Assembly: GCF_029582805.1 (NCBI RefSeq)
Contig: NZ_JAKKUT010000001.1
Span: 1-64,000, forward strand
DNA from: Candidatus Synechococcus calcipolaris G9
Lineage (GTDB): Bacteria > Cyanobacteriota > Cyanobacteriia > Thermosynechococcales > Thermosynechococcaceae
Length of the DNA: 64,000 nucleotides
Direction of reading: 5' to 3'
Part shown: positions 1-64,000 of the stretch, piece after piece
How positions within the stretch are numbered: position 1 is the stretch's first letter
How the letters are laid out: every line of letters begins with the position of its first letter
Program-made: the position numbers and the translations under genes
The notes under the pieces: model-generated
What the model was told of the DNA's origin: nothing
Seen by the model: the letters and a program-made list of their open reading frames with translations, nothing else
The model's database searches: none

Positions 1-410
1 GGTGAGCCATCGTTAGCATCCCTTAGTTTTTTGTTGTAGAAGTCTTCAAGCTCTCGCTGTCTGGCTTGCCTTTGGCGAGATATATCCTCTAGCTTGCCAA
101 CCTCATCAATCAAAACAGGGACGGCAAGGGCCGGCCCTAGCAATTTTCCCAAACCACCTAACCCGCTTGGTGGCTTGGGCAGTTTGGGTAATTTGGGGAT
201 TTTAGGGAGTGGGATTTTAGGGGATGTTGGGGCCGGAGTCTGAGGGGTCAGGGGGCCAGGATGGGGCTTAGGGCTGTAGGGTGGCCGGGGGGGCTGGCCT
301 GGGCCATTGCCAAGGTCAACTAGGGGACGGTTAGCGGCCTCTTGGATCTGTCTCTGCCGTAATGCTTCCTTGTAGGCTTCCGCTTCCGGTACTAGATGGG
401 GGGGAATCAA
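1..410 (-). CDS. Proline-rich hypothetical protein (C-terminus outside window)
   Basis: Reading the minus strand there is an uninterrupted frame from a TTG at 410 to the window edge. It starts LIPPHLVPEAEAYKEALRQR, continues through a proline/lysine repeat region (KIPLPKIPKLPKLPKPP), a short hydrophobic stretch (LLGPALAVPVLIDEV) and a charged, probably helical tail (RQRQARQRELEDFYNKKL). The TTG lies 11 bp after the stop of the upstream gene at 421-738, so the two are probably co-transcribed. The start codon is uncertain because no ATG or clear ribosome binding site is visible. I do not recognise a family. The low-complexity linker and the mobile neighbours suggest an accessory, possibly phage- or plasmid-derived structural protein, but that is a guess. 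Confidence 0.4.
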   Translation of the reverse strand, partial: MIPPHLVPEAEAYKEALRQRQIQEAANRPLVDLGNGPGQPPRPPYSPKPHPGPLTPQTPAPTSPKIPLPKIPKLPKLPKPPSGLGGLGKLLGPALAVPVLIDEVGKLEDISRQRQARQRELEDFYNKKLRDANDGS

Positions 411-420
411 TTAACCACAC

Positions 421-738
421 CTAGTTTGATGTGTAGCTAGTTGGTAATGCTGTAGCTGACAATTCGCCCACCCCATTACTCCAAATTTTTCCCTGACCAC
501 GCCAACCAGCAACCAAGGGGAGATATAGGACAATGGCAAGCCGCTCTGGGTTGGTTGATTGGTTCTCAAAGAAAACGGATTGTACGTTAGCACTGCGGGC
601 CGCTTGACCTGGAGCTACCACGATAGTAGCTGATGGGTTAACCTCAGCTAGGGCTGAAGCTGCCCATGCTGCCAATTCTTCAAGGGTGTTCACATTGCTA
701 GGAATATTTGCGGTGCTAAAAGCTGTCATTTTCGACAA
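421..738 (-). CDS. Hypothetical protein of accessory island
   Basis: 105 residues, ATG at 738. The N-terminus reads FSTANIPSNVNTLEELAAW, the middle is a probable beta-rich segment (FFENQSTNPERLAIVLYLPL), and it ends GELSATALPTSYTSN. It has no signal peptide and one mildly hydrophobic stretch (LAIVLYLPLVAGW). I recall similar short proteins in other cyanobacterial mobile regions but cannot name a family or function. It reads away from the recombinase at 923-1480, and the region between them (739-922) must hold promoters for both. It probably forms an operon with the proline-rich frame at 1-410. Confidence 0.55.
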   Translation of the reverse strand: MSKMTAFSTANIPSNVNTLEELAAWAASALAEVNPSATIVVAPGQAARSANVQSVFFENQSTNPERLAIVLYLPLVAGWRGQGKIWSNGVGELSATALPTSYTSN

Positions 739-922
739 TCCTTAAAGGTTGGATACTGTCAGATTAGACCGCCGTTAAAGCCATGACAATTAACGTATTT
801 TAGATAGAATACGATGGGATAGAAAAACCTAGAACCTTTACAGGAACTAGGTTTAGCGTGTGCAACTAAAAGGAGATTATCTTAGGCATTCGTATTATAA
901 ATCAATGAATTACTAATTACTA
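739..922. promoter_or_regulatory. Divergent intergenic region, AT-rich
   Basis: This 184-bp spacer separates the minus-strand gene ending at 738 from the recombinase at 923. It is clearly more AT-rich than its surroundings. Two promoter-like elements are visible on the plus strand: TTAACG followed by TAGAAT around 789-807, and TATAAT-like text (TATTATAAAT) at 893-902 just before the recombinase start. No operator-like palindrome was found. Promoter assignment is by eye only. Confidence 0.3.
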
Positions 923-1480
923 ATGAAAATTCTACGATCTGGACAAGCTGAACCGTTAAACCCTGAAACTTTTTTAAGGCTTTATCAGGAATTGAAACCG
1001 CCCCATAATTTTATTTTAGGGGTGACTTGGTACTGTGCTGAACGGGTTGGGGCCGTTTGCCAACTACGGCGGGCCAATGTTTACGATCGCAAGGGGAAAC
1101 CCCTAGATGCTGTGGTAATTCCCGGGGCCAGTAGAAAGGATCGGTGTACCAGGGAAGTATCAGTTACCCCTAAACTGCGAAAATTATTAATCCAGATTCC
1201 TAAATCTGATTCAGAGTGGCTCTTTCCAAGCCAGTTAAACCCTAAGAAACATATTCATCCTGATTGCTATAAGGCCGCGCTCTCTAGGGCCTGCAAACGA
1301 TTGGGCCTAGTGGGCTACTCTAGCCATTCTGCTAGACGTGGGGCCATCACTCATTTAGCGCGTTCTGGAATATCTGTTAGGGTCATTCAGCAAATATCGG
1401 GACATAAATCCTTGGCCAGTGTCCAGCGGTATATTGACTTTGATTCGATAGAAGTTAGGGGAGGCCTAGAGCTTCTATAG
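923..1480 (+). CDS. Tyrosine recombinase / integrase, catalytic domain only
   Basis: 185 residues. It carries the full catalytic set of the tyrosine recombinase (phage integrase) family: Arg41 (CAERVGA), a probable beta-hairpin Lys72, the HxxR box at His135-Arg138 (HSARRG), His161 (SGHKS) and nucleophile Tyr170 (VQRYID). It lacks the N-terminal core-binding (SAM-like) domain of typical XerC/phage integrases, so it is about half the usual length. The ATG at 923 follows an AT-rich promoter-like region and no upstream in-frame start is obvious. Such minimal recombinases occur on cyanobacterial plasmids and small integrative elements. Its likely job is excision, integration or resolution of this island. 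No core att repeat was identified by eye. Confidence 0.85.
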   Translation: MKILRSGQAEPLNPETFLRLYQELKPPHNFILGVTWYCAERVGAVCQLRRANVYDRKGKPLDAVVIPGASRKDRCTREVSVTPKLRKLLIQIPKSDSEWLFPSQLNPKKHIHPDCYKAALSRACKRLGLVGYSSHSARRGAITHLARSGISVRVIQQISGHKSLASVQRYIDFDSIEVRGGLELL

Positions 1481-1891
1481 GGTCTTGCCTATATATTTGC
1501 TCCTGGTCTTGCCATCCTGTTTCCAGAATCCATACCAGTATGGGCCATGGGGGCATCGTTTACAGCCTGATTTTCCGCAGTATACCCCTTTTAGTTGGTA
1601 GGTCATGGTGGGGCCTGCCATTGGGTTCTTATCTAACCCGTTTTCCGTGGTTGGGGATGAATCGGTTAGATAAGATGCCTTAGAGCTTTCTAAGGCATCC
1701 GCTTTACGTTTAGGTTTTGCGGCTTCCAGGGGTTGAGGAGTATTTAGGGAATCGGCGATCGGTGCCATGGAATTATTTAGGTCTTGCCGATCGCTGGACT
1801 GATTGCGATCGCCGCCGGCCTGGTTGCGATCGCTTTGTAAGGCATCTTCAATGGTTAATTGCCGTGGATCATCCCAATGATCAGGACTCAT
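1475..1891 (-). CDS. Island protein with DUF6788-like Cys-rich C-terminus (tandem copy A)
   Basis: 138 residues, ATG at 1891. The N-terminus HWDDPRQLT is followed by a variable pentapeptide (IEDAL here), then a polar, probably disordered linker of about 80 residues identical to copy B. The C-terminus is CGKSGCKRCPHGPYWYGFW followed by KTRSKYIGK. That tail, with three cysteines, a histidine and YIGK, resembles the short DUF6788-type module seen in cyanobacteria and archaea, possibly zinc- or nucleic-acid-binding. The gene overlaps the end of the recombinase by 6 bp (convergent) and the end of copy B by 11 bp. The function is unknown. The modular make-up, with a constant core and different ends, is the notable property. 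Confidence 0.65.
   Translation of the reverse strand: MSPDHWDDPRQLTIEDALQSDRNQAGGDRNQSSDRQDLNNSMAPIADSLNTPQPLEAAKPKRKADALESSKASYLTDSSPTTENGLDKNPMAGPTMTYQLKGVYCGKSGCKRCPHGPYWYGFWKQDGKTRSKYIGKTL
1590..1883. repeat. Direct repeat, copy 1 (294 bp; first 248 bp exact)
   Basis: Bases 1590-1837 match 2011-2258 base for base at a constant offset of 421. After a 16-bp window that differs (1838-1853 against 2259-2274), the match resumes for 30 bp (1854-1883 against 2275-2304). The repeat spans most of the coding sequence of tandem copy A. Confidence 0.97.
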
Positions 1892-2309
1892 GGCCTAGCA
1901 CCTGGGCTTGGCTGTCAATCGGTTGGGGGCCAAAGTCATCGGGAAGTTGATCAATGGTTATATCAAGGGCCTTGCATAGGTTTTTAACTTGCCTTGGGGA
2001 TAATTGCGGCTTTAGTTGGTAGGTCATGGTGGGGCCTGCCATTGGGTTCTTATCTAACCCGTTTTCCGTGGTTGGGGATGAATCGGTTAGATAAGATGCC
2101 TTAGAGCTTTCTAAGGCATCCGCTTTACGTTTAGGTTTTGCGGCTTCCAGGGGTTGAGGAGTATTTAGGGAATCGGCGATCGGTGCCATGGAATTATTTA
2201 GGTCTTGCCGATCGCTGGACTGATTGCGATCGCCGCCGGCCTGGTTGCGATCGCTTTGAAGGTAAAAGTCAAAAGTTAATTGCCGTGGATCATCCCAATG
2301 ATCATCCAT
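1881..2309 (-). CDS. Island protein sharing identical core with its neighbour (tandem copy B)
   Basis: 142 residues, ATG at 2309. It has the same HWDDPRQLT head and the same polar linker as copy A. The pentapeptide differs (FDFYL), and after the shared MTYQLK the C-terminus is unrelated: SPRQVKNLCKALDITIDQLP, which looks like a short helical, HTH-like module. The start overlaps the 3' end of the XRE gene by 8 bp, so XRE, copy B and copy A probably form one minus-strand operon. The function is unknown. Copy A and copy B look like products of a recent segmental duplication followed by exchange of the ends. Confidence 0.6.
   Translation of the reverse strand: MDDHWDDPRQLTFDFYLQSDRNQAGGDRNQSSDRQDLNNSMAPIADSLNTPQPLEAAKPKRKADALESSKASYLTDSSPTTENGLDKNPMAGPTMTYQLKPQLSPRQVKNLCKALDITIDQLPDDFGPQPIDSQAQVLGHES
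2011..2304. repeat. Direct repeat, copy 2 (294 bp; first 248 bp exact)
   Basis: This is the second copy of the repeat at 1590-1883, lying inside tandem copy B. The complete identity of the 248-bp core, including synonymous positions, indicates either very recent duplication or gene conversion. The 16-bp difference near the N-terminal codons is therefore not explained by slow drift. Confidence 0.97.
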
Positions 2310-2544
2310 TTATCTGATGGATCCGCTTGATATTCTCTAGAGCCTCTACCAATTCAGCTAGAGAGCAGTTTAGAAGATGGCAAAGCTTCTGCATTTCAGA
2401 AGGGGTAAGCGTAGGCTCTGTTTTTCCGCGTTCCCAATCTGAGATAGTTGCTTGCCTAACTCCCAGTAGCTCTGCAAGTTGTACCTGACTCAATCCAACG
2501 TTTTGCCGCAACATTTTTAGAGTTAGTAAATCTTCATTTCCCAT
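2302..2544 (-). CDS. XRE-family HTH repressor
   Basis: 80 residues, ATG at 2544. It is a single Cro/C1-type helix-turn-helix domain: LRQNVGLSQVQLAELLGVRQ, then ATISDWERGKTEPT, the canonical helix 2-turn-helix 3 pattern with the WERG motif. No dimerisation or sensor domain is present, as in many small element-encoded repressors and antitoxin-like regulators. Two operator-like palindromes lie at and just upstream of its start (2545-2562, 2586-2603), so it probably represses itself and perhaps the divergent plus-strand ORFs from 2716. Downstream it overlaps copy B, making it the first gene of the operon. Confidence 0.88.
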   Translation of the reverse strand: MGNEDLLTLKMLRQNVGLSQVQLAELLGVRQATISDWERGKTEPTLTPSEMQKLCHLLNCSLAELVEALENIKRIHQING

Positions 2545-2562
2545 TATACGCTTGACCGGATA
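2545..2562. promoter_or_regulatory. Candidate XRE operator O1 (imperfect)
   Basis: TATACGCTTGACCGGATA abuts the XRE start codon (ATG complement at 2542-2544). It matches the perfect palindrome at 2586-2603 in its first 11 bases and in the same 8-2-8 layout. Occupancy here would block translation-proximal transcription of the repressor gene, which fits autoregulation. Confidence 0.6.
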
Positions 2563-2585
2563 AGAGAGTTAGGCTAGAGTGCTGA

Positions 2586-2603
2586 TATACGCTTGAGCGT
2601 ATA
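2586..2603. promoter_or_regulatory. Candidate XRE operator O2 (perfect palindrome)
   Basis: TATACGCT-TG-AGCGTATA is an 8-bp inverted repeat, perfect except for the 2-bp centre. It lies 42 bp upstream of the XRE start and 113 bp upstream of the divergent ORF at 2716. Cro/C1-type repressors bind such short palindromes. The second, degenerate copy at 2545-2562 supports a paired-operator arrangement. Confidence 0.7.
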
Positions 2604-2649
2604 GAGCTTTGAAAACAGAACAAGCGATCGCCGGTTGGCAATCGCTCAG

Positions 2650-2718
2650 GGAGTTTTCATCTTTTTTTCACCCTAACGCGATCGCGGCTAAGAACCGGCG
2701 ATCGCTAATTCCCCCATG
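2650..2718 (+). repeat. Leader repeat, copy 1
   Basis: GGAGT, a T-run, CACC, a HIP1-containing core (GCGATCGCGGCTAAGAAC) and CGATCGCT lead into the ATG at 2716. The same series recurs at 2960-3030 before the next small ORF with only scattered differences. It may be a duplicated promoter/leader or the upstream part of a duplicated gene cassette. Confidence 0.85.
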
Positions 2719-2952
2719 CCTAACTTTATATTTCTGCCCAGAATTCAAACAACGTTCAACCTTGAACACTTAGTAAGGATTGAGTGGATAGATTCTGAGA
2801 TTCAGATTGTACGTTTAGACTTTGTGGACGGCGATCCCCTGTTTATCGAAATGGCAGAGGCCCTAGAGCTTGAGAAATGGATCGAGGAATACTTTCCAGT
2901 GTTTTCGGTCAGGGCCGTAAATCCTCCACAAGATAACCCAGATGATTTTTAA
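2716..2952 (+). CDS. Small hypothetical protein, cassette 1
   Basis: 78 residues. It contains a likely beta-rich first half (FNLEHLVRIEWIDSEIQIVRLDFV) and a C-terminal helix (EMAEALELEKWIEEYF). It shares layout and several residues with the 112-aa product at 3028-3366: FxxxP near the N-terminus, H-x-V in the first strand, an IxxI pair and a C-terminal helix. They look like diverged paralogues. Because both also have duplicated leaders, the whole leader-plus-gene unit was probably duplicated. I do not recognise the family. It stands on the strand opposite to the XRE operon and may be under its control. Confidence 0.5.
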   Translation: MPNFIFLPRIQTTFNLEHLVRIEWIDSEIQIVRLDFVDGDPLFIEMAEALELEKWIEEYFPVFSVRAVNPPQDNPDDF

Positions 2953-2959
2953 TCCGCCT

Positions 2960-3030
2960 GGAGTCACTGTCTTTTTTTTTCACCGTATCGCGATCGCGGC
3001 TAAGAACTGACGATCGCTCTAACTGCCATG
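2960..3030 (+). repeat. Leader repeat, copy 2
   Basis: Near-copy of 2650-2718: GGAGT, a nine-T run, CACC, then GCGATCGCGGCTAAGAAC and CGATCGCT immediately before the ATG at 3028. In addition, AATCCGCCTG occurs just after the stop codon of each small ORF (2951-2960 and 3370-3379), so the repeated unit has conserved borders on both sides. Confidence 0.85.
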
Positions 3031-3366
3031 AATGATTTTGTAGACATCCCAACTTTTTTTAAGGTGGGAAACCACTGGGTTAACTTACAAGCGATTGACT
3101 GTATTACTGAATTTCAGGCCGAAGGCAAAGCAATGATTTTTGTTTTGCAGATCGGGGAGTCACGGATCCAAGTTTCAGGTGCGGGGGCGATCAGACTGCG
3201 AGCCATCCTAGCGTTTCTGGATGACATCACAGATCGCGCGATCGTTCGTCTAGCCTGCCCTAATTTTCCTAATGAACAGGAATCAACTAGCTCAGATTGG
3301 GATGCCGCCGTTGACACAGCCAGCCAGTACGAAACCCTAAACAAGGCTGATTACTTCACTTTCTAG
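3028..3366 (+). CDS. Small hypothetical protein, cassette 2
   Basis: 112 residues, ATG at 3028 at the end of the repeated leader. Pattern: FFKVGNHWVNLQAIDCI, then a strand segment (MIFVLQIGESRIQVSG), a helix (GAIRLRAILAFLDDI) and a polar, likely disordered tail. It is the longer sister of the product of 2716-2952. No known domain is recognised and there is no signal peptide or membrane segment. The pair may be accessory proteins of the element, but nothing in the sequence fixes a function. Confidence 0.5.
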   Translation: MNDFVDIPTFFKVGNHWVNLQAIDCITEFQAEGKAMIFVLQIGESRIQVSGAGAIRLRAILAFLDDITDRAIVRLACPNFPNEQESTSSDWDAAVDTASQYETLNKADYFTF

Positions 3367-3380
3367 ATCAATCCGCCTGA

Positions 3381-3644
3381 TGAGTTCCCTTGAAGCCAGG
3401 GAACGAAATTGCCCCTATCCATTGGGGCGATCGCGGATCGGCTTCCATCACCGACCGCCAGGGTAATCACCTAAAGGCTGATGATTTTGGCATGATATTG
3501 GCCCCGTTGCCTTTTCATTATCTCGGTCACGGTCTTAGGCCACCCTGCCCTTGTGGCCTTCAAGTAGATTTGGGAATCTTTGGGACAATCACGGGCCGAT
3601 GCTTGGGGAACTGATGGAACGTCCCTAGCTAGAGTTAATCCACC
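3381..3644 (+). ncRNA. Hairpin-rich region upstream of IS110-like recombinase (candidate bridge-RNA-like transcript)
   Basis: The 278 bp between the small ORF and the DEDD recombinase contain several perfect short stems: GTTCCCT/AGGGAAC (3384-3390 with 3398-3404), GCCCC/GGGGC (3411-3415 with 3424-3428, 8-nt loop), CGATC/GATCG (3429-3441) and AGGCCAC/GTGGCCT (3537-3543 with 3553-3559, 9-nt loop). In IS110-family elements the structured bridge RNA is transcribed from just this position, upstream of the recombinase, and is of similar size. The structural resemblance and position are what I see. That this is a bridge RNA is inference. A short ORF (3390-3614) covers the same bases and is the competing explanation. 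Confidence 0.3.
3390..3614 (+). CDS. Doubtful small ORF overlapping the hairpin region
   Basis: 74 residues from a TTG. It has no clear ribosome binding site, because the start lies inside the stem of the first hairpin. The product (IHWGDRGSASITDRQGNHLK, then a Cys/Pro/Gly-rich second half) has some protein-like composition but no recognised domain. It may be real, or simply open by chance over a structured non-coding region. Codon-substitution analysis in relatives would separate these. Confidence 0.25.
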   Translation: MKPGNEIAPIHWGDRGSASITDRQGNHLKADDFGMILAPLPFHYLGHGLRPPCPCGLQVDLGIFGTITGRCLGN

Positions 3645-4829
3645 ATGATCAAAATGATGGGTATCGACATAAGCCGATGCCGCGCTTCAGTTTGCCTTAT
3701 CAACGAATTGCCAGATGAACCGCTTGATTGGTTCAGGCAGAATAGAGATAAAATCATTGACATTTACCCCAACCGTGAGGGCATAGAACAGTTACTCAAT
3801 TTAGGGCCTACCCATGTAGCCTTAGAGCCTACGGGTATTCACTACAGCAAGATTTGGGTAAATTATTTATCCCAGATGGGTGCGGAAATCCTATGGGTAG
3901 GGCATAGCCAACTATGCAGTACCCGAAAGTCATTTAGGTTATCTGGCAAGAATGATCATGCCGATGCCCTTGCCTTAGCTTGCTATGGGTTGCAGAAGTT
4001 GGATAAGCCTAAATGGTTTCTCAATTTTGACCTATACAGCGAAGCGTATAAATTGCGGCAAGTTTGCCTAGAAATTAACCACCTGGAACGGCGATCAGTG
4101 CCGATCATGAATCGGATCAGACAACAGTTAAGCCATGAATGGCCCGAAATGGCACAATCCCGATCTAGGGGCCCGCTATGGTTCTGGATTGCTGGGGAAC
4201 CGGCCAAGAGCAAACGTACAGAAACTATCTACACAAGGGACTTGGCCCATTCTATAGGGATGGGATTAAGTGACTTTACCCGCTTCCAGGCTATGCAATG
4301 GGTAGAAATTGAGAAACGGCTTAATCGCCTGGATGCTGAGTTAGTAGAACTGCTAAAAAATCCCGATTACATCCTGTATCGGCAAGCCATGGGGCCGTTT
4401 AATTTTAGTCTCAGGATTGAGAGCATTCTACTGGCTCACATCTATCCCTTTGAAAATTTCCTTAATGCCGATGGTTCAGAAATCATTGAATGGGTTAAAG
4501 GTAGCAAGGGACAGCGTTCTAAGCGTAATCGTAGCCAGAAGGCCTTTAAGCTGTTCATTGGAATTGGCAAGGTTGAAAAATCCAGCGGTGAATCAACGGA
4601 GTGGGTAAAGGGAGGCTCTAAGCTGTGTCGTTCTGCCCTATGGCAATATATCCATACCATGATTGAAATCCGATCACATCGCCCTAAGAATGCCATCGGT
4701 GAAGAATTGGGGGCCTTGTGTGATGAGTTGAAATCGTACCGACTGCATGGGCGTGAGATACAGGCTAGGCTTTATTGCAGAACCGCTAACCTACTTTACA
4801 AAGCCGTGCTATCAACCTTGAGAAAATAA
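3645..4829 (+). CDS. IS110-like DEDD recombinase / transposase (divergent)
   Basis: 394 residues, ATG at 3645. The N-terminal RuvC-like half carries the DEDD set of the IS110 family: Asp8 (GIDIS), Glu61 (ALEPTG), and Asp104 and Asp107 (GKNDHADALA). The C-terminal half has the Transposase_20-like signature with a candidate serine nucleophile at 313-314 (EKSSGES), followed by KGGSKLCRSALWQYI (322-336). Family knowledge: IS110 enzymes use both domains and a non-coding bridge RNA to pair donor and target DNA. The insertion between the halves and the loose C-terminal consensus make it a divergent member. Flanking inverted repeats are not expected for IS110 and none are seen. It could also be an invertase (Piv-like) or domesticated. 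Confidence 0.8.
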   Translation: MIKMMGIDISRCRASVCLINELPDEPLDWFRQNRDKIIDIYPNREGIEQLLNLGPTHVALEPTGIHYSKIWVNYLSQMGAEILWVGHSQLCSTRKSFRLSGKNDHADALALACYGLQKLDKPKWFLNFDLYSEAYKLRQVCLEINHLERRSVPIMNRIRQQLSHEWPEMAQSRSRGPLWFWIAGEPAKSKRTETIYTRDLAHSIGMGLSDFTRFQAMQWVEIEKRLNRLDAELVELLKNPDYILYRQAMGPFNFSLRIESILLAHIYPFENFLNADGSEIIEWVKGSKGQRSKRNRSQKAFKLFIGIGKVEKSSGESTEWVKGGSKLCRSALWQYIHTMIEIRSHRPKNAIGEELGALCDELKSYRLHGREIQARLYCRTANLLYKAVLSTLRK

Positions 4830-4848
4830 ATTCTATTCCCTTAGATTG

Positions 4849-4875
4849 AAACCACTAGGGTCTAGTGGTTTTTTT
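4849..4875 (+). terminator. Intrinsic terminator after the recombinase
   Basis: AACCACTAG (4850-4858), loop GGT, CTAGTGGTT (4862-4870), then a run of T. It is a perfect 9-bp stem, extended by an A-T pair, placed 20 bp after the stop of the recombinase. It insulates the accessory island from the psbV region. Confidence 0.92.
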
Positions 4876-4951
4876 GTGTCTGAACTTGACGGGATCATTT
4901 AACGGTATAAGTAGATAATGATACTTGGTCGTTGATCCCAGCGAGGAACCT

Positions 4952-5170
4952 ATGGGATTTGTTGATTTAGCGATCGCTGATTTGGCGGCGGATTATGCTG
5001 TACCCGTAGAGCAGGTCTGTCAACTGTGCGATCGCCTAGGAATTTCCTATCGCAGTCCCCAAACTCGCCTAGCCCTAGAGGATGCTAAAGCCATTATCTT
5101 AATTTTGGTGGAATCATCCCCATCCAGGACTCAGGATCATGACCCGGTAAACACAAGACCGCAATCTTAA
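4952..5170 (+). CDS. Small conserved cyanobacterial protein with IF2_N-like helical motif
   Basis: 72 residues from the ATG at 4952, which has GAGGAA just upstream. A TTG at 4925 is a weaker alternative start. The core is IADLAADYAVPVEQVCQLCD then RLGISYRSPQTRLALEDAKAI. This pattern of a short helix, a recognition-like helix and an LxxEDA segment resembles the N-terminal helical module of translation initiation factor IF-2, and I recall such small proteins being annotated that way in cyanobacteria next to psbV. It ends 21 bp before psbV and is probably co-transcribed or a neighbour with an independent role. No function can be assigned from sequence. Confidence 0.7.
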   Translation: MGFVDLAIADLAADYAVPVEQVCQLCDRLGISYRSPQTRLALEDAKAIILILVESSPSRTQDHDPVNTRPQS

Positions 5171-5191
5171 CATCCGCATTTTGGGAGAACT

Positions 5192-5683
5192 ATGCTGAAA
5201 CAATGCTTTTGGCTAGCGGTTACTCTGATCCTGTGTACATGGCAATTGTTCACGGGAACCGCTATGGCCGCCGAATTAACCGCCGATGTCCTCACTGTAC
5301 CCCTTGATAGCCAAGGAGCAACAGTCACCCTAAGCAAAGATCAATACGACGAAGGCAAACGCTTATTTGTCTATGCCTGTGCCACCTGTCATGTGGGTGG
5401 GGTTACCAAAACCAATCCCAGCTTAGACTTGGCAACGGAAACCCTGGCCCTAGCCAATCCACCCCGGGATAATATTTCTGGTTTGGTGGACTATATGAAA
5501 GATCCCACTACCTATGATGGTGAAACCTCCATTGCTGAAGTCCATCCCAGTTTACGCAGTGCGGATATTTTCCCGAAAATGCGTAACTTAACGGAAAAAG
5601 ATTTGGTGGCGATCGCCGGTCATATCCTGGTGGAACCCAAAATCCTGGGCGACAAATGGGGTGGTGGTAAAATTTACTACTAG
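5192..5683 (+). CDS. psbV: Photosystem II extrinsic cytochrome c-550 (PsbV)
   Basis: 163 residues. The signal peptide (hydrophobic LAVTLILCTWQLF, cleavage near AMA-AEL) sends it to the thylakoid lumen. The mature part has the CxxCH haem site (ACATCHVGG), the TKTNPSLDL segment, the His-containing AEVHPSLRSADIFPKMRN region that supplies the second axial ligand, and the conserved tail LGDKWGGGKIYY. This is essentially the Thermosynechococcus PsbV pattern and full length for the family. PsbV binds the lumenal side of photosystem II and stabilises the Mn4CaO5 cluster with PsbO and PsbU. It is followed after 33 bp by its paralogue psbV2 and then by petJ. Confidence 0.98.
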   Translation: MLKQCFWLAVTLILCTWQLFTGTAMAAELTADVLTVPLDSQGATVTLSKDQYDEGKRLFVYACATCHVGGVTKTNPSLDLATETLALANPPRDNISGLVDYMKDPTTYDGETSIAEVHPSLRSADIFPKMRNLTEKDLVAIAGHILVEPKILGDKWGGGKIYY

Positions 5684-5716
5684 GTTTAGGTTTCGTAATT
5701 TCAGGATACTTTCTCC

Positions 5717-6268
5717 ATGACCCTGGCCCATTGGCGGCGGCCGGTTCACACCGGCCCATTTTTGTTTATCCCATTTTTGTTGGGCTTGGTACTGCTTGTG
5801 ACAGTTTTGTGGGCAGTCATTCCCAGTTCACCCGCCCAAGCAGAAGGTATTGATGGTTATGTCCTGCGCTACCTCAATGCCGCCGAGCCAGTTTCCTTAC
5901 CCTTAAATCCTTCGGGCGATCGGCGTGAGTTTAGCCCCGAAGACCTCACGAGGGGAAAACATTTGTTTGAGGAAAACTGTAAGAACTGCCATGTGGGGGG
6001 AGCCACCCTGCCCAATCCCTTGATTTCTCTTTCATTGAAAGACTTACAAGGGGCAACGCCTCCCCGGGATACCATTACCAGTCTCGTCGCCTACCAACGC
6101 TTACCCATGTCCTACGATGGCACGGAGGAAAGCTATTGGTGTCGGGAAGTCCCAGAGACATGGTTGACCACCGCCCAATTGGAAGACTTGGCCGCATTTA
6201 TTCTACGAGCAGCCGAGAAAGCACCGGGTTGGGGAATCGAAACCTTCCAAGACAGTGCCCCCCAGTGA
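5717..6268 (+). CDS. psbV2: Cytochrome c-550-like protein PsbV2
   Basis: 183 residues, ATG at 5717. The N-terminal membrane/signal segment ([20 protein letters not shown], then SSPAQAEG) marks export to the lumen. The haem site is [10 protein letters not shown]. Alignment by eye with PsbV shows the shared [20 protein letters not shown] block, but where PsbV has its second axial histidine this protein reads [10 protein letters not shown]. That fits the Cys axial ligand I recall for Thermosynechococcus PsbV2. The final tail of PsbV is absent, so it is probably not a structural PSII subunit. Its role is unsettled. The 3' end overlaps the longest possible petJ frame, but the true petJ start is downstream. 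Confidence 0.92.
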
Positions 6269-6371
6269 GGAAGTTTTGCTACACTTGCCGTTGGTAGTCC
6301 CGATTCCTAGACTTCCAGAAACTCACATCCCATTCAACCTTTACCCTGAACTATTGCCGAGGAGAACTCCC

Positions 6372-6710
6372 TTGAAACGACTATTGACATTTATCTGTTT
6401 AGCTGCCCTGACCCTCCTATTTATGGGCAATCAACCCGCCTTTGCCGCTGATATTGCCAGTGGTTCCAAGGTGTTTAGTGCCAACTGTGCCGCTTGCCAC
6501 ATGGGGGGCGGAAATGTGGTTATGGCCAATAAAACCCTCAAGAAAGAATCCCTGGAACAATTTGGCATGAACTCTGAAGATGCGATTATTTACCAAGTTC
6601 AACATGGTAAAAATGCCATGCCGGCCTTTGCTGGTCGTCTGACCGATGCCCAAATTGAAGATGTGGCAGCCTACGTTCTCGATCAAGCTGCCAAGGGCTG
6701 GGCGGGCTAA
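6372..6710 (+). CDS. petJ: Cytochrome c6 (c553)
   Basis: 112 residues from the TTG at 6372, which follows GAGGAGAA at the right distance. The longer open frame from 6255 would overlap psbV2 and place a long non-hydrophobic stretch before the signal peptide. Signal peptide [17 protein letters not shown], cleavage after AFA. Mature start [20 protein letters not shown] contains the CxxCH site. [10 protein letters not shown] supplies the axial Met, and [14 protein letters not shown] is the typical C-terminal helix. It carries electrons from cytochrome b6f to photosystem I or to terminal oxidase in the lumen. It is commonly copper-regulated against plastocyanin, but no regulator site was identified here. 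Confidence 0.96.
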
Positions 6711-6769
6711 CCCCATCTGGCCATGGGCCATAAAAATTGACCTAGAAAATTGATCTAGAAAAAGATTGA

Positions 6770-6792
6770 CCCCTCACCGGAGGGGTTTTTTT
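6770..6792 (+). terminator. Intrinsic terminator after petJ
   Basis: CCCCTC (6770-6775), loop ACCG, GAGGGG (6780-6785), then seven T. It closes the psbV-psbV2-petJ group 60 bp after petJ. Confidence 0.93.
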
Positions 6793-6853
6793 GCCTGTAT
6801 CGAAGGATAAACTCGTCCAATGATAAAATCATGGCATTCTAGTGAGGATATCC

Positions 6854-7747
6854 ATGGCTGAGTCTTCCCTTGCCCTGTCACCTCCCTGGTTGGTTCTTGA
6901 ACCCTTGGTGATCCAGTGGTTGCAGGAGGATATGGGCCGGGGCGATCGCACCACCGCGGCCTTAGATTTAGGCGATCGCCGGGGTCGGGCAACATTAACG
7001 GTTAAGCAAGCGGGTGTGGTCGCCGGTTTACCCATTGCCGCCAAAGTTTTTCAGCTATTGGATGCCACAGCCCAGATGGTGGTACATTTTCCCGATGGAA
7101 CTGACTGTTCAGCGGGGGCGATCGCCGCCGAAATAGAGGCCTCCCTAGAGGCGATTTTGTTGGGGGAACGGGTGGCTCTAAATGTGATCATGGCCCTCAG
7201 TGGCATTGCCAGCCTGACCCGCACCTATGCCCAGGAAATTGCTGATTTGGCAACCCAGCTAGTGGATACCCGCAAAACCACCCCTGGATTTCGCCTCCTG
7301 GAAAAGTATGCCACGGCCCTAGGGGGTGCCAGAAATCATCGTTTTGGCCTAGATGATGCCGTAATGATTAAGGATAATCACATCCTTGCCGCCGGAAGCC
7401 TGACTAGGGCGGTACAGCGGGTTCGCCGTTCCATTCCCTTGACCCACACCGTTGAGGTGGAAACCGAGACCCTCGATCAGGTCAAAGAAGCCCTAGGGGC
7501 AGGGGTCAACATTATTATGCTGGATAATATGCCCATTGAGCGGATAAACGCCGCCGTTGAACTAATTCGCCGCCACTCCACCGCCATTAAAATTGAGGCC
7601 TCCGGCAATATTACCCTAGAAACCCTGCGAACGGTGGCCCTGACGGGGGTGGACTATATTTCTACCAGTGGTACAATTACCCGCGCTCCATGGCTAGATT
7701 GGAGTTTGACCGTTGTCCCCCTTGAAGAGCTAGAGCAAAGCCAATGA
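6854..7747 (+). CDS. nadC: Nicotinate-nucleotide diphosphorylase (carboxylating), quinolinate phosphoribosyltransferase
   Basis: 297 residues from the ATG at 6854, which has GAGGAT upstream. A GTG at 6842 would add four residues. The enzyme converts quinolinate and PRPP to nicotinate mononucleotide, CO2 and PPi in de novo NAD synthesis. Family signatures are clear: the N-terminal ALNVIMALSGIA, the PRPP/quinolinate motif DTRKTTPGFR, KYATALGGARNHR, MIKDNHI, and the C-terminal barrel strands EVETE, IMLDNM and IEASGNI, ending TGVDYISTSG. It is full length. It overlaps the next gene by 4 bp (ATGA), so the two are translationally coupled. Confidence 0.98.
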   Translation: MAESSLALSPPWLVLEPLVIQWLQEDMGRGDRTTAALDLGDRRGRATLTVKQAGVVAGLPIAAKVFQLLDATAQMVVHFPDGTDCSAGAIAAEIEASLEAILLGERVALNVIMALSGIASLTRTYAQEIADLATQLVDTRKTTPGFRLLEKYATALGGARNHRFGLDDAVMIKDNHILAAGSLTRAVQRVRRSIPLTHTVEVETETLDQVKEALGAGVNIIMLDNMPIERINAAVELIRRHSTAIKIEASGNITLETLRTVALTGVDYISTSGTITRAPWLDWSLTVVPLEELEQSQ

Positions 7748-8949
7748 CCGCACGTGATGCCCATAAAAAAGCCCATAAAAAAGCAAAGGCCCTCAAGCCC
7801 CAGAGTCGCCGTCCTGCCAAGGATCTGTGCAGTGAGTGTGGTCTGTGTGACACCTACTATATCCACTATGTGAAAGAGGCCTGTGCCTTTCTAAATCAAC
7901 AGTTTGATGCCCTAGAAACCCAAACCCATGGGCGATCGCGGCAGGTTGAGAATTGGGATGACTGTTATTTTGGCGTACATAATCAGATGATGGCAGCCCG
8001 GAAAATCGACCCCATTGCCGGGGCCCAATGGACGGGAATTGTCAGTGCGATCGCCATTGAAATGCTCGAAAAAGGCTTAGTAGAAGGGGTTGTCTGTGTC
8101 CAAAACACCCCGGACGATCGCTTCCAACCCATGCCCGTAATTGCCCGCAGTCGGGAAGAAATTTTAGCCGCCCGCGTCAATAAACCCACCCTATCCCCCA
8201 ATCTTTCGGTGCTAGAGCAGATTGAACAGTCCGGTCTTCGCCGTCTTTTAGTCATTGGGGTGGGCTGTCAAATTCAGGCATTGCGGGCCGTCGAAGCTAA
8301 ATTGGGCCTGGAAAAACTCTATGTTCTGGGGACTCCCTGTGTGGACAATGTAACCCGGGCCGGTCTGCAAAAGTTTTTAGATACCACCAGCCGATCGCCG
8401 GACACCGTGGTTCACTATGAATTTATGCAGGATTTCCGGGTTCACTTTAAGCACGAAGATGGCTCCGAGGAAACCGTTCCCTTTTTTGGCCTGAAAACCA
8501 ATCAACTCAAGGACGTGTTTGCCCCCTCCTGCATGAGTTGTTTTGATTATGTCAATGGCCTGGCAGACCTAGTGGTGGGATATATGGGGGCTCCCTTTGG
8601 TTGGCAGTGGATTGTGGTTCGCAATGGGCGGGGCCAGGAGATGCTGGATTTGGTTCAGGATCAATTGGAGACCCAGCCTGTCATGGCCCGGGGCGATCGC
8701 CACAATGCCGTTCAACAGAGTATCCCTGCCTACGACAAGGGAGTCACCCTACCCATGTGGGCCGCAAAACTCATGGGCATTGTCATTGAAAAGGTGGGGC
8801 CCAAGGGGCTAGAGTATGCCCGCTTTTCCATTGATTCCCACTTTACCCGCAACTATCTTTATGTCAAGCGGAACTATCCCCAGAAGCTAGGGGATCACGT
8901 GCCCGAATTTGCCCAGAAAATTGTGGATCAGTATCAATTGCCAGACTAG
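7744..8949 (+). CDS. bciB: FrhB-type 8-vinyl reductase (BciB-like)
   Basis: 401 residues. It belongs to the coenzyme F420 hydrogenase/dehydrogenase beta-subunit family, with an iron-sulfur cysteine pattern at the N-terminus (DLCSECGLCDTYYIHYVKEA), the GAQWTGIVSAIAIEML segment, IGVGCQIQALRAV, GTPCVDN, and a later CMSCFDYVNGLADLVVGYMG cluster. In cyanobacteria without BciA, the orthologue (Synechocystis slr1923) is the ferredoxin-dependent 3,8-divinyl (proto)chlorophyllide 8-vinyl reductase of chlorophyll synthesis. Related plant proteins reduce 7-hydroxymethyl chlorophyll. The BciB assignment rests on overall family resemblance. Coupling to nadC by ATGA overlap is not obviously functional. Confidence 0.88.
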   Translation: MTARDAHKKAHKKAKALKPQSRRPAKDLCSECGLCDTYYIHYVKEACAFLNQQFDALETQTHGRSRQVENWDDCYFGVHNQMMAARKIDPIAGAQWTGIVSAIAIEMLEKGLVEGVVCVQNTPDDRFQPMPVIARSREEILAARVNKPTLSPNLSVLEQIEQSGLRRLLVIGVGCQIQALRAVEAKLGLEKLYVLGTPCVDNVTRAGLQKFLDTTSRSPDTVVHYEFMQDFRVHFKHEDGSEETVPFFGLKTNQLKDVFAPSCMSCFDYVNGLADLVVGYMGAPFGWQWIVVRNGRGQEMLDLVQDQLETQPVMARGDRHNAVQQSIPAYDKGVTLPMWAAKLMGIVIEKVGPKGLEYARFSIDSHFTRNYLYVKRNYPQKLGDHVPEFAQKIVDQYQLPD

Positions 8950-9125
8950 GTGGCGAGAAGAAAACATTGATCATCTGAATACGATTGCCCCCGAACTGTG
9001 GGAGGATAGGCCCTGAAGTTCAAATTTTCGAGAAAAGTTTATTTGAGCCTTGTCAATGGGGGCGTTACAATTGTTAACTTTCTTATAGACTGTACATTCT
9101 TATATTTTCTCCATAGTATAGACAC

Positions 9126-11423
9126 ATGACAATTTCTCGCGACCAAGTTGACCGCATTGTATCCAATCAGCATCAAGACCCCTTTGAAGTTTTAGGGTGC
9201 CATACCATTCAAGAAAATGGGCGATCGGTCTGGGTGGTTCGAGCCTATTTACCCAAGGCCGATCGGGCAAGCGTTCTTTGTCCAGAGGAGCGGCAAGAAT
9301 ATCCCATGGAGTCGGTGCATCATCCCCATTTTTTTGAATGCACCATTCCCACCGCTACCCTGAGCAACTATCAATTAAAAATCTATGAGAATGGCCATGA
9401 ACGGGTCAGTTATGATCCCTATGCCTTTCGTTCCTCTAAACTAACGGACTTTGATATTCATCTATTTGCGGAGGGGAATCACCATCGGATTTATGAAAAA
9501 TTAGGGGCGCATCTACTCCGGGTAGACGGCATTAAAGGGGTTTATTTTGCCGTGTGGGCCCCCAATGCCCGGAATGTTTCGGTCTTAGGCGATTTTAATA
9601 ACTGGGATGGCCGCCAGCATCAGATGGCCCGCCGTGGCAATGGAATTTGGGAATTATTTATTCCTGGGCTGGACATCGGTGCATCCTATAAGTATGAAAT
9701 TAAAAACCATGCGGGTCACATCTACGAAAAGTCTGATCCCTACGGCTTTCAGCAGGAACCTCGGCCCAAAACCGCCTCAATTGTGGCGGATCTCAATGCC
9801 TATGCCTGGCAGGATCAGGGCTGGATGGAGCAACGGCGTAGTACGGATCCCTTGACCCAACCCATTGCTGTCTATGAGGTGCATTTAGGTTCCTGGATGC
9901 ACGCCTCCATGGATGAACCGTCGGTCTTGGCCGATGGAACCACTGAGCCACCCGTTCAGGTTGCGGATCTCAAACCCTGGGCCCGGTTCCTCACCTATCG
10001 GGAACTGGCGGCTAAACTAATTCCCTACGTTAAAGAGTTAGGCTATACCCACATTGAACTGTTACCTGTGGCAGAGCATCCCTTTGACGGCTCCTGGGGC
10101 TATCAAGTCACGGGTTATTTTGCGCCCACATCTCGCTTTGGCAGTCCTGAAGATTTTATGTACTTTGTGGATCAATGCCATCAAAATGGTATTGGTGTTT
10201 TGGTGGATTGGGTTCCTGGGCATTTTCCCAAGGATGGCCATGGGTTAGCCTTTTTTGATGGTACCCATCTCTACGAACATTCCGACCCCCGCAAGGGTGA
10301 GCATAAGGAATGGGGCACCCTAGTTTTTAATTACAATCGCCATGAAGTCCGTAATTTTCTAGTTTCCAATGCCCTATTTTGGTTTGATAAGTACCACATT
10401 GACGGCATCCGTGTCGATGCGGTGGCATCCATGCTCTACCTGGACTATTGCCGCGAAGAAGGAGAATGGCTGCCCAATGAGTACGGCGGTCGGGAAAACC
10501 TGGAAGCAGCAGATTTTCTCCGCCAGGTAAATCAGGTTATTTTTAGTTACTTTCCTGGCATTCTCTCTATTGCCGAGGAATCTACCTCGTGGCCAATGGT
10601 CTCCTGGCCCACCTATACCGGTGGCCTGGGCTTTAACCTGAAGTGGAATATGGGGTGGATGCACGATATGCTGGATTATTTCAGCATGGATCCCTGGTTC
10701 CGCCAGTTCCATCAAAATAACATCACGTTCAGTATGTGGTATCACCACAGCGAAAACTTCATGCTGGCCCTATCCCATGATGAGGTCGTCCACGGCAAAA
10801 GTAATATTATTGGCAAAATGCCCGGCGATCGCTGGCAACAGTTTGCAAATCTCCGTTGCTTGTTTACCTATATGTATACCCACCCCGGCAAAAAGACGAT
10901 GTTTATGGGGATGGAGTTTGGCCAGTGGAGTGAGTGGAATGTCTGGGGGGATTTAGAATGGCATCTCCTTCAGTACGAACCTCACCAACAAACGAAGCAA
11001 TTCTTCAGTGACCTTAATACTCTCTATCGCCAAGAACCAACTCTCTACAGCCAAGATTTTGGACAGGATGGGTTTGAGTGGATTGACTGTAGCGATAATC
11101 GCCATAGTGTAGTTGCCTTTATTCGCTGGGATAAAGAGTTCAAAGACTTTGCCATTGTTGTTTGCAATTTTACGCCCCAGCCCCATAGCCATTACCGCAT
11201 TGGCGTGCCAGAACATGGTTTCTATACAGAACTCTTTAATAGTGATGCCCGCGAGTATGGAGGGAGCAATATGGGCAACCTAGGGGGTAAATGGGCCGAT
11301 GAATGGGCCTATCACCATCGCCGCTATTCCCTAGATCTGTGTTTGCCCCCCCTAGCCACCCTTGTATTCAAGCTGGATCGCCAGAAAACAGTTACCACCC
11401 CTAGTCTGACGGATGGTGACTAA
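9126..11423 (+). CDS. glgB: 1,4-alpha-glucan branching enzyme
   Basis: 765 residues, full length for the long (type 1) bacterial enzyme. There are two N-terminal CBM48-like domains (about 1-110 and 115-225, the second with [20 protein letters not shown]), the GH13 barrel, and a C-terminal beta domain. Catalytic residues: nucleophile Asp431 (GIRVDAVAS), acid/base Glu484 (SIAEEST) and the third acid in [11 protein letters not shown]. It introduces alpha-1,6 branches into glycogen. The 176-bp upstream spacer has an AT-rich promoter-like stretch ending about 10 bp before the ATG. It converges with the minus-strand flavoprotein, with only 10 bp between the stops. Confidence 0.98.
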
Positions 11424-11433
11424 CAGCTTAGGC

Positions 11434-12558
11434 TCACGATCGCCCCGGGATCAAGCCACTACTGAGGCGTTTAATCGCATTGCCAGCCACATCTCGGTAG
11501 CGCAGTTCACCGCAGAGAACCTGACCCATGCGGCGGGTGGCGGCCGGCCGCTTTACCCCTAAACGATAGCTCACCCCGGGAATCCGGTAAAAGACCCCTG
11601 CGAGGCGTTGGGCCCAAACCATGTCCGTGCCCCATTCATTGTTCATTTCAGCGGTGTAGGCTTCTAGGGCATTGATGTCGCCACCAAGGGCCCGGTCAAT
11701 GGCGATCGCCCCCTGCATCCCACTGTAAATGGCGGGTCGAATTCCTTCGGCGGAAAAGGGATCCACCAGGGATGCCGCTTCTCCTGCTAAGAGAGCGTTT
11801 TGGCTATGGAGGGGGTGTTGACCATCCCACAGGCAAAGGGGATGATCGTACTGACGGCATTGCTCCGGTGCTAACTTAAACCGTTGGGCGTAGTCGGCCA
11901 GGGTTTTCTCAAAATTGTGGGTATCGCCACCGCGAAAAGTGCCCATACCAATGGAGTAGCCATCGGCCTTGGGAAAATTCCAGATGTAGCCATTTTTGGT
12001 CATGCCAAATTCAAAATGAATATGTTGGTCGTGGCCGAGGGGGGGTTGTGCTTCGAGGGCCGCCGCACTGCGACGTTTGGGTTCCCTAAGACCTAACCAT
12101 TGGGCCATCATGCCCTTGGCTCCATCGGCCCCAATCAAATACTGGGCCTCCAGGGGTTCCTGTGGGGTCTGAACCCGCCAGCGATCGCCCAGCCATTCAA
12201 TGGCAGTTACACTGGTTTGGTCTTGAAGGGTGGCTCCTTGGGCTTGGGCCTGTTGAACCAGAAAATGATCAAAGACATCCCGGCGCACGAGCCAAATAGG
12301 TTCCGGGGTTTCCAGTTCCACCTCTACGGCATCATCAAATTTCCAGGTGTAGCGAAGGGTTCGCAGTTTCAGGGAAATGGCCGGGCTAAAGTCAAAGTCA
12401 AACCACGGGGCGATCGCCGGTGAAACACCACCGCCACAGGGCTTATAGCGGGGGAAGACTTCCTTTTCTAGAATTAAGACCGATCGCCCCCGTTTGGCTA
12501 AATGATAGGCCGCTGCGCCGCCGGCAGGGCCAGCACCGACAATAATGCAATCATACAT
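11434..12558 (-). CDS. Geranylgeranyl reductase family FAD-dependent oxidoreductase
   Basis: 374 residues. The N-terminal dinucleotide-binding motif CIIVGAGPAGGAAAYHLAKRG is followed by YKPCGGG, typical of geranylgeranyl/digeranylgeranyl reductases. The second FAD motif is LIGADGAKG, and the third is LLAGEAASLVDPFSAEGIRPA. It resembles ChlP but lacks several of the tight ChlP blocks, so I call it a paralogue rather than the chlorophyll/tocopherol enzyme itself. Likely substrates are polyprenyl chains or carotenoid-like lipids. It stands alone on the minus strand, 62 bp downstream of the aldo/keto reductase start-to-stop series. Confidence 0.88.
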   Translation of the reverse strand: MYDCIIVGAGPAGGAAAYHLAKRGRSVLILEKEVFPRYKPCGGGVSPAIAPWFDFDFSPAISLKLRTLRYTWKFDDAVEVELETPEPIWLVRRDVFDHFLVQQAQAQGATLQDQTSVTAIEWLGDRWRVQTPQEPLEAQYLIGADGAKGMMAQWLGLREPKRRSAAALEAQPPLGHDQHIHFEFGMTKNGYIWNFPKADGYSIGMGTFRGGDTHNFEKTLADYAQRFKLAPEQCRQYDHPLCLWDGQHPLHSQNALLAGEAASLVDPFSAEGIRPAIYSGMQGAIAIDRALGGDINALEAYTAEMNNEWGTDMVWAQRLAGVFYRIPGVSYRLGVKRPAATRRMGQVLCGELRYRDVAGNAIKRLSSGLIPGRS

Positions 12559-12620
12559 AGTTACCCCTCAACACTCCTCACACGAGATCATCAACTATTA
12601 AGCCCCCATTTAAGCACAGT

Positions 12621-13745
12621 TCAAATCGTTTCCCATAATCGGCGGCGTTGCGGCCCCCTCAGGCGATCGTGGGCATCCTGAAGCAGTCGGGGAATTTCTA
12701 AGTTACTGGGGCAACGGGGTAAACAATCGCCACATTCGGTACAGGTATGGGCGGGTTGTCCAGGAAACCAATGACCGGCTTGGCCAAACATCCGATAGCG
12801 ATATTCACCAAACTCTTGCATATCGTAGGCCAGGGTCAGATTCCGCAACCGCAGCACTTCGGGAATATGAATGTCCTCTGGGCAGGGTAAGCAGGCATAG
12901 CATTGCTCACAGCGATCGCCCTGGGGTAGGGCCTGAAAGACCCGATCTAAACGATCTAAAATCTCCTTTTCGATCGCCGTTAGGGGGCCATCTTCATCGG
13001 CGATTCCTAGGGGGAAATCCACTTCTGCCACCGTCGCCGGGCCAAAACTAAGGGTCGCGATCGCCGGTTGACTCAGGAGCCAACGATAGGCCCAATGGAG
13101 CGGTGATAGGGGCTGGCAGAGTTGATCTAGTTTTTCTGGGGGGCGATAGAGTCGGCCGCCTTTATCCGCAGGGGAAATAATAAAAATTCCCAGATCCTTT
13201 TCCCTTGCGCGGGCGATCGCTGGGGCATTCCGCTGAAAAAAATAGGTGTAGTGCAAATTAACAAAGCTAAAGAGGGGATTCTCCATGGCCGCCAAAATAA
13301 CCTCTAGGGGCCCGTGGCTGGAAAAGCCAATGTGGGCCACTTTACCGCTGGCCAGCACCGCCTCTAGGGCCCCCTGTCCCCCCTGGTCTAACCACCCTAA
13401 ATGTTCGGGTTGATTCAAACCATGGAGGGCCAAACATTCCAAATGATCTCGACCTAACCGCCCTAAGGATTGATCCACCTGCTGCATAATATCCTCACAG
13501 GTTCCCTTGGGTAAAACCTTGGTGGTGATATAGAGGGGGTCGGAGACGGGCAGGTTTTTCAGGGACTGGCCTAAATAGGCTTCACTGGGGCCGTAGGCGG
13601 GGGCCGTTTCTAGGTGATTTACCCCCAGGGCGATCGCCCGCTGCACCACCCCCTCTGCTTCCATGGCACTGCCTAAGTACCGCATCGTCCCCAGGGAGAA
13701 GACGGAGAGATTTAAGTTCGTTCGACCAAAGCGACGGTAGCGCAT
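12621..13745 (-). CDS. Aldo/keto reductase with C-terminal bis-[4Fe-4S] ferredoxin-like domain
   Basis: 374 residues. The first 270 are an AKR barrel (YRRFGRTNLNLSVFSLGTMR, ETAPAYGPSEAYLG with the catalytic Tyr, ALHGLN, GFSSHG). The C-terminal third adds two cysteine clusters, CEQCYACLPCPEDI and CTECGDCLPRCPSNLEI, typical of the ferredoxin-containing AKR class found in cyanobacteria. It probably couples ferredoxin-level electrons to reduction of a carbonyl or similar substrate, which is unknown. The stop lies 11 bp from the start region of the DUF151 gene, so the two are likely co-transcribed. Confidence 0.92.
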   Translation of the reverse strand: MRYRRFGRTNLNLSVFSLGTMRYLGSAMEAEGVVQRAIALGVNHLETAPAYGPSEAYLGQSLKNLPVSDPLYITTKVLPKGTCEDIMQQVDQSLGRLGRDHLECLALHGLNQPEHLGWLDQGGQGALEAVLASGKVAHIGFSSHGPLEVILAAMENPLFSFVNLHYTYFFQRNAPAIARAREKDLGIFIISPADKGGRLYRPPEKLDQLCQPLSPLHWAYRWLLSQPAIATLSFGPATVAEVDFPLGIADEDGPLTAIEKEILDRLDRVFQALPQGDRCEQCYACLPCPEDIHIPEVLRLRNLTLAYDMQEFGEYRYRMFGQAGHWFPGQPAHTCTECGDCLPRCPSNLEIPRLLQDAHDRLRGPQRRRLWETI

Positions 13746-13756
13746 GGCCCTAGATT

Positions 13757-14269
13757 CTAGCTCGTGGACGAATCCTCAATGCCCCGCCCCTGTTGGCTAA
13801 AGTCCTCCGGTCGAATACTATCCAAAAACTCGCGAAAGGCTTGACGCTCTTCTTCATCCGCATCCCGATCCACCGGAATGGAGGCATCGGCAACCACCGA
13901 CTCCATCACCCAAATGGGGCAATCACATCGCAGGGCCAGGGCAATGGCATCACTGGGGCGGGCATCCACCTCCTTAACCGTTTCCCCTTGGCGTAACGAC
14001 AAAATAGCATAGTAAGTATTATCTTGCAGGGAATGAATAACAATTCGTTCTAGGAGGACATCACAGGTTTTTAGAATATTCCCCAGCAGATCATGGGTGA
14101 GGGGGCGGGGAACGCGATGATTTTCTAGGGCCATCAAAATGGCACGGGCTTCATTATCGCCAATCCAAATAGGTAGGGCCCGCCGCCCCGTACCATCTTT
14201 TAACAAGACGATGGGAGTTTTCCGATTAGAGGCATCGAGGGCGATCCCGGCAACTGTCATTTCAATCAT
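13757..14269 (-). CDS. Bifunctional nuclease domain protein (DUF151/BFN)
   Basis: 170 residues, ATG at 14269. The BFN domain (MTVAGIALDASNRKTPIVLL, LPIWIGDNEARAI, VDARPSDAIALALRCDCPIW) fills residues 1-125. An acidic tail follows (DADEEERQAFREFLDSIRPEDF). The family includes plant BBD1 proteins with DNase/RNase activity. In bacteria the fold is widespread but its physiological target is not established. It leads the three-gene minus-strand run that ends with the flavoprotein at 11434. Confidence 0.93.
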   Translation of the reverse strand: MIEMTVAGIALDASNRKTPIVLLKDGTGRRALPIWIGDNEARAILMALENHRVPRPLTHDLLGNILKTCDVLLERIVIHSLQDNTYYAILSLRQGETVKEVDARPSDAIALALRCDCPIWVMESVVADASIPVDRDADEEERQAFREFLDSIRPEDFSQQGRGIEDSSTS

Positions 14270-14506
14270 GGCCAGATCTCATAGACGCGCAGAGCGAACA
14301 TTAGAGAACACTATTCCCTATTATCTACCAAGTTTCACGCCTTAGGGGAAGGGGGCGATCTCATTCACTCTATATCTCTCTAATATCCTTGCCTAGGATA
14401 GACAGTCCCCTAGCCATGGCCGTCTCCTAGAGTTGGGGAACGGTAAGGAACGGGGTATATTATTCCTCAGCCCAGGTTTCAAGTTGAGCGTTAGGTAGCC
14501 TTAGAT

Positions 14507-14513
14507 AAGGAGG
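14507..14513 (+). promoter_or_regulatory. Strong ribosome binding site of mscL
   Basis: AAGGAGG lies 6 bp before the ATG at 14520. It is one of the few full anti-16S matches in this window and fixes the mscL start. Confidence 0.85.
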
Positions 14514-14519
14514 GGGAGC

Positions 14520-14942
14520 ATGGTTCGTCGCAGTCGCCGGGGAATGCAATTCTGGCAAGAGTTTCGAGATTTTGCCCTCAAGGGAAACATCATGGATCTG
14601 GCGATCGCCGTGGTGATTGGTGGTGCCTTTGGTCGCATTGTCAATTCCCTGGTGGAAGACTTAGTGATGCCCCTGATTAACCCCCTCATTCCTGGGGGAG
14701 ACTGGCGTACCCTTGAACTGGGGCCAGGCGTTAAGATTGGCAATTTCCTCGGTAGTGTCTTGGATTTTCTAGTGATTGCCCTCGCCCTCTTTCTGGCCAT
14801 TCGCTTCATCTTACGCAAGGGCCCTGCCAACCCACCCCCCGCCCCCACCCGAGAATGCCCCTACTGTCTGGAAGTCTTACCCATCCAAGCCAGTCGTTGC
14901 CGCGCCTGTACCTCCGAACTACCACCTGTTGAAGTCCCCTAA
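14520..14942 (+). CDS. mscL: Large-conductance mechanosensitive channel with zinc-ribbon tail
   Basis: 140 residues. The N-terminal helix and first membrane segment (FRDFALKGNIMDLAIAVVIG then GAFGRIVNSLVEDLVMPL) and the second segment (SVLDFLVIALALFLAIRFI) are typical of MscL, which releases solutes on hypo-osmotic shock. The usual C-terminal helical bundle is replaced by a proline linker (PANPPPAPTR) and a four-cysteine zinc-ribbon-like module, CPYCLEVLPIQASRCRAC. Similar short zinc ribbons occur on some cyanobacterial MscL proteins, where they may modulate gating or oligomerisation. It is preceded by a 250-bp spacer without other genes. Confidence 0.95.
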   Translation: MVRRSRRGMQFWQEFRDFALKGNIMDLAIAVVIGGAFGRIVNSLVEDLVMPLINPLIPGGDWRTLELGPGVKIGNFLGSVLDFLVIALALFLAIRFILRKGPANPPPAPTRECPYCLEVLPIQASRCRACTSELPPVEVP

Positions 14943-15010
14943 TTTTTCAGCCCTAATTTCTCAGATAGGCCTGGTACAATACGAGTTTTATCCTAGTTTT
15001 TGGACTCACC

Positions 15011-16345
15011 TTGAACCTCATTCCCTTAAATCTCACTCCTCTAACTCACTGGCTGAAATGGGGCCCACTGCGCTGGGTTTGCTTTACCCTTTTGGGTCTA
15101 AGCCTCACCCTCCTACCCGGCTGTTTTACTCCCCCGGCCCCCGGCGGCCCGGAAATTGAATTTTGGACAATGCAACTTCAGCCCAAGTTTACGGACTATT
15201 TCAATCAACTGATCCAGGAATTTGAAGCTGATCACGAGGGAGTCCGCATTCGTTGGGTGGACGTGCCCTGGACGGCCATGCAAAGTCGAATCCTCACGTC
15301 CATCTCCGCAGGAACAGCCCCGGATGTGGTGAACCTCAACCCGGATTTTGCCTCCCAATTGGCGGCCCGCAACGCCTGGCTAGATTTAGATGAAAAAATT
15401 CCCCCAGAGGTCAAGGAGCAGTATTTACCCAATATTTGGGCCGCCACCACGGTGGATGGTCAAAGTTTTGGCATTCCCTGGTATCTAACCTCGCGGATTA
15501 CCATATACAATCAAGAGCTTTTAGACCAAGCAGGTATCCCCCGTCCCCCCCAGACCTTTGCCGAACTCGCGGAGATCGCTCCGGCAGTCAAACAAGCCAC
15601 GGGCAAATATGCCTTCTTTATTACCATGGTTCCAGAGGACTCCGCTGAATTAATGGAATCCATGGTACAGATGGGCGTGGAACTTGTAGACGATCAGGGG
15701 AAGGCAGCCTTTAATACTCCGGCGGGCAAGGCGGCCTTTCAGTATTGGTTAGACCTATATCGCCAGGGGTTGATTCCGCCCCAAGTCCTAACGGAAGGTC
15801 ATCGCCAAGGCATTGAACTCTATCAATCGGGGCAAAGTGCCGTCCTCATGTCCAGTCCAGAATTTTTGAATACTGTTGCCATCAACTCTCCTGACATTGC
15901 CCAAGTGTCTAGCGTATCCACTCAACTCACGGGGGATACGGGCAAGAAAAATGTGGCCGTGATGAATTTGGTGATTCCCCGCAGTACGGATCAACCGGAT
16001 CTAGCGGTAGAGTTTGCCCTCTTTGTTACAAACAATACCAATCAACTGGCCTTTGCCAAAGCAGCGAATGTTCTCCCCTCGACAATCGCCGCCCTAGGGG
16101 ATCCCTTTTTCCAGGAGAGTAACGCCGATGCCAGCCCCAGCGATCGGGCCCGAGCCGTCAGTGCCAGTCAAATGACCCAAGCAGAAGTCCTGATCCCACC
16201 CGTGGCTGATGTAAAGCAATTACAGCGAACCCTCTATGAAAACCTGCAAGCGGTACTCCTAGAGCGGAAAACCATTGATCAGGCCCTCACGGATGCCGAG
16301 GAAACCTGGAACCAGCGACAGGCATCACGCAACGCTAATCAATGA
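15011..16345 (+). CDS. Sugar ABC transporter substrate-binding lipoprotein
   Basis: 444 residues from a TTG at 15011. No ATG is available in frame before the signal peptide. The lipoprotein signal (WVCFTLLGLSLTLLPGC) ends in the lipobox LPGC. The rest is a family-1 extracellular solute-binding protein: EIEFWTMQLQPKFTDYFNQL, ISAGTAPDVVNLNPDFASQL, GIPWYLTSRITIYNQELLDQ. It would deliver a sugar, perhaps a disaccharide or glucosylglycerol-type solute, to an ABC permease. No permease or ATPase gene is adjacent, so the partner must lie elsewhere. The 3' end overlaps the convergent UPF0114 gene by 7 bp. Confidence 0.92.
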   Translation: MNLIPLNLTPLTHWLKWGPLRWVCFTLLGLSLTLLPGCFTPPAPGGPEIEFWTMQLQPKFTDYFNQLIQEFEADHEGVRIRWVDVPWTAMQSRILTSISAGTAPDVVNLNPDFASQLAARNAWLDLDEKIPPEVKEQYLPNIWAATTVDGQSFGIPWYLTSRITIYNQELLDQAGIPRPPQTFAELAEIAPAVKQATGKYAFFITMVPEDSAELMESMVQMGVELVDDQGKAAFNTPAGKAAFQYWLDLYRQGLIPPQVLTEGHRQGIELYQSGQSAVLMSSPEFLNTVAINSPDIAQVSSVSTQLTGDTGKKNVAVMNLVIPRSTDQPDLAVEFALFVTNNTNQLAFAKAANVLPSTIAALGDPFFQESNADASPSDRARAVSASQMTQAEVLIPPVADVKQLQRTLYENLQAVLLERKTIDQALTDAEETWNQRQASRNANQ

Positions 16346-16863
16346 TGATCGGCATGGGCACGCTGCATTAAATAGCTACTAATGGAAATAATTAAGACCG
16401 CTGCCCCCACCAAGAGTAAATCTTCACTGGACTCGACTTTCACACTCAACATTTGCTTGAAAAAGGTGATGACCAATGCCATCACAATCGCCTTGAGTAA
16501 TTTATCCTTGAGGCGATCGAGGGATTGGGATTCTAAAAGGGGTTGATTACTATCATCATTGGCAGCAATGTCGATTTTGGAAATGAATAGCTCATAAATA
16601 CCCAGAGCAAAAATCAATAGAATAATTGCAATGATATAAATATCAATACCTGTAATAATATAACCCAGGGTTTTTGTATAGGTCTCAGGGACATTGGGGT
16701 TAACTATTTGGTGGATAATTCCCCGGACAATCTCCTCACTGCCAACGATGATTAATGTCACCACACTAATCAAACTAAAGGCCACTGGGATAATGACTAA
16801 AAGGCGAAAATACCAGAGAAAGGATTCAACAAATAACTCTAATCGCGCCACTCGTTTAGCCAT
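16339..16863 (-). CDS. UPF0114 (YqhA-like) membrane protein
   Basis: 174 residues with four hydrophobic segments: FRLLVIIPVAFSLISVVTLI, GIDIYIIAIILLIFALGIYE, KAIVMALVITFFKQML and LLLVGAAVLIISISSYLM. ELFISKID and the LKDKLLKAI segment are typical of the UPF0114 family, whose function is unknown. It is the last gene of a minus-strand run of ion-transport-like proteins and starts 1 bp after the stop of the P-type ATPase, so it is very likely co-expressed and possibly functionally linked with it. Confidence 0.9.
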   Translation of the reverse strand: MAKRVARLELFVESFLWYFRLLVIIPVAFSLISVVTLIIVGSEEIVRGIIHQIVNPNVPETYTKTLGYIITGIDIYIIAIILLIFALGIYELFISKIDIAANDDSNQPLLESQSLDRLKDKLLKAIVMALVITFFKQMLSVKVESSEDLLLVGAAVLIISISSYLMQRAHADHH

Positions 16864-16864
16864 A

Positions 16865-19153
16865 TTAATTTAACTTCTCCTGAAGTTGGGCAAAACTGCG
16901 CCGGGGGCGTTTCTTCCAGGGAACGGTGAGTAAACCTTCCTGGGAGCGTCCACTGGTTTTCTTCACCCCTTTGACTGATTTCTGGTGGGCAAAAATTCGC
17001 AGACCATTTAATTCTGCCAGCAGCGTTGCCCCATTACTAATTAAAACGGCAACGACCGGATGCATACTCAGGAAAATTCCCGCCAAAACAACGCTGACAT
17101 TGGGAATCACCACCAGGGCAATGTTTTGATTAATGATCTGCATGACCTCTTTACTCAGGGCGATCGCCTGGAGAATACCCTGAAGATCATTTTGCATTAA
17201 TAAAATATCCGCCGTTTGCCGGGCCACATCACTGCCTTCACTCAGGGAGATGGAAATATCTGCATGGGCTAGGGCCGCTGAATCATTTAACCCCTCGCCG
17301 ACAAAGGCCACCACCTGCTTCCCTTTATCTCGCAATTGTTGAATAATTTCCGCCTTCTCCTCCGGTAAAACATTGGTATAAATATTACCGAGGCGGAAAC
17401 CCGCACTGTAGGCTACCGCATTGGCAACCTCATGGTGATCCCCTGTCACCATATAGCAGTCAATTCTTTGTTTTTTCAATGCAGAAATCAACGCCGCGGC
17501 CTCTGGTCGCAGAGGATTACTATAGGAAACAATGGCCACTAATTCTTGATTACAGGAAACGTACACCAAGGAGCGATTCCACAGCACCCCCTCATGGGAG
17601 CGTAGATCATCTATGTTGGCCTCAATCCCAGCGGCTTGAATAAATTCCAGGGTTCCCACCCGAATCTCCTGATCGGCGATCTTGGCGATCACCCCCCGCC
17701 CCGGCTCATAATCCCAATCGGTATAGTCTCCGGGGGACACTCCCTTCTCTTGGGCATAGTCCAGAATTGCAATGCCAAAGGGATGGTTGACGTGCTGCTC
17801 TACGGTGGCTAACCAGTATAAAAGTGTTTCCTCCGTCAAATCTTCTTGCAGGATTTGCAGACCAGAAATCGTTCCTCGCACTTCCGTCAGGGTACCGGTT
17901 TTATCAAAGACAATGGCATCCAATCGGGAGAGGAGTTCCAAGGCCCGACCATTGCGAATATACACTCCGAGTTGGGGGGCATGACTCAGGGCAGCAAGGA
18001 TAGCCGTGGGCACGGTAATACCAATCCCCGAACCAAAATCAAGCTGGAGGGGAGCAATGGAGCGATGGGCATCCCGGGTGAGAGCAAAGACGACGGCGGA
18101 AACCCCCATGGCGGGCAAAATAGCTTTATTAGAAATCTCTTCGGCATAATTTTCAATGCGGGTATCTAGATGGGGAGCCTGCTTGGCCAAAAATAGGACT
18201 TGGGCTACCTTGGTTTGATTCCCCACCCGTTCAGCCCGAATACAAATTTGGCCCTTGGCCACCACCGTCGAGGCAAAAACCTCTCCATCGGGTTCACAGG
18301 GGAGCAACTCTCCTTCACCCGTTAGGAATTGCTGATTAATCAAGGCTGTTCCCCAAACAATCCGCCCATCCACAGGAATCGCTGCCCCCGTGGACACAAT
18401 CACGTAATCCCCCGGTTGCATATCCCGAATGGTAACCTGTTGCTTTTGCCCCTGCCGCTCAATCCAGTAGGTGCGGGTCAGGTCAAAGGGATCAAAGACC
18501 TGTTTCTCGCCCACTTGGGCGGTCATATCCCGCATGGATCCTCCCCAGGTATTCATGGTCGAGGCAAGGGCCGGGGCCATAAATTCCCCTTGGAGGGCAT
18601 GGAGAATCGTCCAGAGGGATTCCAGGTGGGTCACGTTGAGGGGTTCTTTATGCTCAATGCTCTCTAGAGCTTCCCGAAAGGTGGGTAAGGCCGCCCAAAG
18701 AACCAGACCAGTAATCACGACGGGGTAAAAGGGAATGGTGGGAGGTAAGAGGGCAATAATTCCCAGGACGGCTACAGGAATGGCCATGCGGCTGAGAAAG
18801 TAGTCCGTGTTCCAGGGGGAGTACACCTGTTTGTCAACGGGCAAGCATCGGGGGGGAGGTAGGTCGGGATCATTGGCCCGCTGAGCGATCGCCAGGATTA
18901 GATCTAGGTGGTTGGTATCAGGTTCATATTCAACGACCACCGAGGATGCCGCCACATTAATGCGGATCTGCTGAATCGGGTCTTCGCCGACCAATAAATA
19001 TTGCAACTGACGAAGATAGGTTTCATTGTGACGCAACTGGGGGATCCGCAGGCGAACCCGGCCAGGTAGGGTGTGAACCACTTCACAGGTGATCGCATCG
19101 GCGGAGGTTGAACCGAGGGCAGTGGTAGGAGAAATGGAGTTAGGGGTTGCCAT
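16865..19153 (-). CDS. P1B-like P-type ATPase lacking the CPC motif
   Basis: 762 residues. The N-terminal HMA_2-type domain (HTLPGRVRLRIPQL) has no CxxC metal site. The actuator TGE is at 278-280 and the phosphorylation motif FDKTGTLT has Asp417. MVTGDHHEVANAVA is the nucleotide-domain segment, and the hinge is VAFVGEGLNDSAAL (GEGLND where GDGxND is usual). In the transmembrane helix that carries the CPC metal site in Cu/Zn/Cd pumps, this protein reads FGSGIGITVPTA (373-384), so both cysteines are missing. It is therefore probably not a copper or zinc exporter, and the substrate is open. It overlaps the bestrophin-like gene by 14 bp. Confidence 0.93.
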   Translation of the reverse strand: MATPNSISPTTALGSTSADAITCEVVHTLPGRVRLRIPQLRHNETYLRQLQYLLVGEDPIQQIRINVAASSVVVEYEPDTNHLDLILAIAQRANDPDLPPPRCLPVDKQVYSPWNTDYFLSRMAIPVAVLGIIALLPPTIPFYPVVITGLVLWAALPTFREALESIEHKEPLNVTHLESLWTILHALQGEFMAPALASTMNTWGGSMRDMTAQVGEKQVFDPFDLTRTYWIERQGQKQQVTIRDMQPGDYVIVSTGAAIPVDGRIVWGTALINQQFLTGEGELLPCEPDGEVFASTVVAKGQICIRAERVGNQTKVAQVLFLAKQAPHLDTRIENYAEEISNKAILPAMGVSAVVFALTRDAHRSIAPLQLDFGSGIGITVPTAILAALSHAPQLGVYIRNGRALELLSRLDAIVFDKTGTLTEVRGTISGLQILQEDLTEETLLYWLATVEQHVNHPFGIAILDYAQEKGVSPGDYTDWDYEPGRGVIAKIADQEIRVGTLEFIQAAGIEANIDDLRSHEGVLWNRSLVYVSCNQELVAIVSYSNPLRPEAAALISALKKQRIDCYMVTGDHHEVANAVAYSAGFRLGNIYTNVLPEEKAEIIQQLRDKGKQVVAFVGEGLNDSAALAHADISISLSEGSDVARQTADILLMQNDLQGILQAIALSKEVMQIINQNIALVVIPNVSVVLAGIFLSMHPVVAVLISNGATLLAELNGLRIFAHQKSVKGVKKTSGRSQEGLLTVPWKKRPRRSFAQLQEKLN

Positions 19154-20063
19154 GGCGGGGAACGGGGATGGAACAATGATCCTGATGAACAGGACTGGGT
19201 TTAGTATGGATCAAATCTTCGACATTTTGCTGAATTGTCACACAAATGCTATCTAAGGGTAAATCATTGGCATCTTGGCCAAAGGGATTTTCGATTTCCA
19301 GGCCAATTTCTTCCACCCCAAACAAGGTAAAGGCGATCAGACTCACAACTGGGCCGGTATACCACGCGAGGTCATGCACCATTTGAAAGGGGAGGAGGAG
19401 GCAGTAGAGCAGGAGCAGTTGACGCAAATGAATCGCGTAGGCGAGGGGAATGGGGGTTTTGACAATTCGTTCACAGCCACCCAAATAATCCACTAAAAAA
19501 ACAAGTAGTTCATCCATATAGGTGAGTTGGTAGAGGGGAAGGTGGCCTTTGCGATACTCACTATGGAGATAATTTTCAATCCAGTAGGCAATCCGTAGGG
19601 GAGGATTTTGTACCGTCACCAGTTCGTTGTACTGGATAGGGCTGATTAGCGTGGCCAGTTCGTCCAAGGATTCATTACGCAAATGCTGTTTTGTGGCAAT
19701 GGCGTAGGCTACGACTAAACGGACGGTGTCAATTTTTCGTTGATGATCGCCGTCCTCTTCTTCTTCAATAGCTACCCAGATCAGGCGGGTCAAGCTGCGG
19801 GAGGTGTTGATCAGTTGGCCCCAAAGTTTACGGCCTTCCCAGAAATGTTCATAGCCTGTATTGGTGCGGAGAACCAGCAGTAACCCCAAAACGACACTGG
19901 GAATAATACTACCCAACACTGGCCAACTTACGCTGACGACATGAAGATGAATCGCACTCACCAAAACCCCAAAAAGCCCACAAAAAATGACTTGGGGCAA
20001 AATGGCAGGAATCACTGAGCCTCGATACTGCAGGGCCAGATATAGCCAGCGGGGCCGTTCCAA
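19140..20063 (-). CDS. Bestrophin-like anion channel family protein (UPF0187)
   Basis: 307 residues from a TTG at 20063. No ATG exists in this frame nearby, and the open frame extends about 25 codons further upstream without a good start, so the N-terminus is uncertain. Features: YRGSVIPAILPQVIFCGLFG, LRTNTGYEHFWEGRKLWGQL (the family signature), PIPLAYAIHLRQLLLLYCLL, and IGLEIENPFGQDANDLPLD near the C-terminus, which in bestrophins forms the regulatory segment. Cyanobacterial bestrophin-like proteins have been linked to bicarbonate or chloride passage across membranes. Which ion applies here is not evident. Confidence 0.9.
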   Translation of the reverse strand: MERPRWLYLALQYRGSVIPAILPQVIFCGLFGVLVSAIHLHVVSVSWPVLGSIIPSVVLGLLLVLRTNTGYEHFWEGRKLWGQLINTSRSLTRLIWVAIEEEEDGDHQRKIDTVRLVVAYAIATKQHLRNESLDELATLISPIQYNELVTVQNPPLRIAYWIENYLHSEYRKGHLPLYQLTYMDELLVFLVDYLGGCERIVKTPIPLAYAIHLRQLLLLYCLLLPFQMVHDLAWYTGPVVSLIAFTLFGVEEIGLEIENPFGQDANDLPLDSICVTIQQNVEDLIHTKPSPVHQDHCSIPVPRHGNP

Positions 20064-20155
20064 GAGTCGTTTGGCAACTCCCGATTTGGGGCGACGGCTC
20101 TGAAGCTGCTTCAGTTGGGGTGGGGGATCGGGGGTGGGGTGGGGAATCCATGGTG

Positions 20156-20560
20156 TTAGAGGGGTCGCTCTTGCCGTAAAAGCAATCCTAGACGGACAGC
20201 CCCAATTCCAAGGACAGGGGCACCAAACCAGTAGAGTAAGGCTAACCCAAATTGCGATCGCTCTGCCATATTTATTACTTCCAAACTATAGCTGGAAAAA
20301 GTAGTATAGGCCCCAAGAAAGCCGGTCATCACCAGCAGTTGAATATCCGGTGAAAATCGCAGGGAAACCACTATCCCCATACAAAAGCAGCCCGTGACAT
20401 CAATAAAGAGGGTGCCAAAGGGAAAGGTCTGTCCCAACCAATTTTGAAACAGAAGTTCCAGATAGTAGCGAGCTAAGCCACCGGGAATGGCTCCCAGACT
20501 AATGGCGATCGCCGACCGTAGGGGCCGATGCCAACGGGACGGAGCAGGTAGCAATGACAT
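20156..20560 (-). CDS. crcB: Fluoride exporter CrcB/Fluc
   Basis: 134 residues with four membrane helices. Family marks: GAIPGGLARYYLE, FPFGTLFIDVTGCFCMGIVV (the usual asparagine of GTLxVN is replaced by Asp in FIDVTG), FLGAYTTFSSYSLEVI (the TTFSTF-type filter) and GIGAVRLG. CrcB dimers export fluoride. No fluoride riboswitch is visible upstream: the gene lies only 20 bp behind the stop of the preceding 502-aa gene, so it is expressed from an upstream promoter. CrcB genes are often found in pairs, and only one is present here. Confidence 0.94.
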   Translation of the reverse strand: MSLLPAPSRWHRPLRSAIAISLGAIPGGLARYYLELLFQNWLGQTFPFGTLFIDVTGCFCMGIVVSLRFSPDIQLLVMTGFLGAYTTFSSYSLEVINMAERSQFGLALLYWFGAPVLGIGAVRLGLLLRQERPL

Positions 20561-20580
20561 GGGTTAATTTAAGGATTTAG

Positions 20581-22089
20581 CTAGGGATCAAGTTGATCAT
20601 GGTATTCCCGGGACTGAAGTAAGACCGATTCTACCCCTTCGCTTTGAACTTGGCGAATAAAATTAATTTTTGCATCCTCTAGCCAGGCAATGAGTAAATC
20701 TTGAATGGCCTGACCCACATGCTCCTGCTGCATTTCTCGACTAAAGGAATGTCCAAAGTTTTGCACTAATTGATTGACCAAAAGACTGCCCTGGCGTTGG
20801 GCCTCCGTATCTAAAAGTGGAGGTAGGGTTTGGCTCTTATCTAGCATCTGGAAAAAGCGGGCGGTAATATCCCTGGCCAATTGATCGCGCCACTGGTGGG
20901 GGAGATCTTGAAAACCAGGAATCTCCATTAAGTAACGGTAGGGGGGCGTTTTCAGCATTGTTTGTTCAATACTAAAGGCGACGAGGGATTCGATATCTGG
21001 TCGCAGTTGGGGGAGTACCTTATAGGTAGTGATCTGTAAAACCAAGCTGGCTAATTGGGCCAATTCATCCACCTCATCCTCGGAGGCGATCGCCGCAGTC
21101 GTCACCAGAGAAGGTTTCCGTCGCCGAGGCAACCATCGAGCCACCTGGCCCCGCCGCACTGCTCCCTGGAGTTGGCTTAAAACCTGCAAAACCACCACTT
21201 CGCTCACATCTTCGGCAATGGCCGCCACAAAACTTTCTGAACTCTGCTCCCGGATGCGTTTCAGGCTAATCAGTTGGGCCTGGTCTAAGCGAATGGCCAC
21301 GGGTACAATTCGTAGCCACACCCAGGTGGGGGCCAACCACCAAAAAGGAAAAAAGAGGACGATGTCGTACCAACGCACAACAATGGCATCCAGCCAGCGA
21401 CTACTGCGATTTCGGCGTTGTAACCAATAAGTACGGCCCAAAAACTCGATAAAAAATAACAGACTAAAGGGAATATCGAGTACTCCCACCCGGTTAATAA
21501 ATTGACCGTCCTCACCAATGGCCCGCCAATAGTTGGTTTGGATCAAGGGGGAAATGGTGGACTGAAACCAAGCCAGATTGGTTTGCCAATCCGCTTCATT
21601 CATATATTCGGGCCCCCAAAAGGCATTGAAGGACTCACGGGCAGAGGCTTCCCGGCCAGTTGTGCCAAATACTTGGTCCCGCATTAAGTTTTTAATCCGC
21701 TCCAGAGTACCGGTCTTTTCTGCCAACAAAAACGGATTGGTGTCAATCATCTCACTGCTGTGATCGCGCAGGTCTTCGAGGAGGGCGGCAGTTGCCTCTG
21801 AATTGACCCCCTGCTGTTGAATCGTTGTTTCTAGCTGATCCACGATCTCCAGGTAAGCGGCGGTCTCCCGGTGGGGTTCAATGCCCTTCATGGGGTCGTA
21901 CAGGGGGGTGATGTCCACGGGTAAGGGAATGACGATAGTGCGCTGGGTTAGGGGTAAGGGAATATGGCCGAGGAGCCAAAAATTGCGAAAGGGCACATAG
22001 GTTAAGTCAAAGAGCATCACCAGTAAATTGGCACTGGCTATGATCGCCATTAGTCGCTCATAGCGACGATTAAGAAGTTTATCTAGCAT
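20581..22089 (-). CDS. Conserved cyanobacterial membrane protein, function unknown
   Basis: 502 residues, ATG at 22089. It has an N-terminal membrane helix (LMAIIASANLLVMLFDLTYV), a lumenal or periplasmic domain of about 190 residues, then two or three hydrophobic segments (FSLLFFIEFLGRTYW; WYDIVLFFPFWWLAPTWVWL) ending in RIVPVAIRL, and a long C-terminal cytoplasmic part rich in helices. The second membrane block, with LDAIVVRWYDIVLF and RIVPVAIRL, faintly recalls the S3-S4 part of voltage-sensor channels, but this is only an impression. It heads the ion-transport run with crcB, bestrophin-like, P-type ATPase and UPF0114 genes, which suggests a role in ion homeostasis. Confidence 0.75.
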   Translation of the reverse strand: MLDKLLNRRYERLMAIIASANLLVMLFDLTYVPFRNFWLLGHIPLPLTQRTIVIPLPVDITPLYDPMKGIEPHRETAAYLEIVDQLETTIQQQGVNSEATAALLEDLRDHSSEMIDTNPFLLAEKTGTLERIKNLMRDQVFGTTGREASARESFNAFWGPEYMNEADWQTNLAWFQSTISPLIQTNYWRAIGEDGQFINRVGVLDIPFSLLFFIEFLGRTYWLQRRNRSSRWLDAIVVRWYDIVLFFPFWWLAPTWVWLRIVPVAIRLDQAQLISLKRIREQSSESFVAAIAEDVSEVVVLQVLSQLQGAVRRGQVARWLPRRRKPSLVTTAAIASEDEVDELAQLASLVLQITTYKVLPQLRPDIESLVAFSIEQTMLKTPPYRYLMEIPGFQDLPHQWRDQLARDITARFFQMLDKSQTLPPLLDTEAQRQGSLLVNQLVQNFGHSFSREMQQEHVGQAIQDLLIAWLEDAKINFIRQVQSEGVESVLLQSREYHDQLDP

Positions 22090-22296
22090 TTCTCTGACTC
22101 AAAGAATCACCAGTCCAACCATAGCCGTCCGTTGAGTCCTGCGTCTATACTGGTTGAGGCAAGCCATTTGGACTGTTTCTCTAGCCATTGCCGCGATCGC
22201 CGAATTCAAAAGGCTAAAATCGCTAAAATAATGATCCATAAATCGGTGATCATTAATTCGTGATCATTTATTACCCCATCTGTCGGTTGGATTCCT

Positions 22297-23265
22297 ATGC
22301 CGTTTGAGATCAATCAGGGACTTGGCAAACATAACTCCCAAAAGGACTTCTACGCTGTCTTAGGCGTTCCCATGAAGGCAAACGCTAATGAAATACGCCG
22401 ACGATACCTGAAAATCGCCAAAAACCTCCACCCTGATAGCCGCGATGAAGATTCCGGCAAAAAAGTCGCCAGTGACTTGCTCTCAAAATTTGTGAATCCC
22501 GCCTATGAAGCCCTCTCCCAGGAAAAGGAGCGGGAGGAATACGACATTATTTTGCGTCTCTTGAAGGAGCAGTTAACTAATCACCGAGTCGCTCCGGAAC
22601 CAACCAGTGAGGCGGCCAAAGCCCTGCTCACCCATCCTGATATTGAAGCAGGATATCAACAGGCCCTCGCCGAGATTGCCCAGAAACAGTATCAAAATCT
22701 GGATGATATTCTCACTCTGACCGCAGAAATCAGTGAACTTAATTTAGTCTATTTACTGCGGCGTGATGGCGGCCAAGTTCCCGCATCTCCGTCCCCACGA
22801 GTTTCGCCACCAACCGTTGCTCCTCCCCGCCCTGGAACATCCTCTAGCAGTTCTACCCCAGCGGCAAATAGTGGTTCCCAGGCAAGTGCGCCGCCCACCC
22901 CCGAACCGGCCCCAGCAGCAAAAAGCGATAGCTATGTTGATAAGTACTATCGTCGGGCTGAAGAATTTCTCGCTAAAAATAACTATACAGAGGCGATTAA
23001 AGAACTTCGGGATGCCCTGAATATCAATGGCAAAAGTAGTCGTTGCCACGCCCTTTTAGGGAAAGTTTATCTCCAGCAGGGAACCCTGACCATGGCTAAG
23101 GTGCATTTTAATCAGGCCCTTAAGATTAATCCCCAGGAGGCGATCGCCATTGAGGGGATGGCAACCATGGCCAAGCATGAAAAACGGGCGGCCCAACAAA
23201 AAGCAAAATCAAACCCGCCGGAAAAAGCCAAGGGAGGATTTTTTGGTTTATTTGGGAAAAAATAA
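22297..23265 (+). CDS. DnaJ-domain protein with C-terminal TPR repeats
   Basis: 322 residues. J-domain at about 17-90 (DFYAVLGVPMKANANEIRRR, with the intact HPD in NLHPDSRD). A linker rich in Pro, Ser and Thr (about 165-210) separates it from two TPR-like repeats (YRRAEEFLAKNNYTEAIKEL and HALLGKVYLQQGTLTMAKVH) and a lysine-rich tail ending FFGLFGKK. It is probably a co-chaperone that recruits Hsp70 to TPR-bound clients. No zinc-finger or substrate-binding DnaJ domains are present. The stop is 9 bp before hisZ, suggesting co-transcription. Confidence 0.92.
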   Translation: MPFEINQGLGKHNSQKDFYAVLGVPMKANANEIRRRYLKIAKNLHPDSRDEDSGKKVASDLLSKFVNPAYEALSQEKEREEYDIILRLLKEQLTNHRVAPEPTSEAAKALLTHPDIEAGYQQALAEIAQKQYQNLDDILTLTAEISELNLVYLLRRDGGQVPASPSPRVSPPTVAPPRPGTSSSSSTPAANSGSQASAPPTPEPAPAAKSDSYVDKYYRRAEEFLAKNNYTEAIKELRDALNINGKSSRCHALLGKVYLQQGTLTMAKVHFNQALKINPQEAIAIEGMATMAKHEKRAAQQKAKSNPPEKAKGGFFGLFGKK

Positions 23266-23274
23266 ATAAACGTT

Positions 23275-24513
23275 ATGGTCTATCAACCTGCCACTGGCGC
23301 AAGGGATCTGCTGCCCCTAGATGTTGCCCGTCAACGCTGGTTAGAACAACGATTGGAACAGGTTTTCCATCGCTGGGGCTACCAAGAGATTATTACGCCG
23401 ACCATTGAAAAAATTGAGACTCTGATTGCTGGAGGGGCCCTAGAGTCCGATACCTTGATTCATTTACGCCATGGGGATGGGGAATCCCTAGGGTTGCGGC
23501 CGGAACTAACGGCTTCCATTGCCCGGGCTGCGGTGACGCGGATGGCCGGTGTTACCTTCCCCCAAAGACTCTACTACAAGGCGAATGTGTTTCGGCGATC
23601 GCCCCTCCAGGGGATGAGTGCCCAACGTTTAACCCAGCAACAGGAATTTTTCCAGACCGGCGCGGAATTAATTGGTGGGGGAGGACTGGCCGCCGATGCG
23701 GAAATCCTCCTCATTGTCCAAGACTGTCTCCATAACCTTGGTCTATCTCCCTGTTACTTACTCTTGGGGGATGGGGGCCTCACCCAGATGCTTTTAGGGG
23801 AGTTTCCCCCGGAATGGCGGGGATTGATTCGCCAGAACCTTGCCCGTTTAGATCGGGTGGCTCTAGAGAGTTTACCGGCGACGCTGCGGAATCGGGCCTT
23901 AGATCTTTTTGATCTGCGGGGGGCGGCCACCGATGTCTGCGATCGCCTGGAAGACTGGCCCCTCTCTACTCCGGCCCAAGAGCGATTACAGCAATTAAAG
24001 AGCCTAATCGACTTGATTGGCAGCAGCGATCATCCCTTGCCCCTGACCCTGGATCTGAGTTTGATCCAATCCTTTGACTATTACACCGGTATTGTGTTTG
24101 ATGTGATGGCGCAAACTGAGACCGAACTAAAAGTTGTGGCCCAAGGTGGGCGATACGATCAGTTATTGGGAACATACCACCCGGAAGGACAATCGACCCC
24201 TGGGATTGGTTTTGTCTTTAATCTGGAGGATCTAGAACAGGCTCTTTTGCGGACGGGCCACCTTGCTACGGGTATAGCCCACAGTCAATGGCTAGTGATC
24301 CCCACGGCGGAAAATGCCCTTGGTGCAGCCTTTGCCCATGCCCAAACCCTGCGGCTAGAGGGAACTACCCGGGTTGAAGTTGCCCTGGAAATGCTGGCCC
24401 CCGAACAATTCCGGGCCTATGCCCGCGATCGCAATATTCCCTACCTGGCATGGGTAGATGCCCAGGGCCGACCCCAGGTTGAAGCCCTAAGCACGGAGAT
24501 GGTGCGATGCTAA
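23275..24513 (+). CDS. hisZ: ATP phosphoribosyltransferase regulatory subunit
   Basis: 412 residues, class II aaRS-like fold: [30 protein letters not shown] (motif 1 area), [48 protein letters not shown] and [12 protein letters not shown]. It looks like HisS but lacks the anticodon-binding end of a synthetase, and the directly following short-form hisG (7-bp overlap) shows that it is HisZ. The HisG-HisZ octamer catalyses and regulates the first step of histidine synthesis from ATP and PRPP. The overlap ATGCTAA indicates translational coupling and fixed stoichiometry. Confidence 0.95.
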
Positions 24514-25166
24514 CCATTGCCCTACCCAAGGGGGCCCTCCTCAAGGACAGTATTACCTTCTTTGCCCAGGCCGGTTTAGACTTTCGGGAACTGTTAGACC
24601 CCTCCCACCGCCAACTGCAAGTCCTGGCAGCCCAAGGAACAGCGCGGGCCCTACTGGTGCGGGCCCAGGATGTCCCTGTCTACGTGCAGTATGGCCAGGC
24701 CCAGTTAGGGGTCGTCGGCTTTGATGTTTTAGAAGAGAAGCAGCCCCAGGTGGCCCATTTGGCAGATCTAGGCTTTGGCCACTGTCGTCTATCGGTGGCA
24801 GTCAAATCCACCAGTTCCTACGGTTCCGCCCGGGAATTACCGGCCCATTGCCGGGTGGCCTCCAAATTTGTCCATTGCGCCCAGCGATATTTCCAAGACC
24901 TTGATTTACCTGTGGATATTGTGCCCCTCTATGGTTCCGTTGAATTGGGGCCCCTAACGGGAATGTCCGAGGCGATCGTGGATTTAGTGTCCACTGGCCG
25001 CACCCTTCGGGAAAATGGCTTAGTCGAATTAGAACAAATCTTTACCAGCACCGCCCGGTTGATTGCCCACCCCTTGAGTTACCGTCTCAATTCTGACAAT
25101 CTGTGCCACTACATAAAGCGTCTGCGTATCGATGGGATTCGCATTGAATCGGAAGCCCCTGCGTAA
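24507..25166 (+). CDS. hisG: ATP phosphoribosyltransferase catalytic subunit, short form
   Basis: 219 residues, the length of the short HisG type that depends on HisZ. Motifs: [20 protein letters not shown] at the N-terminus, [33 protein letters not shown] and the PRPP loop region [19 protein letters not shown]. It lacks the C-terminal regulatory domain of the long form. It follows hisZ with a 7-bp overlap. Confidence 0.97.
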
Positions 25167-25305
25167 AAGATCAAACAATTGTCCAGCACAGATGATTGAT
25201 TTTTTGAGGAATCATGGTAGAGTGATTTCTTAAATAATTGTTAAAAATTTTACGCTCTAGTTCATAAAAATTTCCAGTTCTTTACTGTTTTGTGGGTGTG
25301 CGGTG

Positions 25306-25809
25306 ATGAGTGAGGTTGAGAAGCGTCGGTTACAGTTTAATGATCAACAATGGCGGGCGATCGCAAATCCCCGGCAAACGATCGAAGAGGCCCTGGCTAG
25401 TCGGAGGCTACCCTCTACAGAAAAACTATCCCTAGGACAAGACTTGCAAACTCAGCAACAACAAGAGATTCGGGATCTCAAAGAGACCGTTCGCCAATTG
25501 CAGTCCCAATTATCTGAGCAACAGCAGAATCAACAGAAGAGTCATCAAAAAACCCTGGTGGCAGCCGCCGCAACCCAGTTATCCGCCTCCCACCTTCTGG
25601 ATTTGCACCCCAGTCTGGCTATTCAACCCTTAGGCATTCGCCCCTGGCAGGCAGACGTACAGAAAGATGTACATAAACAGAAAGATCCTAAATCTTTACC
25701 CGATCGCCCCCTCAAAGCTGGTTCAACCCCAGGAACAATGGCGACCCCCTGTGGGTCAAATACCCTGTCCCGCGCCCAGGTCGATTTGCCTCGGTTTGCC
25801 CGCCGTTAA
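25306..25809 (+). CDS. Hypothetical protein with coiled-coil segment
   Basis: 167 residues from the ATG at 25306 (a GTG at 25303 is directly before it). The middle holds a Gln-rich coiled coil (QQQQEIRDLKETVRQLQSQL, then SEQQQNQQKSHQK), flanked by basic and proline-containing segments. There is no membrane segment or known domain. It precedes glmS by 30 bp in the same direction and may be co-transcribed, but no functional link is apparent. The 136-bp AT-rich spacer upstream probably carries its promoter. Confidence 0.6.
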   Translation: MSEVEKRRLQFNDQQWRAIANPRQTIEEALASRRLPSTEKLSLGQDLQTQQQQEIRDLKETVRQLQSQLSEQQQNQQKSHQKTLVAAAATQLSASHLLDLHPSLAIQPLGIRPWQADVQKDVHKQKDPKSLPDRPLKAGSTPGTMATPCGSNTLSRAQVDLPRFARR

Positions 25810-25839
25810 CTGAGATCCCATCCTACGGAGCTTTTGCCT

Positions 25840-27735
25840 ATGTGTGGCATTGTCGGCTACATTGGCCCCCAGATCGCCAGCCAAGTTCTCCTAGACGGTC
25901 TACAAAAGCTGGAATATCGTGGCTATGATTCCGCCGGTATTGCCACCGTTTTTGAAGGGGAACTCCACTGCGTCCGGGCGAAGGGAAAATTACGCAATCT
26001 CTACGAAAAAGTTCAGCAAGAGGATGTGCCCGCCCGTTTGGGTATTGGCCATACCCGCTGGGCCACCCACGGCAAACCGGAAGAATATAATGCCCATCCC
26101 CACCGAGACAGTAGAGATCGCCTCGCCGTGGTTCAAAATGGCATTATCGAAAACTATCGAGAACTGCGTCAACGCCTAGAAGCCAATGGCCATACCTTCC
26201 GATCTGATACGGATACGGAGGTGATTCCCCACCTGATTGCCGAATACCTAACCCATTTAGAGGGTGAGAGGGGCCAGGATAGTAATTCACTCTTGGAGGC
26301 GGTGCGCCAAGCCGTAGCCGAATTGCGGGGTGCCTTTGCCATTGCCGTAGTTTCAGCGGACTATCCCGATGAATTAATTGTTGCCCGTCAACAGGCTCCC
26401 TTGGTTATTGGTTTTGGCCAGGGAGAATTTTTCTGTGCCTCCGATACCCCAGCCCTGATTCCCTATACCCGGGCCGTCCTATCCCTGGAAAATGGGGAGT
26501 TGGCACGATTAACTGCCACCGGCGTAGAAGTCTATAGCTTTAAGGGCGATCGCCTCCGCAAAACCCCCCGCACCCTGAATTGGAACCCAGTCATGGTGGA
26601 AAAACAGGGCTTTAAGCACTACATGCTCAAGGAAATTTACGAGCAACCAGGGGTGGTACGGGCCTGTTTAGAATACTACCTGTGGGATCAATGGCATCCT
26701 GAATCTAGGGTAAGTCCGGTAAATATAGGTCTTTCCCCTGACTTTTACGCTGACGTAGAGCAGATTCAGATTGTTGCCTGTGGAACCAGTTGGCACGCGG
26801 GCTTAGTGGGTAAATACCTGCTCGAACAGTTAGCCCAAATTCCCACCACCGTTCAATATGCCTCAGAATTTCGCTATGCACCGCCGCCGCTCACCAAATA
26901 CACCCTCACCATTGGTGTGACCCAATCCGGGGAAACCGCCGACACCCTGGCGGCCTTAGAAATGGAACAGGAGCGACGCAGTCAAAAGGGTGGCCCCTAC
27001 AGGCCTCAACTCTTGGGCATTACCAACCGTCCCGAAAGTAGCCTGGGTCATCTGGTGGAGCAGATAATTAATACCCATGCGGGCATTGAGATTGGTGTTG
27101 CGGCCACTAAAACCTTTGTGGGCCAGTTAATGGCCTTCTATCTATTGGCCCTAGATTTGGCCTTTGTTCAACAAAAAATAGATCCGATCCGTATTGGGGA
27201 GATTATTGGCCAGCTACGGCAGTTGCCCGCCCAATTGGAACTGATCTTGGAGAGCCAGGAACGCTATATTGAAGCCCTGTCCCATGACTTTGCCGAGACT
27301 CAGGATTTTATTTTTCTAGGCCGGGGCATCAATTTTCCCATCGCCCTAGAAGGGGCACTCAAACTCAAGGAAATTAGTTATATCCATGCGGAGGGCTACC
27401 CTGCGGGAGAGATGAAACATGGGCCCATTGCCCTCCTAGATGCAAAGGTGCCGGTGGTGACGATCGCCATGCCCGGAACGGTGTTTGAAAAAGTCCTGTC
27501 TAATGCCCAGGAAGCCCGGGCCCGGGATGCACGGCTGATTGGAGTGACCCCCATGGAAGAAACGGAAGCCCGTCACACCTTTGATGATCTCCTTCCCGTT
27601 CCTGAGGTCGATGAGTTGCTCTCCCCGATTTTGACCGTGATTCCCCTGCAATTATTGGCCTATCATATTGCGGCCCGGCGTGGCTTAGACGTGGATCAAC
27701 CCCGGAATCTGGCGAAGTCGGTAACGGTGGAATAA
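25840..27735 (+). CDS. glmS: Glutamine-fructose-6-phosphate aminotransferase (isomerizing)
   Basis: 631 residues. The start must be the ATG at 25840 because the following Cys is the N-terminal nucleophile (MCGIVGYIG) after Met removal. A TTG two codons earlier is ruled out for that reason. N-terminal class II glutaminase domain (LEYRGYDSAGIA, GIGHTRWATHGKP), then two SIS domains (IVACGTSWHAGLVGKYLLEQ, VTQSGETADTLAAL, TNRPESSLG, TKTFVGQ, EGALKLKEISYIHAEGYPAG), ending LAKSVTVE. It makes glucosamine-6-phosphate for peptidoglycan and LPS. No glmS ribozyme is apparent upstream. Confidence 0.98.
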   Translation: MCGIVGYIGPQIASQVLLDGLQKLEYRGYDSAGIATVFEGELHCVRAKGKLRNLYEKVQQEDVPARLGIGHTRWATHGKPEEYNAHPHRDSRDRLAVVQNGIIENYRELRQRLEANGHTFRSDTDTEVIPHLIAEYLTHLEGERGQDSNSLLEAVRQAVAELRGAFAIAVVSADYPDELIVARQQAPLVIGFGQGEFFCASDTPALIPYTRAVLSLENGELARLTATGVEVYSFKGDRLRKTPRTLNWNPVMVEKQGFKHYMLKEIYEQPGVVRACLEYYLWDQWHPESRVSPVNIGLSPDFYADVEQIQIVACGTSWHAGLVGKYLLEQLAQIPTTVQYASEFRYAPPPLTKYTLTIGVTQSGETADTLAALEMEQERRSQKGGPYRPQLLGITNRPESSLGHLVEQIINTHAGIEIGVAATKTFVGQLMAFYLLALDLAFVQQKIDPIRIGEIIGQLRQLPAQLELILESQERYIEALSHDFAETQDFIFLGRGINFPIALEGALKLKEISYIHAEGYPAGEMKHGPIALLDAKVPVVTIAMPGTVFEKVLSNAQEARARDARLIGVTPMEETEARHTFDDLLPVPEVDELLSPILTVIPLQLLAYHIAARRGLDVDQPRNLAKSVTVE

Positions 27736-27755
27736 ACTTACAGAGGATTGTTGTT

Positions 27756-28376
27756 ATGATGCCCCAGTCTAGTCGCGGGCGATCGCGGACACTTTTAATT
27801 GGACTAGCGGCGGTGGCGGTCATTTCCGGTGGTACGGCCGCCTGGTTTGTTGCCCAAGGGCCAGACACCCCCAGTGTGATTCAACCCGGTGACAATGGCC
27901 CAGCGATCGCCCGAGAGAAGGTTCAGGTGTACTGGCTCATTTCCGATGACACCGAAGACGGTACCGAATTGGTCTTAGCACCCACCACCATTGAACTGAG
28001 TTTAACGGGCACCACACCGGATGTGATCCTTCAGGGGGCCGTAGAGCGATTATTGCAGGGACCGGCCAACCAAGATGTTAGTACCACCATCCCAGAAAAT
28101 ACCCGCTTAAATCGGTTTGAGCTTAAAGAAGACGGCATCCACGTGGATCTGTCCCAGGAGTTTACCCTGGGAGGCGGCAGTACCTCCATGCAGGGTCGCC
28201 TTGGTCAGGTGATCTACACGGCAACGGCCCTTGACCCCAATGCCCCGGTTTGGATTTCCGTGGCAGGGGAGCCGCTACGAGTTTTAGGGGGAGAAGGCCT
28301 AGAAGTCAGCCAACCCATCACCCGTCAAGAATTTCAGGAGGACTTTGCCCTGGGTCAGCTTGTCTCGAAAAAGTGA
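27756..28376 (+). CDS. GerMN domain protein, membrane-anchored
   Basis: 206 residues. One N-terminal transmembrane segment or uncleaved signal (TLLIGLAAVAVISGGTAAWFV) is followed by a GerMN (sporulation/germination) domain: KVQVYWLISDD, ILQGAVERLLQGPANQDVST, IPENTRLNRFELKEDGIHVD, and QGRLGQVIYTATALDPNAPV. In non-spore-formers such periplasmic domains are common but their function is unknown. It follows glmS by 20 bp on the same strand, consistent with an envelope role. Confidence 0.9.
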   Translation: MMPQSSRGRSRTLLIGLAAVAVISGGTAAWFVAQGPDTPSVIQPGDNGPAIAREKVQVYWLISDDTEDGTELVLAPTTIELSLTGTTPDVILQGAVERLLQGPANQDVSTTIPENTRLNRFELKEDGIHVDLSQEFTLGGGSTSMQGRLGQVIYTATALDPNAPVWISVAGEPLRVLGGEGLEVSQPITRQEFQEDFALGQLVSKK

Positions 28377-28498
28377 ACAGTGAAATTAAGCGGAAATCGG
28401 TAGATGTAGAGAGCGGTAATATGAGCAGGGGAAAGCACTCTCTATAAACGCTTCTGGCGCGAGGTTCCTCCCAAGACGAAGGGTGACTTTGCCTTTAC

Positions 28499-28651
28499 GT
28501 GGATGCCTTTGACGAGGAGCAGGCGATCGACATTGTCGAGGTGCAAAAGGAGATCGAAGACTTGGAAAGCCAACTGCTAGAGGTGCGTGGCAAAATGGCG
28601 GGCTATCTAAAGCAGTTGGGCGTTGAGGTTGACACAGGAGGAACCCCATGA
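28499..28651 (+). CDS. Small coiled-coil ORF coupled to the Uma2 gene (possibly a truncated gene)
   Basis: 50 residues from a GTG at 28499: VDAFDEEQAIDIVEVQKEIE then DLESQLLEVRGKMAGYLKQL. The stop overlaps the Uma2 start (ATGA), a typical coupling. An in-frame TGA 12 bp upstream of the GTG closes the frame, and the sequence before it (28377-28498) holds no gene. Because the product begins in mid-domain (charged coiled-coil), it may be the 3' remnant of a longer gene or a real small partner. The 100 bp upstream looks degraded. Confidence 0.4.
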   Translation: MDAFDEEQAIDIVEVQKEIEDLESQLLEVRGKMAGYLKQLGVEVDTGGTP

Positions 28652-29265
28652 TCGTTCAACTGGCTAACCGCAACTATAGCCCTGAGGAGTATCTGGAACT
28701 CGAAGCTCAGGCGGAATTTCGCAGTGAATATCGAGACGGGGAGATTGTGCCAATGGCGGGGGGGACAACTAACCACAATGAGATTGTGACGAATCTGTGC
28801 GTGGTGCTGAAGCCGCCGCTACGGACTCAGGGCTATCGGTTATTTACGGAAAATGTGCGGCTGTGGATTGAACGCTATCGGATTTACACCTACCCAGATG
28901 TGATGGTGATTTCGGGGGAGCCGTTGTATCACGGCACGGGTACCAGCACGGTGACGAACCCCAGCCTGATTGTGGAGGTAGCGTCGAAATCGACGAAGAA
29001 TTACGACCAGGGCGACAAGTTTGACTACTACCGCTCTCTACCCAGTTTTCAGGAATATATCTTGGTGGAACAGTATCGCTGGCGGGTGTTGCAGCACTTG
29101 CGGCAGGAGGGCGGTCAATGGCTGTTAAGTGACTACGAGGGATCGGGGGATGTGGTGACGCTGGCCTCGCTGGATCTGCCGCTGCCCCTGGGAGATATCT
29201 ATGCTGGGGTGGACTTTGACCTGCCGGAAGATGAGGTACAGGGGAGTACGGAGGGGCAATCATGA
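28648..29265 (+). CDS. Uma2 family (DUF820) PD-(D/E)XK-type endonuclease-like protein
   Basis: 205 residues. Typical Uma2 order: YSPEEYLELEAQAEFRSEYR DGEIV at the N-terminus, HNEIVTNL, the probable catalytic PDVMVI and IVEVASKST (D-ExK-like) strands, and YDQGDKFDYYRSLPSFQEYI, with a C-terminal beta region. The family is extremely expanded in cyanobacteria and is thought to derive from restriction-like or transposon-related nucleases, with no clear cellular role. It is a genomic newcomer between glmS-GerMN and rseP. Confidence 0.93.
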   Translation: MIVQLANRNYSPEEYLELEAQAEFRSEYRDGEIVPMAGGTTNHNEIVTNLCVVLKPPLRTQGYRLFTENVRLWIERYRIYTYPDVMVISGEPLYHGTGTSTVTNPSLIVEVASKSTKNYDQGDKFDYYRSLPSFQEYILVEQYRWRVLQHLRQEGGQWLLSDYEGSGDVVTLASLDLPLPLGDIYAGVDFDLPEDEVQGSTEGQS

Positions 29266-29372
29266 CGGCAACGGTAATGATAACTAAGCTATTGCTTGCG
29301 ATATGTAACAATTAAGAAATAAATTAAGGGATATTTTCAGAGATACTTCTTCAGTCATCGTTAGGTCGGGTC

Positions 29373-30482
29373 ATGTCAGTTTTTGCTATTGTTGCGGCGA
29401 TCGCCGTGTTGGGAATTTTAATTTTTGTCCATGAGTTAGGGCATTTTTTAGCCGCACGCACCCAAGGTATCCACGTCAATCGCTTTTCCATTGGCTTTGG
29501 CCCCGTCCTCTGGAAATATCAGGGCAAGGAAACGGAGTATGCCCTGCGGGGGATTCCCCTGGGGGGCTATGTGGGCTTTCCCGATGATGACCCTGAGAGT
29601 GGTATTCCCCGCAATGATCCCAATCTCCTCAGTAATCGCCCCATTCTAGACCGGGCCATTGTCATTAGTGCCGGGGTGATTGCCAATCTTATTTTTGCCT
29701 ACCTTTTATTACTGCTTCAGTTGGGCATTTTGGGCATTCCCCAGGTCAACTACCATGGCGGCGTACTCATTCCCTCCTTGGCTACCAATAGTAGTACCGT
29801 TGCCGCCGATGCCGGACTGCGGGCCGGAGATATTGTTGTCGCCGTCAATGGCGATCGCCTTGGGGCGGAAGCGGGCAGTTTACCCCACCTGATGCACGTC
29901 ATCCAAGAGAGTCCTAATCAACCCCTCCGTTTAGAGATCCAGCGGCAAGGGCAGGTACAAACGATTCAGTTGACCCCGGAGCTGACCCAGGACGGCCAAG
30001 CTCGCATTGGGGTACAACTGGCTCCCAATGCGGATATTTACCGAGAACACACCCTCAATCCCCTACGTTTAGGGGCAGCGGCCTCCACGGAATTTGAGCG
30101 GGTGGTACGGCTCACCCTCGGTGGATTCCGGGAACTGATCCAGAATTTTAATCAGGCGGCGAGTCAAGTCTCTGGGCCGGTGGCGATCGTGGCCATGGGG
30201 GCGGATATTGCTCGCTCTAACAGTGGACAACTCTTTACCTTTGCGGCATTAATTAGCATTAACCTGGCAATTATTAATATCCTGCCCTTACCGGCCCTTG
30301 ATGGGGGGCAGTTGCTCTTTCTCTTGATTGAGGGCATTCGCGGCAAACCCTTACCCAATCGTATCCAGGAAGGGGTGATGCAAACCGGCTTGGTACTGCT
30401 GCTGGGTTTGGGAATGTTTTTAATTGTTCGGGATACCGTTAATCTAACTGGAACGGTCTGGGTACAGCAGTTGTTTCGCTAA
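29373..30482 (+). CDS. rseP: Site-2 intramembrane metalloprotease RseP
   Basis: 369 residues. The zinc motif HELGH at 20-24 lies in the first membrane helix, PDZ domain at about 130-215 (AGLRAGDIVVAVNGD), and the second active-site motif LPLPALDGGQLLFLL. Four membrane segments in total. S2P proteases cleave membrane-bound anti-sigma factors or other proteins. In cyanobacteria they are linked to acid and light-stress responses. The 107-bp upstream region has an AT-rich promoter-like stretch, and nth follows after 9 bp, so the two are likely co-transcribed. Confidence 0.96.
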   Translation: MSVFAIVAAIAVLGILIFVHELGHFLAARTQGIHVNRFSIGFGPVLWKYQGKETEYALRGIPLGGYVGFPDDDPESGIPRNDPNLLSNRPILDRAIVISAGVIANLIFAYLLLLLQLGILGIPQVNYHGGVLIPSLATNSSTVAADAGLRAGDIVVAVNGDRLGAEAGSLPHLMHVIQESPNQPLRLEIQRQGQVQTIQLTPELTQDGQARIGVQLAPNADIYREHTLNPLRLGAAASTEFERVVRLTLGGFRELIQNFNQAASQVSGPVAIVAMGADIARSNSGQLFTFAALISINLAIINILPLPALDGGQLLFLLIEGIRGKPLPNRIQEGVMQTGLVLLLGLGMFLIVRDTVNLTGTVWVQQLFR

Positions 30483-30491
30483 AGTAAACCT

Positions 30492-31208
30492 ATGGCCATT
30501 ATCCGTAAGCTTTCTGCCAACCAGCAGCGGGCCCTGGAAATTCTTATTCGCCTCAAGCGGCTGTACCCCGATGCCAAATGCTCCCTCACCTACGCCAGTC
30601 CGGTGCAATTACTGGTGGCTACGATTCTTTCGGCCCAATGTACCGATGAGCGGGTTAATAAAGTTACGCCGGCCCTCTTTGCCCGTTTTGCCGATGCGGC
30701 AGCCTTTGCCGAAGCAGACCTAGGGGAACTGGAAACCCTGATCTACTCCACTGGCTTTTACCGCAACAAGGCCAAGAATATAAAAAATGCCTGTCAGCGA
30801 ATCGTAGAGGTCTATGGCGGCCAAGTTCCCAAGGTTATGGAGGATCTGTTGAGCTTAGCGGGGGTGGCCCGTAAAACCGCCAATGTCGTTTTAGCCAATG
30901 CCTATGGCATCAATATGGGGGTAACGGTGGATACCCATGTCAAACGCCTCAGCCGCCGCCTTGGCCTTACCCAGGAAACCGACCCCGTGAAGATTGAGCA
31001 GGATTTGATGCGCCTTGTCGCCCAGCCAGAGTGGGAAAATTGGGCCATTCGCTTGATTTACCATGGCCGGGCAACCTGTATGGCCCGCAATCCCCAGTGC
31101 GATCGCTGTGAACTGGCGGATCTGTGTCCCTCCGCTCCCCCCGAATACCAGGCTAGATCTCCCCTCGAAACACAAAGGTTGCCGGCCCCGTCATCCACAG
31201 GGTATTAG
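30492..31208 (+). CDS. nth: Endonuclease III, DNA glycosylase/AP lyase
   Basis: 238 residues. The helix-hairpin-helix LLSLAGVARKTANVVL supplies the catalytic Lys, followed by VDTHVKRLSRRLGL with the catalytic Asp, and the [4Fe-4S] cluster CMARNPQCDRCELADLC with C-x6-C-x2-C-x5-C spacing. It removes oxidised pyrimidines. The last 18 residues extend beyond the usual end and overlap the convergent dapF gene by 56 bp, one of the longest convergent overlaps in this window. Confidence 0.97.
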   Translation: MAIIRKLSANQQRALEILIRLKRLYPDAKCSLTYASPVQLLVATILSAQCTDERVNKVTPALFARFADAAAFAEADLGELETLIYSTGFYRNKAKNIKNACQRIVEVYGGQVPKVMEDLLSLAGVARKTANVVLANAYGINMGVTVDTHVKRLSRRLGLTQETDPVKIEQDLMRLVAQPEWENWAIRLIYHGRATCMARNPQCDRCELADLCPSAPPEYQARSPLETQRLPAPSSTGY

Positions 31209-31989
31209 CCTGCTGATCCCAGGCAATGTCCAAGCATCCCCCCGGTAGCTCTACCGTGGCTTGGGTTGCGCCGCGCCCTTCTAAAACCGCTGCCACCAAC
31301 GTTGCACAGGCTCCCGTACCACAGGCCAGAGTTGCTCCCGCTCCCCGTTCCCACACCCACATTTTCAGGTAATCGGGGCGCACTACTTCGACAAATTCCG
31401 TATTGGTTCGCTGGGGAAAGGCAGGATGGTGTTCAAACTGGGGCCCAAGGTCATGGAGGGGAATGGCGACTCCATCTTCCACAAACGTGACACAGTGGGG
31501 ATTCCCCATACCCACGCAGGTGACAGGCCACACCTGGCCGGCAACCTCCAGGGACTGGCAAATCACCTTTTGATCGGGGGCGGCGAGGGTGGTGGGAATT
31601 TCTGCGGCTAACAGTTGGGGTGGCCCCATATTTACCTTGACTTGACCATCCCCTTGGAGTTCAGGAATCATCAGCCCTGCCAGGGTATCAATGCGGTACT
31701 GCGTTTGCCCATCTTTCCTTTCTAAATCCAGAATAAATTTCGCTAGACAACGAATACCATTGCCACACATTTCGGCAACGGATCCATCGCCGTTGTACAT
31801 CCGCATTTGGTAGTCTGTGTCACTTGTACCTGGCAAAAGAAAAATAACACCATCGGCCCCAATTCCCCGGTGGCGATCGCACCAATGGACGGCCTGCTCA
31901 GGGCTAAGGGCAAGTTCTGACTGGTGGCGATTATCAATCAGAATAAAATCGTTACCTAAACCTTGGTATTTAGCGAAAGGGAGGCTCAT
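31153..31989 (-). CDS. dapF: Diaminopimelate epimerase
   Basis: 278 residues. The two catalytic cysteines are in MCGNGIRCLAKF and ACGTGACATLV, with FAKYQGLGNDFILIDNR at the start and GMGNPHCVTFV in the middle. It converts LL- to meso-diaminopimelate for lysine and peptidoglycan. It is transcribed divergently from hfq with only 42 bp between start codons, an arrangement I recall as common in cyanobacteria. Confidence 0.97.
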   Translation of the reverse strand: MSLPFAKYQGLGNDFILIDNRHQSELALSPEQAVHWCDRHRGIGADGVIFLLPGTSDTDYQMRMYNGDGSVAEMCGNGIRCLAKFILDLERKDGQTQYRIDTLAGLMIPELQGDGQVKVNMGPPQLLAAEIPTTLAAPDQKVICQSLEVAGQVWPVTCVGMGNPHCVTFVEDGVAIPLHDLGPQFEHHPAFPQRTNTEFVEVVRPDYLKMWVWERGAGATLACGTGACATLVAAVLEGRGATQATVELPGGCLDIAWDQQANTLWMTGPATFVFRGEI

Positions 31990-32031
31990 ACAAGCTCATA
32001 CAATTGGAGTGAGATCATTAGAGGATCAATA

Positions 32032-32247
32032 ATGACTGATGAATTTGAGACTGGCTTACCCAGCGTCCGGCAGATGCAAGCCTTAATTAAAGACAATACT
32101 GAGGTAGAAGTCAAGCTGGTCACCAGTGATTTGGTGGTGGGAAAACTCCGCTGGCAAGACACCAATTGCCTGTGTGTTATTGATCACTACGATCAACCCA
32201 CCATTGTCTGGAAACAGGCAATCGTCTTTGTTAAACCCAAGGCCTAG
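32032..32247 (+). CDS. hfq: Cyanobacterial Hfq homologue
   Basis: 71 residues from the ATG at 32032, preceded by GAGGATC; longer frames from 31963 lack a ribosome binding site. The Sm1 region reads VEVKLVTSDLVVGKLRWQD and the Sm2-like region VWKQAIVFVKP, the divergent pattern of cyanobacterial Hfq. In Synechocystis the homologue has a changed RNA-binding face and acts through the pilus ATPase PilB1 to support phototaxis and DNA uptake. It is close to the signalling cluster at 34 kb but not in the same operon. Confidence 0.95.
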   Translation: MTDEFETGLPSVRQMQALIKDNTEVEVKLVTSDLVVGKLRWQDTNCLCVIDHYDQPTIVWKQAIVFVKPKA

Positions 32248-32310
32248 GGGCTAGGGGTTCCAATATTACCCAGTTCCAAGTTGCAAAACGGACGAAAAAG
32301 GTGACAGAGA

Positions 32311-32778
32311 ATGGATCAGAGCCGGATAGATAGCTTACTTGAGGCCTTGCGAGATGGGGATCCCCAGATTCGAGAACGGGCGACTCAAGAGTTATGGCAT
32401 CATTGGTTTTGTCAAAAGGGAACGATGGGGTTACAGGCCCTAAAACGCTCCCAGGAACTCTTATCCATTGGCGATGTCGATCTGGCGGAAGACCTTCTCT
32501 GTCGCTTAATTGAGCAGTTTCCTGATTTTGCCGAGGCCCTCAATCGGCGGGCTGTGCTGTACTACACCCAAGGTAAACTTGAGCAGGCGATCGCTGACTG
32601 TGAACGAGTCCTGGAACTGGTTCCCTACCATTTTGGGGCCCTCCATGGTCTGGGTCTGTGCTACCAAGCCCAAGGGGACTATGGCCAGGCGATTCAATTA
32701 TTCCGGCGGGCCCTTGATATTCAGCCCCATGCCCTGATTAATCAGCGTCTGATCTTAGAATGTACCGCCCAACTCTAG
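32311..32778 (+). CDS. TPR repeat protein
   Basis: 155 residues. Two to three tetratricopeptide repeats: AEALNRRAVLYYTQGKLEQA, HFGALHGLGLCYQAQGDYGQ, and a weaker first unit (LSIGDVDLAEDLLCRLIEQF). The N-terminal 35 residues are a helical segment rich in Arg. There is no signal peptide, so it is cytoplasmic. The partner is unknown. It starts 64 bp after hfq and may be in the same transcript. Confidence 0.88.
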   Translation: MDQSRIDSLLEALRDGDPQIRERATQELWHHWFCQKGTMGLQALKRSQELLSIGDVDLAEDLLCRLIEQFPDFAEALNRRAVLYYTQGKLEQAIADCERVLELVPYHFGALHGLGLCYQAQGDYGQAIQLFRRALDIQPHALINQRLILECTAQL

Positions 32779-32901
32779 GGGGTTTTTCAATTCTTACTTG
32801 TTGAATCCTTAGTTTGACTGTTTCCGGGGCGATCGCCGTGGCCAGGGGCAGGCGTTAGGGGATAATAGTAAAATCATGCTGTTTCGTGACATTGTGCGGC
32901 C

Positions 32902-33225
32902 ATGAGCCAAACCTATACCGTCGAAATTAATCATCAGGGTCAAACCCATCAGATCCAAGTCCCCGAAGATCAAGCAATCCTCCAGGCTGCCTATGGTGCC
33001 GGTGTTGACCTTCCCAGTTCCTGCAATGCCGGGGTCTGTACCACCTGTGCCGCCCAAATTCTCAGTGGCGACGTGGATCACGGCGATGCCATGGGTTTAA
33101 GCCCTAACCTACGGGAAAAGGGTTATGTACTGCTCTGTGTTGCCCATCCCCGTTCAGACCTAAAAATTCTCAGTGAGAAAGAAGAAGAAGTTTATAACCT
33201 GCAATTTGGTCAGTTTCAAACCTAG
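32902..33225 (+). CDS. [2Fe-2S] ferredoxin
   Basis: 107 residues. Plant-type ferredoxin fold with ligands Cys41, Cys46, Cys49 and Cys79 (SSCNAGVCTTC and LLCVAHP), spacing C-x4-C-x2-C-x29-C. Compared with photosynthetic PetF it has a longer C-terminus (SEKEEEVYNLQFGQF) and a different surface, so it is likely one of the minor ferredoxins (Fed2-like or Fed3-like) with a specialised electron acceptor. A promoter-like GATAATAGTAAAAT lies about 40 bp upstream. Confidence 0.94.
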   Translation: MSQTYTVEINHQGQTHQIQVPEDQAILQAAYGAGVDLPSSCNAGVCTTCAAQILSGDVDHGDAMGLSPNLREKGYVLLCVAHPRSDLKILSEKEEEVYNLQFGQFQT

Positions 33226-33241
33226 GGAATCGCCCTGATCC

Positions 33242-33847
33242 ATGGTTGACCCCACATCCCACCAACCCGAATTAGAGCCACTGAATCGTACCCAGATTTT
33301 AATTGCCATGGGCTTAACCGCCATTCTGTGGTTGATTATTGCCAAGGTCTGGTTGCGAACCCCCTTTGCTGGCGGCCAATTACCCTTGGCTTGGAGTGGC
33401 CAAGATTTGGGACTGGGTCTGGTGCTTGGGTTACTCATTACCGGGATGAGTGCGTTACTGTACTGGCTATGGCCAACCTATCGCCATGCCTCGGATTTAT
33501 ACCTGGCACTGGTTCTCCGTCCCTTAATTTGGGGGGATATTTTCTGGTTAGGATTGTTACCTGGCTTGAGTGAGGAACTCCTCTTTCGCGGGGTTCTTTT
33601 ACCCACGTTGGGCCTCGATTGGTCAGGAATCCTAGGTTCTGCCCTTTGTTTTGGTATTCTCCATTTTAGTGGGCGACAATACTGGCCCTATGCGTTGTGG
33701 GCAACGGTTGTGGGTGTGATGTTTGGCTACAGTGCGGTGGTCAGTCATAATTTACTTTTGCCAGTAGTTGCTCATATAGCCACAAATTGGATCGCAGCCA
33801 TTCTCTGGAAGTGGCGATCGCCCCAGAATAAATCAATAGGGAAGTGA
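33242..33847 (+). CDS. CPBP family intramembrane glutamic protease
   Basis: 201 residues, six probable membrane helices. The first active-site motif is EELLFRG with Glu111-Glu112 and Arg116; the second, FGILHFSG, has the conserved His; and the third region NLLLPVVAHIATNW has another His. This is the CPBP (Abi/CAAX-processing-like) family, in which bacterial members process peptides or provide self-immunity and cyanobacterial members have unknown substrates. It starts 16 bp after the ferredoxin gene and may be co-transcribed. Confidence 0.93.
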   Translation: MVDPTSHQPELEPLNRTQILIAMGLTAILWLIIAKVWLRTPFAGGQLPLAWSGQDLGLGLVLGLLITGMSALLYWLWPTYRHASDLYLALVLRPLIWGDIFWLGLLPGLSEELLFRGVLLPTLGLDWSGILGSALCFGILHFSGRQYWPYALWATVVGVMFGYSAVVSHNLLLPVVAHIATNWIAAILWKWRSPQNKSIGK

Positions 33848-34038
33848 TTCATTAAAAGGGAAAAGGATGGGGCATAGTCTCTATCGGCATAGTCCCTATC
33901 AAGATAACTATTGCTACCTTTCTTAGGACGATATCTGGAAAATTTCTCTGGTTGACCCGATCAAGGATGAGAAGGGGATAGAATTAACAAATACTGACAC
34001 TCAAATCTAGTTCCATGGGCTAAGGAATTTCCCTGCCA

Positions 34039-36162
34039 ATGCATCCAGCAGAAATCAAGGTGTTATTGATTGAAGATGATGAAGATGATTATCTGATTAC
34101 CCAGAATCTTCTCAAACAAATTTCTTTAACCCGTTACCTTGTTGATTGGGTTTCAACCTATGAAGCAGCGGAGCAGATACTAGATGACGATGATCATGAC
34201 GTATATTTAGTAGATTATCGTCTTGGTAGGGAAATCGGGTTAGAACTTTTTCAATCTCCCCAGCGAAGGGAGCGTCCCTTTATTCTTTTGACGGGCCAAG
34301 GGGATCAGGATATTGATCTGGCGGCTATGGAAGCTGGAGCAGCAGATTACCTTGTCAAGGGTCACATTAGTGCGGCGGCCCTTGAGCGATCGATTCGCTA
34401 TGCCATTGAGCATCACTATACTCTCCAGGCCCTGCGGACATCGCTGCGGAAGCATGATGATCTTGCCGCTGCCATTGATCAAATCTCCACCGGAGTCGTG
34501 ATTACCGATGCCCTTGCTCCCGATAATCCGATTATTTTTGTGAATCCAGCCTTTCTGCGGATTACGGGGTATGATCCCCCGGAGATATTAGGACGGAATT
34601 GTCGATTTTTGCAGGGACAGGACACCAGTTCAGTCACCCTAGAGAAACTACGAAGAGCTATTCAGAATCGGCAACCATTTTTCGGGGTGCTACTCAATTA
34701 TCGCAAGGATGGCACACCCTTTTGGAATGAGTTAAGCGTGAATCCCGTCTTTGATCAGGATGGGCAACTCGTTCGTTTTGTAGGTCTACAAACGGATATT
34801 AGTCATCGGATTCGCACCGAGGAGCAAATTTTACATTCGGCTCTCCACGATAAATTAACAGATTTACCGAACCGGACATTATTTACCGATCGCATCGATC
34901 AAGCCCTCATTTATTCCAAGAGTCAAAAAGACTTAAGATGGAGTGTTTTTTTACTAGATATTGATCGGTTCAAAATGATCAATGACAGCTTAGGTCATCG
35001 GATTGGGGATGAACTCCTCGTTCAAATTTCCCAACGGTTGCTGGAGTCCCTGGGGGAGGATGATACCTTAGCTCGATTGGGTGGCGATGAATTTGCCATT
35101 CTTTTGCATCACCGTGACAGCCCCCTGAATGCCATTTATGTTGCCAATCAAATTCACCAAAGTTTAGAGGAGCCTTTTCATGTTGGGGATCACGATGTTT
35201 TTGTGAGTACCAGTATTGGTATTACCCTCAGTCTGACGGATTACGAGAATCCTGAGGATATTCTCCGGGATGCTGATACGGCCATGTATCGGGCTAAGGA
35301 CCAGGGACGATCTCGGTACGCTATTTTTGATGCCAGTATGCATGATCATATTGTCACCATTCAACAAATTGAAACGGATCTGCGGCGGGCGATCGCCCAG
35401 GATGAATTGCGCGTCTACTATCAACCAATCATCTCCATTGCCACGGCCCAATTAGTTGGCTTTGAGGCCCTCATGCGTTGGCAGCACCCCAGTCGGGGCC
35501 TGGTTCCCCCGGATCAATTTATTCCTGTGGCCGAAGAAACGGGACTGATCATTCCCATGGGGGAATGGATACTGCGCCAGGCCTGCCAGCAAATGAACGC
35601 TTGGATTAATCTGGGTTCGGCGACCCAAAATCTTCAGGTGAATGTGAATCTAGCCAGTCGTCAAGTGTGTCAATCGGGTTTTGTCGCTTTGGTACAAAGC
35701 ATCCTCAATGAGTATCAGTTAGATCCCAAGCATCTCAAGTTGGAAATTACTGAAAGTACGATTATGGATGACATGAACGTTGCCAGAGATACCCTAGAGG
35801 AGTTGCAGGCGTTGGGCATCGCCATTGCCATTGATGATTTTGGTACGGGTTATTCGTCCCTGAGCTACCTCCACCGTTTTCCCATCAATACCCTGAAAAT
35901 AGATCGCACGTTTATTTCTAAAATTGATACCCATGAGTCGGATTTGAACATGGTCGGGGTGATGGTTCTGCTGGCCCATAACTTGAAGATGAATGTGGTG
36001 GCAGAAGGGGTAGAAAACGAGACCCAGGTGCAGATCCTCAATAGGGTGGGCTGCGAATATGGCCAGGGCTATTTCTATTCCCGGCCGATACCAGCGGCGG
36101 AGATCGCCCCCCTTCTAGAAACAATGCATTTTCCCATCCAACCGGAAAAACCCCTGCCCTAG
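34039..36162 (+). CDS. Receiver-LOV-GGDEF-EAL signalling protein
   Basis: 707 residues. Domains in order: receiver at 5-125 with Asp59 (VYLVDYRLG), PAS/LOV at about 145-257, GGDEF at about 265-435 (RLGGDEFAI, intact GGDEF at 348-352), EAL at about 445-695 (GFEALMRWQHP, intact, with IAIDDFGTGYSSL further on). The PAS domain has the flavin-binding LOV hallmarks: GRNCRFLQG with reactive Cys188, Asn220 and Asn230 in NYRKDGTPFWNE, and Gln251 in VGLQTDI. It should therefore sense blue light and make or break cyclic-di-GMP under phospho-relay control. Which activity dominates cannot be read from sequence. The gene precedes a histidine kinase by 4 bp, so the pair is an operon. Confidence 0.95.
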   Translation: MHPAEIKVLLIEDDEDDYLITQNLLKQISLTRYLVDWVSTYEAAEQILDDDDHDVYLVDYRLGREIGLELFQSPQRRERPFILLTGQGDQDIDLAAMEAGAADYLVKGHISAAALERSIRYAIEHHYTLQALRTSLRKHDDLAAAIDQISTGVVITDALAPDNPIIFVNPAFLRITGYDPPEILGRNCRFLQGQDTSSVTLEKLRRAIQNRQPFFGVLLNYRKDGTPFWNELSVNPVFDQDGQLVRFVGLQTDISHRIRTEEQILHSALHDKLTDLPNRTLFTDRIDQALIYSKSQKDLRWSVFLLDIDRFKMINDSLGHRIGDELLVQISQRLLESLGEDDTLARLGGDEFAILLHHRDSPLNAIYVANQIHQSLEEPFHVGDHDVFVSTSIGITLSLTDYENPEDILRDADTAMYRAKDQGRSRYAIFDASMHDHIVTIQQIETDLRRAIAQDELRVYYQPIISIATAQLVGFEALMRWQHPSRGLVPPDQFIPVAEETGLIIPMGEWILRQACQQMNAWINLGSATQNLQVNVNLASRQVCQSGFVALVQSILNEYQLDPKHLKLEITESTIMDDMNVARDTLEELQALGIAIAIDDFGTGYSSLSYLHRFPINTLKIDRTFISKIDTHESDLNMVGVMVLLAHNLKMNVVAEGVENETQVQILNRVGCEYGQGYFYSRPIPAAEIAPLLETMHFPIQPEKPLP

Positions 36163-36166
36163 GACA

Positions 36167-37345
36167 ATGAACCCTAACCCTTCGTTTACGACTATTGCTA
36201 ACCCCCTAGCCCATCTTGAAGCGATTGTGCAGCTTCTGCGGGAACCCTTCCTCGTCCTTGATGATTCCTTTCATATAAAAACCTGTAATCCGGCCTTTTG
36301 CCATGTTTTGGAAATGCCAGTCACAGCGATTTTAGATCAGGATTTTTTTGGTTTAGATCAGGGGCAGTGGGATCATCCCCCATTACGGGCCCTGTTGATG
36401 GAGCTTAAGGAGCACCAGAGGGCCTTTCAGGATTTTGAACTGTGTCAATCCTTTTCCCGTTTGGGCGATCGCACCTTTTTGATAGATGGTCAGTCCTTAC
36501 CTCAGGAATATCCAGTCGAAACCACGATGCTTTTGGGGATTCGGGATATTAGCGATCGCAAACGGGCCGAACTCAAACTCGAAGAATTTAATCGCCAACT
36601 GATTCAAAGCAATCGAGAATTACAGGATTTTGCCTCCGTCGCCTCCCACGATCTCCAAGAACCCCTCCGCAAAATTCAGGCCTTTACGGATCTTTTAGCC
36701 ACAGAATTGGGAGCCGATCTGAGTGAAACCGGCCGGGGTTATATGGATCGGATTCAAAATGCCGCCAGCCGGATGCAAACCCTGATTAATGATCTCCTCA
36801 GCTATGCCCGCGTCACCACCAAGGCTAATCCCTTTGTGCCAATTGATATGGAGCAGATTGTTGCCGAAGTCCTTTCCGACCTTGAGTTCCCAATTCAACA
36901 AAGCCAGGCGACGATTCAGGTGGATACCCTCTATGGCTTTGAGGCGGATCCCCTGCAAATCCGGCTGCTTCTGCAAAATCTGATCAGTAATGGTCTAAAA
37001 TTTCAATCCTGCGATCGCCCGCCCCAGATTAGGATTTCCATGGAATACCTTACTGCCAACGCTAACTTCGCCGATGCTAATGCCACCGACACTGCCGATG
37101 GTATCCAACTTCGGGTTCAGGACAACGGCATTGGTTTTAAGGAGAAATATTTAGATCGCATCTTTGGCATTTTTCAGCGACTCCACTCCCGCAATGAATA
37201 CCCAGGAACGGGCATTGGCCTGGCCATCTGTCGGAAAATTGTCGAACGCCATAATGGTACGATTACGGCCACCAGTGACCTGGGCAGCGGAGCCACATTT
37301 ATCATCACAATGCCGGTAAAACAACCCGTGATACCCAGCCTTTGA
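36167..37345 (+). CDS. PAS-domain sensor histidine kinase
   Basis: 392 residues. An N-terminal PAS domain (about 18-135) without cofactor cysteine, then the HisKA helix with phospho-acceptor His161 (VASHDLQEPLRKIQAFTDLL) and a HATPase domain (NLISNGLKFQS; DNGIGFKEKYLDRIF; GTGIGLAICRKIVE). The HDLQEPLRK dimerisation motif is the phytochrome-like HWE-independent type common in cyanobacteria. It has no membrane segment. Its stop lies 46 bp before a single-domain response regulator, which is the obvious phosphotransfer partner, and it starts just after the LOV protein gene. Confidence 0.96.
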   Translation: MNPNPSFTTIANPLAHLEAIVQLLREPFLVLDDSFHIKTCNPAFCHVLEMPVTAILDQDFFGLDQGQWDHPPLRALLMELKEHQRAFQDFELCQSFSRLGDRTFLIDGQSLPQEYPVETTMLLGIRDISDRKRAELKLEEFNRQLIQSNRELQDFASVASHDLQEPLRKIQAFTDLLATELGADLSETGRGYMDRIQNAASRMQTLINDLLSYARVTTKANPFVPIDMEQIVAEVLSDLEFPIQQSQATIQVDTLYGFEADPLQIRLLLQNLISNGLKFQSCDRPPQIRISMEYLTANANFADANATDTADGIQLRVQDNGIGFKEKYLDRIFGIFQRLHSRNEYPGTGIGLAICRKIVERHNGTITATSDLGSGATFIITMPVKQPVIPSL

Positions 37346-37391
37346 CCCCCAGGGAAAACCTAGCTACTATTAGCCATTACGGATATTTTTT

Positions 37392-37856
37392 ATGGATATT
37401 TCTAAAACAACCAAAGGAGTCCCGATTACGATTCTCATGGCCGACGATGATGAAGATGATGTCATGTTAGCCCGCAAAGCCCTTGAGACCTGCCGTTTGG
37501 CCAATGACTTCCACGCCGTCAGCAATGGCGAAGAATTAATGGACTATCTCTATCGCCGGGGGGACTACGAAAAATTAGCGGATTCCCCTCGCCCCGGTTT
37601 AATTCTCCTGGATCTGAATATGCCCCGCAAAGATGGCCGGGAAGCCCTAGGGGAAATTAAGGCTGACCCTACGCTGCGATCGATTCCGGTGATTATTCTC
37701 ACCACCTCTGCTGCCGAGGAAGATATTTACCGCACCTATAATTTGGGGGCAAATTCCTATATTACGAAGCCAGTGACATTTCCCGGTCTAGTGGAAGTGA
37801 TGAATGGGTTGGGCCGCTACTGGTTTGAAATTGTGGATCTCCCGGAAGGACTATGA
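37392..37856 (+). CDS. Single-domain response regulator (Rcp1-like)
   Basis: 154 residues, receiver only. Acidic pocket MADDDEDDVML, phospho-acceptor Asp74 (ILLDLNMPRKDG), and switch residues ILTTSA and Lys in SYITKPV. The long loop RRGDYEKLADSPRPGL is typical of the Rcp1/CheY-like regulators paired with phytochrome-type kinases. It has no output domain and so probably relays phosphate to another protein, perhaps the receiver of the LOV protein upstream in the same operon. Confidence 0.95.
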   Translation: MDISKTTKGVPITILMADDDEDDVMLARKALETCRLANDFHAVSNGEELMDYLYRRGDYEKLADSPRPGLILLDLNMPRKDGREALGEIKADPTLRSIPVIILTTSAAEEDIYRTYNLGANSYITKPVTFPGLVEVMNGLGRYWFEIVDLPEGL

Positions 37857-37887
37857 TCATCCTAGCGATCGCCCCGATGTCTCTCCT

Positions 37888-40398
37888 ATGGCCAAACCCC
37901 CTAGCAAAACCCTGTTGCATCAGGAACCCTGTCCCCACATCGAACTCCATCACCGTAGTGAGATTCTCCGGTTTCAACTCACCAACCCTGAACATCGCCT
38001 AGGTCGGGATCCCACCTGGGCGGATCTTTCCATTCCCGATCTACCCCAATGGAGCGTGGTGTCTAGTCGCCATGCCCTCCTTCGCAAAGAATCCCAGGGC
38101 TACCGTCTCATTGATGGGGATGGCCAGCGGCGCAGTACCAATGGACTTTTTTATCAAAAAACCTGTGTGGACCTTGATCAGGGATTGATGCTCACAGAAC
38201 CCATGGAATTAGAGATTGGTCAGGATCCGCAAAACCTCATTCGCCTCCACTACATACCGGCAGATCCCCTACAGCCAGATCCACCACCCCAGCCTGGACA
38301 ACGCCGCCTAGATTTTAACCAGATGCCCGCCTGGCCAATTATTCTAGGTCGAGATCCGGGCCCTGGATACAATACCTTTGCCCTAGATTCTGCCACAGTG
38401 TCCCGTCACCATGCCGACATTGATCGCACGGGGGCCGGCCTTTATATTCTGCGGGATCGGGGTAGCACCAATGGAACCTATGTCAATGACCAAAAAATTA
38501 ACGGCCCCCATACCCTCAATCAGGGGGACAAAATCAAAATCGGCCCCTTCGTTTTGGTCTACTACAACCACAGCTTAGAGTTAGTGGATCAGGGGGAGCG
38601 AATTCGTCTGGATGCTCAAAACCTGCAACGGCGGATTACGATCGCCCAGCAAGAGCGCATGATTCTTACAAATGTATCAATCGTGATTGAACCGAGGCAA
38701 CTGGTGGCGATCGTCGGCGGAAGTGGGACCGGTAAATCCACACTGATGGGGGCCCTCCTCGGCATTGTGCCCCTCACCTCTGGGCTGGTGCTACTCAATG
38801 GCAGTAATCTCCAACAAAACTTTGATACCTATCGGGCAGAAATTGGCTATGTTCCCCAAGAGGATATTATCCATAGCGGTTTAACCGTAGAAGAGGTGCT
38901 GCGCTATGCCTGTAAACTGCGCCTGCCCCCCGATACCCAACCCCAGGAAATTCAAGGAGTGATTGGGCGAGTGCTTGAGCAAGTGAAACTCACTGCCGTC
39001 AAAGGAAACCTAGTGGCCCAGTTAAGTGGTGGCCAACGCAAACGGGTGAGTATTGCCGTGGAACTGTTGGCCAATCCCAAGCTCTTTTTCCTGGATGAAC
39101 CCACCTCTGGCCTGGATCCGGGTTTGGATAAGGAACTGATGGGACTGCTGCGGAATTTAGCCAATCAGGGCCGAACCATTGTTCTAGTGACCCATGCCAC
39201 CAGCAATATTGAAGGGTGCGATCGCCTGGTATTTATGGGGCGGGGCGGTCGGCTGTGCTATTTTGGCCCACCTGCGGAGGCCATGCCCTTTTTTAACCTG
39301 CCCGATCGGGATTGGAAGTATTTTGCCGATATTTATTTGACCCTGGAGCAGGGAACAACGGAAGCAGAGCGACAACGGACTGCCTTTGATTGGAGTGAAC
39401 GTTTTCGAGCTTCTCACCTATACCAAACCTACATTGGTGATCGCCTCTCCATGGGTAATCAAGGGGAAAGCACCGCCACCTTTGCAGCGGTTTCATCGGA
39501 AGCTAGGGCCATGCCGCCCCAAGGGAAAGATCGCTCCCTAGGTTTGCGCCCCCATGTTTGGCATCAGCTCCTCACCCTGTGTCAACGGCAATGGCAACTC
39601 CTCCGCCGCGATCGCCTCAGTTTGGCGGTGAATCTCCTCAGTGCCCCCCTCGCCATCTTGTTCATTGTCCTGGCCCTGGATAGTCAACCCTTTGCCCCCC
39701 AGGAGAATACGGATTTAATGCAGGCTCCCCAGGCCCTGCGGGTGTTATTTGTGTTTACCTGTGCCGGTCTCTGGGTCGGTTTAGCCAGTTCGGCCCAAAC
39801 CATTATTCGGGAAACCCATATCTATGGGCGGGAGCGGCTGGCCAATTTAAGTGTTTTTGCCTATTTGGGGTCAAAAATTGGCGTAGCTAGTGGGGTGGCG
39901 ATCGTCCAAAGTCTGATGATTACCTTAGCGGTGATGGTGGGGTTTAGTTTTCCGGCCCCATCCCTGATTCCCTGGCCCCTAGGGGTGATGATCACCACGT
40001 TTCTTACCCTGTTAGCCAGTATCAGCCTGGGGTTATTCATTTCCAGTGCCGTCAAGAATGTGGATCAAGCCAGCAAAGTCTTACCCCCCATTCTCCTACC
40101 CCAGATTATTTTCTCCGGTGTCCTATTTAAGCTCAGTGGCCCCGTGGCCATCCTCTCCTGGTTGATGATTGGCCGCTGGTCCGTGGGGGCCTACGGCAGC
40201 CTGGTGAATGTGAATGCCCTCGTCCCGGAGCAGCCTGACTTTGCCCTCTACGAGCCGCCGCCCCTACCCTTTGACCCCAGCCCCGTTTACGATCCCACCT
40301 GGGGTAATCTTTTCCTGAATTGGGGCCTATTACTGATCCATACCCTGGTGTATTTAAGCCTTACCCTGATCCAGCAATGGCGAAAGGAGCAAAAATAA
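37888..40398 (+). CDS. ABCG-type transporter with two N-terminal FHA domains
   Basis: 836 residues from the ATG at 37888. The longer open frame from 37804 overlaps the preceding gene by 53 bp and is less likely. FHA domain 1 (HRLGRDPTWADLSI, SSRHALL), FHA domain 2 (ILGRDPGPGYN, TVSRHHADI, RGSTNGTYVNDQKI), then an ABC ATPase (Walker A GGSGTGKST, signature LSGGQRKRVSIAVEL, Walker B LFFLDEPTSG) and an ABC-2 membrane domain with six helices. FHA domains bind phosphothreonine, so activity is probably linked to Ser/Thr kinases. The exported substrate is unknown. It may belong to the same transcript as the two-component genes. Confidence 0.94.
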   Translation: MAKPPSKTLLHQEPCPHIELHHRSEILRFQLTNPEHRLGRDPTWADLSIPDLPQWSVVSSRHALLRKESQGYRLIDGDGQRRSTNGLFYQKTCVDLDQGLMLTEPMELEIGQDPQNLIRLHYIPADPLQPDPPPQPGQRRLDFNQMPAWPIILGRDPGPGYNTFALDSATVSRHHADIDRTGAGLYILRDRGSTNGTYVNDQKINGPHTLNQGDKIKIGPFVLVYYNHSLELVDQGERIRLDAQNLQRRITIAQQERMILTNVSIVIEPRQLVAIVGGSGTGKSTLMGALLGIVPLTSGLVLLNGSNLQQNFDTYRAEIGYVPQEDIIHSGLTVEEVLRYACKLRLPPDTQPQEIQGVIGRVLEQVKLTAVKGNLVAQLSGGQRKRVSIAVELLANPKLFFLDEPTSGLDPGLDKELMGLLRNLANQGRTIVLVTHATSNIEGCDRLVFMGRGGRLCYFGPPAEAMPFFNLPDRDWKYFADIYLTLEQGTTEAERQRTAFDWSERFRASHLYQTYIGDRLSMGNQGESTATFAAVSSEARAMPPQGKDRSLGLRPHVWHQLLTLCQRQWQLLRRDRLSLAVNLLSAPLAILFIVLALDSQPFAPQENTDLMQAPQALRVLFVFTCAGLWVGLASSAQTIIRETHIYGRERLANLSVFAYLGSKIGVASGVAIVQSLMITLAVMVGFSFPAPSLIPWPLGVMITTFLTLLASISLGLFISSAVKNVDQASKVLPPILLPQIIFSGVLFKLSGPVAILSWLMIGRWSVGAYGSLVNVNALVPEQPDFALYEPPPLPFDPSPVYDPTWGNLFLNWGLLLIHTLVYLSLTLIQQWRKEQK

Positions 40399-40739
40399 AA
40401 CAAACCCTATGCCCGCAATGACTTCCATGTATAGCTAATGCTACTTGGTTTAGGACGGGGTGCAGGGGTGGAACCCCTGGCTGGGGGCGAAGCCCCCACA
40501 CCCCCCTTGTCAGCAATGTCCTAAGGAAACAGGCGACAGCTATATTACCTTCAATACATTATTTTGTGTTACTCCTCTATTTTTTAAGGTTATTTTCGGG
40601 ATCGGTTTTTATTGCTTCAAGAATCGGGACTGGGATGATAAGAGTTGTTGCTATTTTGGCATAAATGTTCAAAACCCCTGCACGCCTAGGGCGATAGCAG
40701 TAGCTTGGTAACTATAGAAACCCTACGAATGCAAGGCTT
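40399..40739. other. 341-bp intergenic region
   Basis: Contains a compact three-way-junction hairpin repeat (40457-40504, listed separately). The remaining 200 bp, up to pntA, are AT-rich with no convincing gene. A short open frame covering the repeat is judged a by-product. A promoter for pntA is expected between about 40560 and 40720 but no clear -10/-35 pair stands out. Confidence 0.6.
40457..40504 (+). repeat. Three-way-junction hairpin repeat (interspersed-repeat type)
   Basis: Outer stem GGGGTG (40457-40462) pairs with CACCCC (40499-40504). Inside are two perfect hairpins with 3-base loops: CAGGGGT-GGA-ACCCCTG (40463-40479) and GGGGGC-GAA-GCCCCC (40483-40497). The product GGGGT-GGA-ACCCC then GGGGG-CGAA-GCCCC is of the kind I recall scattered between cyanobacterial genes as a mobile repeat or non-autonomous element. 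As DNA or RNA it could fold into a cloverleaf-like structure. Confidence 0.85.
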
Positions 40740-41897
40740 ATGAAAATTGGGGTAGTGAAAGAACGGGAAGTGGGTGAACAGCGTGTTGCCCTCATCCCTG
40801 ATGTTGTAGCGAAGTTAGTTCAGCAAGGTTATGTGATTCAGGTGGAGTCGGGGGCCGGTGAAATGGCCCACTTCCATGACGATGACTACCAAGCGGCGGG
40901 GGCAGAAATCATCAATTCCCTAGAAGATCTCTGGGGGGGGGTAGATGTCCTTCTCAAGGTTGCTCCCCTGCGCGATCGCGAAGTGGAATGGTTACGAACG
41001 GGGGGCACGTTAATTAGTTTTCTGAATCCCCTGGGAAATCCCTGGCAGATGCAGCACTTGGCCGATCGCCAGATTACGGCCTTTGCCCTCGAATGTGTTC
41101 CCCGCACCAGTCGGGCCCAGAGTATGGATGCCCTTTCCTCCCAGGCAGCGATCGCCGGATACCAAGCCGTACTTCAGGGGGCAGCCGCCCTACCCCGCTT
41201 TTTTCCAATGTTGACCACCGCCGCCGGCACGATTCCACCGGCCAAGGTATTTGTGATTGGGGCCGGTGTGGCCGGATTACAGGCCATTGCCACGGCCCGT
41301 CGGTTGGGGGCCATTGTCGAAGCCTTTGATATTCGCCCCGCCGTCAAAGAAGAGGTGCAAAGCCTCGGAGCTAAATTTGTGGAAGTGGCCCTCCAAGAGG
41401 ATACGGTAGCCAGTGGTGGTTATGCCAAGGAAGTTTCGGAGGCAGCTAAACATACCACCCAAGAGGCGATCGCCGCCCATGTCCAAACCGCCGATGTGGT
41501 GATTACCACCGCCCAAGTCCCCGGAAAACCTGCCCCTCTCCTTGTTACTGAGCGCATGGTGTCCACGATGAAACCGGGTTCTGTGATTGTGGATCTGGCA
41601 GCGGAGCAGGGGGGCAACTGTGCCTGTACCGAACCAGGGCGGGAAATTGTTCACCAAGGTGTCACGGTCATTGGCCCAGTGAATTTACCCTCCTCCTTGG
41701 CGATTCATGCCAGTCAAATGTACGCGAAAAATATTTCTACATTTCTGAAGTATTTAACCAAAGAGGGGAGTCTCTACCTGGATTTCGAGGATGACATTAC
41801 CGCCGCCGCCTGCATTACCCATGGTGGTGAAATTCGCAATGAACGGGTACGCCAAAGCCTCCATGCCCAGGAACCCTCCATCGCAACCGTTGCCTAG
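40740..41897 (+). CDS. pntA: NAD(P) transhydrogenase subunit alpha 1 (domain I)
   Basis: 385 residues, ATG at 40740. The alanine dehydrogenase/PNT fold with the N-terminal segment KIGVVKEREVGEQRVALIPD, the NAD-binding VFVIGAGVAGLQAIATARRL and the EVALQEDTVASGGYAKEVS region. It lacks the membrane helices of E. coli PntA; these are in the next small gene, the split arrangement usual for cyanobacteria. It binds NAD(H) on the cytoplasmic side and couples hydride transfer to proton translocation. Confidence 0.96.
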   Translation: MKIGVVKEREVGEQRVALIPDVVAKLVQQGYVIQVESGAGEMAHFHDDDYQAAGAEIINSLEDLWGGVDVLLKVAPLRDREVEWLRTGGTLISFLNPLGNPWQMQHLADRQITAFALECVPRTSRAQSMDALSSQAAIAGYQAVLQGAAALPRFFPMLTTAAGTIPPAKVFVIGAGVAGLQAIATARRLGAIVEAFDIRPAVKEEVQSLGAKFVEVALQEDTVASGGYAKEVSEAAKHTTQEAIAAHVQTADVVITTAQVPGKPAPLLVTERMVSTMKPGSVIVDLAAEQGGNCACTEPGREIVHQGVTVIGPVNLPSSLAIHASQMYAKNISTFLKYLTKEGSLYLDFEDDITAAACITHGGEIRNERVRQSLHAQEPSIATVA

Positions 41898-41919
41898 ATT
41901 AAAAACACAGGAAACATCT

Positions 41920-42198
41920 ATGAACGATCCGCTTTTAGTGGGACTAGTGATTCTTGTCCTAGCTAGTTTCGTTGGCTTTGAAGTGATTAATAAAGTGCCG
42001 CCAACCCTCCATACCCCCTTGATGTCCGGCTCCAATGCCATTTCTGGAATTGCGGTGATTGGGGCCCTACTCATGGCTGGCAGTGGTGGCCACAGCTTGA
42101 GTGTCATCCTCGGCCTTGTGGCCATTGTTTTGGCCACCGTGAATGTGGTGGGGGGCTTCCTCGTCACCGATCGCATGTTGCAAATGTTTAAGCGTTAA
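41920..42198 (+). CDS. pntA2: NAD(P) transhydrogenase subunit alpha 2 (small membrane part)
   Basis: 92 residues from the ATG at 41920. Three membrane helices (LLVGLVILVLASFVGFEVI, AISGIAVIGALLMAG, VILGLVAIVLATVNVVGGFL) and the tail TDRMLQMFKR. It starts 22 bp after pntA and ends 14 bp before pntB, so the three genes form one operon. It is the proton-channel part equivalent to the C-terminal section of E. coli PntA. Confidence 0.94.
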   Translation: MNDPLLVGLVILVLASFVGFEVINKVPPTLHTPLMSGSNAISGIAVIGALLMAGSGGHSLSVILGLVAIVLATVNVVGGFLVTDRMLQMFKR

Positions 42199-42212
42199 GG
42201 ATTGAGCCTGTC

Positions 42213-43619
42213 ATGGATTGGTTAAGTGATATTCAAGAACTCAGCTATCTGGCTGCCGCAGCCCTATTTATTATTGGTCTGAAAAAACTCGGCTCTCCGG
42301 CTACGGCCCGTCAGGGAAATCGTCTCGCTGCCGTGGGGATGCTGGTGGCCATTGTTGTCACCCTTCTGGATCGTCAAATTGTTAGTTTTCCGGCAATTTT
42401 GGTGGCGATGATGGTGGGGGGCGTGATCGGGGCGATCGCCGCCTACCGAGTCGAAATGACCTCCATGCCCCAAATGGTGGGCCTCCTCAATGGTTTAGGG
42501 GGGGCCGCCTCCGCCTCCGTTGCTGTGGGTGAATTTTTGCGACTGGTAACGACTGGAGAACCCCTCAGTCCCAGTATTTTGCTAACGATTTTGCTGGGAG
42601 TTTTAATTGGCGGCATTACCCTAACAGGGAGTTTAGTGGCCTTTGCTAAACTTCAGGGACTCATTCCTGGTTCCCCGGTGCTGTTTCCCCTGCAACAGGT
42701 GGTGAATGGTGCCCTCGTGATTGGCTTTCTGGGACTGAGTAGCTACCTTTTTGTTGATGCCAACCAACTGTCATTGTTTTGGGGACTCACGGCGATCGCG
42801 GCGGTGCTAGGGATTCTCATGGTGATTCCCATTGGTGGAGCCGATATGCCCGTCGTCGTATCCCTCTTAAACTCCCTATCCGGTTTGGCCGCCAGTGCTG
42901 CTGGGTTTGTGGTCGGTAACAGTATGTTGATTATTGCCGGGGCCCTGGTAGGTGCATCGGGACTGATTCTCACTCAGATCATGTGTAAGGCCATGAATCG
43001 TTCCCTCCTCAGTGTTCTCTTCAGTGGTTTTGGCAGTGGTCAAACCGGCGGTTCGGGCAGTTCAGGAACAACGGGAAGTGGTTCCAAAGCTGTACGTACC
43101 CTCGATAGCGAAGAAGGGGCGATGATGCTCGGCTATGCCAAATCTGTGGTGATTGTCCCTGGTTACGGTATGGCCGTTGCCCAGGCCCAGCACAGTGTTA
43201 AGGAATTGGCTGATCAACTGGAGCGTTTGGGCGTAGATGTCAAATATGCGATTCATCCCGTTGCCGGCCGCATGCCGGGCCACATGAATGTTCTCCTCGC
43301 TGAAGCCAATGTGCCCTACCCCCAACTCAAGGATATGGACGACATTAATCCCGAATTTGAGCGTGTGGATGTGGCCTTAGTGATTGGGGCCAATGATGTG
43401 GTCAACCCAGCAGCCCGCACCAATGCCGGAAGTCCCATCTATGGAATGCCCATCTTAGACGTGGATCGGGCCCACCACACCATTGTGATTAAACGGAGCA
43501 TGAGTCCGGGGTTTGCTGGCATTGAAAATGATTTGTTCTACAAGGACAAAACCATGATGATGTTTGGTGGAGCTAAGGACGTACTCAATCAGCTAGTCAC
43601 AGAGGTGAAGCAACTGTAG
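42213..43619 (+). CDS. pntB: NAD(P) transhydrogenase subunit beta
   Basis: 468 residues. Eight to nine membrane helices, then the cytoplasmic domain III that binds NADP(H): VVIVPGYGMAVAQAQHSVKE, IHPVAGRMPGHMNVLLAEAN, VIGANDVVNPAA, and the terminal GAKDVLNQL. It has a Gly/Ser-rich linker between the parts (GSGQTGGSGSSGTTGSGSK). It completes PntAB, which balances NADPH in the thylakoid or plasma membrane. Its last bases are the beginning of the 63-bp direct repeat (copy at 43618). Confidence 0.97.
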   Translation: MDWLSDIQELSYLAAAALFIIGLKKLGSPATARQGNRLAAVGMLVAIVVTLLDRQIVSFPAILVAMMVGGVIGAIAAYRVEMTSMPQMVGLLNGLGGAASASVAVGEFLRLVTTGEPLSPSILLTILLGVLIGGITLTGSLVAFAKLQGLIPGSPVLFPLQQVVNGALVIGFLGLSSYLFVDANQLSLFWGLTAIAAVLGILMVIPIGGADMPVVVSLLNSLSGLAASAAGFVVGNSMLIIAGALVGASGLILTQIMCKAMNRSLLSVLFSGFGSGQTGGSGSSGTTGSGSKAVRTLDSEEGAMMLGYAKSVVIVPGYGMAVAQAQHSVKELADQLERLGVDVKYAIHPVAGRMPGHMNVLLAEANVPYPQLKDMDDINPEFERVDVALVIGANDVVNPAARTNAGSPIYGMPILDVDRAHHTIVIKRSMSPGFAGIENDLFYKDKTMMMFGGAKDVLNQLVTEVKQL

Positions 43620-43680
43620 CGATCGCGGCAGCAGGGCCAAAAAGCTAACATACCCTTAATCTATCCCATCTGAAGATGCT
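43618..43680. repeat. 63-bp direct repeat, copy 1
   Basis: AGCGATCGCGGCAGCAGGGC onwards to GATGCT matches 44087-44150 with one inserted base and one substitution. The two copies flank the membrane coiled-coil gene at 43708-44121. This copy begins inside the pntB stop codon region and carries a frameshifted duplicate of that gene's first 30 bases in the reverse direction. Confidence 0.92.
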
Positions 43681-43707
43681 GGCTCTTTCCAGTGTGGGTG
43701 GGGTAGA

Positions 43708-44121
43708 TTAAACCTCGCCATATTCCTCAAGAAAGGCGATGAAATCATTTAGGGCTGATCGGGTTTGTTGGCTGGATTGAAGCTGATGCCGTATTTGGAG
43801 AATAATCCATCGATTTTGGATTCTAGTTCGGCGAGACGCTCGTTCTCTTTCCTGATTAGCTCGATTTCTTTCTCTATCTGCTCGGTCTCTTTCCTCAGCC
43901 TCTTTATATCTTCTTCGACGCTCAGTGTTCCACTCAAGGCCGAGATTAGCCACCAAAGACGCTGTGCCCAAACTGAACGCCAGGAGGCTCCACTGGAGGG
44001 TGGCGAGTCGGAACCAGGGCAGGGGGATTGCGGTACTTGTGCCATAAAACCTCAGAAGTGCAGCAACGGCATAGAGGAATGTTGTGAGCGATCGCGGCAG
44101 CAGGGCCAAAAAGCTAACCAT
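43708..44121 (-). CDS. Small membrane protein with charged coiled-coil tail
   Basis: 137 residues, ATG at 44121. Two membrane segments at the N-terminus (SLTTFLYAVAALLRFYG and LATLQWSLLAFSLGTASLVA), then a long Arg/Glu-rich coiled coil (RRRRYKEAEERDRADRERNR) and the tail RSALNDFIAFLEEYGEV. I recall many short cyanobacterial hypothetical proteins with this design, of unknown function. It lies alone on the minus strand between pntB and the TPR gene. Its start codon sits inside one copy of a 63-bp direct repeat. Confidence 0.75.
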   Translation of the reverse strand: MVSFLALLPRSLTTFLYAVAALLRFYGTSTAIPLPWFRLATLQWSLLAFSLGTASLVANLGLEWNTERRRRYKEAEERDRADRERNRANQERERASRRTRIQNRWIILQIRHQLQSSQQTRSALNDFIAFLEEYGEV

Positions 44122-44150
44122 ACCCTTAATCTATCCCATCTGACGATGCT
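44087..44150. repeat. 63-bp direct repeat, copy 2
   Basis: It spans the start of the 43708-44121 gene and its 5' flank. One extra C (44119) relative to copy 1 restores the reading frame at the ATG. The pair could be the target or scar of an insertion that placed the gene here, or recombination could delete it. Confidence 0.92.
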
Positions 44151-44390
44151 GATGAAGGAATTTACATCTTTTCAGGCAACGAGGAATCAGGCTTTCAACC
44201 GAGTTTAACAAAAGAGGGTTAAGGTTCCGGTACATTGAACCTTTCAGGGCTAATGCACGGTCTAATCTATCTCCAAAGTGTTGGCGAGACTGCTGTGGTA
44301 AATTACACTATCCCTTAAGACACCCAGGTAGACTACTCTCGCTATGGATATATTTCTAAACCTTATGTGCGAAGAGGATTAACATCATCT

Positions 44391-45446
44391 ATGCGTCGTG
44401 CTCATCACTTCATCACTGCCTCCTTAGTCCTGAGTTTAGGGCTAACCCTCCCTGCCCTTGCCCAAGACCCCAATCAACTGGCCAACCTCCTGAAACAGGG
44501 GCGGGATCTGGTCACGAATGGAAATTATGACCAAGCTCTCGCGGTTTATCGCCAAGCCATTCAGGTAGATACTCGGAATCCCCGTATCCATTCGGCTATC
44601 GGGTTTATCCATGCCCAAAGGGGAGAATACGCCGAGGCGGCCCGCTCCTACCAACAGGCGATTAACTTGGATGGCCAAAACCCTGACTTTTTTTATGCCC
44701 TTGGCTATAGTCTGGGAATGATGGGAGAAAATCATGGAGCCGCCGCAGCCTACCGCCAATCTCTCCGTTTGAATTCCCGCAATAGTGAGGCTCACCAAGC
44801 TCTAGCCGTGATTTTAGCTCGCATTGGAGATCCCCAAGGGGCCATTCAGGCCTATCGCCACACGATTAGTCTTCAGCCGCGAAATTGGTCTGCTCAAAAA
44901 GGATTGGGCCTGCTCCTCCTCCGCCAGGGCAACACCCAAGAGGCTCTCCAAGCCTTACAACAGGCCATCTCGATAGCTCCGGATAGTCCATCGGTACAAA
45001 TTAACCTAGGCATGGCTCTATTGGCCTCCGGGGATAGCGATCTCGCCTGGGCTGCCATTGATCGGGCGGGTCAACTGGCCCAACGGGATATGGATTTACA
45101 AACAAAAATCGCCGAAATTGCCGTAGCCGCCAATGAAACGGATCGAGCCATTCGCGCCTATCGGCAGATCATTGCCTTAAATCCAAATCAAGCCTCTACC
45201 TATATGAGTCTGGGCAATTTATATATGGATTTAGAAAATCCCCGGGACGCCACCTTAAACTATCGCCAGGTAACTCGCCTGAGTCCAAATAATCCGGAGG
45301 GATTTCACAAGTTGGGTTTGGCCCTAGCGGCCCAGGGGATGCGGCGGGATGCTCGAAATGCTTACCGATCTGCTCTCTCTCTCTATCGTTCCCAGGGCGA
45401 TCGCCAAGGTGAACAACAGGTTAGACAGGCAATGCGGGAGCGCTAA
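44391..45446 (+). CDS. Secreted TPR repeat protein
   Basis: 351 residues from the ATG at 44391. A GTG at 44367 is in frame but would put extra residues ahead of a typical signal peptide. AGAGGA lies 14 bp upstream of this ATG. The signal peptide (RRAHHFITASLVLSLGLTLP, cleavage near ALA-QD) leads to at least eight TPR repeats, with consensus elements such as AVYRQAIQVDTRNPRIHSAI and SYQQAINLDGQNPDFFYALG, and a short basic tail. Such periplasmic or lumenal TPR proteins act as assembly or scaffolding factors. The partner is unknown. Confidence 0.93.
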   Translation: MRRAHHFITASLVLSLGLTLPALAQDPNQLANLLKQGRDLVTNGNYDQALAVYRQAIQVDTRNPRIHSAIGFIHAQRGEYAEAARSYQQAINLDGQNPDFFYALGYSLGMMGENHGAAAAYRQSLRLNSRNSEAHQALAVILARIGDPQGAIQAYRHTISLQPRNWSAQKGLGLLLLRQGNTQEALQALQQAISIAPDSPSVQINLGMALLASGDSDLAWAAIDRAGQLAQRDMDLQTKIAEIAVAANETDRAIRAYRQIIALNPNQASTYMSLGNLYMDLENPRDATLNYRQVTRLSPNNPEGFHKLGLALAAQGMRRDARNAYRSALSLYRSQGDRQGEQQVRQAMRER

Positions 45447-45530
45447 TGACTCTTTATCCCCATTCCCAGGTCATCCCATTTCTAGATCATCGCTCCTAGG
45501 TTATATTGTCCAATCCTTCCCCTGGCTTCC

Positions 45531-46595
45531 ATGGAAAATCCCTTGCCTTGGCTGAATATCCGCTTAAGGGTTGCTTTGATTGGCCTAGGGGGTCTGCTAG
45601 GGAGCTTAATTTTCTTGCTGTTGTGGAGCGAAGGAGCATTGACCTCCCCCTCAGCCACATGGACAACCCTAGAAAATGCCATTATTACGCTAATTGGAGA
45701 ATACCCTGACAAGCCAAAAACTGTTCCCGGCCAGGTTTTTCAATTACTGCTATTCATTTTTGGTACGTTTGTTTTTGGGGCAATCGTCGGTAAGTTTTCT
45801 TCCTTTTTTGTGACTCAGGCCCTTTCCCAGGAGAGTCGTGTGAAACCCTTTAATGACCATATTATTATTTGCAACTGGAACGAAAAAGCCGTTGCCATTA
45901 TCCATCAGTTACTCCAGGCGAATCGAAGCCAGCCTAGGGATATTGTCATTATTTCGGCTTCAGAGATTGAGGATCAAACTGACTTGGGCGATCGCCCCAA
46001 TATTTATTTCGTTCAGGCGGATCCCACCCACCATGCAACCCTGGAGAAACACCGCGCCCTCCAGGCCAAGGCCATTATCTTACTGGCGGATGAAGATACC
46101 GATGGCCCGGACGAGAAAAATGCTTTGATTGCCCTAGCGGTCAAACACCTAGAGCAAACACCTGGCCAGGAAAAGGATATTCATGTTATTGCCGAGTTGG
46201 TAAAGCTGAATCGCCATCGTCACCTCAAGGAAGCGGGGGTAGATGAGGTCATTTCTGCCCGAGAGTATAGCTCAGGAATTATTGCCCAAAGTGCTTTATT
46301 TGTAAATATGTCCGTGGTCTATCAACAATTGCTCACCTACTCCGACGATACCAATGAGTTTTATTTCCTTGAACCGGGGAAGTATCCACCCCAGCTTGTG
46401 GGGATGAGCTTTTGCGCCATGAGTGAATGGATCAGTGAGTATAGTGCGGCCCATCCCCGTAATCCAATTTTGTTAATGGGGATTAAACGGCCCAGTGGTG
46501 AGATTCTCCTGAATCCAAGAACCTGTGACTTTACGGGCCTAGGGCGAGATGATACCCTTATTGTCATGGCATTTCAGCATATTGATTCCCTTTGA
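45531..46595 (+). CDS. RCK/TrkA-N-domain channel-like protein with altered pore filter
   Basis: 354 residues. Two membrane helices (VALIGLGGLLGSLIFLLLW and FQLLLFIFGTFVFGAIVG) enclose a pore helix and loop, ATWTTLENAIITLIGEYPD. An RCK-like Rossmann domain follows (HIIICNWNEKAVAIIHQLL; AIILLADEDT). The loop position that is TVGYGD in potassium channels reads TLIGEYPD (53-60), so ion choice may differ from K+. GEYPD-type loops seem to recur in cyanobacterial RCK proteins as far as I recall. It overlaps the convergent scpA gene by 32 bp. Confidence 0.85.
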   Translation: MENPLPWLNIRLRVALIGLGGLLGSLIFLLLWSEGALTSPSATWTTLENAIITLIGEYPDKPKTVPGQVFQLLLFIFGTFVFGAIVGKFSSFFVTQALSQESRVKPFNDHIIICNWNEKAVAIIHQLLQANRSQPRDIVIISASEIEDQTDLGDRPNIYFVQADPTHHATLEKHRALQAKAIILLADEDTDGPDEKNALIALAVKHLEQTPGQEKDIHVIAELVKLNRHRHLKEAGVDEVISAREYSSGIIAQSALFVNMSVVYQQLLTYSDDTNEFYFLEPGKYPPQLVGMSFCAMSEWISEYSAAHPRNPILLMGIKRPSGEILLNPRTCDFTGLGRDDTLIVMAFQHIDSL

Positions 46596-47304
46596 GGGGG
46601 TCTTGGCAGAGGCGAATCCGCAACTCTTGATAGAAGTCCTCTTGTTCTAGATCAACCTTGGACTGGGATGAGAGAAACAGCAGTGCCCAAAATACGCCCA
46701 CTCGATCATTTCTTAACGCTAACAGACGATCGAATGTAAACCATTCTGCCCCCAAGTCTTGGGAGATTAAAAGCTGCTCCACTTCCGTGGCCATTTCCGT
46801 GAGGTTTTCGGCGTGGGCCAGTTGGGTAATAGCTTTCAGGGAGGTGGGTTGGCGGGATCCTCGGCGCGATCGCTGGGGACGGAGAGTTTTATGCCGCTCC
46901 ACCTGGGTTGCCATACTTTTGAGGTGGGCAATCAGTTCATCAAGGGTAACTTGGCGACGTTGCTGGGGTGGAGCCACGGGACGGCGGTGGAGGTGTTTTT
47001 CGGGCTGGGCGGGCAGGGGTACGGGGGGTTCTCCCTCCAGCCAATCATCCATCTCTGCCGCAAGATCAAGTTCTTCTGGGTTAGTATCAAGATCAAGCAG
47101 GCGATCGGACTTGAGTAGAATCAACATAGCTGCGTATAGAAACGTCTGCCCGGATTCACTAAGGGTTTGCTGGTTGCGGATAGCTAATTCCTGAAGGCAG
47201 CGATCAAAGACATCGACGACCTGAATATCCCAGGGATCAATTTCGCCCCGTTCGGCTAAGTCGATCAAAATGGAGATCGCCGTGTCAGCAAAGGAGCCAA
47301 GCAT
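46564..47304 (-). CDS. scpA: Segregation and condensation protein A
   Basis: 246 residues. The N-terminal block reads SILIDLAERGEIDPWDIQVV, followed by the kleisin helix (SESGQTFLYAAMLILLKSDR LL) and, after an acidic and basic linker, a C-terminal winged-helix-like segment (SQSKVDLEQEDFYQELRIRL). ScpA closes the SMC ring with ScpB. No scpB is adjacent. Its 3' end overlaps the channel-like gene by 32 bp, convergent. Confidence 0.93.
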   Translation of the reverse strand: MLGSFADTAISILIDLAERGEIDPWDIQVVDVFDRCLQELAIRNQQTLSESGQTFLYAAMLILLKSDRLLDLDTNPEELDLAAEMDDWLEGEPPVPLPAQPEKHLHRRPVAPPQQRRQVTLDELIAHLKSMATQVERHKTLRPQRSRRGSRQPTSLKAITQLAHAENLTEMATEVEQLLISQDLGAEWFTFDRLLALRNDRVGVFWALLFLSSQSKVDLEQEDFYQELRIRLCQDPLKGNQYAEMP

Positions 47305-47469
47305 AGAATGATTGAGTTAACCTCGGCGAATAGTAATAGTAGCCCTTAGCAAACTAGTAGCCCTTAGGAAAAATAGGAATAAACTGCAAGAGTGATTCAC
47401 CACCTAAGGCAAAATGTTCTATAAGCTTCCACAATTGTAGTAGGCCCCTCACCGGAGATGCACTGAGTA

Positions 47470-49494
47470 ATGAAATTAAGGCGACGAGAGTTCTTGCAGG
47501 CTGCTGGAATACTCTGGCTGGGTAGTTCGCTGGCCCAGTGGCTTGGTAGCGATCGCCGCAGTCTTGATGGCATCCAAGCCCTAGCGGCAACCACCGGTAT
47601 AAAACGGGCCCTACTGATTGGCATTAATCAATACCAACACAAAGGTTTTCAGCCTCTCCAGGGATGCTTAACGGATTTGGAACTTCAGCGGGAATTACTC
47701 AAGTATCGCTTTGGCTTTAATCCTGCGGATATTGAGACCCTGGAAAATCGGGCCGCCACAGCCACCGCCATTGAAACGGCCTTGACGGAGTATCTTTTTC
47801 AAGATATTAAGGCGGGGGATACCCTGGTCTTACACTTTAGTGGGTATGGGATGGTGCGCCCTGACCCCAGCCGTTCCGCCCCAGAACCTGCCTTAGCTGC
47901 TGTGGATGCGATCGCCCAACCAGAGGGAACCCTTCCCCTAAGCCAGATCCTTTCCCATTGGCAACCCCAATCCGGTAGTAAGCTGATTATTTGGCTGGAT
48001 AGCGGCTTCAGCCCCCCCCTAACTCCATGGATCACATCACTTGGCGTTATACCCCCCAAAACGATGCGACCCTCCCCCCCCCAATCTCCCCTGAAACCGC
48101 CTACCTTACCTGCGGGTGTCACCTTAATTCAGGCGGGGGATATCGCCGCCGAGACGGTTTTAGATGAGGGGGTATCTGCGGGGCTATTGACCCAAACCCT
48201 GAGTCAACATCTTTGGGCCACCGATCCTCCGGTTAAAATTGCTGTCAGTTTGGGCCTGGCTGCCGATGATTTACGCCGCGCCACAGGTAGTGAAAGTCAT
48301 TTACAACTGCAATCGGTCAATGGTAAAAATTATTTTCCGGAAACCAGTCTCCAGGCCAGTGCTGAAGCCGTTATTGTCGATGTGAATCAGGATCATAAAA
48401 CCCTGCGCCTATGGTTGGGGGGCGTTCCCCTGGGGGTGTTACAGGCGGGAGGACGGGCCCGCATGAGTTTGAGTAGGGATCCTGGGCAGCCGGTCATTGA
48501 GTTGCAATCTGCCACGGGCCGTTGGGGCAATGGCCAATATTCCAGTTCCACCTTAGACCTGACACCGGGCCAAGGGTTGCAGGAGGTGTGGCGTTTACTG
48601 CCCCGGCAATTATCCCTGGCGATCGCCCTGGATAATCATCTGGAAAAAATTGAACGCATTGATGCCATTAACGCCCTAGCCAGCCTCAGCTATGTCACCG
48701 TTCCCTCCGGTACGGATCAGCCAACGGACTTTATTGTGGCCAAAAATGCGACAACTGGGGGCTATGGCCTGCAATGGCCAGTGGGGATCTTTCTCGCCAA
48801 TAGTTGTAGTCCCGAAGGTGAGGCGGCCAAGGCGGCGGTGCGGCGACTCAGCCAAGATTTTCCCGGTCTTCTAGGGAATAAGATCCTTGGACTAACGGTG
48901 AATCCAGATTCATCCCAGGTAGGGATGGGCATCACCCTGGAAAAACTCACTCCCCAAGCTCAAAGCCAAGCCCTTTCTCGCCTATATACCCCTCGATTGC
49001 TGGGGCAAACCCCGGAGGATATTAAAACCGATTTAGCCCTAACCCATTACGATGCCCCCCTTACCCTGGCCACGGGAGAGCAAATTCGTTATCGGATTCA
49101 AAACTATGGCGATCGCCCCCTCTATCTTTTGCTCTTGGCCTGGGATAGTAGCCGCGGACTGGTGGCCATCCCCTGGGGAACCGATAGCGACACTTCGCCA
49201 TGGCAAATAATGTTAGCCTCCTCGTTGCGAACCACCGTGACCCCTTGGACAATGCAGCGACCTAGTCAATGGCTCAATACCTATGTCATTGCTAGTCAAT
49301 CTCCCTTTAGTCAAACCCTTGAGGCCCTGCCCACCCCCACGGATCAACGTCCCCTGGTGATTGCACAAAGCCAAGCCATTGCCGTGGCAACAGCCATTCT
49401 CCAGGATTTACACCGCGAGAGTCCTAGCCCCGATCGCTATGCCCTCGATGGCCGCACCTGGGGCACCTTTTGCTTTACATTGCGTGTGGTTTAA
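47470..49494 (+). CDS. Caspase-like (orthocaspase) protein with substituted catalytic dyad
   Basis: 674 residues. A Tat signal (RRREFLQAAG, hydrophobic ILWLGSSLAQWLG) precedes a peptidase C14 domain at about 44-260: ALLIGINQYQHKGFQPLQGC, LRELLKYRFGFNPADI-type spacing, and the p20 strands. The catalytic His motif (FSGHG) reads FSGYG with Tyr126, and the Cys motif (D-S-C-H-S) reads DSGFS (177-181), so neither the His nor the Cys is present. The C-terminal 400 residues are beta-rich with a DUF4384-like part (EQIRYRIQNYGDRPLYLLLL). Dyad-substituted (YS-type) orthocaspases are known in cyanobacteria as pseudo-proteases. It starts at ATG 47470 and ends 4 bp into the convergent gene. Confidence 0.92.
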   Translation: MKLRRREFLQAAGILWLGSSLAQWLGSDRRSLDGIQALAATTGIKRALLIGINQYQHKGFQPLQGCLTDLELQRELLKYRFGFNPADIETLENRAATATAIETALTEYLFQDIKAGDTLVLHFSGYGMVRPDPSRSAPEPALAAVDAIAQPEGTLPLSQILSHWQPQSGSKLIIWLDSGFSPPLTPWITSLGVIPPKTMRPSPPQSPLKPPTLPAGVTLIQAGDIAAETVLDEGVSAGLLTQTLSQHLWATDPPVKIAVSLGLAADDLRRATGSESHLQLQSVNGKNYFPETSLQASAEAVIVDVNQDHKTLRLWLGGVPLGVLQAGGRARMSLSRDPGQPVIELQSATGRWGNGQYSSSTLDLTPGQGLQEVWRLLPRQLSLAIALDNHLEKIERIDAINALASLSYVTVPSGTDQPTDFIVAKNATTGGYGLQWPVGIFLANSCSPEGEAAKAAVRRLSQDFPGLLGNKILGLTVNPDSSQVGMGITLEKLTPQAQSQALSRLYTPRLLGQTPEDIKTDLALTHYDAPLTLATGEQIRYRIQNYGDRPLYLLLLAWDSSRGLVAIPWGTDSDTSPWQIMLASSLRTTVTPWTMQRPSQWLNTYVIASQSPFSQTLEALPTPTDQRPLVIAQSQAIAVATAILQDLHRESPSPDRYALDGRTWGTFCFTLRVV

Positions 49495-50828
49495 TCCCCT
49501 AGGCAGGCTTGAATCAGTCCCGCGGCACCGCCAGAAATCACCTGAATGGGAACACCCAATTGGGCCTCTAAGGCTTCGAGGGTCATATCATCCAGGAAAA
49601 CCAGCTGATCATTTTTGAGCATGATCCCAGGCAAGAGAATAGTATCTCCCAAGGGCTTTCCCTGAAGACCTCGGAGAATATCCGCCCCCGTTAGGAGTCC
49701 AGTTACCGTCATGGATTGCCCCCAATAGTCACTGTTGAGGGGAAACATCGTCACCTGTAACTGGTCGATCTGATTGAGGCGTTCCACAATGGGTTGAAAG
49801 GCCTGCTCAACGGTATTCCCCACCACCCAACTGAAATGGTGCGGGGATGCTCGTCCCTGGGGGAACTGGGCCCCGAGGGCAAAAAACTCATCTAAAAATA
49901 AACGGATGCTGCCTACCCCGTTACTGAGTTGGGGATAATCATCGTAGTGGTCGGCGGAAGGTAAGTCCATGCCTGCTATCAGAAACCATTCATCGGCAAG
50001 CCAAACAAAGGGGGTCTGCCACTGGCGTTGAAATTGACTCTGGAGCGATCGCACCTGGGTGATGACATCTTTAGCTATTTGGGGTGTGACGGGACTCAGT
50101 TCATCCTCCGCTGGACGAAAACGAGTGAGACCGACAGGAACAACGGCAACCGATAGAACCGTAGGGCAATCGGGATTATAGAACTGGGCTAAATCCTGGA
50201 GGGTTTGAGTCAGATGGGAGCCATCATTAATGCCAGGACAGACAACGACTTGGGCGTGGAGTTGGAGGCGATGCTCCTGAAACCAAGCTATCTGGTTGAG
50301 AATCTCACCCGCACGGGAATTTTTCAGGAGGCGGCAGCGAATTTGTGGTTCGGTGGCATGAACCGATACATAGAGGGGGGAAAGACGTAATTGGGCAATC
50401 CGTTGCCATTCCCGATTGGATAGGTTGGTGAGGGTAAGATAACTACCGTAGAGGAAACTGAGGCGGTAATCATCATCCTTGAAGTAAAGGCTTTGCCGCT
50501 TACCGGGCGGTTGTTGATCAATAAAACAAAAGGGACAGCGATTATTACACTGGATCAAACCATCAAACAGGGCTGTCGTAAATTCTAAGCCTAGATCGGC
50601 ATCGTAATCTTTTTCTAGTTCAATGTGGTGGGTCTGGCCCTGGGCATCCATCACTTCCAGTTCTAGGTATTCATCGGCACAGAAAAAACGATAGTCAATT
50701 AAATCACGGGGGCGATCGCCATTAATCGCCACAATGGCATCCCCAGGCTCAAAGCCCAGTTCCGCCGCAATGGAATTGGGTTCAACGCGACTCACCACCG
50801 CCGGCTGGATCCCAGAATTGACGCTCAC
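49491..50828 (-). CDS. PDZ-radical SAM-DUF512 protein (TIGR03279 type)
   Basis: 445 residues. N-terminal PDZ-like part (AVVSRVEPNSIAAELGFEPG, AIVAINGDRPRDLIDYRF), then an iron-sulfur radical SAM core with CNNRCPFCFIDQ (C-x3-C-x2-C), PVGLTRFRP and the DUF512 C-terminus (GSIRLFLDEFFALG, LLTGADILRGLQGK, VFLDDMTLEALEAQLG). The family is restricted to cyanobacteria and a few others and appears on lists of phototroph-specific enzymes. The reaction is unknown. The gene overlaps the orthocaspase gene by 4 bp at the 3' ends. Confidence 0.94.
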   Translation of the reverse strand: MSVNSGIQPAVVSRVEPNSIAAELGFEPGDAIVAINGDRPRDLIDYRFFCADEYLELEVMDAQGQTHHIELEKDYDADLGLEFTTALFDGLIQCNNRCPFCFIDQQPPGKRQSLYFKDDDYRLSFLYGSYLTLTNLSNREWQRIAQLRLSPLYVSVHATEPQIRCRLLKNSRAGEILNQIAWFQEHRLQLHAQVVVCPGINDGSHLTQTLQDLAQFYNPDCPTVLSVAVVPVGLTRFRPAEDELSPVTPQIAKDVITQVRSLQSQFQRQWQTPFVWLADEWFLIAGMDLPSADHYDDYPQLSNGVGSIRLFLDEFFALGAQFPQGRASPHHFSWVVGNTVEQAFQPIVERLNQIDQLQVTMFPLNSDYWGQSMTVTGLLTGADILRGLQGKPLGDTILLPGIMLKNDQLVFLDDMTLEALEAQLGVPIQVISGGAAGLIQACLGD

Positions 50829-50917
50829 TTTTTGGTTTCCCTGAATATTTTGTTCTTTTTTGGCAATTGCTTCACCCTACCCGTGCCTTAAAAGCCTGAT
50901 CTTTGAAAATCACAATC

Positions 50918-51373
50918 CTACTGCCCGACCAAAACCATATCTAAATGTTCTATTCCCTCGTCCTCATAGGGATCTCCGACACCCATAAAGCCGAATTCTT
51001 CATAAAACTTGGTGAGATATGCCTGGGCTGAAATTCGCATATTTGAACCCGGATATTCTTGCCTGCTCTTCTGAATGCAGGCTGCCACGATCCTTCGTCC
51101 AGCACCGGTTCCCCGTGTTTCCTTAGTGACAAGAACACGCCCAAAAGAAGGTTCTGGGTATCTGGTATGGGGAAAATTCAATCGCGCATAGGCGACCAAT
51201 TGCCCATCATCTCTGCGGCCCAATAGGTGCCACGATTGTTTATCCCACTCATCGGCATCTAAATAGGCGCAGTCCTGCTCTACCACAAACACACTCTGTC
51301 GCAGGGCAAGGATTTCGTGCATCTCCGCTCCCGAAATATCACTAATTTTTTTCCAAGACCAATTAATTTCCAT
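50918..51373 (-). CDS. GNAT acetyltransferase, ElaA-like
   Basis: 151 residues. GNAT fold: EILALRQSVFVVEQDCAYLD ADEWD at the N-terminus, YARLNFP, FGRVLVTKETRGTGAGRRIV with the acetyl-CoA loop RGTGAGR, and the C-terminal QAYLTKFYEEFGFMGVG. The pattern EQDCAYLDADEWDKQSWHL is typical of ElaA. The substrate is unknown. It stands alone with an AT-rich 5' region, and the codon use is slightly different from its neighbours, suggesting possible transfer. Confidence 0.92.
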   Translation of the reverse strand: MEINWSWKKISDISGAEMHEILALRQSVFVVEQDCAYLDADEWDKQSWHLLGRRDDGQLVAYARLNFPHTRYPEPSFGRVLVTKETRGTGAGRRIVAACIQKSRQEYPGSNMRISAQAYLTKFYEEFGFMGVGDPYEDEGIEHLDMVLVGQ

Positions 51374-51399
51374 TGGCTCATCAGGAGAACTAATAATTT

Positions 51400-52104
51400 T
51401 TAGCGTGCTGCCCGCTGCAACGTATTATTCAAGCCATTGAGTACGGGGGGATTGGGGAGTTCGGGATCATTCTCAAAAATTTGCGTAGGCGTTAAATTGC
51501 GTTTCTCATAAAACGTATTACTACTATTCCTATCAAAGTCGATTTTCGCCCCTTCTAGGGCAACCCCAGCAAATAACCCAGCATTGCGGGTATAGGAATA
51601 CACTTGGGGATTGGGATCCGAAGGATTCACCGCATCGCCACCAACGGGGCCCGCTGCCACAGATACATTCCCCCCTAGCCGAAAGGATTGGTGTAGGCTG
51701 CGCATGATCGTGGCTTTATCCATAAATACCAGTACCACATCACTACTTTGGGCGCCAATTTGCAGGCCAAAACTGCCACCGGTCAGGGTAATAAAGGCGG
51801 GATGGCTCCAGTCCCCTGCTTCATTGCGTACCATCAAAACTCCAGCTCCGCGTCGGCCCCCAAACAAAAATCCTGCTTGAACCACGTTAGGGATAATGGC
51901 GATCCCTTCGGCTTTTTGGACAACTTCCGGGGGAATGCGTTGACTGGGGTTTAGGGTGAATTGCCCCAATACATAGGTTGCTGACTCCACTCGTTGGGTT
52001 AAGCGGCGATCGCTAGCTTCCCCTGGATTGGCAGTGGCAACGAGGGCGATCGCGGTGGCGGTCGTTAAACCCAAGATGCGGGATGATGAATGATTGCTGA
52101 ACAT
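51400..52104 (-). CDS. Exported SYLF (Ysc84-type) domain protein
   Basis: 234 residues. Signal peptide (LTTATAIALVATANPGEAS) followed by a SYLF lipid-binding domain: IPPEVVQKAEGIAIIPNVVQ, GFLFGGRRGAGVLMVRNEAG, HPAFITLTGGSFGLQIGAQS, MDKATIMRSL and VAAGPVGGDA. In eukaryotes the domain binds phosphoinositides and actin. In bacteria the exported forms are of unknown function and may bind membranes. It is divergent from ndhF1 with a 266-bp spacer. Confidence 0.94.
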   Translation of the reverse strand: MFSNHSSSRILGLTTATAIALVATANPGEASDRRLTQRVESATYVLGQFTLNPSQRIPPEVVQKAEGIAIIPNVVQAGFLFGGRRGAGVLMVRNEAGDWSHPAFITLTGGSFGLQIGAQSSDVVLVFMDKATIMRSLHQSFRLGGNVSVAAGPVGGDAVNPSDPNPQVYSYTRNAGLFAGVALEGAKIDFDRNSSNTFYEKRNLTPTQIFENDPELPNPPVLNGLNNTLQRAAR

Positions 52105-52370
52105 AGGACTCCCCCAAAAAACTCTAAAAGCTACTGTATTCAGACTCCTTAGATGCTGAGACTGTTTCCTCTACCATACCCTGAACCTTCAGGAAGCTTA
52201 AGAGAATCGATTATTTTCACCAGAGTAGTCTGTGTAACCGACAGGATATGGGGGGGGATGTGGCACAATGATAGCGTTTGCCTACGGACAGCCCTGCCAA
52301 ACTCACCACAAGTGATGGGTAAAACAGGCATCCCAAGGCCTTCAAACGCTTAACTGTTTAGGTTGCTGGC
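52105..52370. promoter_or_regulatory. Divergent spacer SYLF / ndhF1
   Basis: 266 bp without a gene. The middle contains AT-rich promoter-like text (GAATCGATTATTTTCACCAG) and a run of eight G around 52250. No classical operator or hairpin stands out. It must carry promoters for both flanking genes. Confidence 0.4.
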
Positions 52371-54362
52371 ATGGAACCGTTGTATCAATACGCCTGGCTA
52401 ATTCCCGTCCTCCCCCTGTTTGGAGCGGTCGTGGTTGGCTCTGGTTTAATCTCATTTACTGAAACCACCAATAGGCTGCGGCGCGTCAACGCCGTCTTTA
52501 TCATGGCCCTATTGGCGATCTCCATGGTCTATTCCCTGGCCATTTTCTGGAGCCAAGCCCAAGGCCACGAACCCTACCAGCAGATGATTGGATGGGTGGC
52601 GGCGGGTAGCTTTCAACTTTCCATGGGTTTTATGGTGGATCATCTGGCATCCCTGATGCTGGTGGTTGTCACGACGGTGGCCTTTTTGGTAATGCTCTAC
52701 ACCGATGGCTACATGGCCCATGATCCAGGCTATGTCCGGTTTTATGCCTACCTGAGTCTCTTTAGCTCCTCAATGCTGGGCTTGGTACTCAGTCCCAACT
52801 TGATACAGGTCTACATCTTCTGGGAACTGGTGGGGATGTGCTCCTACCTATTGGTGGGCTTTTGGTATAACCGCAAGAGTGCCGCTGCCGCTGCCCAAAA
52901 AGCCTTTGTGACCAACCGGGTGGGTGATTTTGGCCTGCTGTTGGGCCTACTAGGTCTCTTTTGGGCCACGGGCAGTTTTGATTTTGGCATCATGGGCGAT
53001 CGCCTCGTAGAACTGGTCAATGGCGGCCTCCTCAATCCGGGGATTGCTAGTTTCATTGCCATTTTGGTCTTTTTGGGCCCCGTCGCTAAATCAGCCCAGT
53101 TTCCCCTCCATGTTTGGCTGCCCGATGCCATGGAAGGCCCCACCCCCATCTCGGCCCTGATTCATGCGGCAACAATGGTGGCGGCCGGAGTCTTTTTAAT
53201 TGCCCGGATGTTCCCGGTGTTTGAACCCCTGCCGGTGGTGATGACGACGATCGCCTGGACGGGAGCCTTTACCGCTTTTCTGGGAGCGACGATCGCCATT
53301 ACCCAAAACGACATAAAAAAAAGTCTCGCCTACTCCACCATTTCCCAATTAGGCTACATGGTGATGGGCATGGGCGTAGGGGCCTACACCGCCGGACTAT
53401 TTCACCTGATGACCCACGCCTATTTCAAAGCCATGCTCTTTTTAGGGTCCGGATCCGTCATCCACGGCATGGAAGGGGCCGTCGGCCATAACCCCGAATT
53501 AGCCCAGGATATGCGCTATATGGGGGGTCTGCGCCGCTATATGCCCATTACCGGAATCACCTTTTTGATTGGTTGCCTTGCCATTTCCGGGATTCCCCCC
53601 TTTGCTGGCTTTTGGTCCAAGGATGAAATTTTAGGCGCCGTGTTTAACGCCAATCCGGCCATGTGGGTTCTCACCTGGCTCACCGCTGGCTTAACGGCCT
53701 TTTATATGTTCCGCATGTACTTCATGACCTTTGAGGGAGGCTTTCGCGGAGTCCCCGCAGAGATTGCCGCAGTCCACAGTGATCACGGCCATGGCGAGCA
53801 TGATGATCATGGCGGTGAAGAGCATCTCCATGAATCCCCTTGGACGATGACCTTACCCCTGGCGGTGTTAGCCCTGCCCTCGATTTTTGTGGGCTTGGTG
53901 GGCACACCCTTCAAAAACTACTTTGAGGCCTTTATCCATGCCCCTGGGGAACTCCTGGAAGCGGCCCATGACGTGGACTTTGCCGAGTTTTATATTCTCG
54001 GAGGTAGTTCCGTGGGCATCGCTCTGATTGGCATTACCCTAGCGTCTTTCATGTATCTACAAGGAAAAATTGACCCCGGGGCGATCGCGGCAAAAATCAA
54101 GCCACTGTATCAGTTTTCCCTTAACAAGTGGTACTTTGATGAGCTTTACGAAGCCGTCTTTATCAAAGGATGCCGCCGCATTGCCCGCCAAGTCCTAGAG
54201 GTGGACTACAACGTTGTCGATGGCGTGGTGAATTTAACCGGCTTTGTCACCATGATTACCGGCGAAGGTCTTAAATACTTCCAAACTGGTCGGGCCCAGG
54301 CCTATGCCCTAATCGTCTTTTTAGCTGTCCTTGGCTTTGTGATCTTCTCATCCCAGGCCTAA
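52371..54362 (+). CDS. ndhF: NDH-1 subunit 5 (NdhF1)
   Basis: 663 residues, about 15 membrane helices. Proton-pumping antiporter-like core: YIFWELVGMCSYLLVGFWYN, HVWLPDAMEGPTPISALIHA, AATMVAAGVFLIARM, TQNDIKKSLAYSTISQLGYM. It has a histidine-rich cytoplasmic or lumenal loop at about 466-490 (SDHGHGEHDDHGGEEHLHES), and a C-terminal lateral helix and tail. NdhF1 with NdhD1 defines the NDH-1L complex used in respiration and cyclic electron flow. It is followed by ndhD1 in the same direction after 123 bp. Confidence 0.97.
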   Translation: MEPLYQYAWLIPVLPLFGAVVVGSGLISFTETTNRLRRVNAVFIMALLAISMVYSLAIFWSQAQGHEPYQQMIGWVAAGSFQLSMGFMVDHLASLMLVVVTTVAFLVMLYTDGYMAHDPGYVRFYAYLSLFSSSMLGLVLSPNLIQVYIFWELVGMCSYLLVGFWYNRKSAAAAAQKAFVTNRVGDFGLLLGLLGLFWATGSFDFGIMGDRLVELVNGGLLNPGIASFIAILVFLGPVAKSAQFPLHVWLPDAMEGPTPISALIHAATMVAAGVFLIARMFPVFEPLPVVMTTIAWTGAFTAFLGATIAITQNDIKKSLAYSTISQLGYMVMGMGVGAYTAGLFHLMTHAYFKAMLFLGSGSVIHGMEGAVGHNPELAQDMRYMGGLRRYMPITGITFLIGCLAISGIPPFAGFWSKDEILGAVFNANPAMWVLTWLTAGLTAFYMFRMYFMTFEGGFRGVPAEIAAVHSDHGHGEHDDHGGEEHLHESPWTMTLPLAVLALPSIFVGLVGTPFKNYFEAFIHAPGELLEAAHDVDFAEFYILGGSSVGIALIGITLASFMYLQGKIDPGAIAAKIKPLYQFSLNKWYFDELYEAVFIKGCRRIARQVLEVDYNVVDGVVNLTGFVTMITGEGLKYFQTGRAQAYALIVFLAVLGFVIFSSQA

Positions 54363-54485
54363 GGAGTCCTGTGACCACTCAATCTCAGATAAATTCCGTT
54401 GAATTTCATTAAATTTCATTTGAGTCCTTGCCCGATTCCATAGACCGTCTACCCACATCGATGACGAGGAGTTGCATAAACCGTT

Positions 54486-56096
54486 ATGAACGATTTTCCC
54501 TGGCTGACAACCATTATCCTTTTTCCCCTCATTGCTTCGGCGGTGATTCCTTTTTTACCGGATGCCGATGGCAAGGGACGGACGATTCGCTGGTATGCCC
54601 TAGTGATTGGCCTGATTGACTTTGTGCTGATCATTTATGCCTTTAGCACCCAGTACGATCTATCGGTTTCGGGCCTGCAACTGCAAGAGAGCTATGATTG
54701 GATTCCCCAGATTGGCCTGCGCTGGTCAGTGGGGGCCGATGGTTTGTCCATGCCCTTGATTTTACTGACCGGATTTATCACCACCCTGGCGACCCTAGCG
54801 GCCTGGCCCGTCACCCTGAAACCGCGCCTCTTTTATTTTCTGATTCTGGCCATGTATGGCGGTCAGATTGCAGTATTTGCGGTGCAGGATATGCTGGTGT
54901 TCTTCCTGGCCTGGGAATTGGAGTTAATTCCGGTGTACCTGCTGTTGGCCATTTGGGGTGGTAAAAAACGCCAATATGCTGCCACCAAGTTCATTCTCTA
55001 TACCGCCCTTAGCTCCTTGTTTATCCTAGTTGCTGCCCTGGCCATGGCCTTCTATGGAGACACCGTCAGCTTTGATATGCACACCCTGGCTATGAAAGAC
55101 TATGCCCTGGGCTTTCAACTCTTGGTCTATGCAGGCTTTTTGGTGTCCTACGGGGTCAAATTACCGATCATCCCCCTCCACACATGGTTGCCCGATGCCC
55201 ACGGCGAAGCTACGGCCCCAGTGCACATGCTATTGGCGGGGATCCTCCTCAAAATGGGCGGTTATGCCCTGATTCGCATGAATGTGGAGATGTTGCCTGG
55301 GGCCCATGCCAAGTTTGCGCCAGTATTAGTGGTACTAGGGGTGGTGAATATTGTCTATGCCGCCTTTACCTCCTATGCCCAGCGCAACCTGAAACGGAAA
55401 ATTGCCTACTCGTCTATTTCCCACATGGGCTTTGTTCTGATTGGTATTGCCTCATTTACCAGTCTGGGAATGAGTGGGGCGGTACTACAAATGGTGTCCC
55501 ATGGCTTAATTGGGGCGAGTTTATTCTTCTTGGTGGGGGCCACCTACGATCGCACCCACACCCTAATCCTGGAAGAAATGGGCGGCGTGGGTCAACAAAT
55601 GAAGAAAATCTTTGCCATGTTTACCACCTGTTCCTTGGCATCCCTAGCCTTACCGGGCATGAGTGGCTTTGTAGCAGAGTTGATGGTATTTATTGGCTTT
55701 GCCACCAGTGATGCCTATTCCTTGACCTTCCGATTGATCATCGTCATTTTGGCAGCGGTGGGGGTTATCTTGACTCCTATTTATCTGCTTTCAATGCTGC
55801 GGGAGATTTTTTATGGCCCAGAAAACAAAGAACTGGTATCCCACGAAAAACTCATTGATGCTGAGCCACGGGAAGTCTTTATCATTGCTTGCTTGCTCGT
55901 GCCGATTATTGGCATTGGTCTCTATCCCAAGGTTCTCACCCAGATCTACGATGCCACCACCTATCAACTGGTGACGCGCATCCGGGGAGTGGTTCCCACC
56001 TTGGTTAACGTCCAAGAGCGGCCCATTGGTAGTCTCTTTATATCAGCACCGCCAGCCACTACCGCACCAGCCCTGAAATCAAATCCCTTAGACTAA
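54486..56096 (+). CDS. ndhD: NDH-1 subunit 4 (NdhD1)
   Basis: 536 residues, 14 membrane helices. Signatures: [58 protein letters not shown], and the Glu-Lys pair in the fifth and seventh helices. Paired with ndhF1 directly upstream, it is the D1 type of NDH-1L rather than the CO2-uptake D3/D4 types. The Asp-rich start [20 protein letters not shown] is typical. The operon probably reads ndhF1-ndhD1, and the response regulator follows after 40 bp. Confidence 0.97.
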
Positions 56097-56136
56097 AGGA
56101 TAGAAAAGGATAGATCTTTAACTAACGGATAGGGCT

Positions 56137-56796
56137 ATGGCAAATGATGCTTCGCGATCGCCATCAGTCGCGGCTCCCAAAACCATTCTTGTGGTGGATG
56201 ATGACCCCAATCTAGTGTTCTTGGTGCAAGACTATCTAGAACTCAAGGGGTATCGGGTGCTGACGGCGGCCCACGGCCGGGATGCCCTAGTGGTCTTGGG
56301 CCAGGAAACTCCAGATATGATTATCTGTGATGTGATGATGCCCCAGATGGATGGCTATAACTTTGTCCGCCATGTTCGGGAAAATCAGCAGATTAGTTGG
56401 CTACCCGTCCTATTTCTATCTGCTAAGGGGCAAACTCAAGATCGGGTGATGGGGTTAAATACGGGTGCGGATGTCTACATGGTCAAGCCCTTTGATCCCG
56501 ATGAATTATTGGCCCAAATTGAAGCCTCATTAAAACAGTCGGAACGATTACGCCAAGGAAATCAACCGGCCCTAGAGCCTGTCACACCGGATTTGCCCCC
56601 TGGGGTGGAACTGACACCAACGGAAACAAAAATTCTCCAATACGTGGCAAAGGGGTTATCCAATCGGGAAATTGCCGCCGATCTCCACGTGAGTCAGCGC
56701 ACCGTCGAAAGTCATGTCAGTAATATGTTGGGAAAAACCGGCCTGCACAATCGCACCGAATTGGCTCGTTGGGCTATGGAACACCGCTTTGCCTAG
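56137..56796 (+). CDS. NarL/LuxR-type response regulator, Rre1/Ycf29-like
   Basis: 219 residues. Receiver with phospho-acceptor Asp65 (MIICDVMMPQMDG) and Lys in MVKPFDPDELL, and a C-terminal LuxR-type HTH (LTPTETKILQYVAKGLSNRE, then IAADLHVSQRTVESHVSNML). The arrangement and the linker resemble Rre1 of Synechocystis (also encoded as ycf29 in algal plastids), a stress and redox regulator that works with Hik34 or Hik2. I am sure of the class and less sure of the orthology. Confidence 0.9.
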   Translation: MANDASRSPSVAAPKTILVVDDDPNLVFLVQDYLELKGYRVLTAAHGRDALVVLGQETPDMIICDVMMPQMDGYNFVRHVRENQQISWLPVLFLSAKGQTQDRVMGLNTGADVYMVKPFDPDELLAQIEASLKQSERLRQGNQPALEPVTPDLPPGVELTPTETKILQYVAKGLSNREIAADLHVSQRTVESHVSNMLGKTGLHNRTELARWAMEHRFA

Positions 56797-57152
56797 TAGG
56801 GCTTCTTTTATAGGAATGGGAAAGGTAAATAAGATTACGACTGGTCACACCTCGCTTTCCGAGGCAGCTATATCCAAATGCTATTTGCCCTGAAACCCTA
56901 TGGTGAGGGGTTAAATCCCGATGTATTGCTGATCTACGTACCAGGGCACACTAAAGAAAACATCCGCAAAATACCCTTTTGGAGTTATAACGTTCCGAAT
57001 ACCGCCGCCCTAAACGCCTCCATTCCACCCTCGGTTTTCTCACCCTTGCTCAATTGAGGATCATTATTACCGCTCCTTAAATCCACCTATTCCCGCTTAA
57101 CTTCACTGTCCACTTTTTCGAGACAAGGTCACTTGGAGTTTGTCCACTTTTT
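56797..57152. other. 356-bp region with pseudogene fragment and short direct repeats
   Basis: No intact gene. It contains a fragment that reads as part of a PglZ-like protein (56833-57057) and two near-copies of a TGTCCACTTTTT sequence (57107-57131 and 57141-57165), both listed separately. Base composition is more AT-rich than in the flanks, in line with acquired and decaying DNA. Confidence 0.6.
56833..57057 (+). pseudogene. Decayed fragment resembling BREX PglZ
   Basis: An open frame without a proper start, bounded by TAA before 56833 and TGA at 57055. It reads YDWSHLAFRGSYIQMLFALK, then GLNPDVLLIYVPGHTKENIR and KIPF. This matches the pattern I recall from the N-terminal region of PglZ-type proteins of BREX phage-defence systems (a W..L..G.Y..LL..L segment, then LLIYxPG followed by a helix with E.IR.TP). 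About 50 residues fit; the rest drifts into unrelated text. There are no other BREX genes nearby. The identification is by eye and could be wrong. Confidence 0.45.
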
Positions 57153-57165
57153 TCAGTCAGGGTCA
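57107..57165. repeat. Two direct near-copies of TGTCCACTTTTT
   Basis: TGTCCACTTTTT-CGAGACAAGGTCA (57107-57131) and TGTCCACTTTTT-TCAGTCAGGGTCA (57141-57165), 34 bp apart, sharing TGTCCACTTTTT and a following GTCA. Both start with TGT and end with TCA. Tandem short motifs beginning TGT are common at the ends of transposon-like elements, where the transposase binds. The second copy runs into the 3' end of the adjacent minus-strand gene. Confidence 0.75.
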
Positions 57166-57536
57166 GAGTGATATTCTTTACCTTCGATTAGCCCGAGAGT
57201 TGATAGCGTTATTTCAAAGCGACTAAAAAACGCTAAAAAATCGACAATACTCATATCTACGTTAATCTCTCTGACTTGAAGTGGTTCATCACTAGCTCGA
57301 AGCATGTCGGGAACACTTTCGTAACCTTGTAGGTCTGTCACTAAGAACTTAATGATAACTGGATCTTCATGAGATCCGTAATTTTCACTTGCCAACATAG
57401 AAATACCAACGACAAGTTCATCAGTGATATAGCCATTGTTTTCTAACCACTGGTTTAGACAGTTTGAATTCACTTTATCTGCTGCTGCGCTACCTCTTAG
57501 ATCACCATATTGGACAGATGCTTGGAAGATTGCCAT
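57153..57536 (-). CDS. Hypothetical protein in acquired patch
   Basis: 127 residues, ATG at 57536. Beginning MAIFQASVQYGDLRGSAAAD, a middle beta-rich segment (DELVVGISMLASEN, VIIKFLVTDLQGY), and a C-terminal helix-strand (VDFLAFFSRFEITLSTLGLI). The sequence is AT-rich and codon use differs from neighbouring core genes. I do not recognise a domain. Similar small proteins with the QASVQYGD start occur in other bacteria as far as I recall. It stands alone, flanked by repeats and the PglZ-like fragment. Confidence 0.65.
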   Translation of the reverse strand: MAIFQASVQYGDLRGSAAADKVNSNCLNQWLENNGYITDELVVGISMLASENYGSHEDPVIIKFLVTDLQGYESVPDMLRASDEPLQVREINVDMSIVDFLAFFSRFEITLSTLGLIEGKEYHSDPD

Positions 57537-57659
57537 TTAATATTCCTTATTTAGTTGTGATTCTCAATATTGATTATATAGCGGTTAGCAGTGGATATTC
57601 CTAAGACCTATGCAAAGTAAGCTCTGATTAGAGACTTGTGGTGTGACACTCAAGAAATC

Positions 57660-58313
57660 TTATATGCCAAATTTTTGCCTGAAACTCCCTGATCCAGTAC
57701 CAGTCGCCCTGACGATCATAAATTCCCACGCCCATCCTGGACGTTGCCGAGCCGCTTCTTTTATGGTTAGGTGAGCTTGATTAAAAAACTCGTGAAACTC
57801 TGCTTCCCGATAGCATTGTTGATAGGCTGGATCCGTCCATTTCAAAACATAGTCATAAATTTGGCAAACAATATAATTCTTACACCAATCTAAAATGATA
57901 ATTTCTCCACCGGGACACAGCACTCGCCCCATTTCGATTAACGCCTTGATTGGATTCACAAAGTAATGGAAGGCACTGCTCGACACCACCCGATCAAAGG
58001 ATGCATCGGCAAAGGGTAATTCTTCTGCCCTAGCGATCTGAAATGATACTTGGGGATAGGTGTTACATTTTGTCTGGGCGATCGCGATCATTTGACGAGA
58101 TAAATCAATGCCAACCATGGACTGTTGGGGGCACTCCTGAAGAATGCGGCGTTCAAATTCACCGGTACCACAGCCAATATCTAAAACCCGATCGCCAGGA
58201 GTAATCCGGGCCCAATCCTGAAGAAGCGATAGGGTTTGATCCAGATACCATTGCCAGCGTTGATCATAGTGCTGGGCTAACTGGTCATACTGGTGCTGGA
58301 TGATCCGATCCAC
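57660..58313 (-). CDS. SAM-dependent class I methyltransferase
   Basis: 217 residues from the GTG at 58313; a TTG one codon earlier (58316) is possible. Rossmann-type fold with GDRVLDIGCGTGEFERRILQ (SAM-binding glycine motif), VGIDLSRQMIAIA, and ARAEELPFADASFDRVVSSS. The C-terminal part (PGGEIIILDWCKNYIV) ends with KEAARQRPGWAWEFMIVRA. It resembles UbiE/arsenite methyltransferase-like enzymes that methylate small molecules. It is divergent from a TIGR04282 glycosyltransferase across only about 25 bp, which in other bacteria sits with arsenosugar genes, so a role in arsenic or small-molecule methylation is possible. Confidence 0.9.
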   Translation of the reverse strand: MDRIIQHQYDQLAQHYDQRWQWYLDQTLSLLQDWARITPGDRVLDIGCGTGEFERRILQECPQQSMVGIDLSRQMIAIAQTKCNTYPQVSFQIARAEELPFADASFDRVVSSSAFHYFVNPIKALIEMGRVLCPGGEIIILDWCKNYIVCQIYDYVLKWTDPAYQQCYREAEFHEFFNQAHLTIKEAARQRPGWAWEFMIVRATGTGSGSFRQKFGI

Positions 58314-58338
58314 CAAAGAGTTACTCCCTCAAAATAAA

Positions 58339-58992
58339 ATGATGACTCCCGAACTGCTCATTTTTACCCGTTACCCTGAACCGGGCAAAACCAAAACCCG
58401 TCTGATTCCTGCCCTGGGAACCCATGGTGCTGCCCAACTTCACCGTCAGATGGGACTCTATACCCTCAGGCAAGCCGAGGAACTAATACTTCAGGAGGAT
58501 GGGACAATCCAGGTTTGGTTTACGGGCGGTACAACTGCGGCCATGCAAAACTGGCTGGGCGATCGCTGGGCCTATCATAAACAATTTGGCTCAGAACTCG
58601 GGGAACGGATCAGCAATGCCCTATCCTCTCATTTTCACAGGAGCGATCGCCCCGCGTTGGTTATGGGAACCGATTGCCCAGGTTTGACGACCGCCCTCCT
58701 CTCCCAAGCCTGTAAACATCTGAACCATTACGACCTGGTACTGGGGCCAGCCCTAGATGGGGGCTACTATCTGATTGGGGTCAAACGCTGGATTCCTAAT
58801 TTATTTATGGGAATTACCTGGGGGAGTGAATCTGTCTTGGAGCAGACCTTAGAGATTGCCCAAGCCCTGCATTTGAACTGGATCTGTTTACCGGTGTTAC
58901 CGGACATTGATCGACCGGAAGACCTAGGGTTTCTCAAGGACTATGCTCAACTTGCCTGTCACCTGAAACCTAACCTAAGTAAGCCTGTTTAA
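58339..58992 (+). CDS. TIGR04282 family glycosyltransferase (arsenosugar-type, DUF2064)
   Basis: 217 residues from the ATG at 58339 (a second ATG follows directly). The frame can be extended to 58300 but this would overlap the divergent gene. LLIFTRYPEPGKTKTRLIPA is the nucleotide-binding start, MGTDCPGLTTALLSQA contains the DxD-like region, and LGPALDGGYYLIGVKRW is the family signature. Members are encoded near ArsS-like enzymes and are thought to glycosylate arsenic or other substrates. No arsS is in this window. The 3' end overlaps the livF gene by 23 bp. Confidence 0.9.
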   Translation: MMTPELLIFTRYPEPGKTKTRLIPALGTHGAAQLHRQMGLYTLRQAEELILQEDGTIQVWFTGGTTAAMQNWLGDRWAYHKQFGSELGERISNALSSHFHRSDRPALVMGTDCPGLTTALLSQACKHLNHYDLVLGPALDGGYYLIGVKRWIPNLFMGITWGSESVLEQTLEIAQALHLNWICLPVLPDIDRPEDLGFLKDYAQLACHLKPNLSKPV

Positions 58993-59692
58993 CTCGTTCA
59001 TCCTGGAGCAAGTCTGGGGCTGGCCCGCTGAGGGTAATTTGACCTGCTTCTAGCACATAACCGCGATCGCCCAATTGCAGGGCTAGGTGGGCATTTTGTT
59101 CCACCAATAGCATGGTCATTCCCTGGTTGCGCAGGGTTGTTAAACTATTAAAAATTTCCCGGACAATGGTTGGGGCCAAGCCTAGGCTAGGTTCATCCAA
59201 TAACAAGAGTTGGGGACGACTCATCAGGGCCCGGGCGATCGCTAACATTTGTTGTTCTCCGCCACTGAGGGTTCCGGCCAGTTGATGGCGGCGATCCCTA
59301 AGGCGGGGAAATTGATGCCACTGTTGCTCTAAATCTTCAGCAATAGCCCGGCGATCGCGGCGAGTATAGGCCCCCAATCGTAAATTATCCAGCACTGTTT
59401 GCCGTGCCAATACCTGGCGACCCTCTGGACAGTGGGCTAAACCCAAGGCTACTAATTCATGGGGCGATCGCCCATTCACTGTTTTGCCGTTGTAGATGAT
59501 TTGTCCGCTGGTCAGGGGCAACAGCCGCGAAATCGTTTTCAAAAGGGTGGTTTTTCCAGCCCCATTCGCCCCCACCAAGGTGACACATTCCCCCTGGTTA
59601 ATATGCAAGTGAATATCAACTAATGCCGGGACTTGGCCATAGTGAACCCTCACCCTTTCTAGTTCCAATAATCGCTGCTGCGGCATCATCAA
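58970..59692 (-). CDS. livF: Branched-chain amino acid ABC transporter ATP-binding protein LivF
   Basis: 240 residues. Walker A GANGAGKTTLL, signature LSGGEQQMLAIARALM, Walker B LLLLDEPSLGLAP and the switch His in MLLVEQNAHLAL. The AHCPEGRQVLARQTVLDNLR block is typical of LivF/NatE rather than LivG. It works with LivG, LivH, LivM and a binding protein for neutral amino acid uptake; none of these is next to it, so the system is dispersed, as is usual in cyanobacteria. The 3' end overlaps the glycosyltransferase gene by 23 bp. Confidence 0.94.
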   Translation of the reverse strand: MMMPQQRLLELERVRVHYGQVPALVDIHLHINQGECVTLVGANGAGKTTLLKTISRLLPLTSGQIIYNGKTVNGRSPHELVALGLAHCPEGRQVLARQTVLDNLRLGAYTRRDRRAIAEDLEQQWHQFPRLRDRRHQLAGTLSGGEQQMLAIARALMSRPQLLLLDEPSLGLAPTIVREIFNSLTTLRNQGMTMLLVEQNAHLALQLGDRGYVLEAGQITLSGPAPDLLQDERVKQAYLG

Positions 59693-59720
59693 ATGCTTAG
59701 ACGTAGACGAATAATTAGAG

Positions 59721-60251
59721 TTAAACCGTCTGCTCCATTGTCGTCGCCGGTAAATTTTTAGGTGTTGCTAAACTGGCAACTTCCTGATCAATGAAAAACA
59801 AACCCTGGCCATCAATGCCAATGAGTTGGATCTTATCTAGAATACCCTTAAACAAAAACTCTTCTTGGTGTTGTTCCGCCACATACCACTGCAAAAATTG
59901 CAGGGTGGAATAGTCCGGCTCCGTATTCGCCAAATGAACTAAGTCGTTAATTTTTCCAGTAATACATTGCTCATGGGCATAGATCTTTTCAAACATTTCC
60001 GTCAAGGAATGAAATTGGGTAGGTGGGGCATCCACTGCTCCCAAAATTGCCAATGCCCCGGTTTCATGGAGATAATTCAGTAGTCGCCGCATATGAACCA
60101 TCTCTTCATCGGCGTGTTGACTCAGGAACGCCGCACAGCCATCCAAGGCCTTATGGGCACACCAGGAACTCATTTGTAAATAAAGATGGGAGGAGTAAAT
60201 TTCCAGGTTAATCTGCTCATTTAAGCGATTAATCATGGCATGGGATAGCAT
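59721..60251 (-). CDS. ftn: Ferritin
   Basis: 176 residues from the ATG at 60251, 7 codons into the longer frame that begins with TTG at 60272. AAAGGT lies upstream of this ATG. It has a four-helix ferritin fold with ferroxidase residues in INLEIYSSHLYLQMSSWCAH and ADEEMVHMRRLLNYL, plus EQHQEEFLFKGILDKIQLIG. It stores iron as ferric mineral. A near-consensus Fur box lies 64 bp upstream (60315-60329), which fits iron-dependent regulation. The C-terminal extension (DQEVASLATPKNLPATTMEQ) is longer than in E. coli FtnA. Confidence 0.95.
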   Translation of the reverse strand: MLSHAMINRLNEQINLEIYSSHLYLQMSSWCAHKALDGCAAFLSQHADEEMVHMRRLLNYLHETGALAILGAVDAPPTQFHSLTEMFEKIYAHEQCITGKINDLVHLANTEPDYSTLQFLQWYVAEQHQEEFLFKGILDKIQLIGIDGQGLFFIDQEVASLATPKNLPATTMEQTV

Positions 60252-60314
60252 AGTGACCGAACCTTTATACAATTAGCTTGCCCCAGTAAACCGTTCTAAG
60301 GGGCGCAAAATTAT

Positions 60315-60329
60315 TGAGAATTACTATCA
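60315..60329. promoter_or_regulatory. Candidate Fur box upstream of ftn
   Basis: TGAGAATTACTATCA matches the 7-1-7 Fur consensus TGATAATnATTATCA at 12 of its 14 defined positions. It lies in the 142-bp spacer between asd and ftn, upstream of the ftn start, in an AT-rich promoter region. Confidence 0.65.
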
Positions 60330-60393
60330 ATATTAGGGGGTATAATAATTTACTGACTAGAGTTTATAAAAACTTAAACTGTCAGCCTAATCA

Positions 60394-61410
60394 TCATCCC
60401 AATAAATTTTTCTCCAGTAGCACCTCAGCAATTTGAATGGCGTTGAGGGCCGCCCCCTTGCGAATTTGATCTCCACTTAACCACAGTTCTAAACCGCAGG
60501 GATGGGAAATATCTTGGCGAATCCGGCCCACCAAAACATCATCCTGGCCACTGGCTTCCATGGGCATGGGAAAGTAATTCCGTTGCCAATCTTCCACGAA
60601 CCGAACCCCAGGGGCTTGACCGAGCAATGTTCGGGCCTCTTCCACGGGAAAAGGGGTTTGAAATTCAATATTCAGACTCTCAGAATGGGCCCTCAGCACG
60701 GGTACGCGCACACAGGTGGCCGAAACGCGCAGATCTGGGGCATGGAATATCTTGCGGGTTTCCTGAACCATTTTCATCTCTTCTTGACAATATCCCTGCT
60801 CATTGAGGGGAGAGTTATGGGGAAACAGATTAAAAGCCAGGGGGTAGGGAAAAATATCAGTGGGGGGAGGCCGATCCTGCAAGATGGCGATCGCCTGATC
60901 CTTCATCTCCGCCATGGCCCTAGATCCGGCTCCACTGGCAGACTGATAGGTGGCCGCCACAATCCGCTGAATCGGGCGAACTCGGTGGAGGGGCCAAAGG
61001 GCAACGGTCATTAAAATTGTGGTGCAATTGGGATTGGCAATAATCCCCTGATGGTGTGCCAAGTCTTCGGGATTAACTTCCGGGACAACCAATGGAACCG
61101 CTCCATCCATGCGGTAGGCACTGGAGTTATCGACGGCAACCGCTCCGGCCGCAACAGCGATGGGCAACCACTGGCGCGAGACGGAACCCCCTGCGGAGGC
61201 CAAAACTAAATCAAGCCCCTGAAAAGCGTCCTCCGAGACTTCGACGACGGGTAGGGTTTCCCCAGCAAAGGGCAATTGTTGACCCGCCGATCGCGGTGAT
61301 GCCAGCAATCGTAATTCTTCCAGGGGCAGCGATCGCTCCTCTAGGAGTTGTAAAAGCTCTGTACCAACGGCCCCTGTGGCCCCCAAAATGCCAACCCGTA
61401 ACCCGGCCAT
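60394..61410 (-). CDS. asd: Aspartate-semialdehyde dehydrogenase
   Basis: 338 residues. NADP-binding start RVGILGATGAVGTELLQLLE, catalytic Cys in ANPNCTT, and the substrate-binding stretch TYQSASGAGSRAMAEM, with VSATCVRVPVLRAHSESLNI and the C-terminal GAALNAIQIAEVLL. It feeds lysine, threonine and methionine synthesis. The start codon overlaps the clpX stop by one base (TAATG), so translation is coupled to clpX. In many cyanobacteria asd instead precedes tig, so the order here is unusual. Confidence 0.96.
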   Translation of the reverse strand: MAGLRVGILGATGAVGTELLQLLEERSLPLEELRLLASPRSAGQQLPFAGETLPVVEVSEDAFQGLDLVLASAGGSVSRQWLPIAVAAGAVAVDNSSAYRMDGAVPLVVPEVNPEDLAHHQGIIANPNCTTILMTVALWPLHRVRPIQRIVAATYQSASGAGSRAMAEMKDQAIAILQDRPPPTDIFPYPLAFNLFPHNSPLNEQGYCQEEMKMVQETRKIFHAPDLRVSATCVRVPVLRAHSESLNIEFQTPFPVEEARTLLGQAPGVRFVEDWQRNYFPMPMEASGQDDVLVGRIRQDISHPCGLELWLSGDQIRKGAALNAIQIAEVLLEKNLLG

Positions 61411-62738
61411 TAGGCAGACTCAGGTTTCGGTAAGGAGGAGGGATGGAGGAGTAATTCGGCGGTAGACCTTTTCTCAACCATGGCCGGGGTGATTCGACAG
61501 GAACTTAAATCCTTCCGGGACGGTAACTCATACATCACATCCAGCATAATTTCTTCGACAATGGCTCGTAGGGCCCGGGCACCGGTTTTACGGCGGTAGG
61601 CTTCCTGGGCGATCGCCCGTACTGCTTCCGTTTGAAACTCCAGTTGCACATTGTCCATTTTTAGGAGTTTTTGGTATTGCTTCAGCAGCGCATTTTGTGG
61701 CTCTGTCAAGATTTCCGAGAGGGCATCTACATCTAGGGGTTCCACCACCGCCAAGACGGGAATCCGACCAATGAACTCAGGAATCATGCCGTACTTAACG
61801 AGATCCTGGGGTTCAAGGTGCTGAAGCAGATCCGCTGCCCGCTTTTCCTTGGGTAAGGGTTCACCATCGCGGACAAAGCCCATGGCCTTTTTGCCAATCC
61901 GCTGCTCAACGGTTTTCTCCAGACCTAGAAAAGCCCCACCACAGATAAATAAAATATTCGTCGTATCAATCTGAATGCAGTCTTGATAGGGATGCTTGCG
62001 ACCGCCTTGGGGAGGGACATTGGCAACGGTTCCCTCAAGCATTTTGAGTAAGGCCTGCTGCACCCCTTCCCCGGAGACATCTCGGGTAATGGAGGGATTT
62101 TCACTCTTGCGGGCAATTTTATCAATTTCATCAATGTAGATAATCCCCCGCTGGGCCTCTTCCACATCTAAATTAGCGGTTTGCAAGAGGCGTAGCAGAA
62201 TATTTTCCACATCCTCGCCCACGTAGCCCGCTTCAGTGAGGGTGGTGGCATCGGCCACAGCAAAGGGCACATCCAGCATTTTCGCTAGGGTTTGGGCCAG
62301 GAGGGTCTTGCCAGAACCGGTGGGGCCGACGAGGAGAATATTAGACTTCTGTAGCTCAACGGGATCACTGCCGCCATTGCGCTGCTCTTCTAAAAAGCTA
62401 AGACGCTTGTAGTGGTTGTAGACGGCCACGGATAGCACTTTTTTAGCCTCGTGTTGGCCCACCACGTGCTCATCGAGGTATTTTTTGATTTCCCGTGGTT
62501 TGGGCATCTGGGCTAGGGGCCGGGGGGTTGACCGCGATCGCGACGAGGGCCGGGCAGACTGTTCCCGTCGAGGTGGGGAGCCGCTAGTGACACTGGACAA
62601 TTCCTCATCCAGAATTTCGTTGCATAGCTCAACACATTCGTCACAGATATAAACGCCGGGGCCAGCGATTAATTTTCGCACCTGTTCTTGAGATTTGCCA
62701 CAAAAGGAACACTTTAGGTGGGCTTCATATTTCGGCAT
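61410..62738 (-). CDS. clpX: ATP-dependent Clp protease ATP-binding subunit ClpX
   Basis: 442 residues from the ATG at 62738 (start [15 protein letters not shown]). The frame extends 24 codons further upstream, but that would overlap clpP, and GAGGT precedes this ATG. Zinc-binding domain with the C4 pattern (CSFCGK ... ICDECVELC), a Ser/Arg-rich linker, Walker A GPTGSGKT, Walker [10 protein letters not shown], sensor 2 with KTGARALR. It unfolds substrates for ClpP. It is coupled to asd downstream (TAATG). Confidence 0.97.
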
Positions 62739-62751
62739 AACTACCTCGGTG

Positions 62752-63483
62752 TTAAGCTGCGGTGCTATCCCCGTGGCTGGGGAGACTTTGACGGTTGACA
62801 ACCTGATCAATTAAGCCGTAGGCTTTGGCTTCATCGGCGGACATAAAGAAATCACGCTCCGTATCCGTTTCAATTCGTTCCATGGGTTGGCCCGTGTGGG
62901 ACGCTAGGAGTTGATTGAGCTTGCGCTTGTGATAAAGAATTTCCCGGGCCTGAATCTCAATGTCCACGGCCTGTCCTTGGGCACCCCCTAGGGGTTGGTG
63001 AATCATAATTCGAGAATGGGGTAGGGCCATCCGCTTGCCAGGGGTACCACCGGAGAGGAGAAAGGCCCCCATGCTGGCAGCCAGGCCAAAGCAAAGGGTA
63101 CAGACATCGGGACGAACGTGCTTCATCGTATCGTAGATGGCCATCCCGGCCGTGACTGACCCTCCAGGGGAGTTGATATACAGATAAATATCCCGCTCTG
63201 GATCCTCTGCATCGAGGAAAAGAAGCTGGGCAACAATGGAGTCGGCAACGGTATCATCAATCCCCCGACCGGAACCGCCGCTGCCCCCAAGGAAAATAAT
63301 CCGCTCTCGCAACAGCCGCGAATAAATGTCAAAGGCTCGCTCTCCCCGACCCGATTGTTCTACCACCATGGGGACAATATTGGCTTGGCTATTAGCCTGA
63401 ATCTGGGGATACCCATTGGGGATCACCACAGATGGGCCAGTAAGGGATGAGCTAAGGGGATGAAAGTAACGGGATTCCAGCAT
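62752..63483 (-). CDS. clpP: ATP-dependent Clp protease proteolytic subunit
   Basis: 243 residues from the ATG at 63483 ([10 protein letters not shown]); another in-frame ATG at 63504 would add 7. Catalytic Ser in GLAASMGAF, His in MIHQPLGG, and Asp in the following segment (TDTERDFF). The N-terminal 45 residues before [16 protein letters not shown] are longer than in E. coli ClpP. An unusual glycine/serine insertion, [13 protein letters not shown], sits near the active-site entry of the subunit. It lies between tig and clpX, so the tig-clpP-clpX order holds. Confidence 0.95.
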
Positions 63484-63569
63484 AGACACGCTAATGGTAA
63501 TCAACCTCTTGAAGGGATGCCTCTGTTAGACCGTTGCCGTGACAGAGGAGCTAAGTCCATTATGCCTAA

Positions 63570-64000
63570 CTATTCCCCAGAAGGGCCAGGGTTGGCTTTT
63601 TTTGAACTACGTTTTTTCTTGGGTTCGTTGGCGATCGCCGTGACGGATTCCTCTGCGGTGTCCGGGGATGGCTCCTGGAGATCGTCCTCAATGGTGGTCG
63701 CAGTCGTGTCAATGACCTCTGTAATGGGGTCTGATCCCTGGGCAATGTCTGGGGATTGACTGGCCTCTGACCCGTCGTTTTCGCTTTCTTCGTCGTCTTC
63801 TGGTTCGTCGTTAATTTCTAGATGATTTTTTTCAATTAGCCAGTCCACCACAGCCCGTTTGCGAAGCTCATCTGCCATGATGCCATGAACCCGTTCCCGG
63901 CTGGCGGACTTCTTGCCGAGGGCTTTTAGGACGAGTTCCACCTGTTCCTCTACCTCTTTGGGATCCGGTTCGATGGACTCTTGATGGGCGATCTCCTCTA
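63570..64000 (-). CDS. tig: Trigger factor, C-terminal part (partial, extends past the window)
   Basis: The frame is open to the edge (EEIAHQESIEPDPKEVEEQ, then VELVLKALGKKSASRERVHG) and ends in a very acidic tail (DEPEDDEESENDGSEASQSP) and a lysine-rich end (KKKRSSKKANPGPSGE). Only the C-terminal 143 residues are in view, and the peptidyl-prolyl isomerase and ribosome-binding domains lie outside. Trigger factor binds nascent chains at the ribosome. The long acidic tail is longer than in E. coli and typical of cyanobacteria. It is upstream of clpP by 86 bp. Confidence 0.88.
   Translation of the reverse strand, partial: EEIAHQESIEPDPKEVEEQVELVLKALGKKSASRERVHGIMADELRKRAVVDWLIEKNHLEINDEPEDDEESENDGSEASQSPDIAQGSDPITEVIDTTATTIEDDLQEPSPDTAEESVTAIANEPKKKRSSKKANPGPSGE

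Follow-up and report, generated by a model that had tools for sequence, protein, structure and literature searches.

A tandem gene pair as a probable recombination scar in the repressor region of a prophage-like element of Candidatus Synechococcus calcipolaris G9, and an inverted repeat associated with DUF6788-like genes

Two adjacent genes that share a perfectly identical core, here called gene A and gene B, lie within the first 64 kb of contig C1 of Candidatus Synechococcus calcipolaris G9 (from here: the window, 64,000 nt of a 3.3-Mb genome in 8 contigs). With a probability that we put at about three in four, this pair is a scar of recombination within the repressor/immunity region that an integrated prophage-like element carries; replacement of a cassette there would have left a remnant of the old repressor behind. 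If so, the pair displays at the level of single bases how such an element swaps its repressor specificity while keeping half of the old one.

The gene pair and the half repressor between its cores

The features of the element within the window are the following; C7 and C8 denote contigs with related loci.

421..738, minus strand: ORF105, a conserved neighbour of the small integrase, 89.0% to C7 and 86.5% to C8, with similar ORFs in other loci
923..1480, plus strand: small tyrosine recombinase, 185 aa, convergent with gene B (PF00589, E 1.2e-18; phrog_216)
1475-1891, minus strand: gene B, 138 aa, complete gene; head MSPDHWDDPRQLT-IEDAL, core, DUF6788-like Cys/HGPYWY tail
1590..1837: core copy 1 (248 nt); same sequence in core copy 2 and in C7
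1627..1675 (again 2048-2096): perfect inverted repeat in the core, TCTTATCTAACC-N25-GGTTAGATAAGA
1674..1699: adjoining perfect palindrome, GATGCCTTAGA-GCTT-TCTAAGGCATC
1838..1853, minus strand: 16-nt block coding for most of IEDAL; class-2 type, compare MDEAL in C8
1881-2309, minus strand: gene A, 142 aa, in-frame fusion; head MDDHWDDPRQLT-FDFYL, core, C-terminal remnant of XRE2
1884..2010, minus strand: remnant (C-terminal half) of a class-2 XRE repressor, XRE2; forms the tail of gene A and runs into the start of gene B
2011..2258: core copy 2; the inverted repeat recurs here at 2048-2096
2302..2544, minus strand: XRE1 repressor, 80 aa (PF01381, E 3.7e-17)
2545..2603: two operator-like sites, TATACGCTCAAGCGTATA and TATCCGGTCAAGCGTATA (XRE strand)
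2716..2952, plus strand: ORF78, divergent
3028..3366, plus strand: ORF112, present in C8, absent in C7
3645..4829, plus strand: IS110-type DEDD transposase-like protein (PF01548, E 5.3e-7), element edge

Self-comparison of the window gave 248/248 identical positions between 1590-1837 and 2011-2258, spaced by 421 nt, and another 30/30 between 1854-1883 and 2275-2304 at the same offset. Both stretches had been described in this way by the initial annotation, which was also right about the IEDAL and FDFYL residues and the presence of two differing tails. The 16-nt block in between (1838-1853 versus 2259-2274), which it had called completely different, differs at 9 of its 16 positions. On the head side, identity starts precisely with the TGA that terminates each of the upstream reading frames. 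Along the minus strand the order is XRE1, head A, core, half XRE2, head B, core and tail; the start of gene B and the stop of the upstream frame overlap. A third copy, previously overlooked, is located at 3394-3687 of C7, and a search of the genome with the whole core returned no copies besides this one and the two on C1. Searches of plasmid and phage collections gave no match, and viral contigs with the integrase were not found.

The tail of gene A (PQLSPRQVKNLCKALDITIDQLPDDFGPQPIDSQAQVLGHES) had been taken as a helical module unrelated to that of gene B. It indeed differs from the latter, but it is homologous to a repressor C-terminus: it aligns with the C-terminal half of XRE proteins from just past the recognition helix, with 61% identity to the C8 repressor at the protein level and 61% at the DNA level. 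In C8, an intact homologue of the XRE2 remnant stands directly upstream of a related gene, and the end of the remnant overlaps the start of gene B in the same way as the C8 repressor overlaps its downstream gene. Gene A, with half of a repressor gene as its tail, is an in-frame fusion and carries no alternative tail module. The fusion is probably non-functional; some role for it is possible. We infer that gene B is the working copy, and its product would bind DNA as an accessory protein co-produced with the repressor.

These observations do not support the earlier suggestion of a modular adaptor with interchangeable ends: one of the tails is half a repressor, the tandem was seen a single time, and elsewhere the family is represented by lone genes with an ordinary tail. 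Family genes beside the small integrase were single and carried the ordinary C-terminal domain in genome G016, at two loci of G412 and in G476. The HWDDPRQLT head, for which the initial annotation had proposed a survey of cyanobacterial relatives, occurs among 386 genomes of the phylum only in this one, three times. The head-tail reshuffling that the annotation had envisaged is nevertheless real: the C7 gene pairs the head of A with the tail of B.

A mosaic element and its repressor cassettes

The window locus (1-4829) belongs to a recurrent cyanobacterial element that consists of a small tyrosine recombinase, ORF105, a repressor cassette, divergent small ORFs, an IS110-type protein and a long, often Pro-rich protein (further loci L005:1-5866, L006:5833-15611, L059:1909-10207, L057, L058 and L094). 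C1, C7 and C8 each hold the recombinase, the conserved ORF105, the divergent ORF78 and an IS110-type protein, and ORFs similar to the latter occupy the equivalent place in C7, C8, G016 and G476. Other proteins, including structural genes of the element, had no solid match in Pfam or PHROGs. A GCGATCGC-rich repeat precedes both ORF78 and ORF112 (2662-2706 and 2974-3018; 27 nt, 93%, repeat finder), and in C8 the Pro-rich gene (L006:10083-14155) is partly tandem-duplicated, its frames of 526 and 861 aa sharing a long stretch.

In C7, a single gene of 137 aa, composed of MDDHWDDPRQLTFDFYL, the core and the Cys/HGPYWY tail, follows an 80-aa XRE protein. In C8, the gene codes for 175 aa with FHQFTMDEAL as its head and HGPYLY in its tail, and the gene of a 105-aa XRE protein ending in FGPQPIETNRQVLGDG overlaps it. 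ORF112 is shared by C1 and C8 and missing from C7, and in G016, from the same family, this layout recurs with one gene.

The C1 element is a mosaic with C8-like flanks, an integrase and core identical to C7, and a new repressor head and operator. Identity between C1 and C8 amounts to 97.4% at 1-273, 98.9% at 2612-2960 (96.9% to C7) and 98.8% at 2961-3447, and the C1 integrase matches that of C8 at only 61% at the DNA level. C1 and C7 are 100% identical at 773-1308 (536 nt, the recombinase region), 1403-1837 and 2011-2258. The C-terminal half of XRE1 together with head A resembles C7 (97.7%), whereas the N-terminal half with the HTH is unlike either relative (63.1% to C7, 51% to C8). Given the likeness of the IEDAL block to MDEAL of C8, it probably arrived with the class-2 repressor. 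Copying of the block from the core palindrome, with which it shares GATGCCTTA, was considered and set aside as less simple than such inheritance.

The arrangement around XRE1 corresponds in layout to a temperate-phage-type immunity region, with the repressor at 2302-2544, two palindromic or half sites at 2545-2603 and divergent ORFs at 2716-3366. Ahead of each XRE start there is a palindrome plus a second site that overlaps the start. C7 and G016 have in common the helix VTRQT[IV]SEWENG and the operator-like site TGTCGG..CCGACA; C8 and G412 have in common the helix V[TS]E[AT]TVRNWE[RK]G and a AAGCGTAAAT-type site, which is a clean palindrome in C8 and diverged in G412; C1 presents a third pairing, of helix VRQATISDWERG with TATACGCTCAAGCGTATA. 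HTH and predicted operator thus co-vary in three pairings, two of them shared with other genomes. Since the two move together, the pattern supports, without proving it, that the event which made the scar was an exchange of repressor specificity.

In the scenario that we favour, one immunity cassette of operator, XRE repressor and downstream gene would have replaced another. A class-2 element like that in C8 would have taken up class-1 DNA like that in C7. One class-1 tract would have replaced integrase, tail and core, and a second, comprising operator, XRE1, head A and core, would have taken the place of the resident repressor's operator and N-terminal half. One end of the latter tract would have joined illegitimately within the old repressor gene, whose C-terminal half stayed in place, while the resident downstream gene with its IEDAL block had already been homogenised to the same core. 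The N-terminal half and operator of XRE1 would come from a third source. The joint, being in frame, would have created gene A, and the start of gene B would still overlap the upstream stop as before. Neither the donor nor the intact former repressor was found, so that we only infer the order of events.

One observation runs counter to a simple version of the scar: the 30-nt head is common to A, B and C7 across the differing 16-nt block, which calls for patchy conversion or an extra event. The block has two differences between A and C7, both synonymous, and these cluster tightly with three differences at the XRE1 end (span 76 of 393 nt, p = 0.005), as is expected from patchy conversion. The two G412 elements (L057 and L058) are 87-99% alike in their flanks and share the tail but diverge near the integrase gene, as though the integrase were exchanged as a module of its own. 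By this comparison module exchange is common in this type of element, and the tandem is not. The scar is real but local, a one-off.

Other origins of the tandem

The initial annotation had attributed the pair to cassette switching or gene conversion and not to drift. Perfect identity with sharp borders does indicate recent recombination or gene conversion; for switching, neither an inverted cassette nor a crossover site at the borders was seen.

The alternative that fares best, unlikely as an explanation by itself, is that the 421-bp unit of core, XRE2 remnant and head B amplifies and collapses by slippage or RecA, with copy number varying and the C1 form passing into that of C7. The 248-nt direct repeats lie 173 nt apart, and deletion in silico from core to core in the window removes 421 bp and yields exactly the 137-aa protein of C7, the product with no unit left. 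From this match, a one-way deletion that recreates the C7 form is predicted and plausible. It would lose the XRE2 remnant permanently and hence could not serve as a reversible switch. Amplification and collapse are compatible with the scar reading and not opposed to it.

An assembly artefact from an element repeated on C1 and C7 is improbable. The contig ends at base 1 of the window, perfect copies of the core stand on two contigs, and 248 nt can surpass a read length; however, the joints core|XRE2 and XRE2-head B occur nowhere else in the genome and therefore cannot result from a collapse of known copies. The copy number of the 421-bp unit in the assembly could be wrong.

A programmed switch, in which the recombinase of the element swaps heads and tails of a modular adaptor, is very improbable. 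The sharp borders, the presence within one element of an IS110-type protein besides a tyrosine recombinase, the perfect inverted repeats of the core and the head/tail recombinant in C7 would all suit it. Yet the tail of A is a truncated repressor and no alternative cassette, the inverted repeats do not coincide with the borders of identity, the tandem is seen a single time, and inverted, silent or alternative intact cassettes and recombination sites at the borders were not found. An origin of the tandem by site-specific recombination at the inverted repeat was also rejected, as the borders of identity are 37 and about 140 nt away from it.

Diversification of the five-residue block by a retroelement or targeted hypermutation is scarcely credible: the differences between the paralogues do concentrate in the 16 nt, but the sole RVT_1 match in the genome is on contig C2 and not on that of the window, neither a nearby reverse transcriptase nor adenine-biased template and variable repeats were detected, the changes in the block between A and C7 are synonymous, the positions that differ show no adenine specificity beyond the A-rich block, and the IEDAL type resembles C8.

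The DUF6788-like domain, its inverted repeat and known systems

A strong association links genes of DUF6788-like domains to an inverted repeat of the TCTTRTSTAAC type, located within the gene in this family of elements and next to it elsewhere (window 1627-1675 and 2048-2096; L005:3431-3479; L059:7754-7799; L057:3498-3539; L013-L017, L068-L093, L149-L153). All eight family genes examined (six independent ones, as C1 equals C7 and G412 is counted twice) carry a perfect inverted repeat with arms of 10-15 nt upstream of the HGPY/GPY segment, compared with an in-frame inverted repeat of at least 9 nt in only 3/29 other DUF6788-like genes. The arms of G016 are those of the window; they read TCTTGTGTAAC in G412, TTAGGGAGC in G476 and G061, and CTAAAAACCC in C8. 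The two arms mostly differ in codon phase, suggesting selection at the DNA level, and the core DNA folds far better than shuffled sequences (z -6.6).

Around the other DUF6788-like genes the motif sits outside the gene. TCTT[AG]T[GC]TA was present within 700 bp in 37/46 loci and four reversed or scrambled 9-mers in none, and TCTTATGTA was absent from all 86 background segments. Pairs of TCTTATGTA were within 700 bp of the gene in 22/46 cases and on the same contig in 39/46. A DUF6788-like gene was held by 19/21 genomes with a paired TCTTATGTA site versus 28/270 others (Fisher p = 4e-15; the loci are not phylogenetically independent, so the p-values overstate the case). The pattern spans several families and some viral contigs. 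Additional inverted pairs of TCTTATGTA away from a domain gene were noticed on several contigs per genome (G494 C2, C3 and C4; G434 C88; G480 C2). A literature search found no paper naming DUF6788 or HGPYWY, and the pattern is apparently undescribed so far. Across cyanobacteria and in some viral contigs this uncharacterised domain is accompanied by a specific inverted DNA repeat, which offers a direct handle on its function; this side result may matter more than the scar, and the gene family and its repeat deserve a study of their own.

The tail of gene B had been likened to DUF6788 (PF20586). There is a weak resemblance, in the Cys-rich part followed by the HGPYWY...GK.RSKYIGK segment, at a Pfam score of 17.3 bits that lies below the curated cut-off of 27.2. 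Unlike DUF6788, it occupies the C-terminus here, preceded by a head and a linker, and is start-coupled to a repressor. Its model is a three-stranded sheet (pLDDT 78) with no significant fold match. The tail (1475-1650) has a weak, non-significant match to the ucm-binding protein UBP of Sulfolobus (sequence E 0.31-0.9, fold E 3.9). UBP (PDB 9efd, 9eff) binds the origin motif ucm through beta-hairpins, loses DNA binding upon mutation of K63, K67 and K69, and contacts the MCM helicase (PMC12141716). Its hairpin GKYWYKLEKIGGKLKWIYLGK aligns with GPYWY..W...GK.+S+Y+GK, and in this weak match the window protein has K, K and R at the positions of K63, K67 and K69. In a comparison made post hoc, ucm (ATTATACAAAC) and the arms GTTAGATAAGA, GTTACACAAGA and TTACATAAGA fit TTANAYAA; unlike ucm, the arms of C8, G476 and G061 do not. 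The sites here are also inverted pairs, and phylum and context differ from those of UBP.

Several heads resemble the QLxLF-type consensus of the beta-clamp motif (PMC4549789), namely QLDLF (G476), QLPLPL (G016), QLALGF (G061) and QLTFDF (here), whereas QLTIED and QFTMDE deviate (window 1840-1880 and 2260-2300; L094:4874-5138; L104; L059). The UBP and clamp likenesses are leads and not results. Tentatively, DUF6788-like proteins might be UBP-like, sequence-specific binders of the TCTTRTSTAAC-type inverted repeat that lies within or next to the gene encoding them; for the present family of elements, a clamp-binding-like head might link the site to the replication machinery, and the core might act both as a cis-acting replication or control site and as a protein linker.

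Among systems with variable genes, Piv/IS110-type and other invertible gene systems are alike in combining an IS110-type DEDD protein with variable protein ends in one element; unlike them, the present locus has no invertible segment, no pair of crossover sites at the borders and no alternative cassette. A parallel to the scar is offered by the mosaic immunity regions of lambdoid-type temperate phages, with their small HTH repressor, divergent genes, operator-like palindromes at the repressor start, and HTH and operator swapped together among related elements. The element described here is an unrelated cyanobacterial one, and unlike the lambdoid type its exchange would have left the truncated old repressor fused to a duplicated accessory gene.

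What the first reader, a model, noticed from the sequence alone, without database searches (positions are those of the whole stretch)
3381..4829. Divergent IS110-type recombinase preceded by a hairpin-rich stretch: candidate bridge-RNA element
The recombinase keeps the DEDD set (Asp8, Glu61, Asp104, Asp107) and a C-terminal Ser-Gly motif. The 260 bp before it have at least four perfect short stems, at the place where IS110 elements encode their bridge RNA. The combination with an unusual C-terminal half could represent an undescribed branch of RNA-guided recombinases. The recombinase is directly visible; the RNA is inference, and a small ORF covers the same bases.
Basis: partly seen in the sequence, partly recalled or inferred. 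Interest (0 to 1): 0.7.

Follow-up and report, generated by a model that had tools for sequence, protein, structure and literature searches.

The report
Ribozyme-headed bridge RNA of provirus-like element
A cyanobacterial mobile element uses an RNA guide to choose where it inserts, and just in front of that guide, in this element and most of its relatives, lies a self-cutting RNA (a hammerhead ribozyme) that probably trims the guide out of a longer transcript.

Summary
The 394-aa protein is an IS110-type recombinase (NCBIfam NF051857) whose predicted fold matches IS621 and ISCro4 over its full length. The upstream hairpins are two RNA parts. Window 3371-3445 is a type-I hammerhead ribozyme with canonical core, three helices and a loop II pseudoknot. 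A strict core search finds it in 70 of 89 non-redundant full-length relatives, with overwhelming covariation. Window 3433-~3620 is a bridge RNA with a target-binding and a donor-binding loop. Its guides spell both halves of the insertion site (GGCATGAT and GATAATGA) and the element's right end (AAGTAGAT, 4909-4916). They also predicted the left end, found at the edge of another contig. Relatives keep the intact site upstream of psbV. Across 39 relatives the target guide matches its own flank 4.4/5 versus 1.4/5 for non-cognate flanks. The element is about 10 kb and provirus-like. In relatives the left end lies 7-18 kb from the bridge RNA; two elements are inoviruses. The likely mechanism is that the ribozyme cuts an operon transcript to make the bridge RNA's 5' end. 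That step is inferred. Among papers searched, none links hammerheads to IS110, but one 2026 preprint reports hammerheads between guide RNAs of another system.

The parts
1..4916 (+). Right part of a provirus-like integrative element; the contig begins inside it, and the left end lies on contig C8 (C8:1-1263)
   Evidence: Right end and empty site; left end predicted from guides and found at C8:1259-1270(-); C8 end 97% identical to the left-end region of the complete 11,770-bp sister element
923..1480 (+). Tyrosine recombinase, catalytic domain only (185 aa)
   Evidence: PF00589 1.2e-18, phrog_216 5.3e-28; same gene family in 5 of 8 complete elements
2302..2544 (-). Xre/HTH_3 repressor-like gene, divergent from the operon that ends in the recombinase
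   Evidence: PF01381 3.7e-17; Xre family in 5 of 8 elements
2716..2952 (+). Small cargo ORF 1 (78 aa)
   Evidence: inside the 850-bp stretch 98% identical to sister copy L002
3028..3366 (+). Small cargo ORF 2 (112 aa); its stop codon is 10 nt before the ribozyme core; absent in sister copy L003
3371..3445 (+). Type-I hammerhead ribozyme: stem I 3371-3376/3433-3438, CUGAUGA 3377-3383, stem II 3384-3390/3398-3404, GAA 3405-3407, stem III 3408-3415/3424-3431, C17 3432, pseudoknot 3392-3397/3440-3445; predicted cleavage 3432|3433
   Evidence: MFE fold; covariation over 43 homologues; own covariance model 57 bits, E 1.3e-14 in the window (the window copy is one of the 43 training sequences)
3433..3620 (+). 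Bridge RNA (5' end = ribozyme product; 3' end approximate)
   Evidence: Two-hairpin consensus with internal guide loops in relatives; guide matches
3487..3496 (+). Left target guide TTGGCATGAT (matches target GGCATGAT)
   Evidence: Target site in relatives and left flank on C8
3515..3522 (+). Right target guide TCATTATC (reverse complement GATAATGA = target core plus right half)
   Evidence: Right flank at 4914-4921 and intact site in relatives
3562..3569 (+). Left donor guide AAGTAGAT
   Evidence: Identical to the element right end 4909-4916
3582..3590 (+). Right donor guide GGGACAATC (pairs with left end GATTGCCC with one bulged base)
   Evidence: Left end GCATGATTGCCC at C8:1259-1270(-)
3645..4829 (+). 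IS110-type DEDD recombinase, 394 aa
   Evidence: NF051857 2.9e-131; PF01548; fold match to ISCro4/IS621 Z 21.8/21.4
4848..4872 (+). Terminator-like hairpin after the recombinase gene
   Evidence: consensus match; number found equals shuffles
4909..4916 (+). Right end (left donor half) AAGTAGAT with core GAT 4914-4916; chromosomal target half starts at 4917
   Evidence: Empty site in same-family relatives

Best explanation
Window 1-4916 is the right part of an RNA-guided, provirus-like integrative element of about 10 kb. An Xre-controlled operon runs through small cargo genes, then a hammerhead ribozyme, then a bridge RNA, then the IS110-type recombinase. The ribozyme cuts the operon transcript between 3432 and 3433. 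This frees the 5' end of the bridge RNA (and of the recombinase mRNA) from the upstream message. The bridge RNA's target-binding loop recognises GGCATGAT|AATGA upstream of psbV. Its donor-binding loop recognises the joined element ends. The recombinase then inserts the circular element at the core GAT. Shown by sequence evidence: the ribozyme motif and its covariation, the bridge RNA guides, the target and both ends. Inferred: transcription as one operon, self-cleavage in vivo, and the need of cleavage for bridge RNA function.
For: Ribozyme: 43 homologues, 92.5% of cells paired against 69.9% in shuffles; covariation score 0.612 against 0.160 (0/500) and 0.06-0.15 for slid structures; all five pseudoknot pairs show double changes. 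Loop II pseudoknot cognate 4.63 against 3.52 permuted, 0/2000. HHR core in 70 of 89 full-length members; on the tree the members without it are scattered (at least 9 changes), as expected for losses. In 117 cyanobacterial genomes, 22 model hits with E below 1e-6, 20 of them in front of an IS110_2 gene. HHRs sit at the stop codon of a preceding ORF (62% within -10 to +30 nt against 9% control). Guides: left donor guide exactly equals the right end in 39 of 46; right target guide against own right flank 4.41/5 cognate, 1.41/5 non-cognate, 0/20000 permutations. Left ends at left target guide + GAATCCCCA in 14 of 17 elements. 98.7%-identical copies L006/L027 carry different target guides that match their different flanks. 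Window element: predicted left end found at a contig edge; empty site in relatives. Complete sister element 11,770 bp.
Against: No RNA data: neither transcription nor cleavage was observed. About 15 of 89 relatives have no recognisable ribozyme but keep a hairpin and bridge RNA, so cleavage is not essential in all. Rfam scores the motif well below its gathering cut-off (17.3 against 48.5 bits for the type III model). The same ribozyme design occurs in a Mu-like prophage operon without IS110 (L196, PF06252), so it may be a general phage RNA-processing device. The window element spans a contig gap, and its junction is inferred from identity with the sister element.
Confidence: 0.78

Rival explanations
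1. The hammerhead is a general phage operon-processing device that separates cargo mRNAs from the downstream message and only happens to lie next to the bridge RNA; it tunes recombinase or cargo expression rather than guide maturation.
For: HHR of the same design in a Mu-like prophage without IS110 (L196); published bacterial HHRs lie near integrases and in prophage operons (PMC3088659); HHR sits at the stop codon of the cargo ORF.
Against: In sampled cyanobacterial genomes 20 of 22 hits lie just upstream of an IS110_2 gene and its bridge RNA, not between cargo genes; the association persists while cargo changes completely.
Confidence: 0.3
2. The hammerhead is not part of the system's logic: a decayed or hitch-hiking relic without activity.
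For: Lost or altered in about a fifth of relatives; Rfam score below cut-off.
Against: Core strictly kept and stems covary across deeply diverged members; pseudoknot of fast hammerheads kept.
Confidence: 0.05
3. An ordinary small IS110 insertion sequence (window about 3370-4916), with the upstream genes unrelated chromosomal DNA.
For: Closely related copies share highest similarity from the HHR or hairpin to the right end.
Against: Left ends predicted by the guides lie 7-18 kb upstream; for the window copy the left end is at a contig edge near a mutS2-like gene and the target site that joins its two outer flanks is contiguous in relatives.
Confidence: 0.03

Closest known systems
IS621/ISCro4 bridge-RNA recombinases (IS110 group; PMC11208160, PDB 8wt6, 9t56)
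   Same: DEDD residues and C-terminal Ser; full-length fold (Z about 21); bridge RNA upstream of the gene with target and donor loops whose guides match target and donor
   Different: Bridge RNA headed by a hammerhead ribozyme; core GAA/GAT, left end TCCCCA-type; left end separated from the bridge RNA by 7-18 kb of provirus-like genes, so a promoter at the joined ends cannot lie next to the bridge RNA
NCBIfam NF051857 transpos_IS110_2
   Same: The window protein is a member (438 bits, cut-off 180)
   Different: The family record is a protein model only; it says nothing of RNA, ribozyme or element ends
IS110-bearing filamentous phages (Neisseria Nf, Thermus Zuza8/phiOH16; PMC11437467)
   Same: IS110-type recombinase at one end of the provirus; two elements here (L154, L155) are inoviruses with Zot and Rep_trans
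   Different: The passages read mention neither ribozyme nor guide RNA; the window's element is not shown to be an inovirus
Type-I hammerhead ribozymes of bacteria and prophages (PMC3088659)
   Same: CUGAUGA...GAAA...UC core, three helices, loop II pseudoknot
   Different: Genomic context: directly in front of a DNA-targeting guide RNA of a recombinase
VIPR systems with hammerhead-interspersed guide arrays (preprint PMC13142463)
   Same: Hammerheads next to guide RNAs of an RNA-guided system
   Different: Different protein, RNA and function (arrays of vrRNAs in inter-phage conflict); no recombination described in the passages read

Membership tests
IS110-family RNA-guided recombinase | DEDD RuvC-like catalytic residues | tested here: met
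   D8, E61, D104, D107 invariant in 19 homologues; PF01548 above cut-off
IS110-family RNA-guided recombinase | C-terminal catalytic serine domain and overall fold | tested here: met
   S314 invariant; model matches 9t56 Z 21.8 and 8wt9 Z 21.4 over residues 1-393; PF02371 just below its cut-off (20.3 against 21.3)
IS110-family RNA-guided recombinase | Bridge RNA with two guide-bearing internal loops | tested here: met
   Consensus structure with covarying stems in 18 relatives; guides of the window copy read by alignment to these
IS110-family RNA-guided recombinase | Guides complementary to target and donor | tested here: met
IS110-family RNA-guided recombinase | Scarless insertion at a short core, empty site in relatives | tested here: met
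   ATGGCATGAT|AATGATACTTGG intact in seven relatives (one base differs in L178), split by the element here
IS110-family RNA-guided recombinase | Recombination activity and RNA binding | not testable with these tools
   Needs a bench assay
Hammerhead ribozyme (type I) | Conserved catalytic core CUGANGA / GAAA / NUH | tested here: met
   Window 3377-3383, 3405-3408, 3431-3432; core invariant or nearly so in 43 sequences
Hammerhead ribozyme (type I) | Three helices closing the core | tested here: met
   93.6, 97.2 and 99.2% paired with double changes. The motif stays below Rfam's curated thresholds, which are search cut-offs
Hammerhead ribozyme (type I) | Loop II-stem I tertiary contact | tested here: met
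   Pseudoknot 78.7% paired, 5 of 5 pairs with double changes; permutation 0/2000
Hammerhead ribozyme (type I) | Self-cleavage | not testable with these tools
   Needs in vitro transcription
Inovirus provirus (the window's own element) | Zot-like morphogenesis ATPase | tested here: inconclusive
   No Zot hit in the sister element's ORFs tested; the window element has a sequence gap; Zot and Rep_trans are found in relative L154, whose genes L155 shares

The most novel reading that the evidence does not exclude
A cyanobacterial lineage of IS110 recombinases serves as the integrase of several unrelated provirus-like elements. Ancestrally it depends on a hammerhead ribozyme to excise its bridge RNA from a repressor-controlled operon. 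This would be ribozyme-processed, RNA-guided viral integration, with ribozyme cutting possibly coupled to translation of the gene that stops at its core.
Probability: 0.55. Interest if true: 0.87.

Novelty: new variant of a known kind. Interest (0 to 1): 0.76.

Why it matters
How bridge RNAs and seekRNAs get their ends is open; the IS1111/IS110 study suggests processing, probably by the transposase itself (PMC11187229). Here one lineage appears to have a built-in catalytic RNA for it, at a predictable nucleotide, which makes the question directly testable. It gives a function to a set of bacterial hammerheads whose role is unknown, shows how an IS110 guide can work far from the element's ends, and offers naturally self-processing bridge RNA designs with large natural cargo (7-18 kb). 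The many related elements with different target guides and matching flanks are a ready natural record of reprogramming.

Tried and rejected
Rfam alone missed the ribozyme (nothing; sub-threshold), so it was recognised by eye and then tested on homologues. The MFE fold of the window bridge RNA does not show the two-loop form and was not used; the consensus of relatives was. The first automatic guide extractor caught only 13 loci and was replaced; deviating members (L001-L006) were read by hand and are not in the permutation test. A literal reverse complement of the right donor guide (GATTGTCCC) found no left end; the bulge-type ends of relatives gave the right prediction. The ORF 3390-3614 was rejected as a gene. 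The search for related loci with one protein or a too-diverse alignment failed. No relative of the protein in phage records, and none found in viral contigs; two plasmid records only. L024 does not match its right flank, and four of the 39 tested loci match weakly (1-2 of 5). L158, L160 and L165 gave no left end within 20 kb. Promoter scan of the window was not above chance. Literature: the searches cover open-access papers only.

Full report
Checking the observation. The ORF at 3645-4829 encodes a 394-aa protein that passes the NCBIfam model NF051857 (transpos_IS110_2) with 438 bits against a cut-off of 180 and the Pfam DEDD_Tnp_IS110 model. D8, E61, D104, D107, S314 and G315 are invariant across 19 diverged homologues. 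A predicted structure (mean pLDDT 87) aligns over residues 1-393 with ISCro4 (Z 21.8) and IS621 (Z 21.4), well above the next relatives, TIGR-TasR (15.2) and RuvC (10.9). By sequence, only the RuvC half finds these entries. The C-terminal half is therefore divergent in sequence but of the known fold.

The genome holds three such genes, with 36-45% protein identity of the other two to the window copy. DNA upstream of them is far better conserved: 98% over 850 bp to L002, and 88% over about 820 bp plus 83% over 86 bp to L003. The shared stretch ends just behind a motif that reads CTGATGA-stem-GAAA-stem-TC. This is a type-I hammerhead ribozyme core (window 3371-3445). Rfam gives only a sub-threshold hit, but the MFE fold of this piece is the hammerhead.

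Is the ribozyme real? A core-only pattern, with no pairing demanded, was applied to the 430 nt before each homologue's start. It gave 71 distinct matches. At the most variable pairs of stems II and III (II-2, II-4, III-3 to III-7), pairing is 82-97% where 34-58% is expected from composition, with four to six pair types per position. On a MAFFT alignment of 43 of them, 92.5% of cells pair against 69.9% in shuffles, the covariation score is 0.612 against 0.160, and sliding the partners destroys the signal. The loop of stem II pairs with bases just 3' of stem I in a pseudoknot that changes letters between loci (GACTC/GAGTC, GACCC/GGGTC, GACAC/GTGTC, GATCC/GGATC, GAAGCC/GGCTTC). Cognate pairing exceeds all 2000 permutations. 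Perreault et al. describe a common pseudoknot of this kind as critical for fast cleavage (PMC3088659). On a protein tree, 70 of 89 non-redundant full-length members carry the ribozyme and the others are scattered, needing at least 9 changes. A covariance model recognises four of the remaining 19, some with altered cores. Members without it, as far as inspected, keep a plain hairpin in the same place.

Is the downstream RNA a bridge RNA? Eighteen relatives share a consensus of two hairpins with internal loops; the basal stem of the first covaries in nearly every pair. The internal-loop sequences behave as guides. In 39 of 46 loci with automatically extracted guides, the 8-letter left donor guide is found exactly at the element's right end near the end of the recombinase gene, in variants that change together (AGAGTGAA, AGACTGAA, AGAAAGAA, AGAATGAA, AGAGGGAA). 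The right target guide matches the flanking DNA of its own locus in 4.41 of 5 positions, against 1.41 for other loci; none of 20000 permutations comes near. L006 and L027 are 98.7% identical over 1.57 kb but differ in both target guides, and each right guide matches its own flank.

Where is the left end? If the left target guide and right donor guide work as in IS621, the left junction should read left target guide + core + left end. In 14 of 17 upstream regions from other genomes and the sister copy, a site with an 8-9 nt match to the locus's own bridge-RNA region followed by TCCCCA was found, 7-18 kb upstream. The background rate of such matches is about 1% per candidate site. The L002 element runs from C8:353752 to C8:365520 (11,770 bp). 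Its left end lies next to an RNase D-like gene and its right end next to a TPR-like gene (both named by eye from translations).

The window's own element. Its guides (3487-3496, 3515-3522) spell GGCATGAT and GATAATGA. The right end AAGTAGAT lies at 4909-4916, followed by AATGATACTTGG. The predicted left junction GCATGATTGCCC occurs twice in the genome, once at C8:1259-1270 on the minus strand near the end of that contig. The DNA on its inner side is 97% identical to the left-end region of the L002 element. The window itself begins at base 1 of contig C1, inside the element. Seven relatives carry the site ATGGCATGAT|AATGATACTTGGTCGTTGATCCCA uninterrupted, upstream of the psbV-like region. The two halves are split between C8 and the window here. 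This is an empty site predicted from the guide RNA alone.

What kind of element? The bridge RNA and recombinase lie at the right end of elements whose other genes vary. In eight complete elements, five carry a small tyrosine recombinase and five an Xre-like gene. L154 is an inovirus, with a Zot-like ATPase (PF05707) and Rep_trans (PF02486), and L155 shares its genes. The L002 element has an endolysin-like gene and otherwise unmatched genes. IS110 genes at the end of filamentous phages are known (Neisseria Nf and Thermus phages, PMC11437467), so this use of the recombinase is not new in itself.

Most likely mechanism. In IS621 a promoter formed across the joined ends drives the bridge RNA directly (PMC11208160). 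Here the left end is many kilobases away, so the joined ends cannot place a promoter next to the bridge RNA. The RNA follows a small-gene operon that starts opposite an Xre gene. The ribozyme lies at the stop codon of the last cargo ORF (62% within -10 to +30 nt, control 9%) and its cleavage product starts with the bridge RNA. I infer that self-cleavage makes the 5' end of the bridge RNA. Operon transcription and cleavage in vivo have not been shown. The main rival is a general phage operon-processing role, because one hammerhead of this design lies in a Mu-like prophage (GemA PF06252). Against it, 20 of 22 good hits in 117 genomes lie in front of an IS110_2 gene.

Novelty. None of the open-access papers searched links hammerheads with IS110 elements or bridge RNAs. 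A 2026 preprint reports hammerheads interspersed in guide-RNA arrays of VIPR systems (PMC13142463), so ribozyme-processed guides have a precedent in a different system. I file this as a new variant of a known kind: a bridge-RNA recombinase with a ribozyme-headed guide RNA.

Noticed in passing
L196 (G183:C29), minus strand 1501-1577: Hammerhead of the same design in a Mu-like prophage operon (GemA PF06252, DNA transposition protein) without an IS110 gene nearby
   Followed up: partly
L154, L155 (G190): Two closely related inovirus proviruses (Zot, Rep_trans; recombinase region 98.7% identical) integrated by the IS110_2 recombinase at different targets with correspondingly changed target guides
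   Followed up: partly
window 1475-1891 and 1881-2309 (-): Tandem near-duplicate ORFs sharing a long identical stretch
   Followed up: no
window 2662-2706 and 2974-3018: 45-bp direct repeat (91%) forming a GCGATCGC hairpin in front of each cargo ORF; sister L003 lacks the second ORF, as if a gene cassette had been lost or gained between repeats
   Followed up: no
L134 4583-8655: Two partly duplicated large proline-rich genes (526 and 861 aa) without database matches, next to an endolysin-like gene: possibly an undescribed virion gene set
   Followed up: partly
71 hammerhead loci, e.g. L001, L003: The preceding ORF often stops at, or within, the ribozyme core (UGA of CUGAUGA), which would let translation compete with ribozyme folding
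   Followed up: partly
window 923-1480: 185-aa tyrosine recombinase without an N-terminal domain, kept in 5 of 8 elements that already have an RNA-guided recombinase; role unclear
   Followed up: no
L035 1143-1273: Hammerhead with an altered core (CCGAUGA) and a long insertion in the loop of stem III
   Followed up: no
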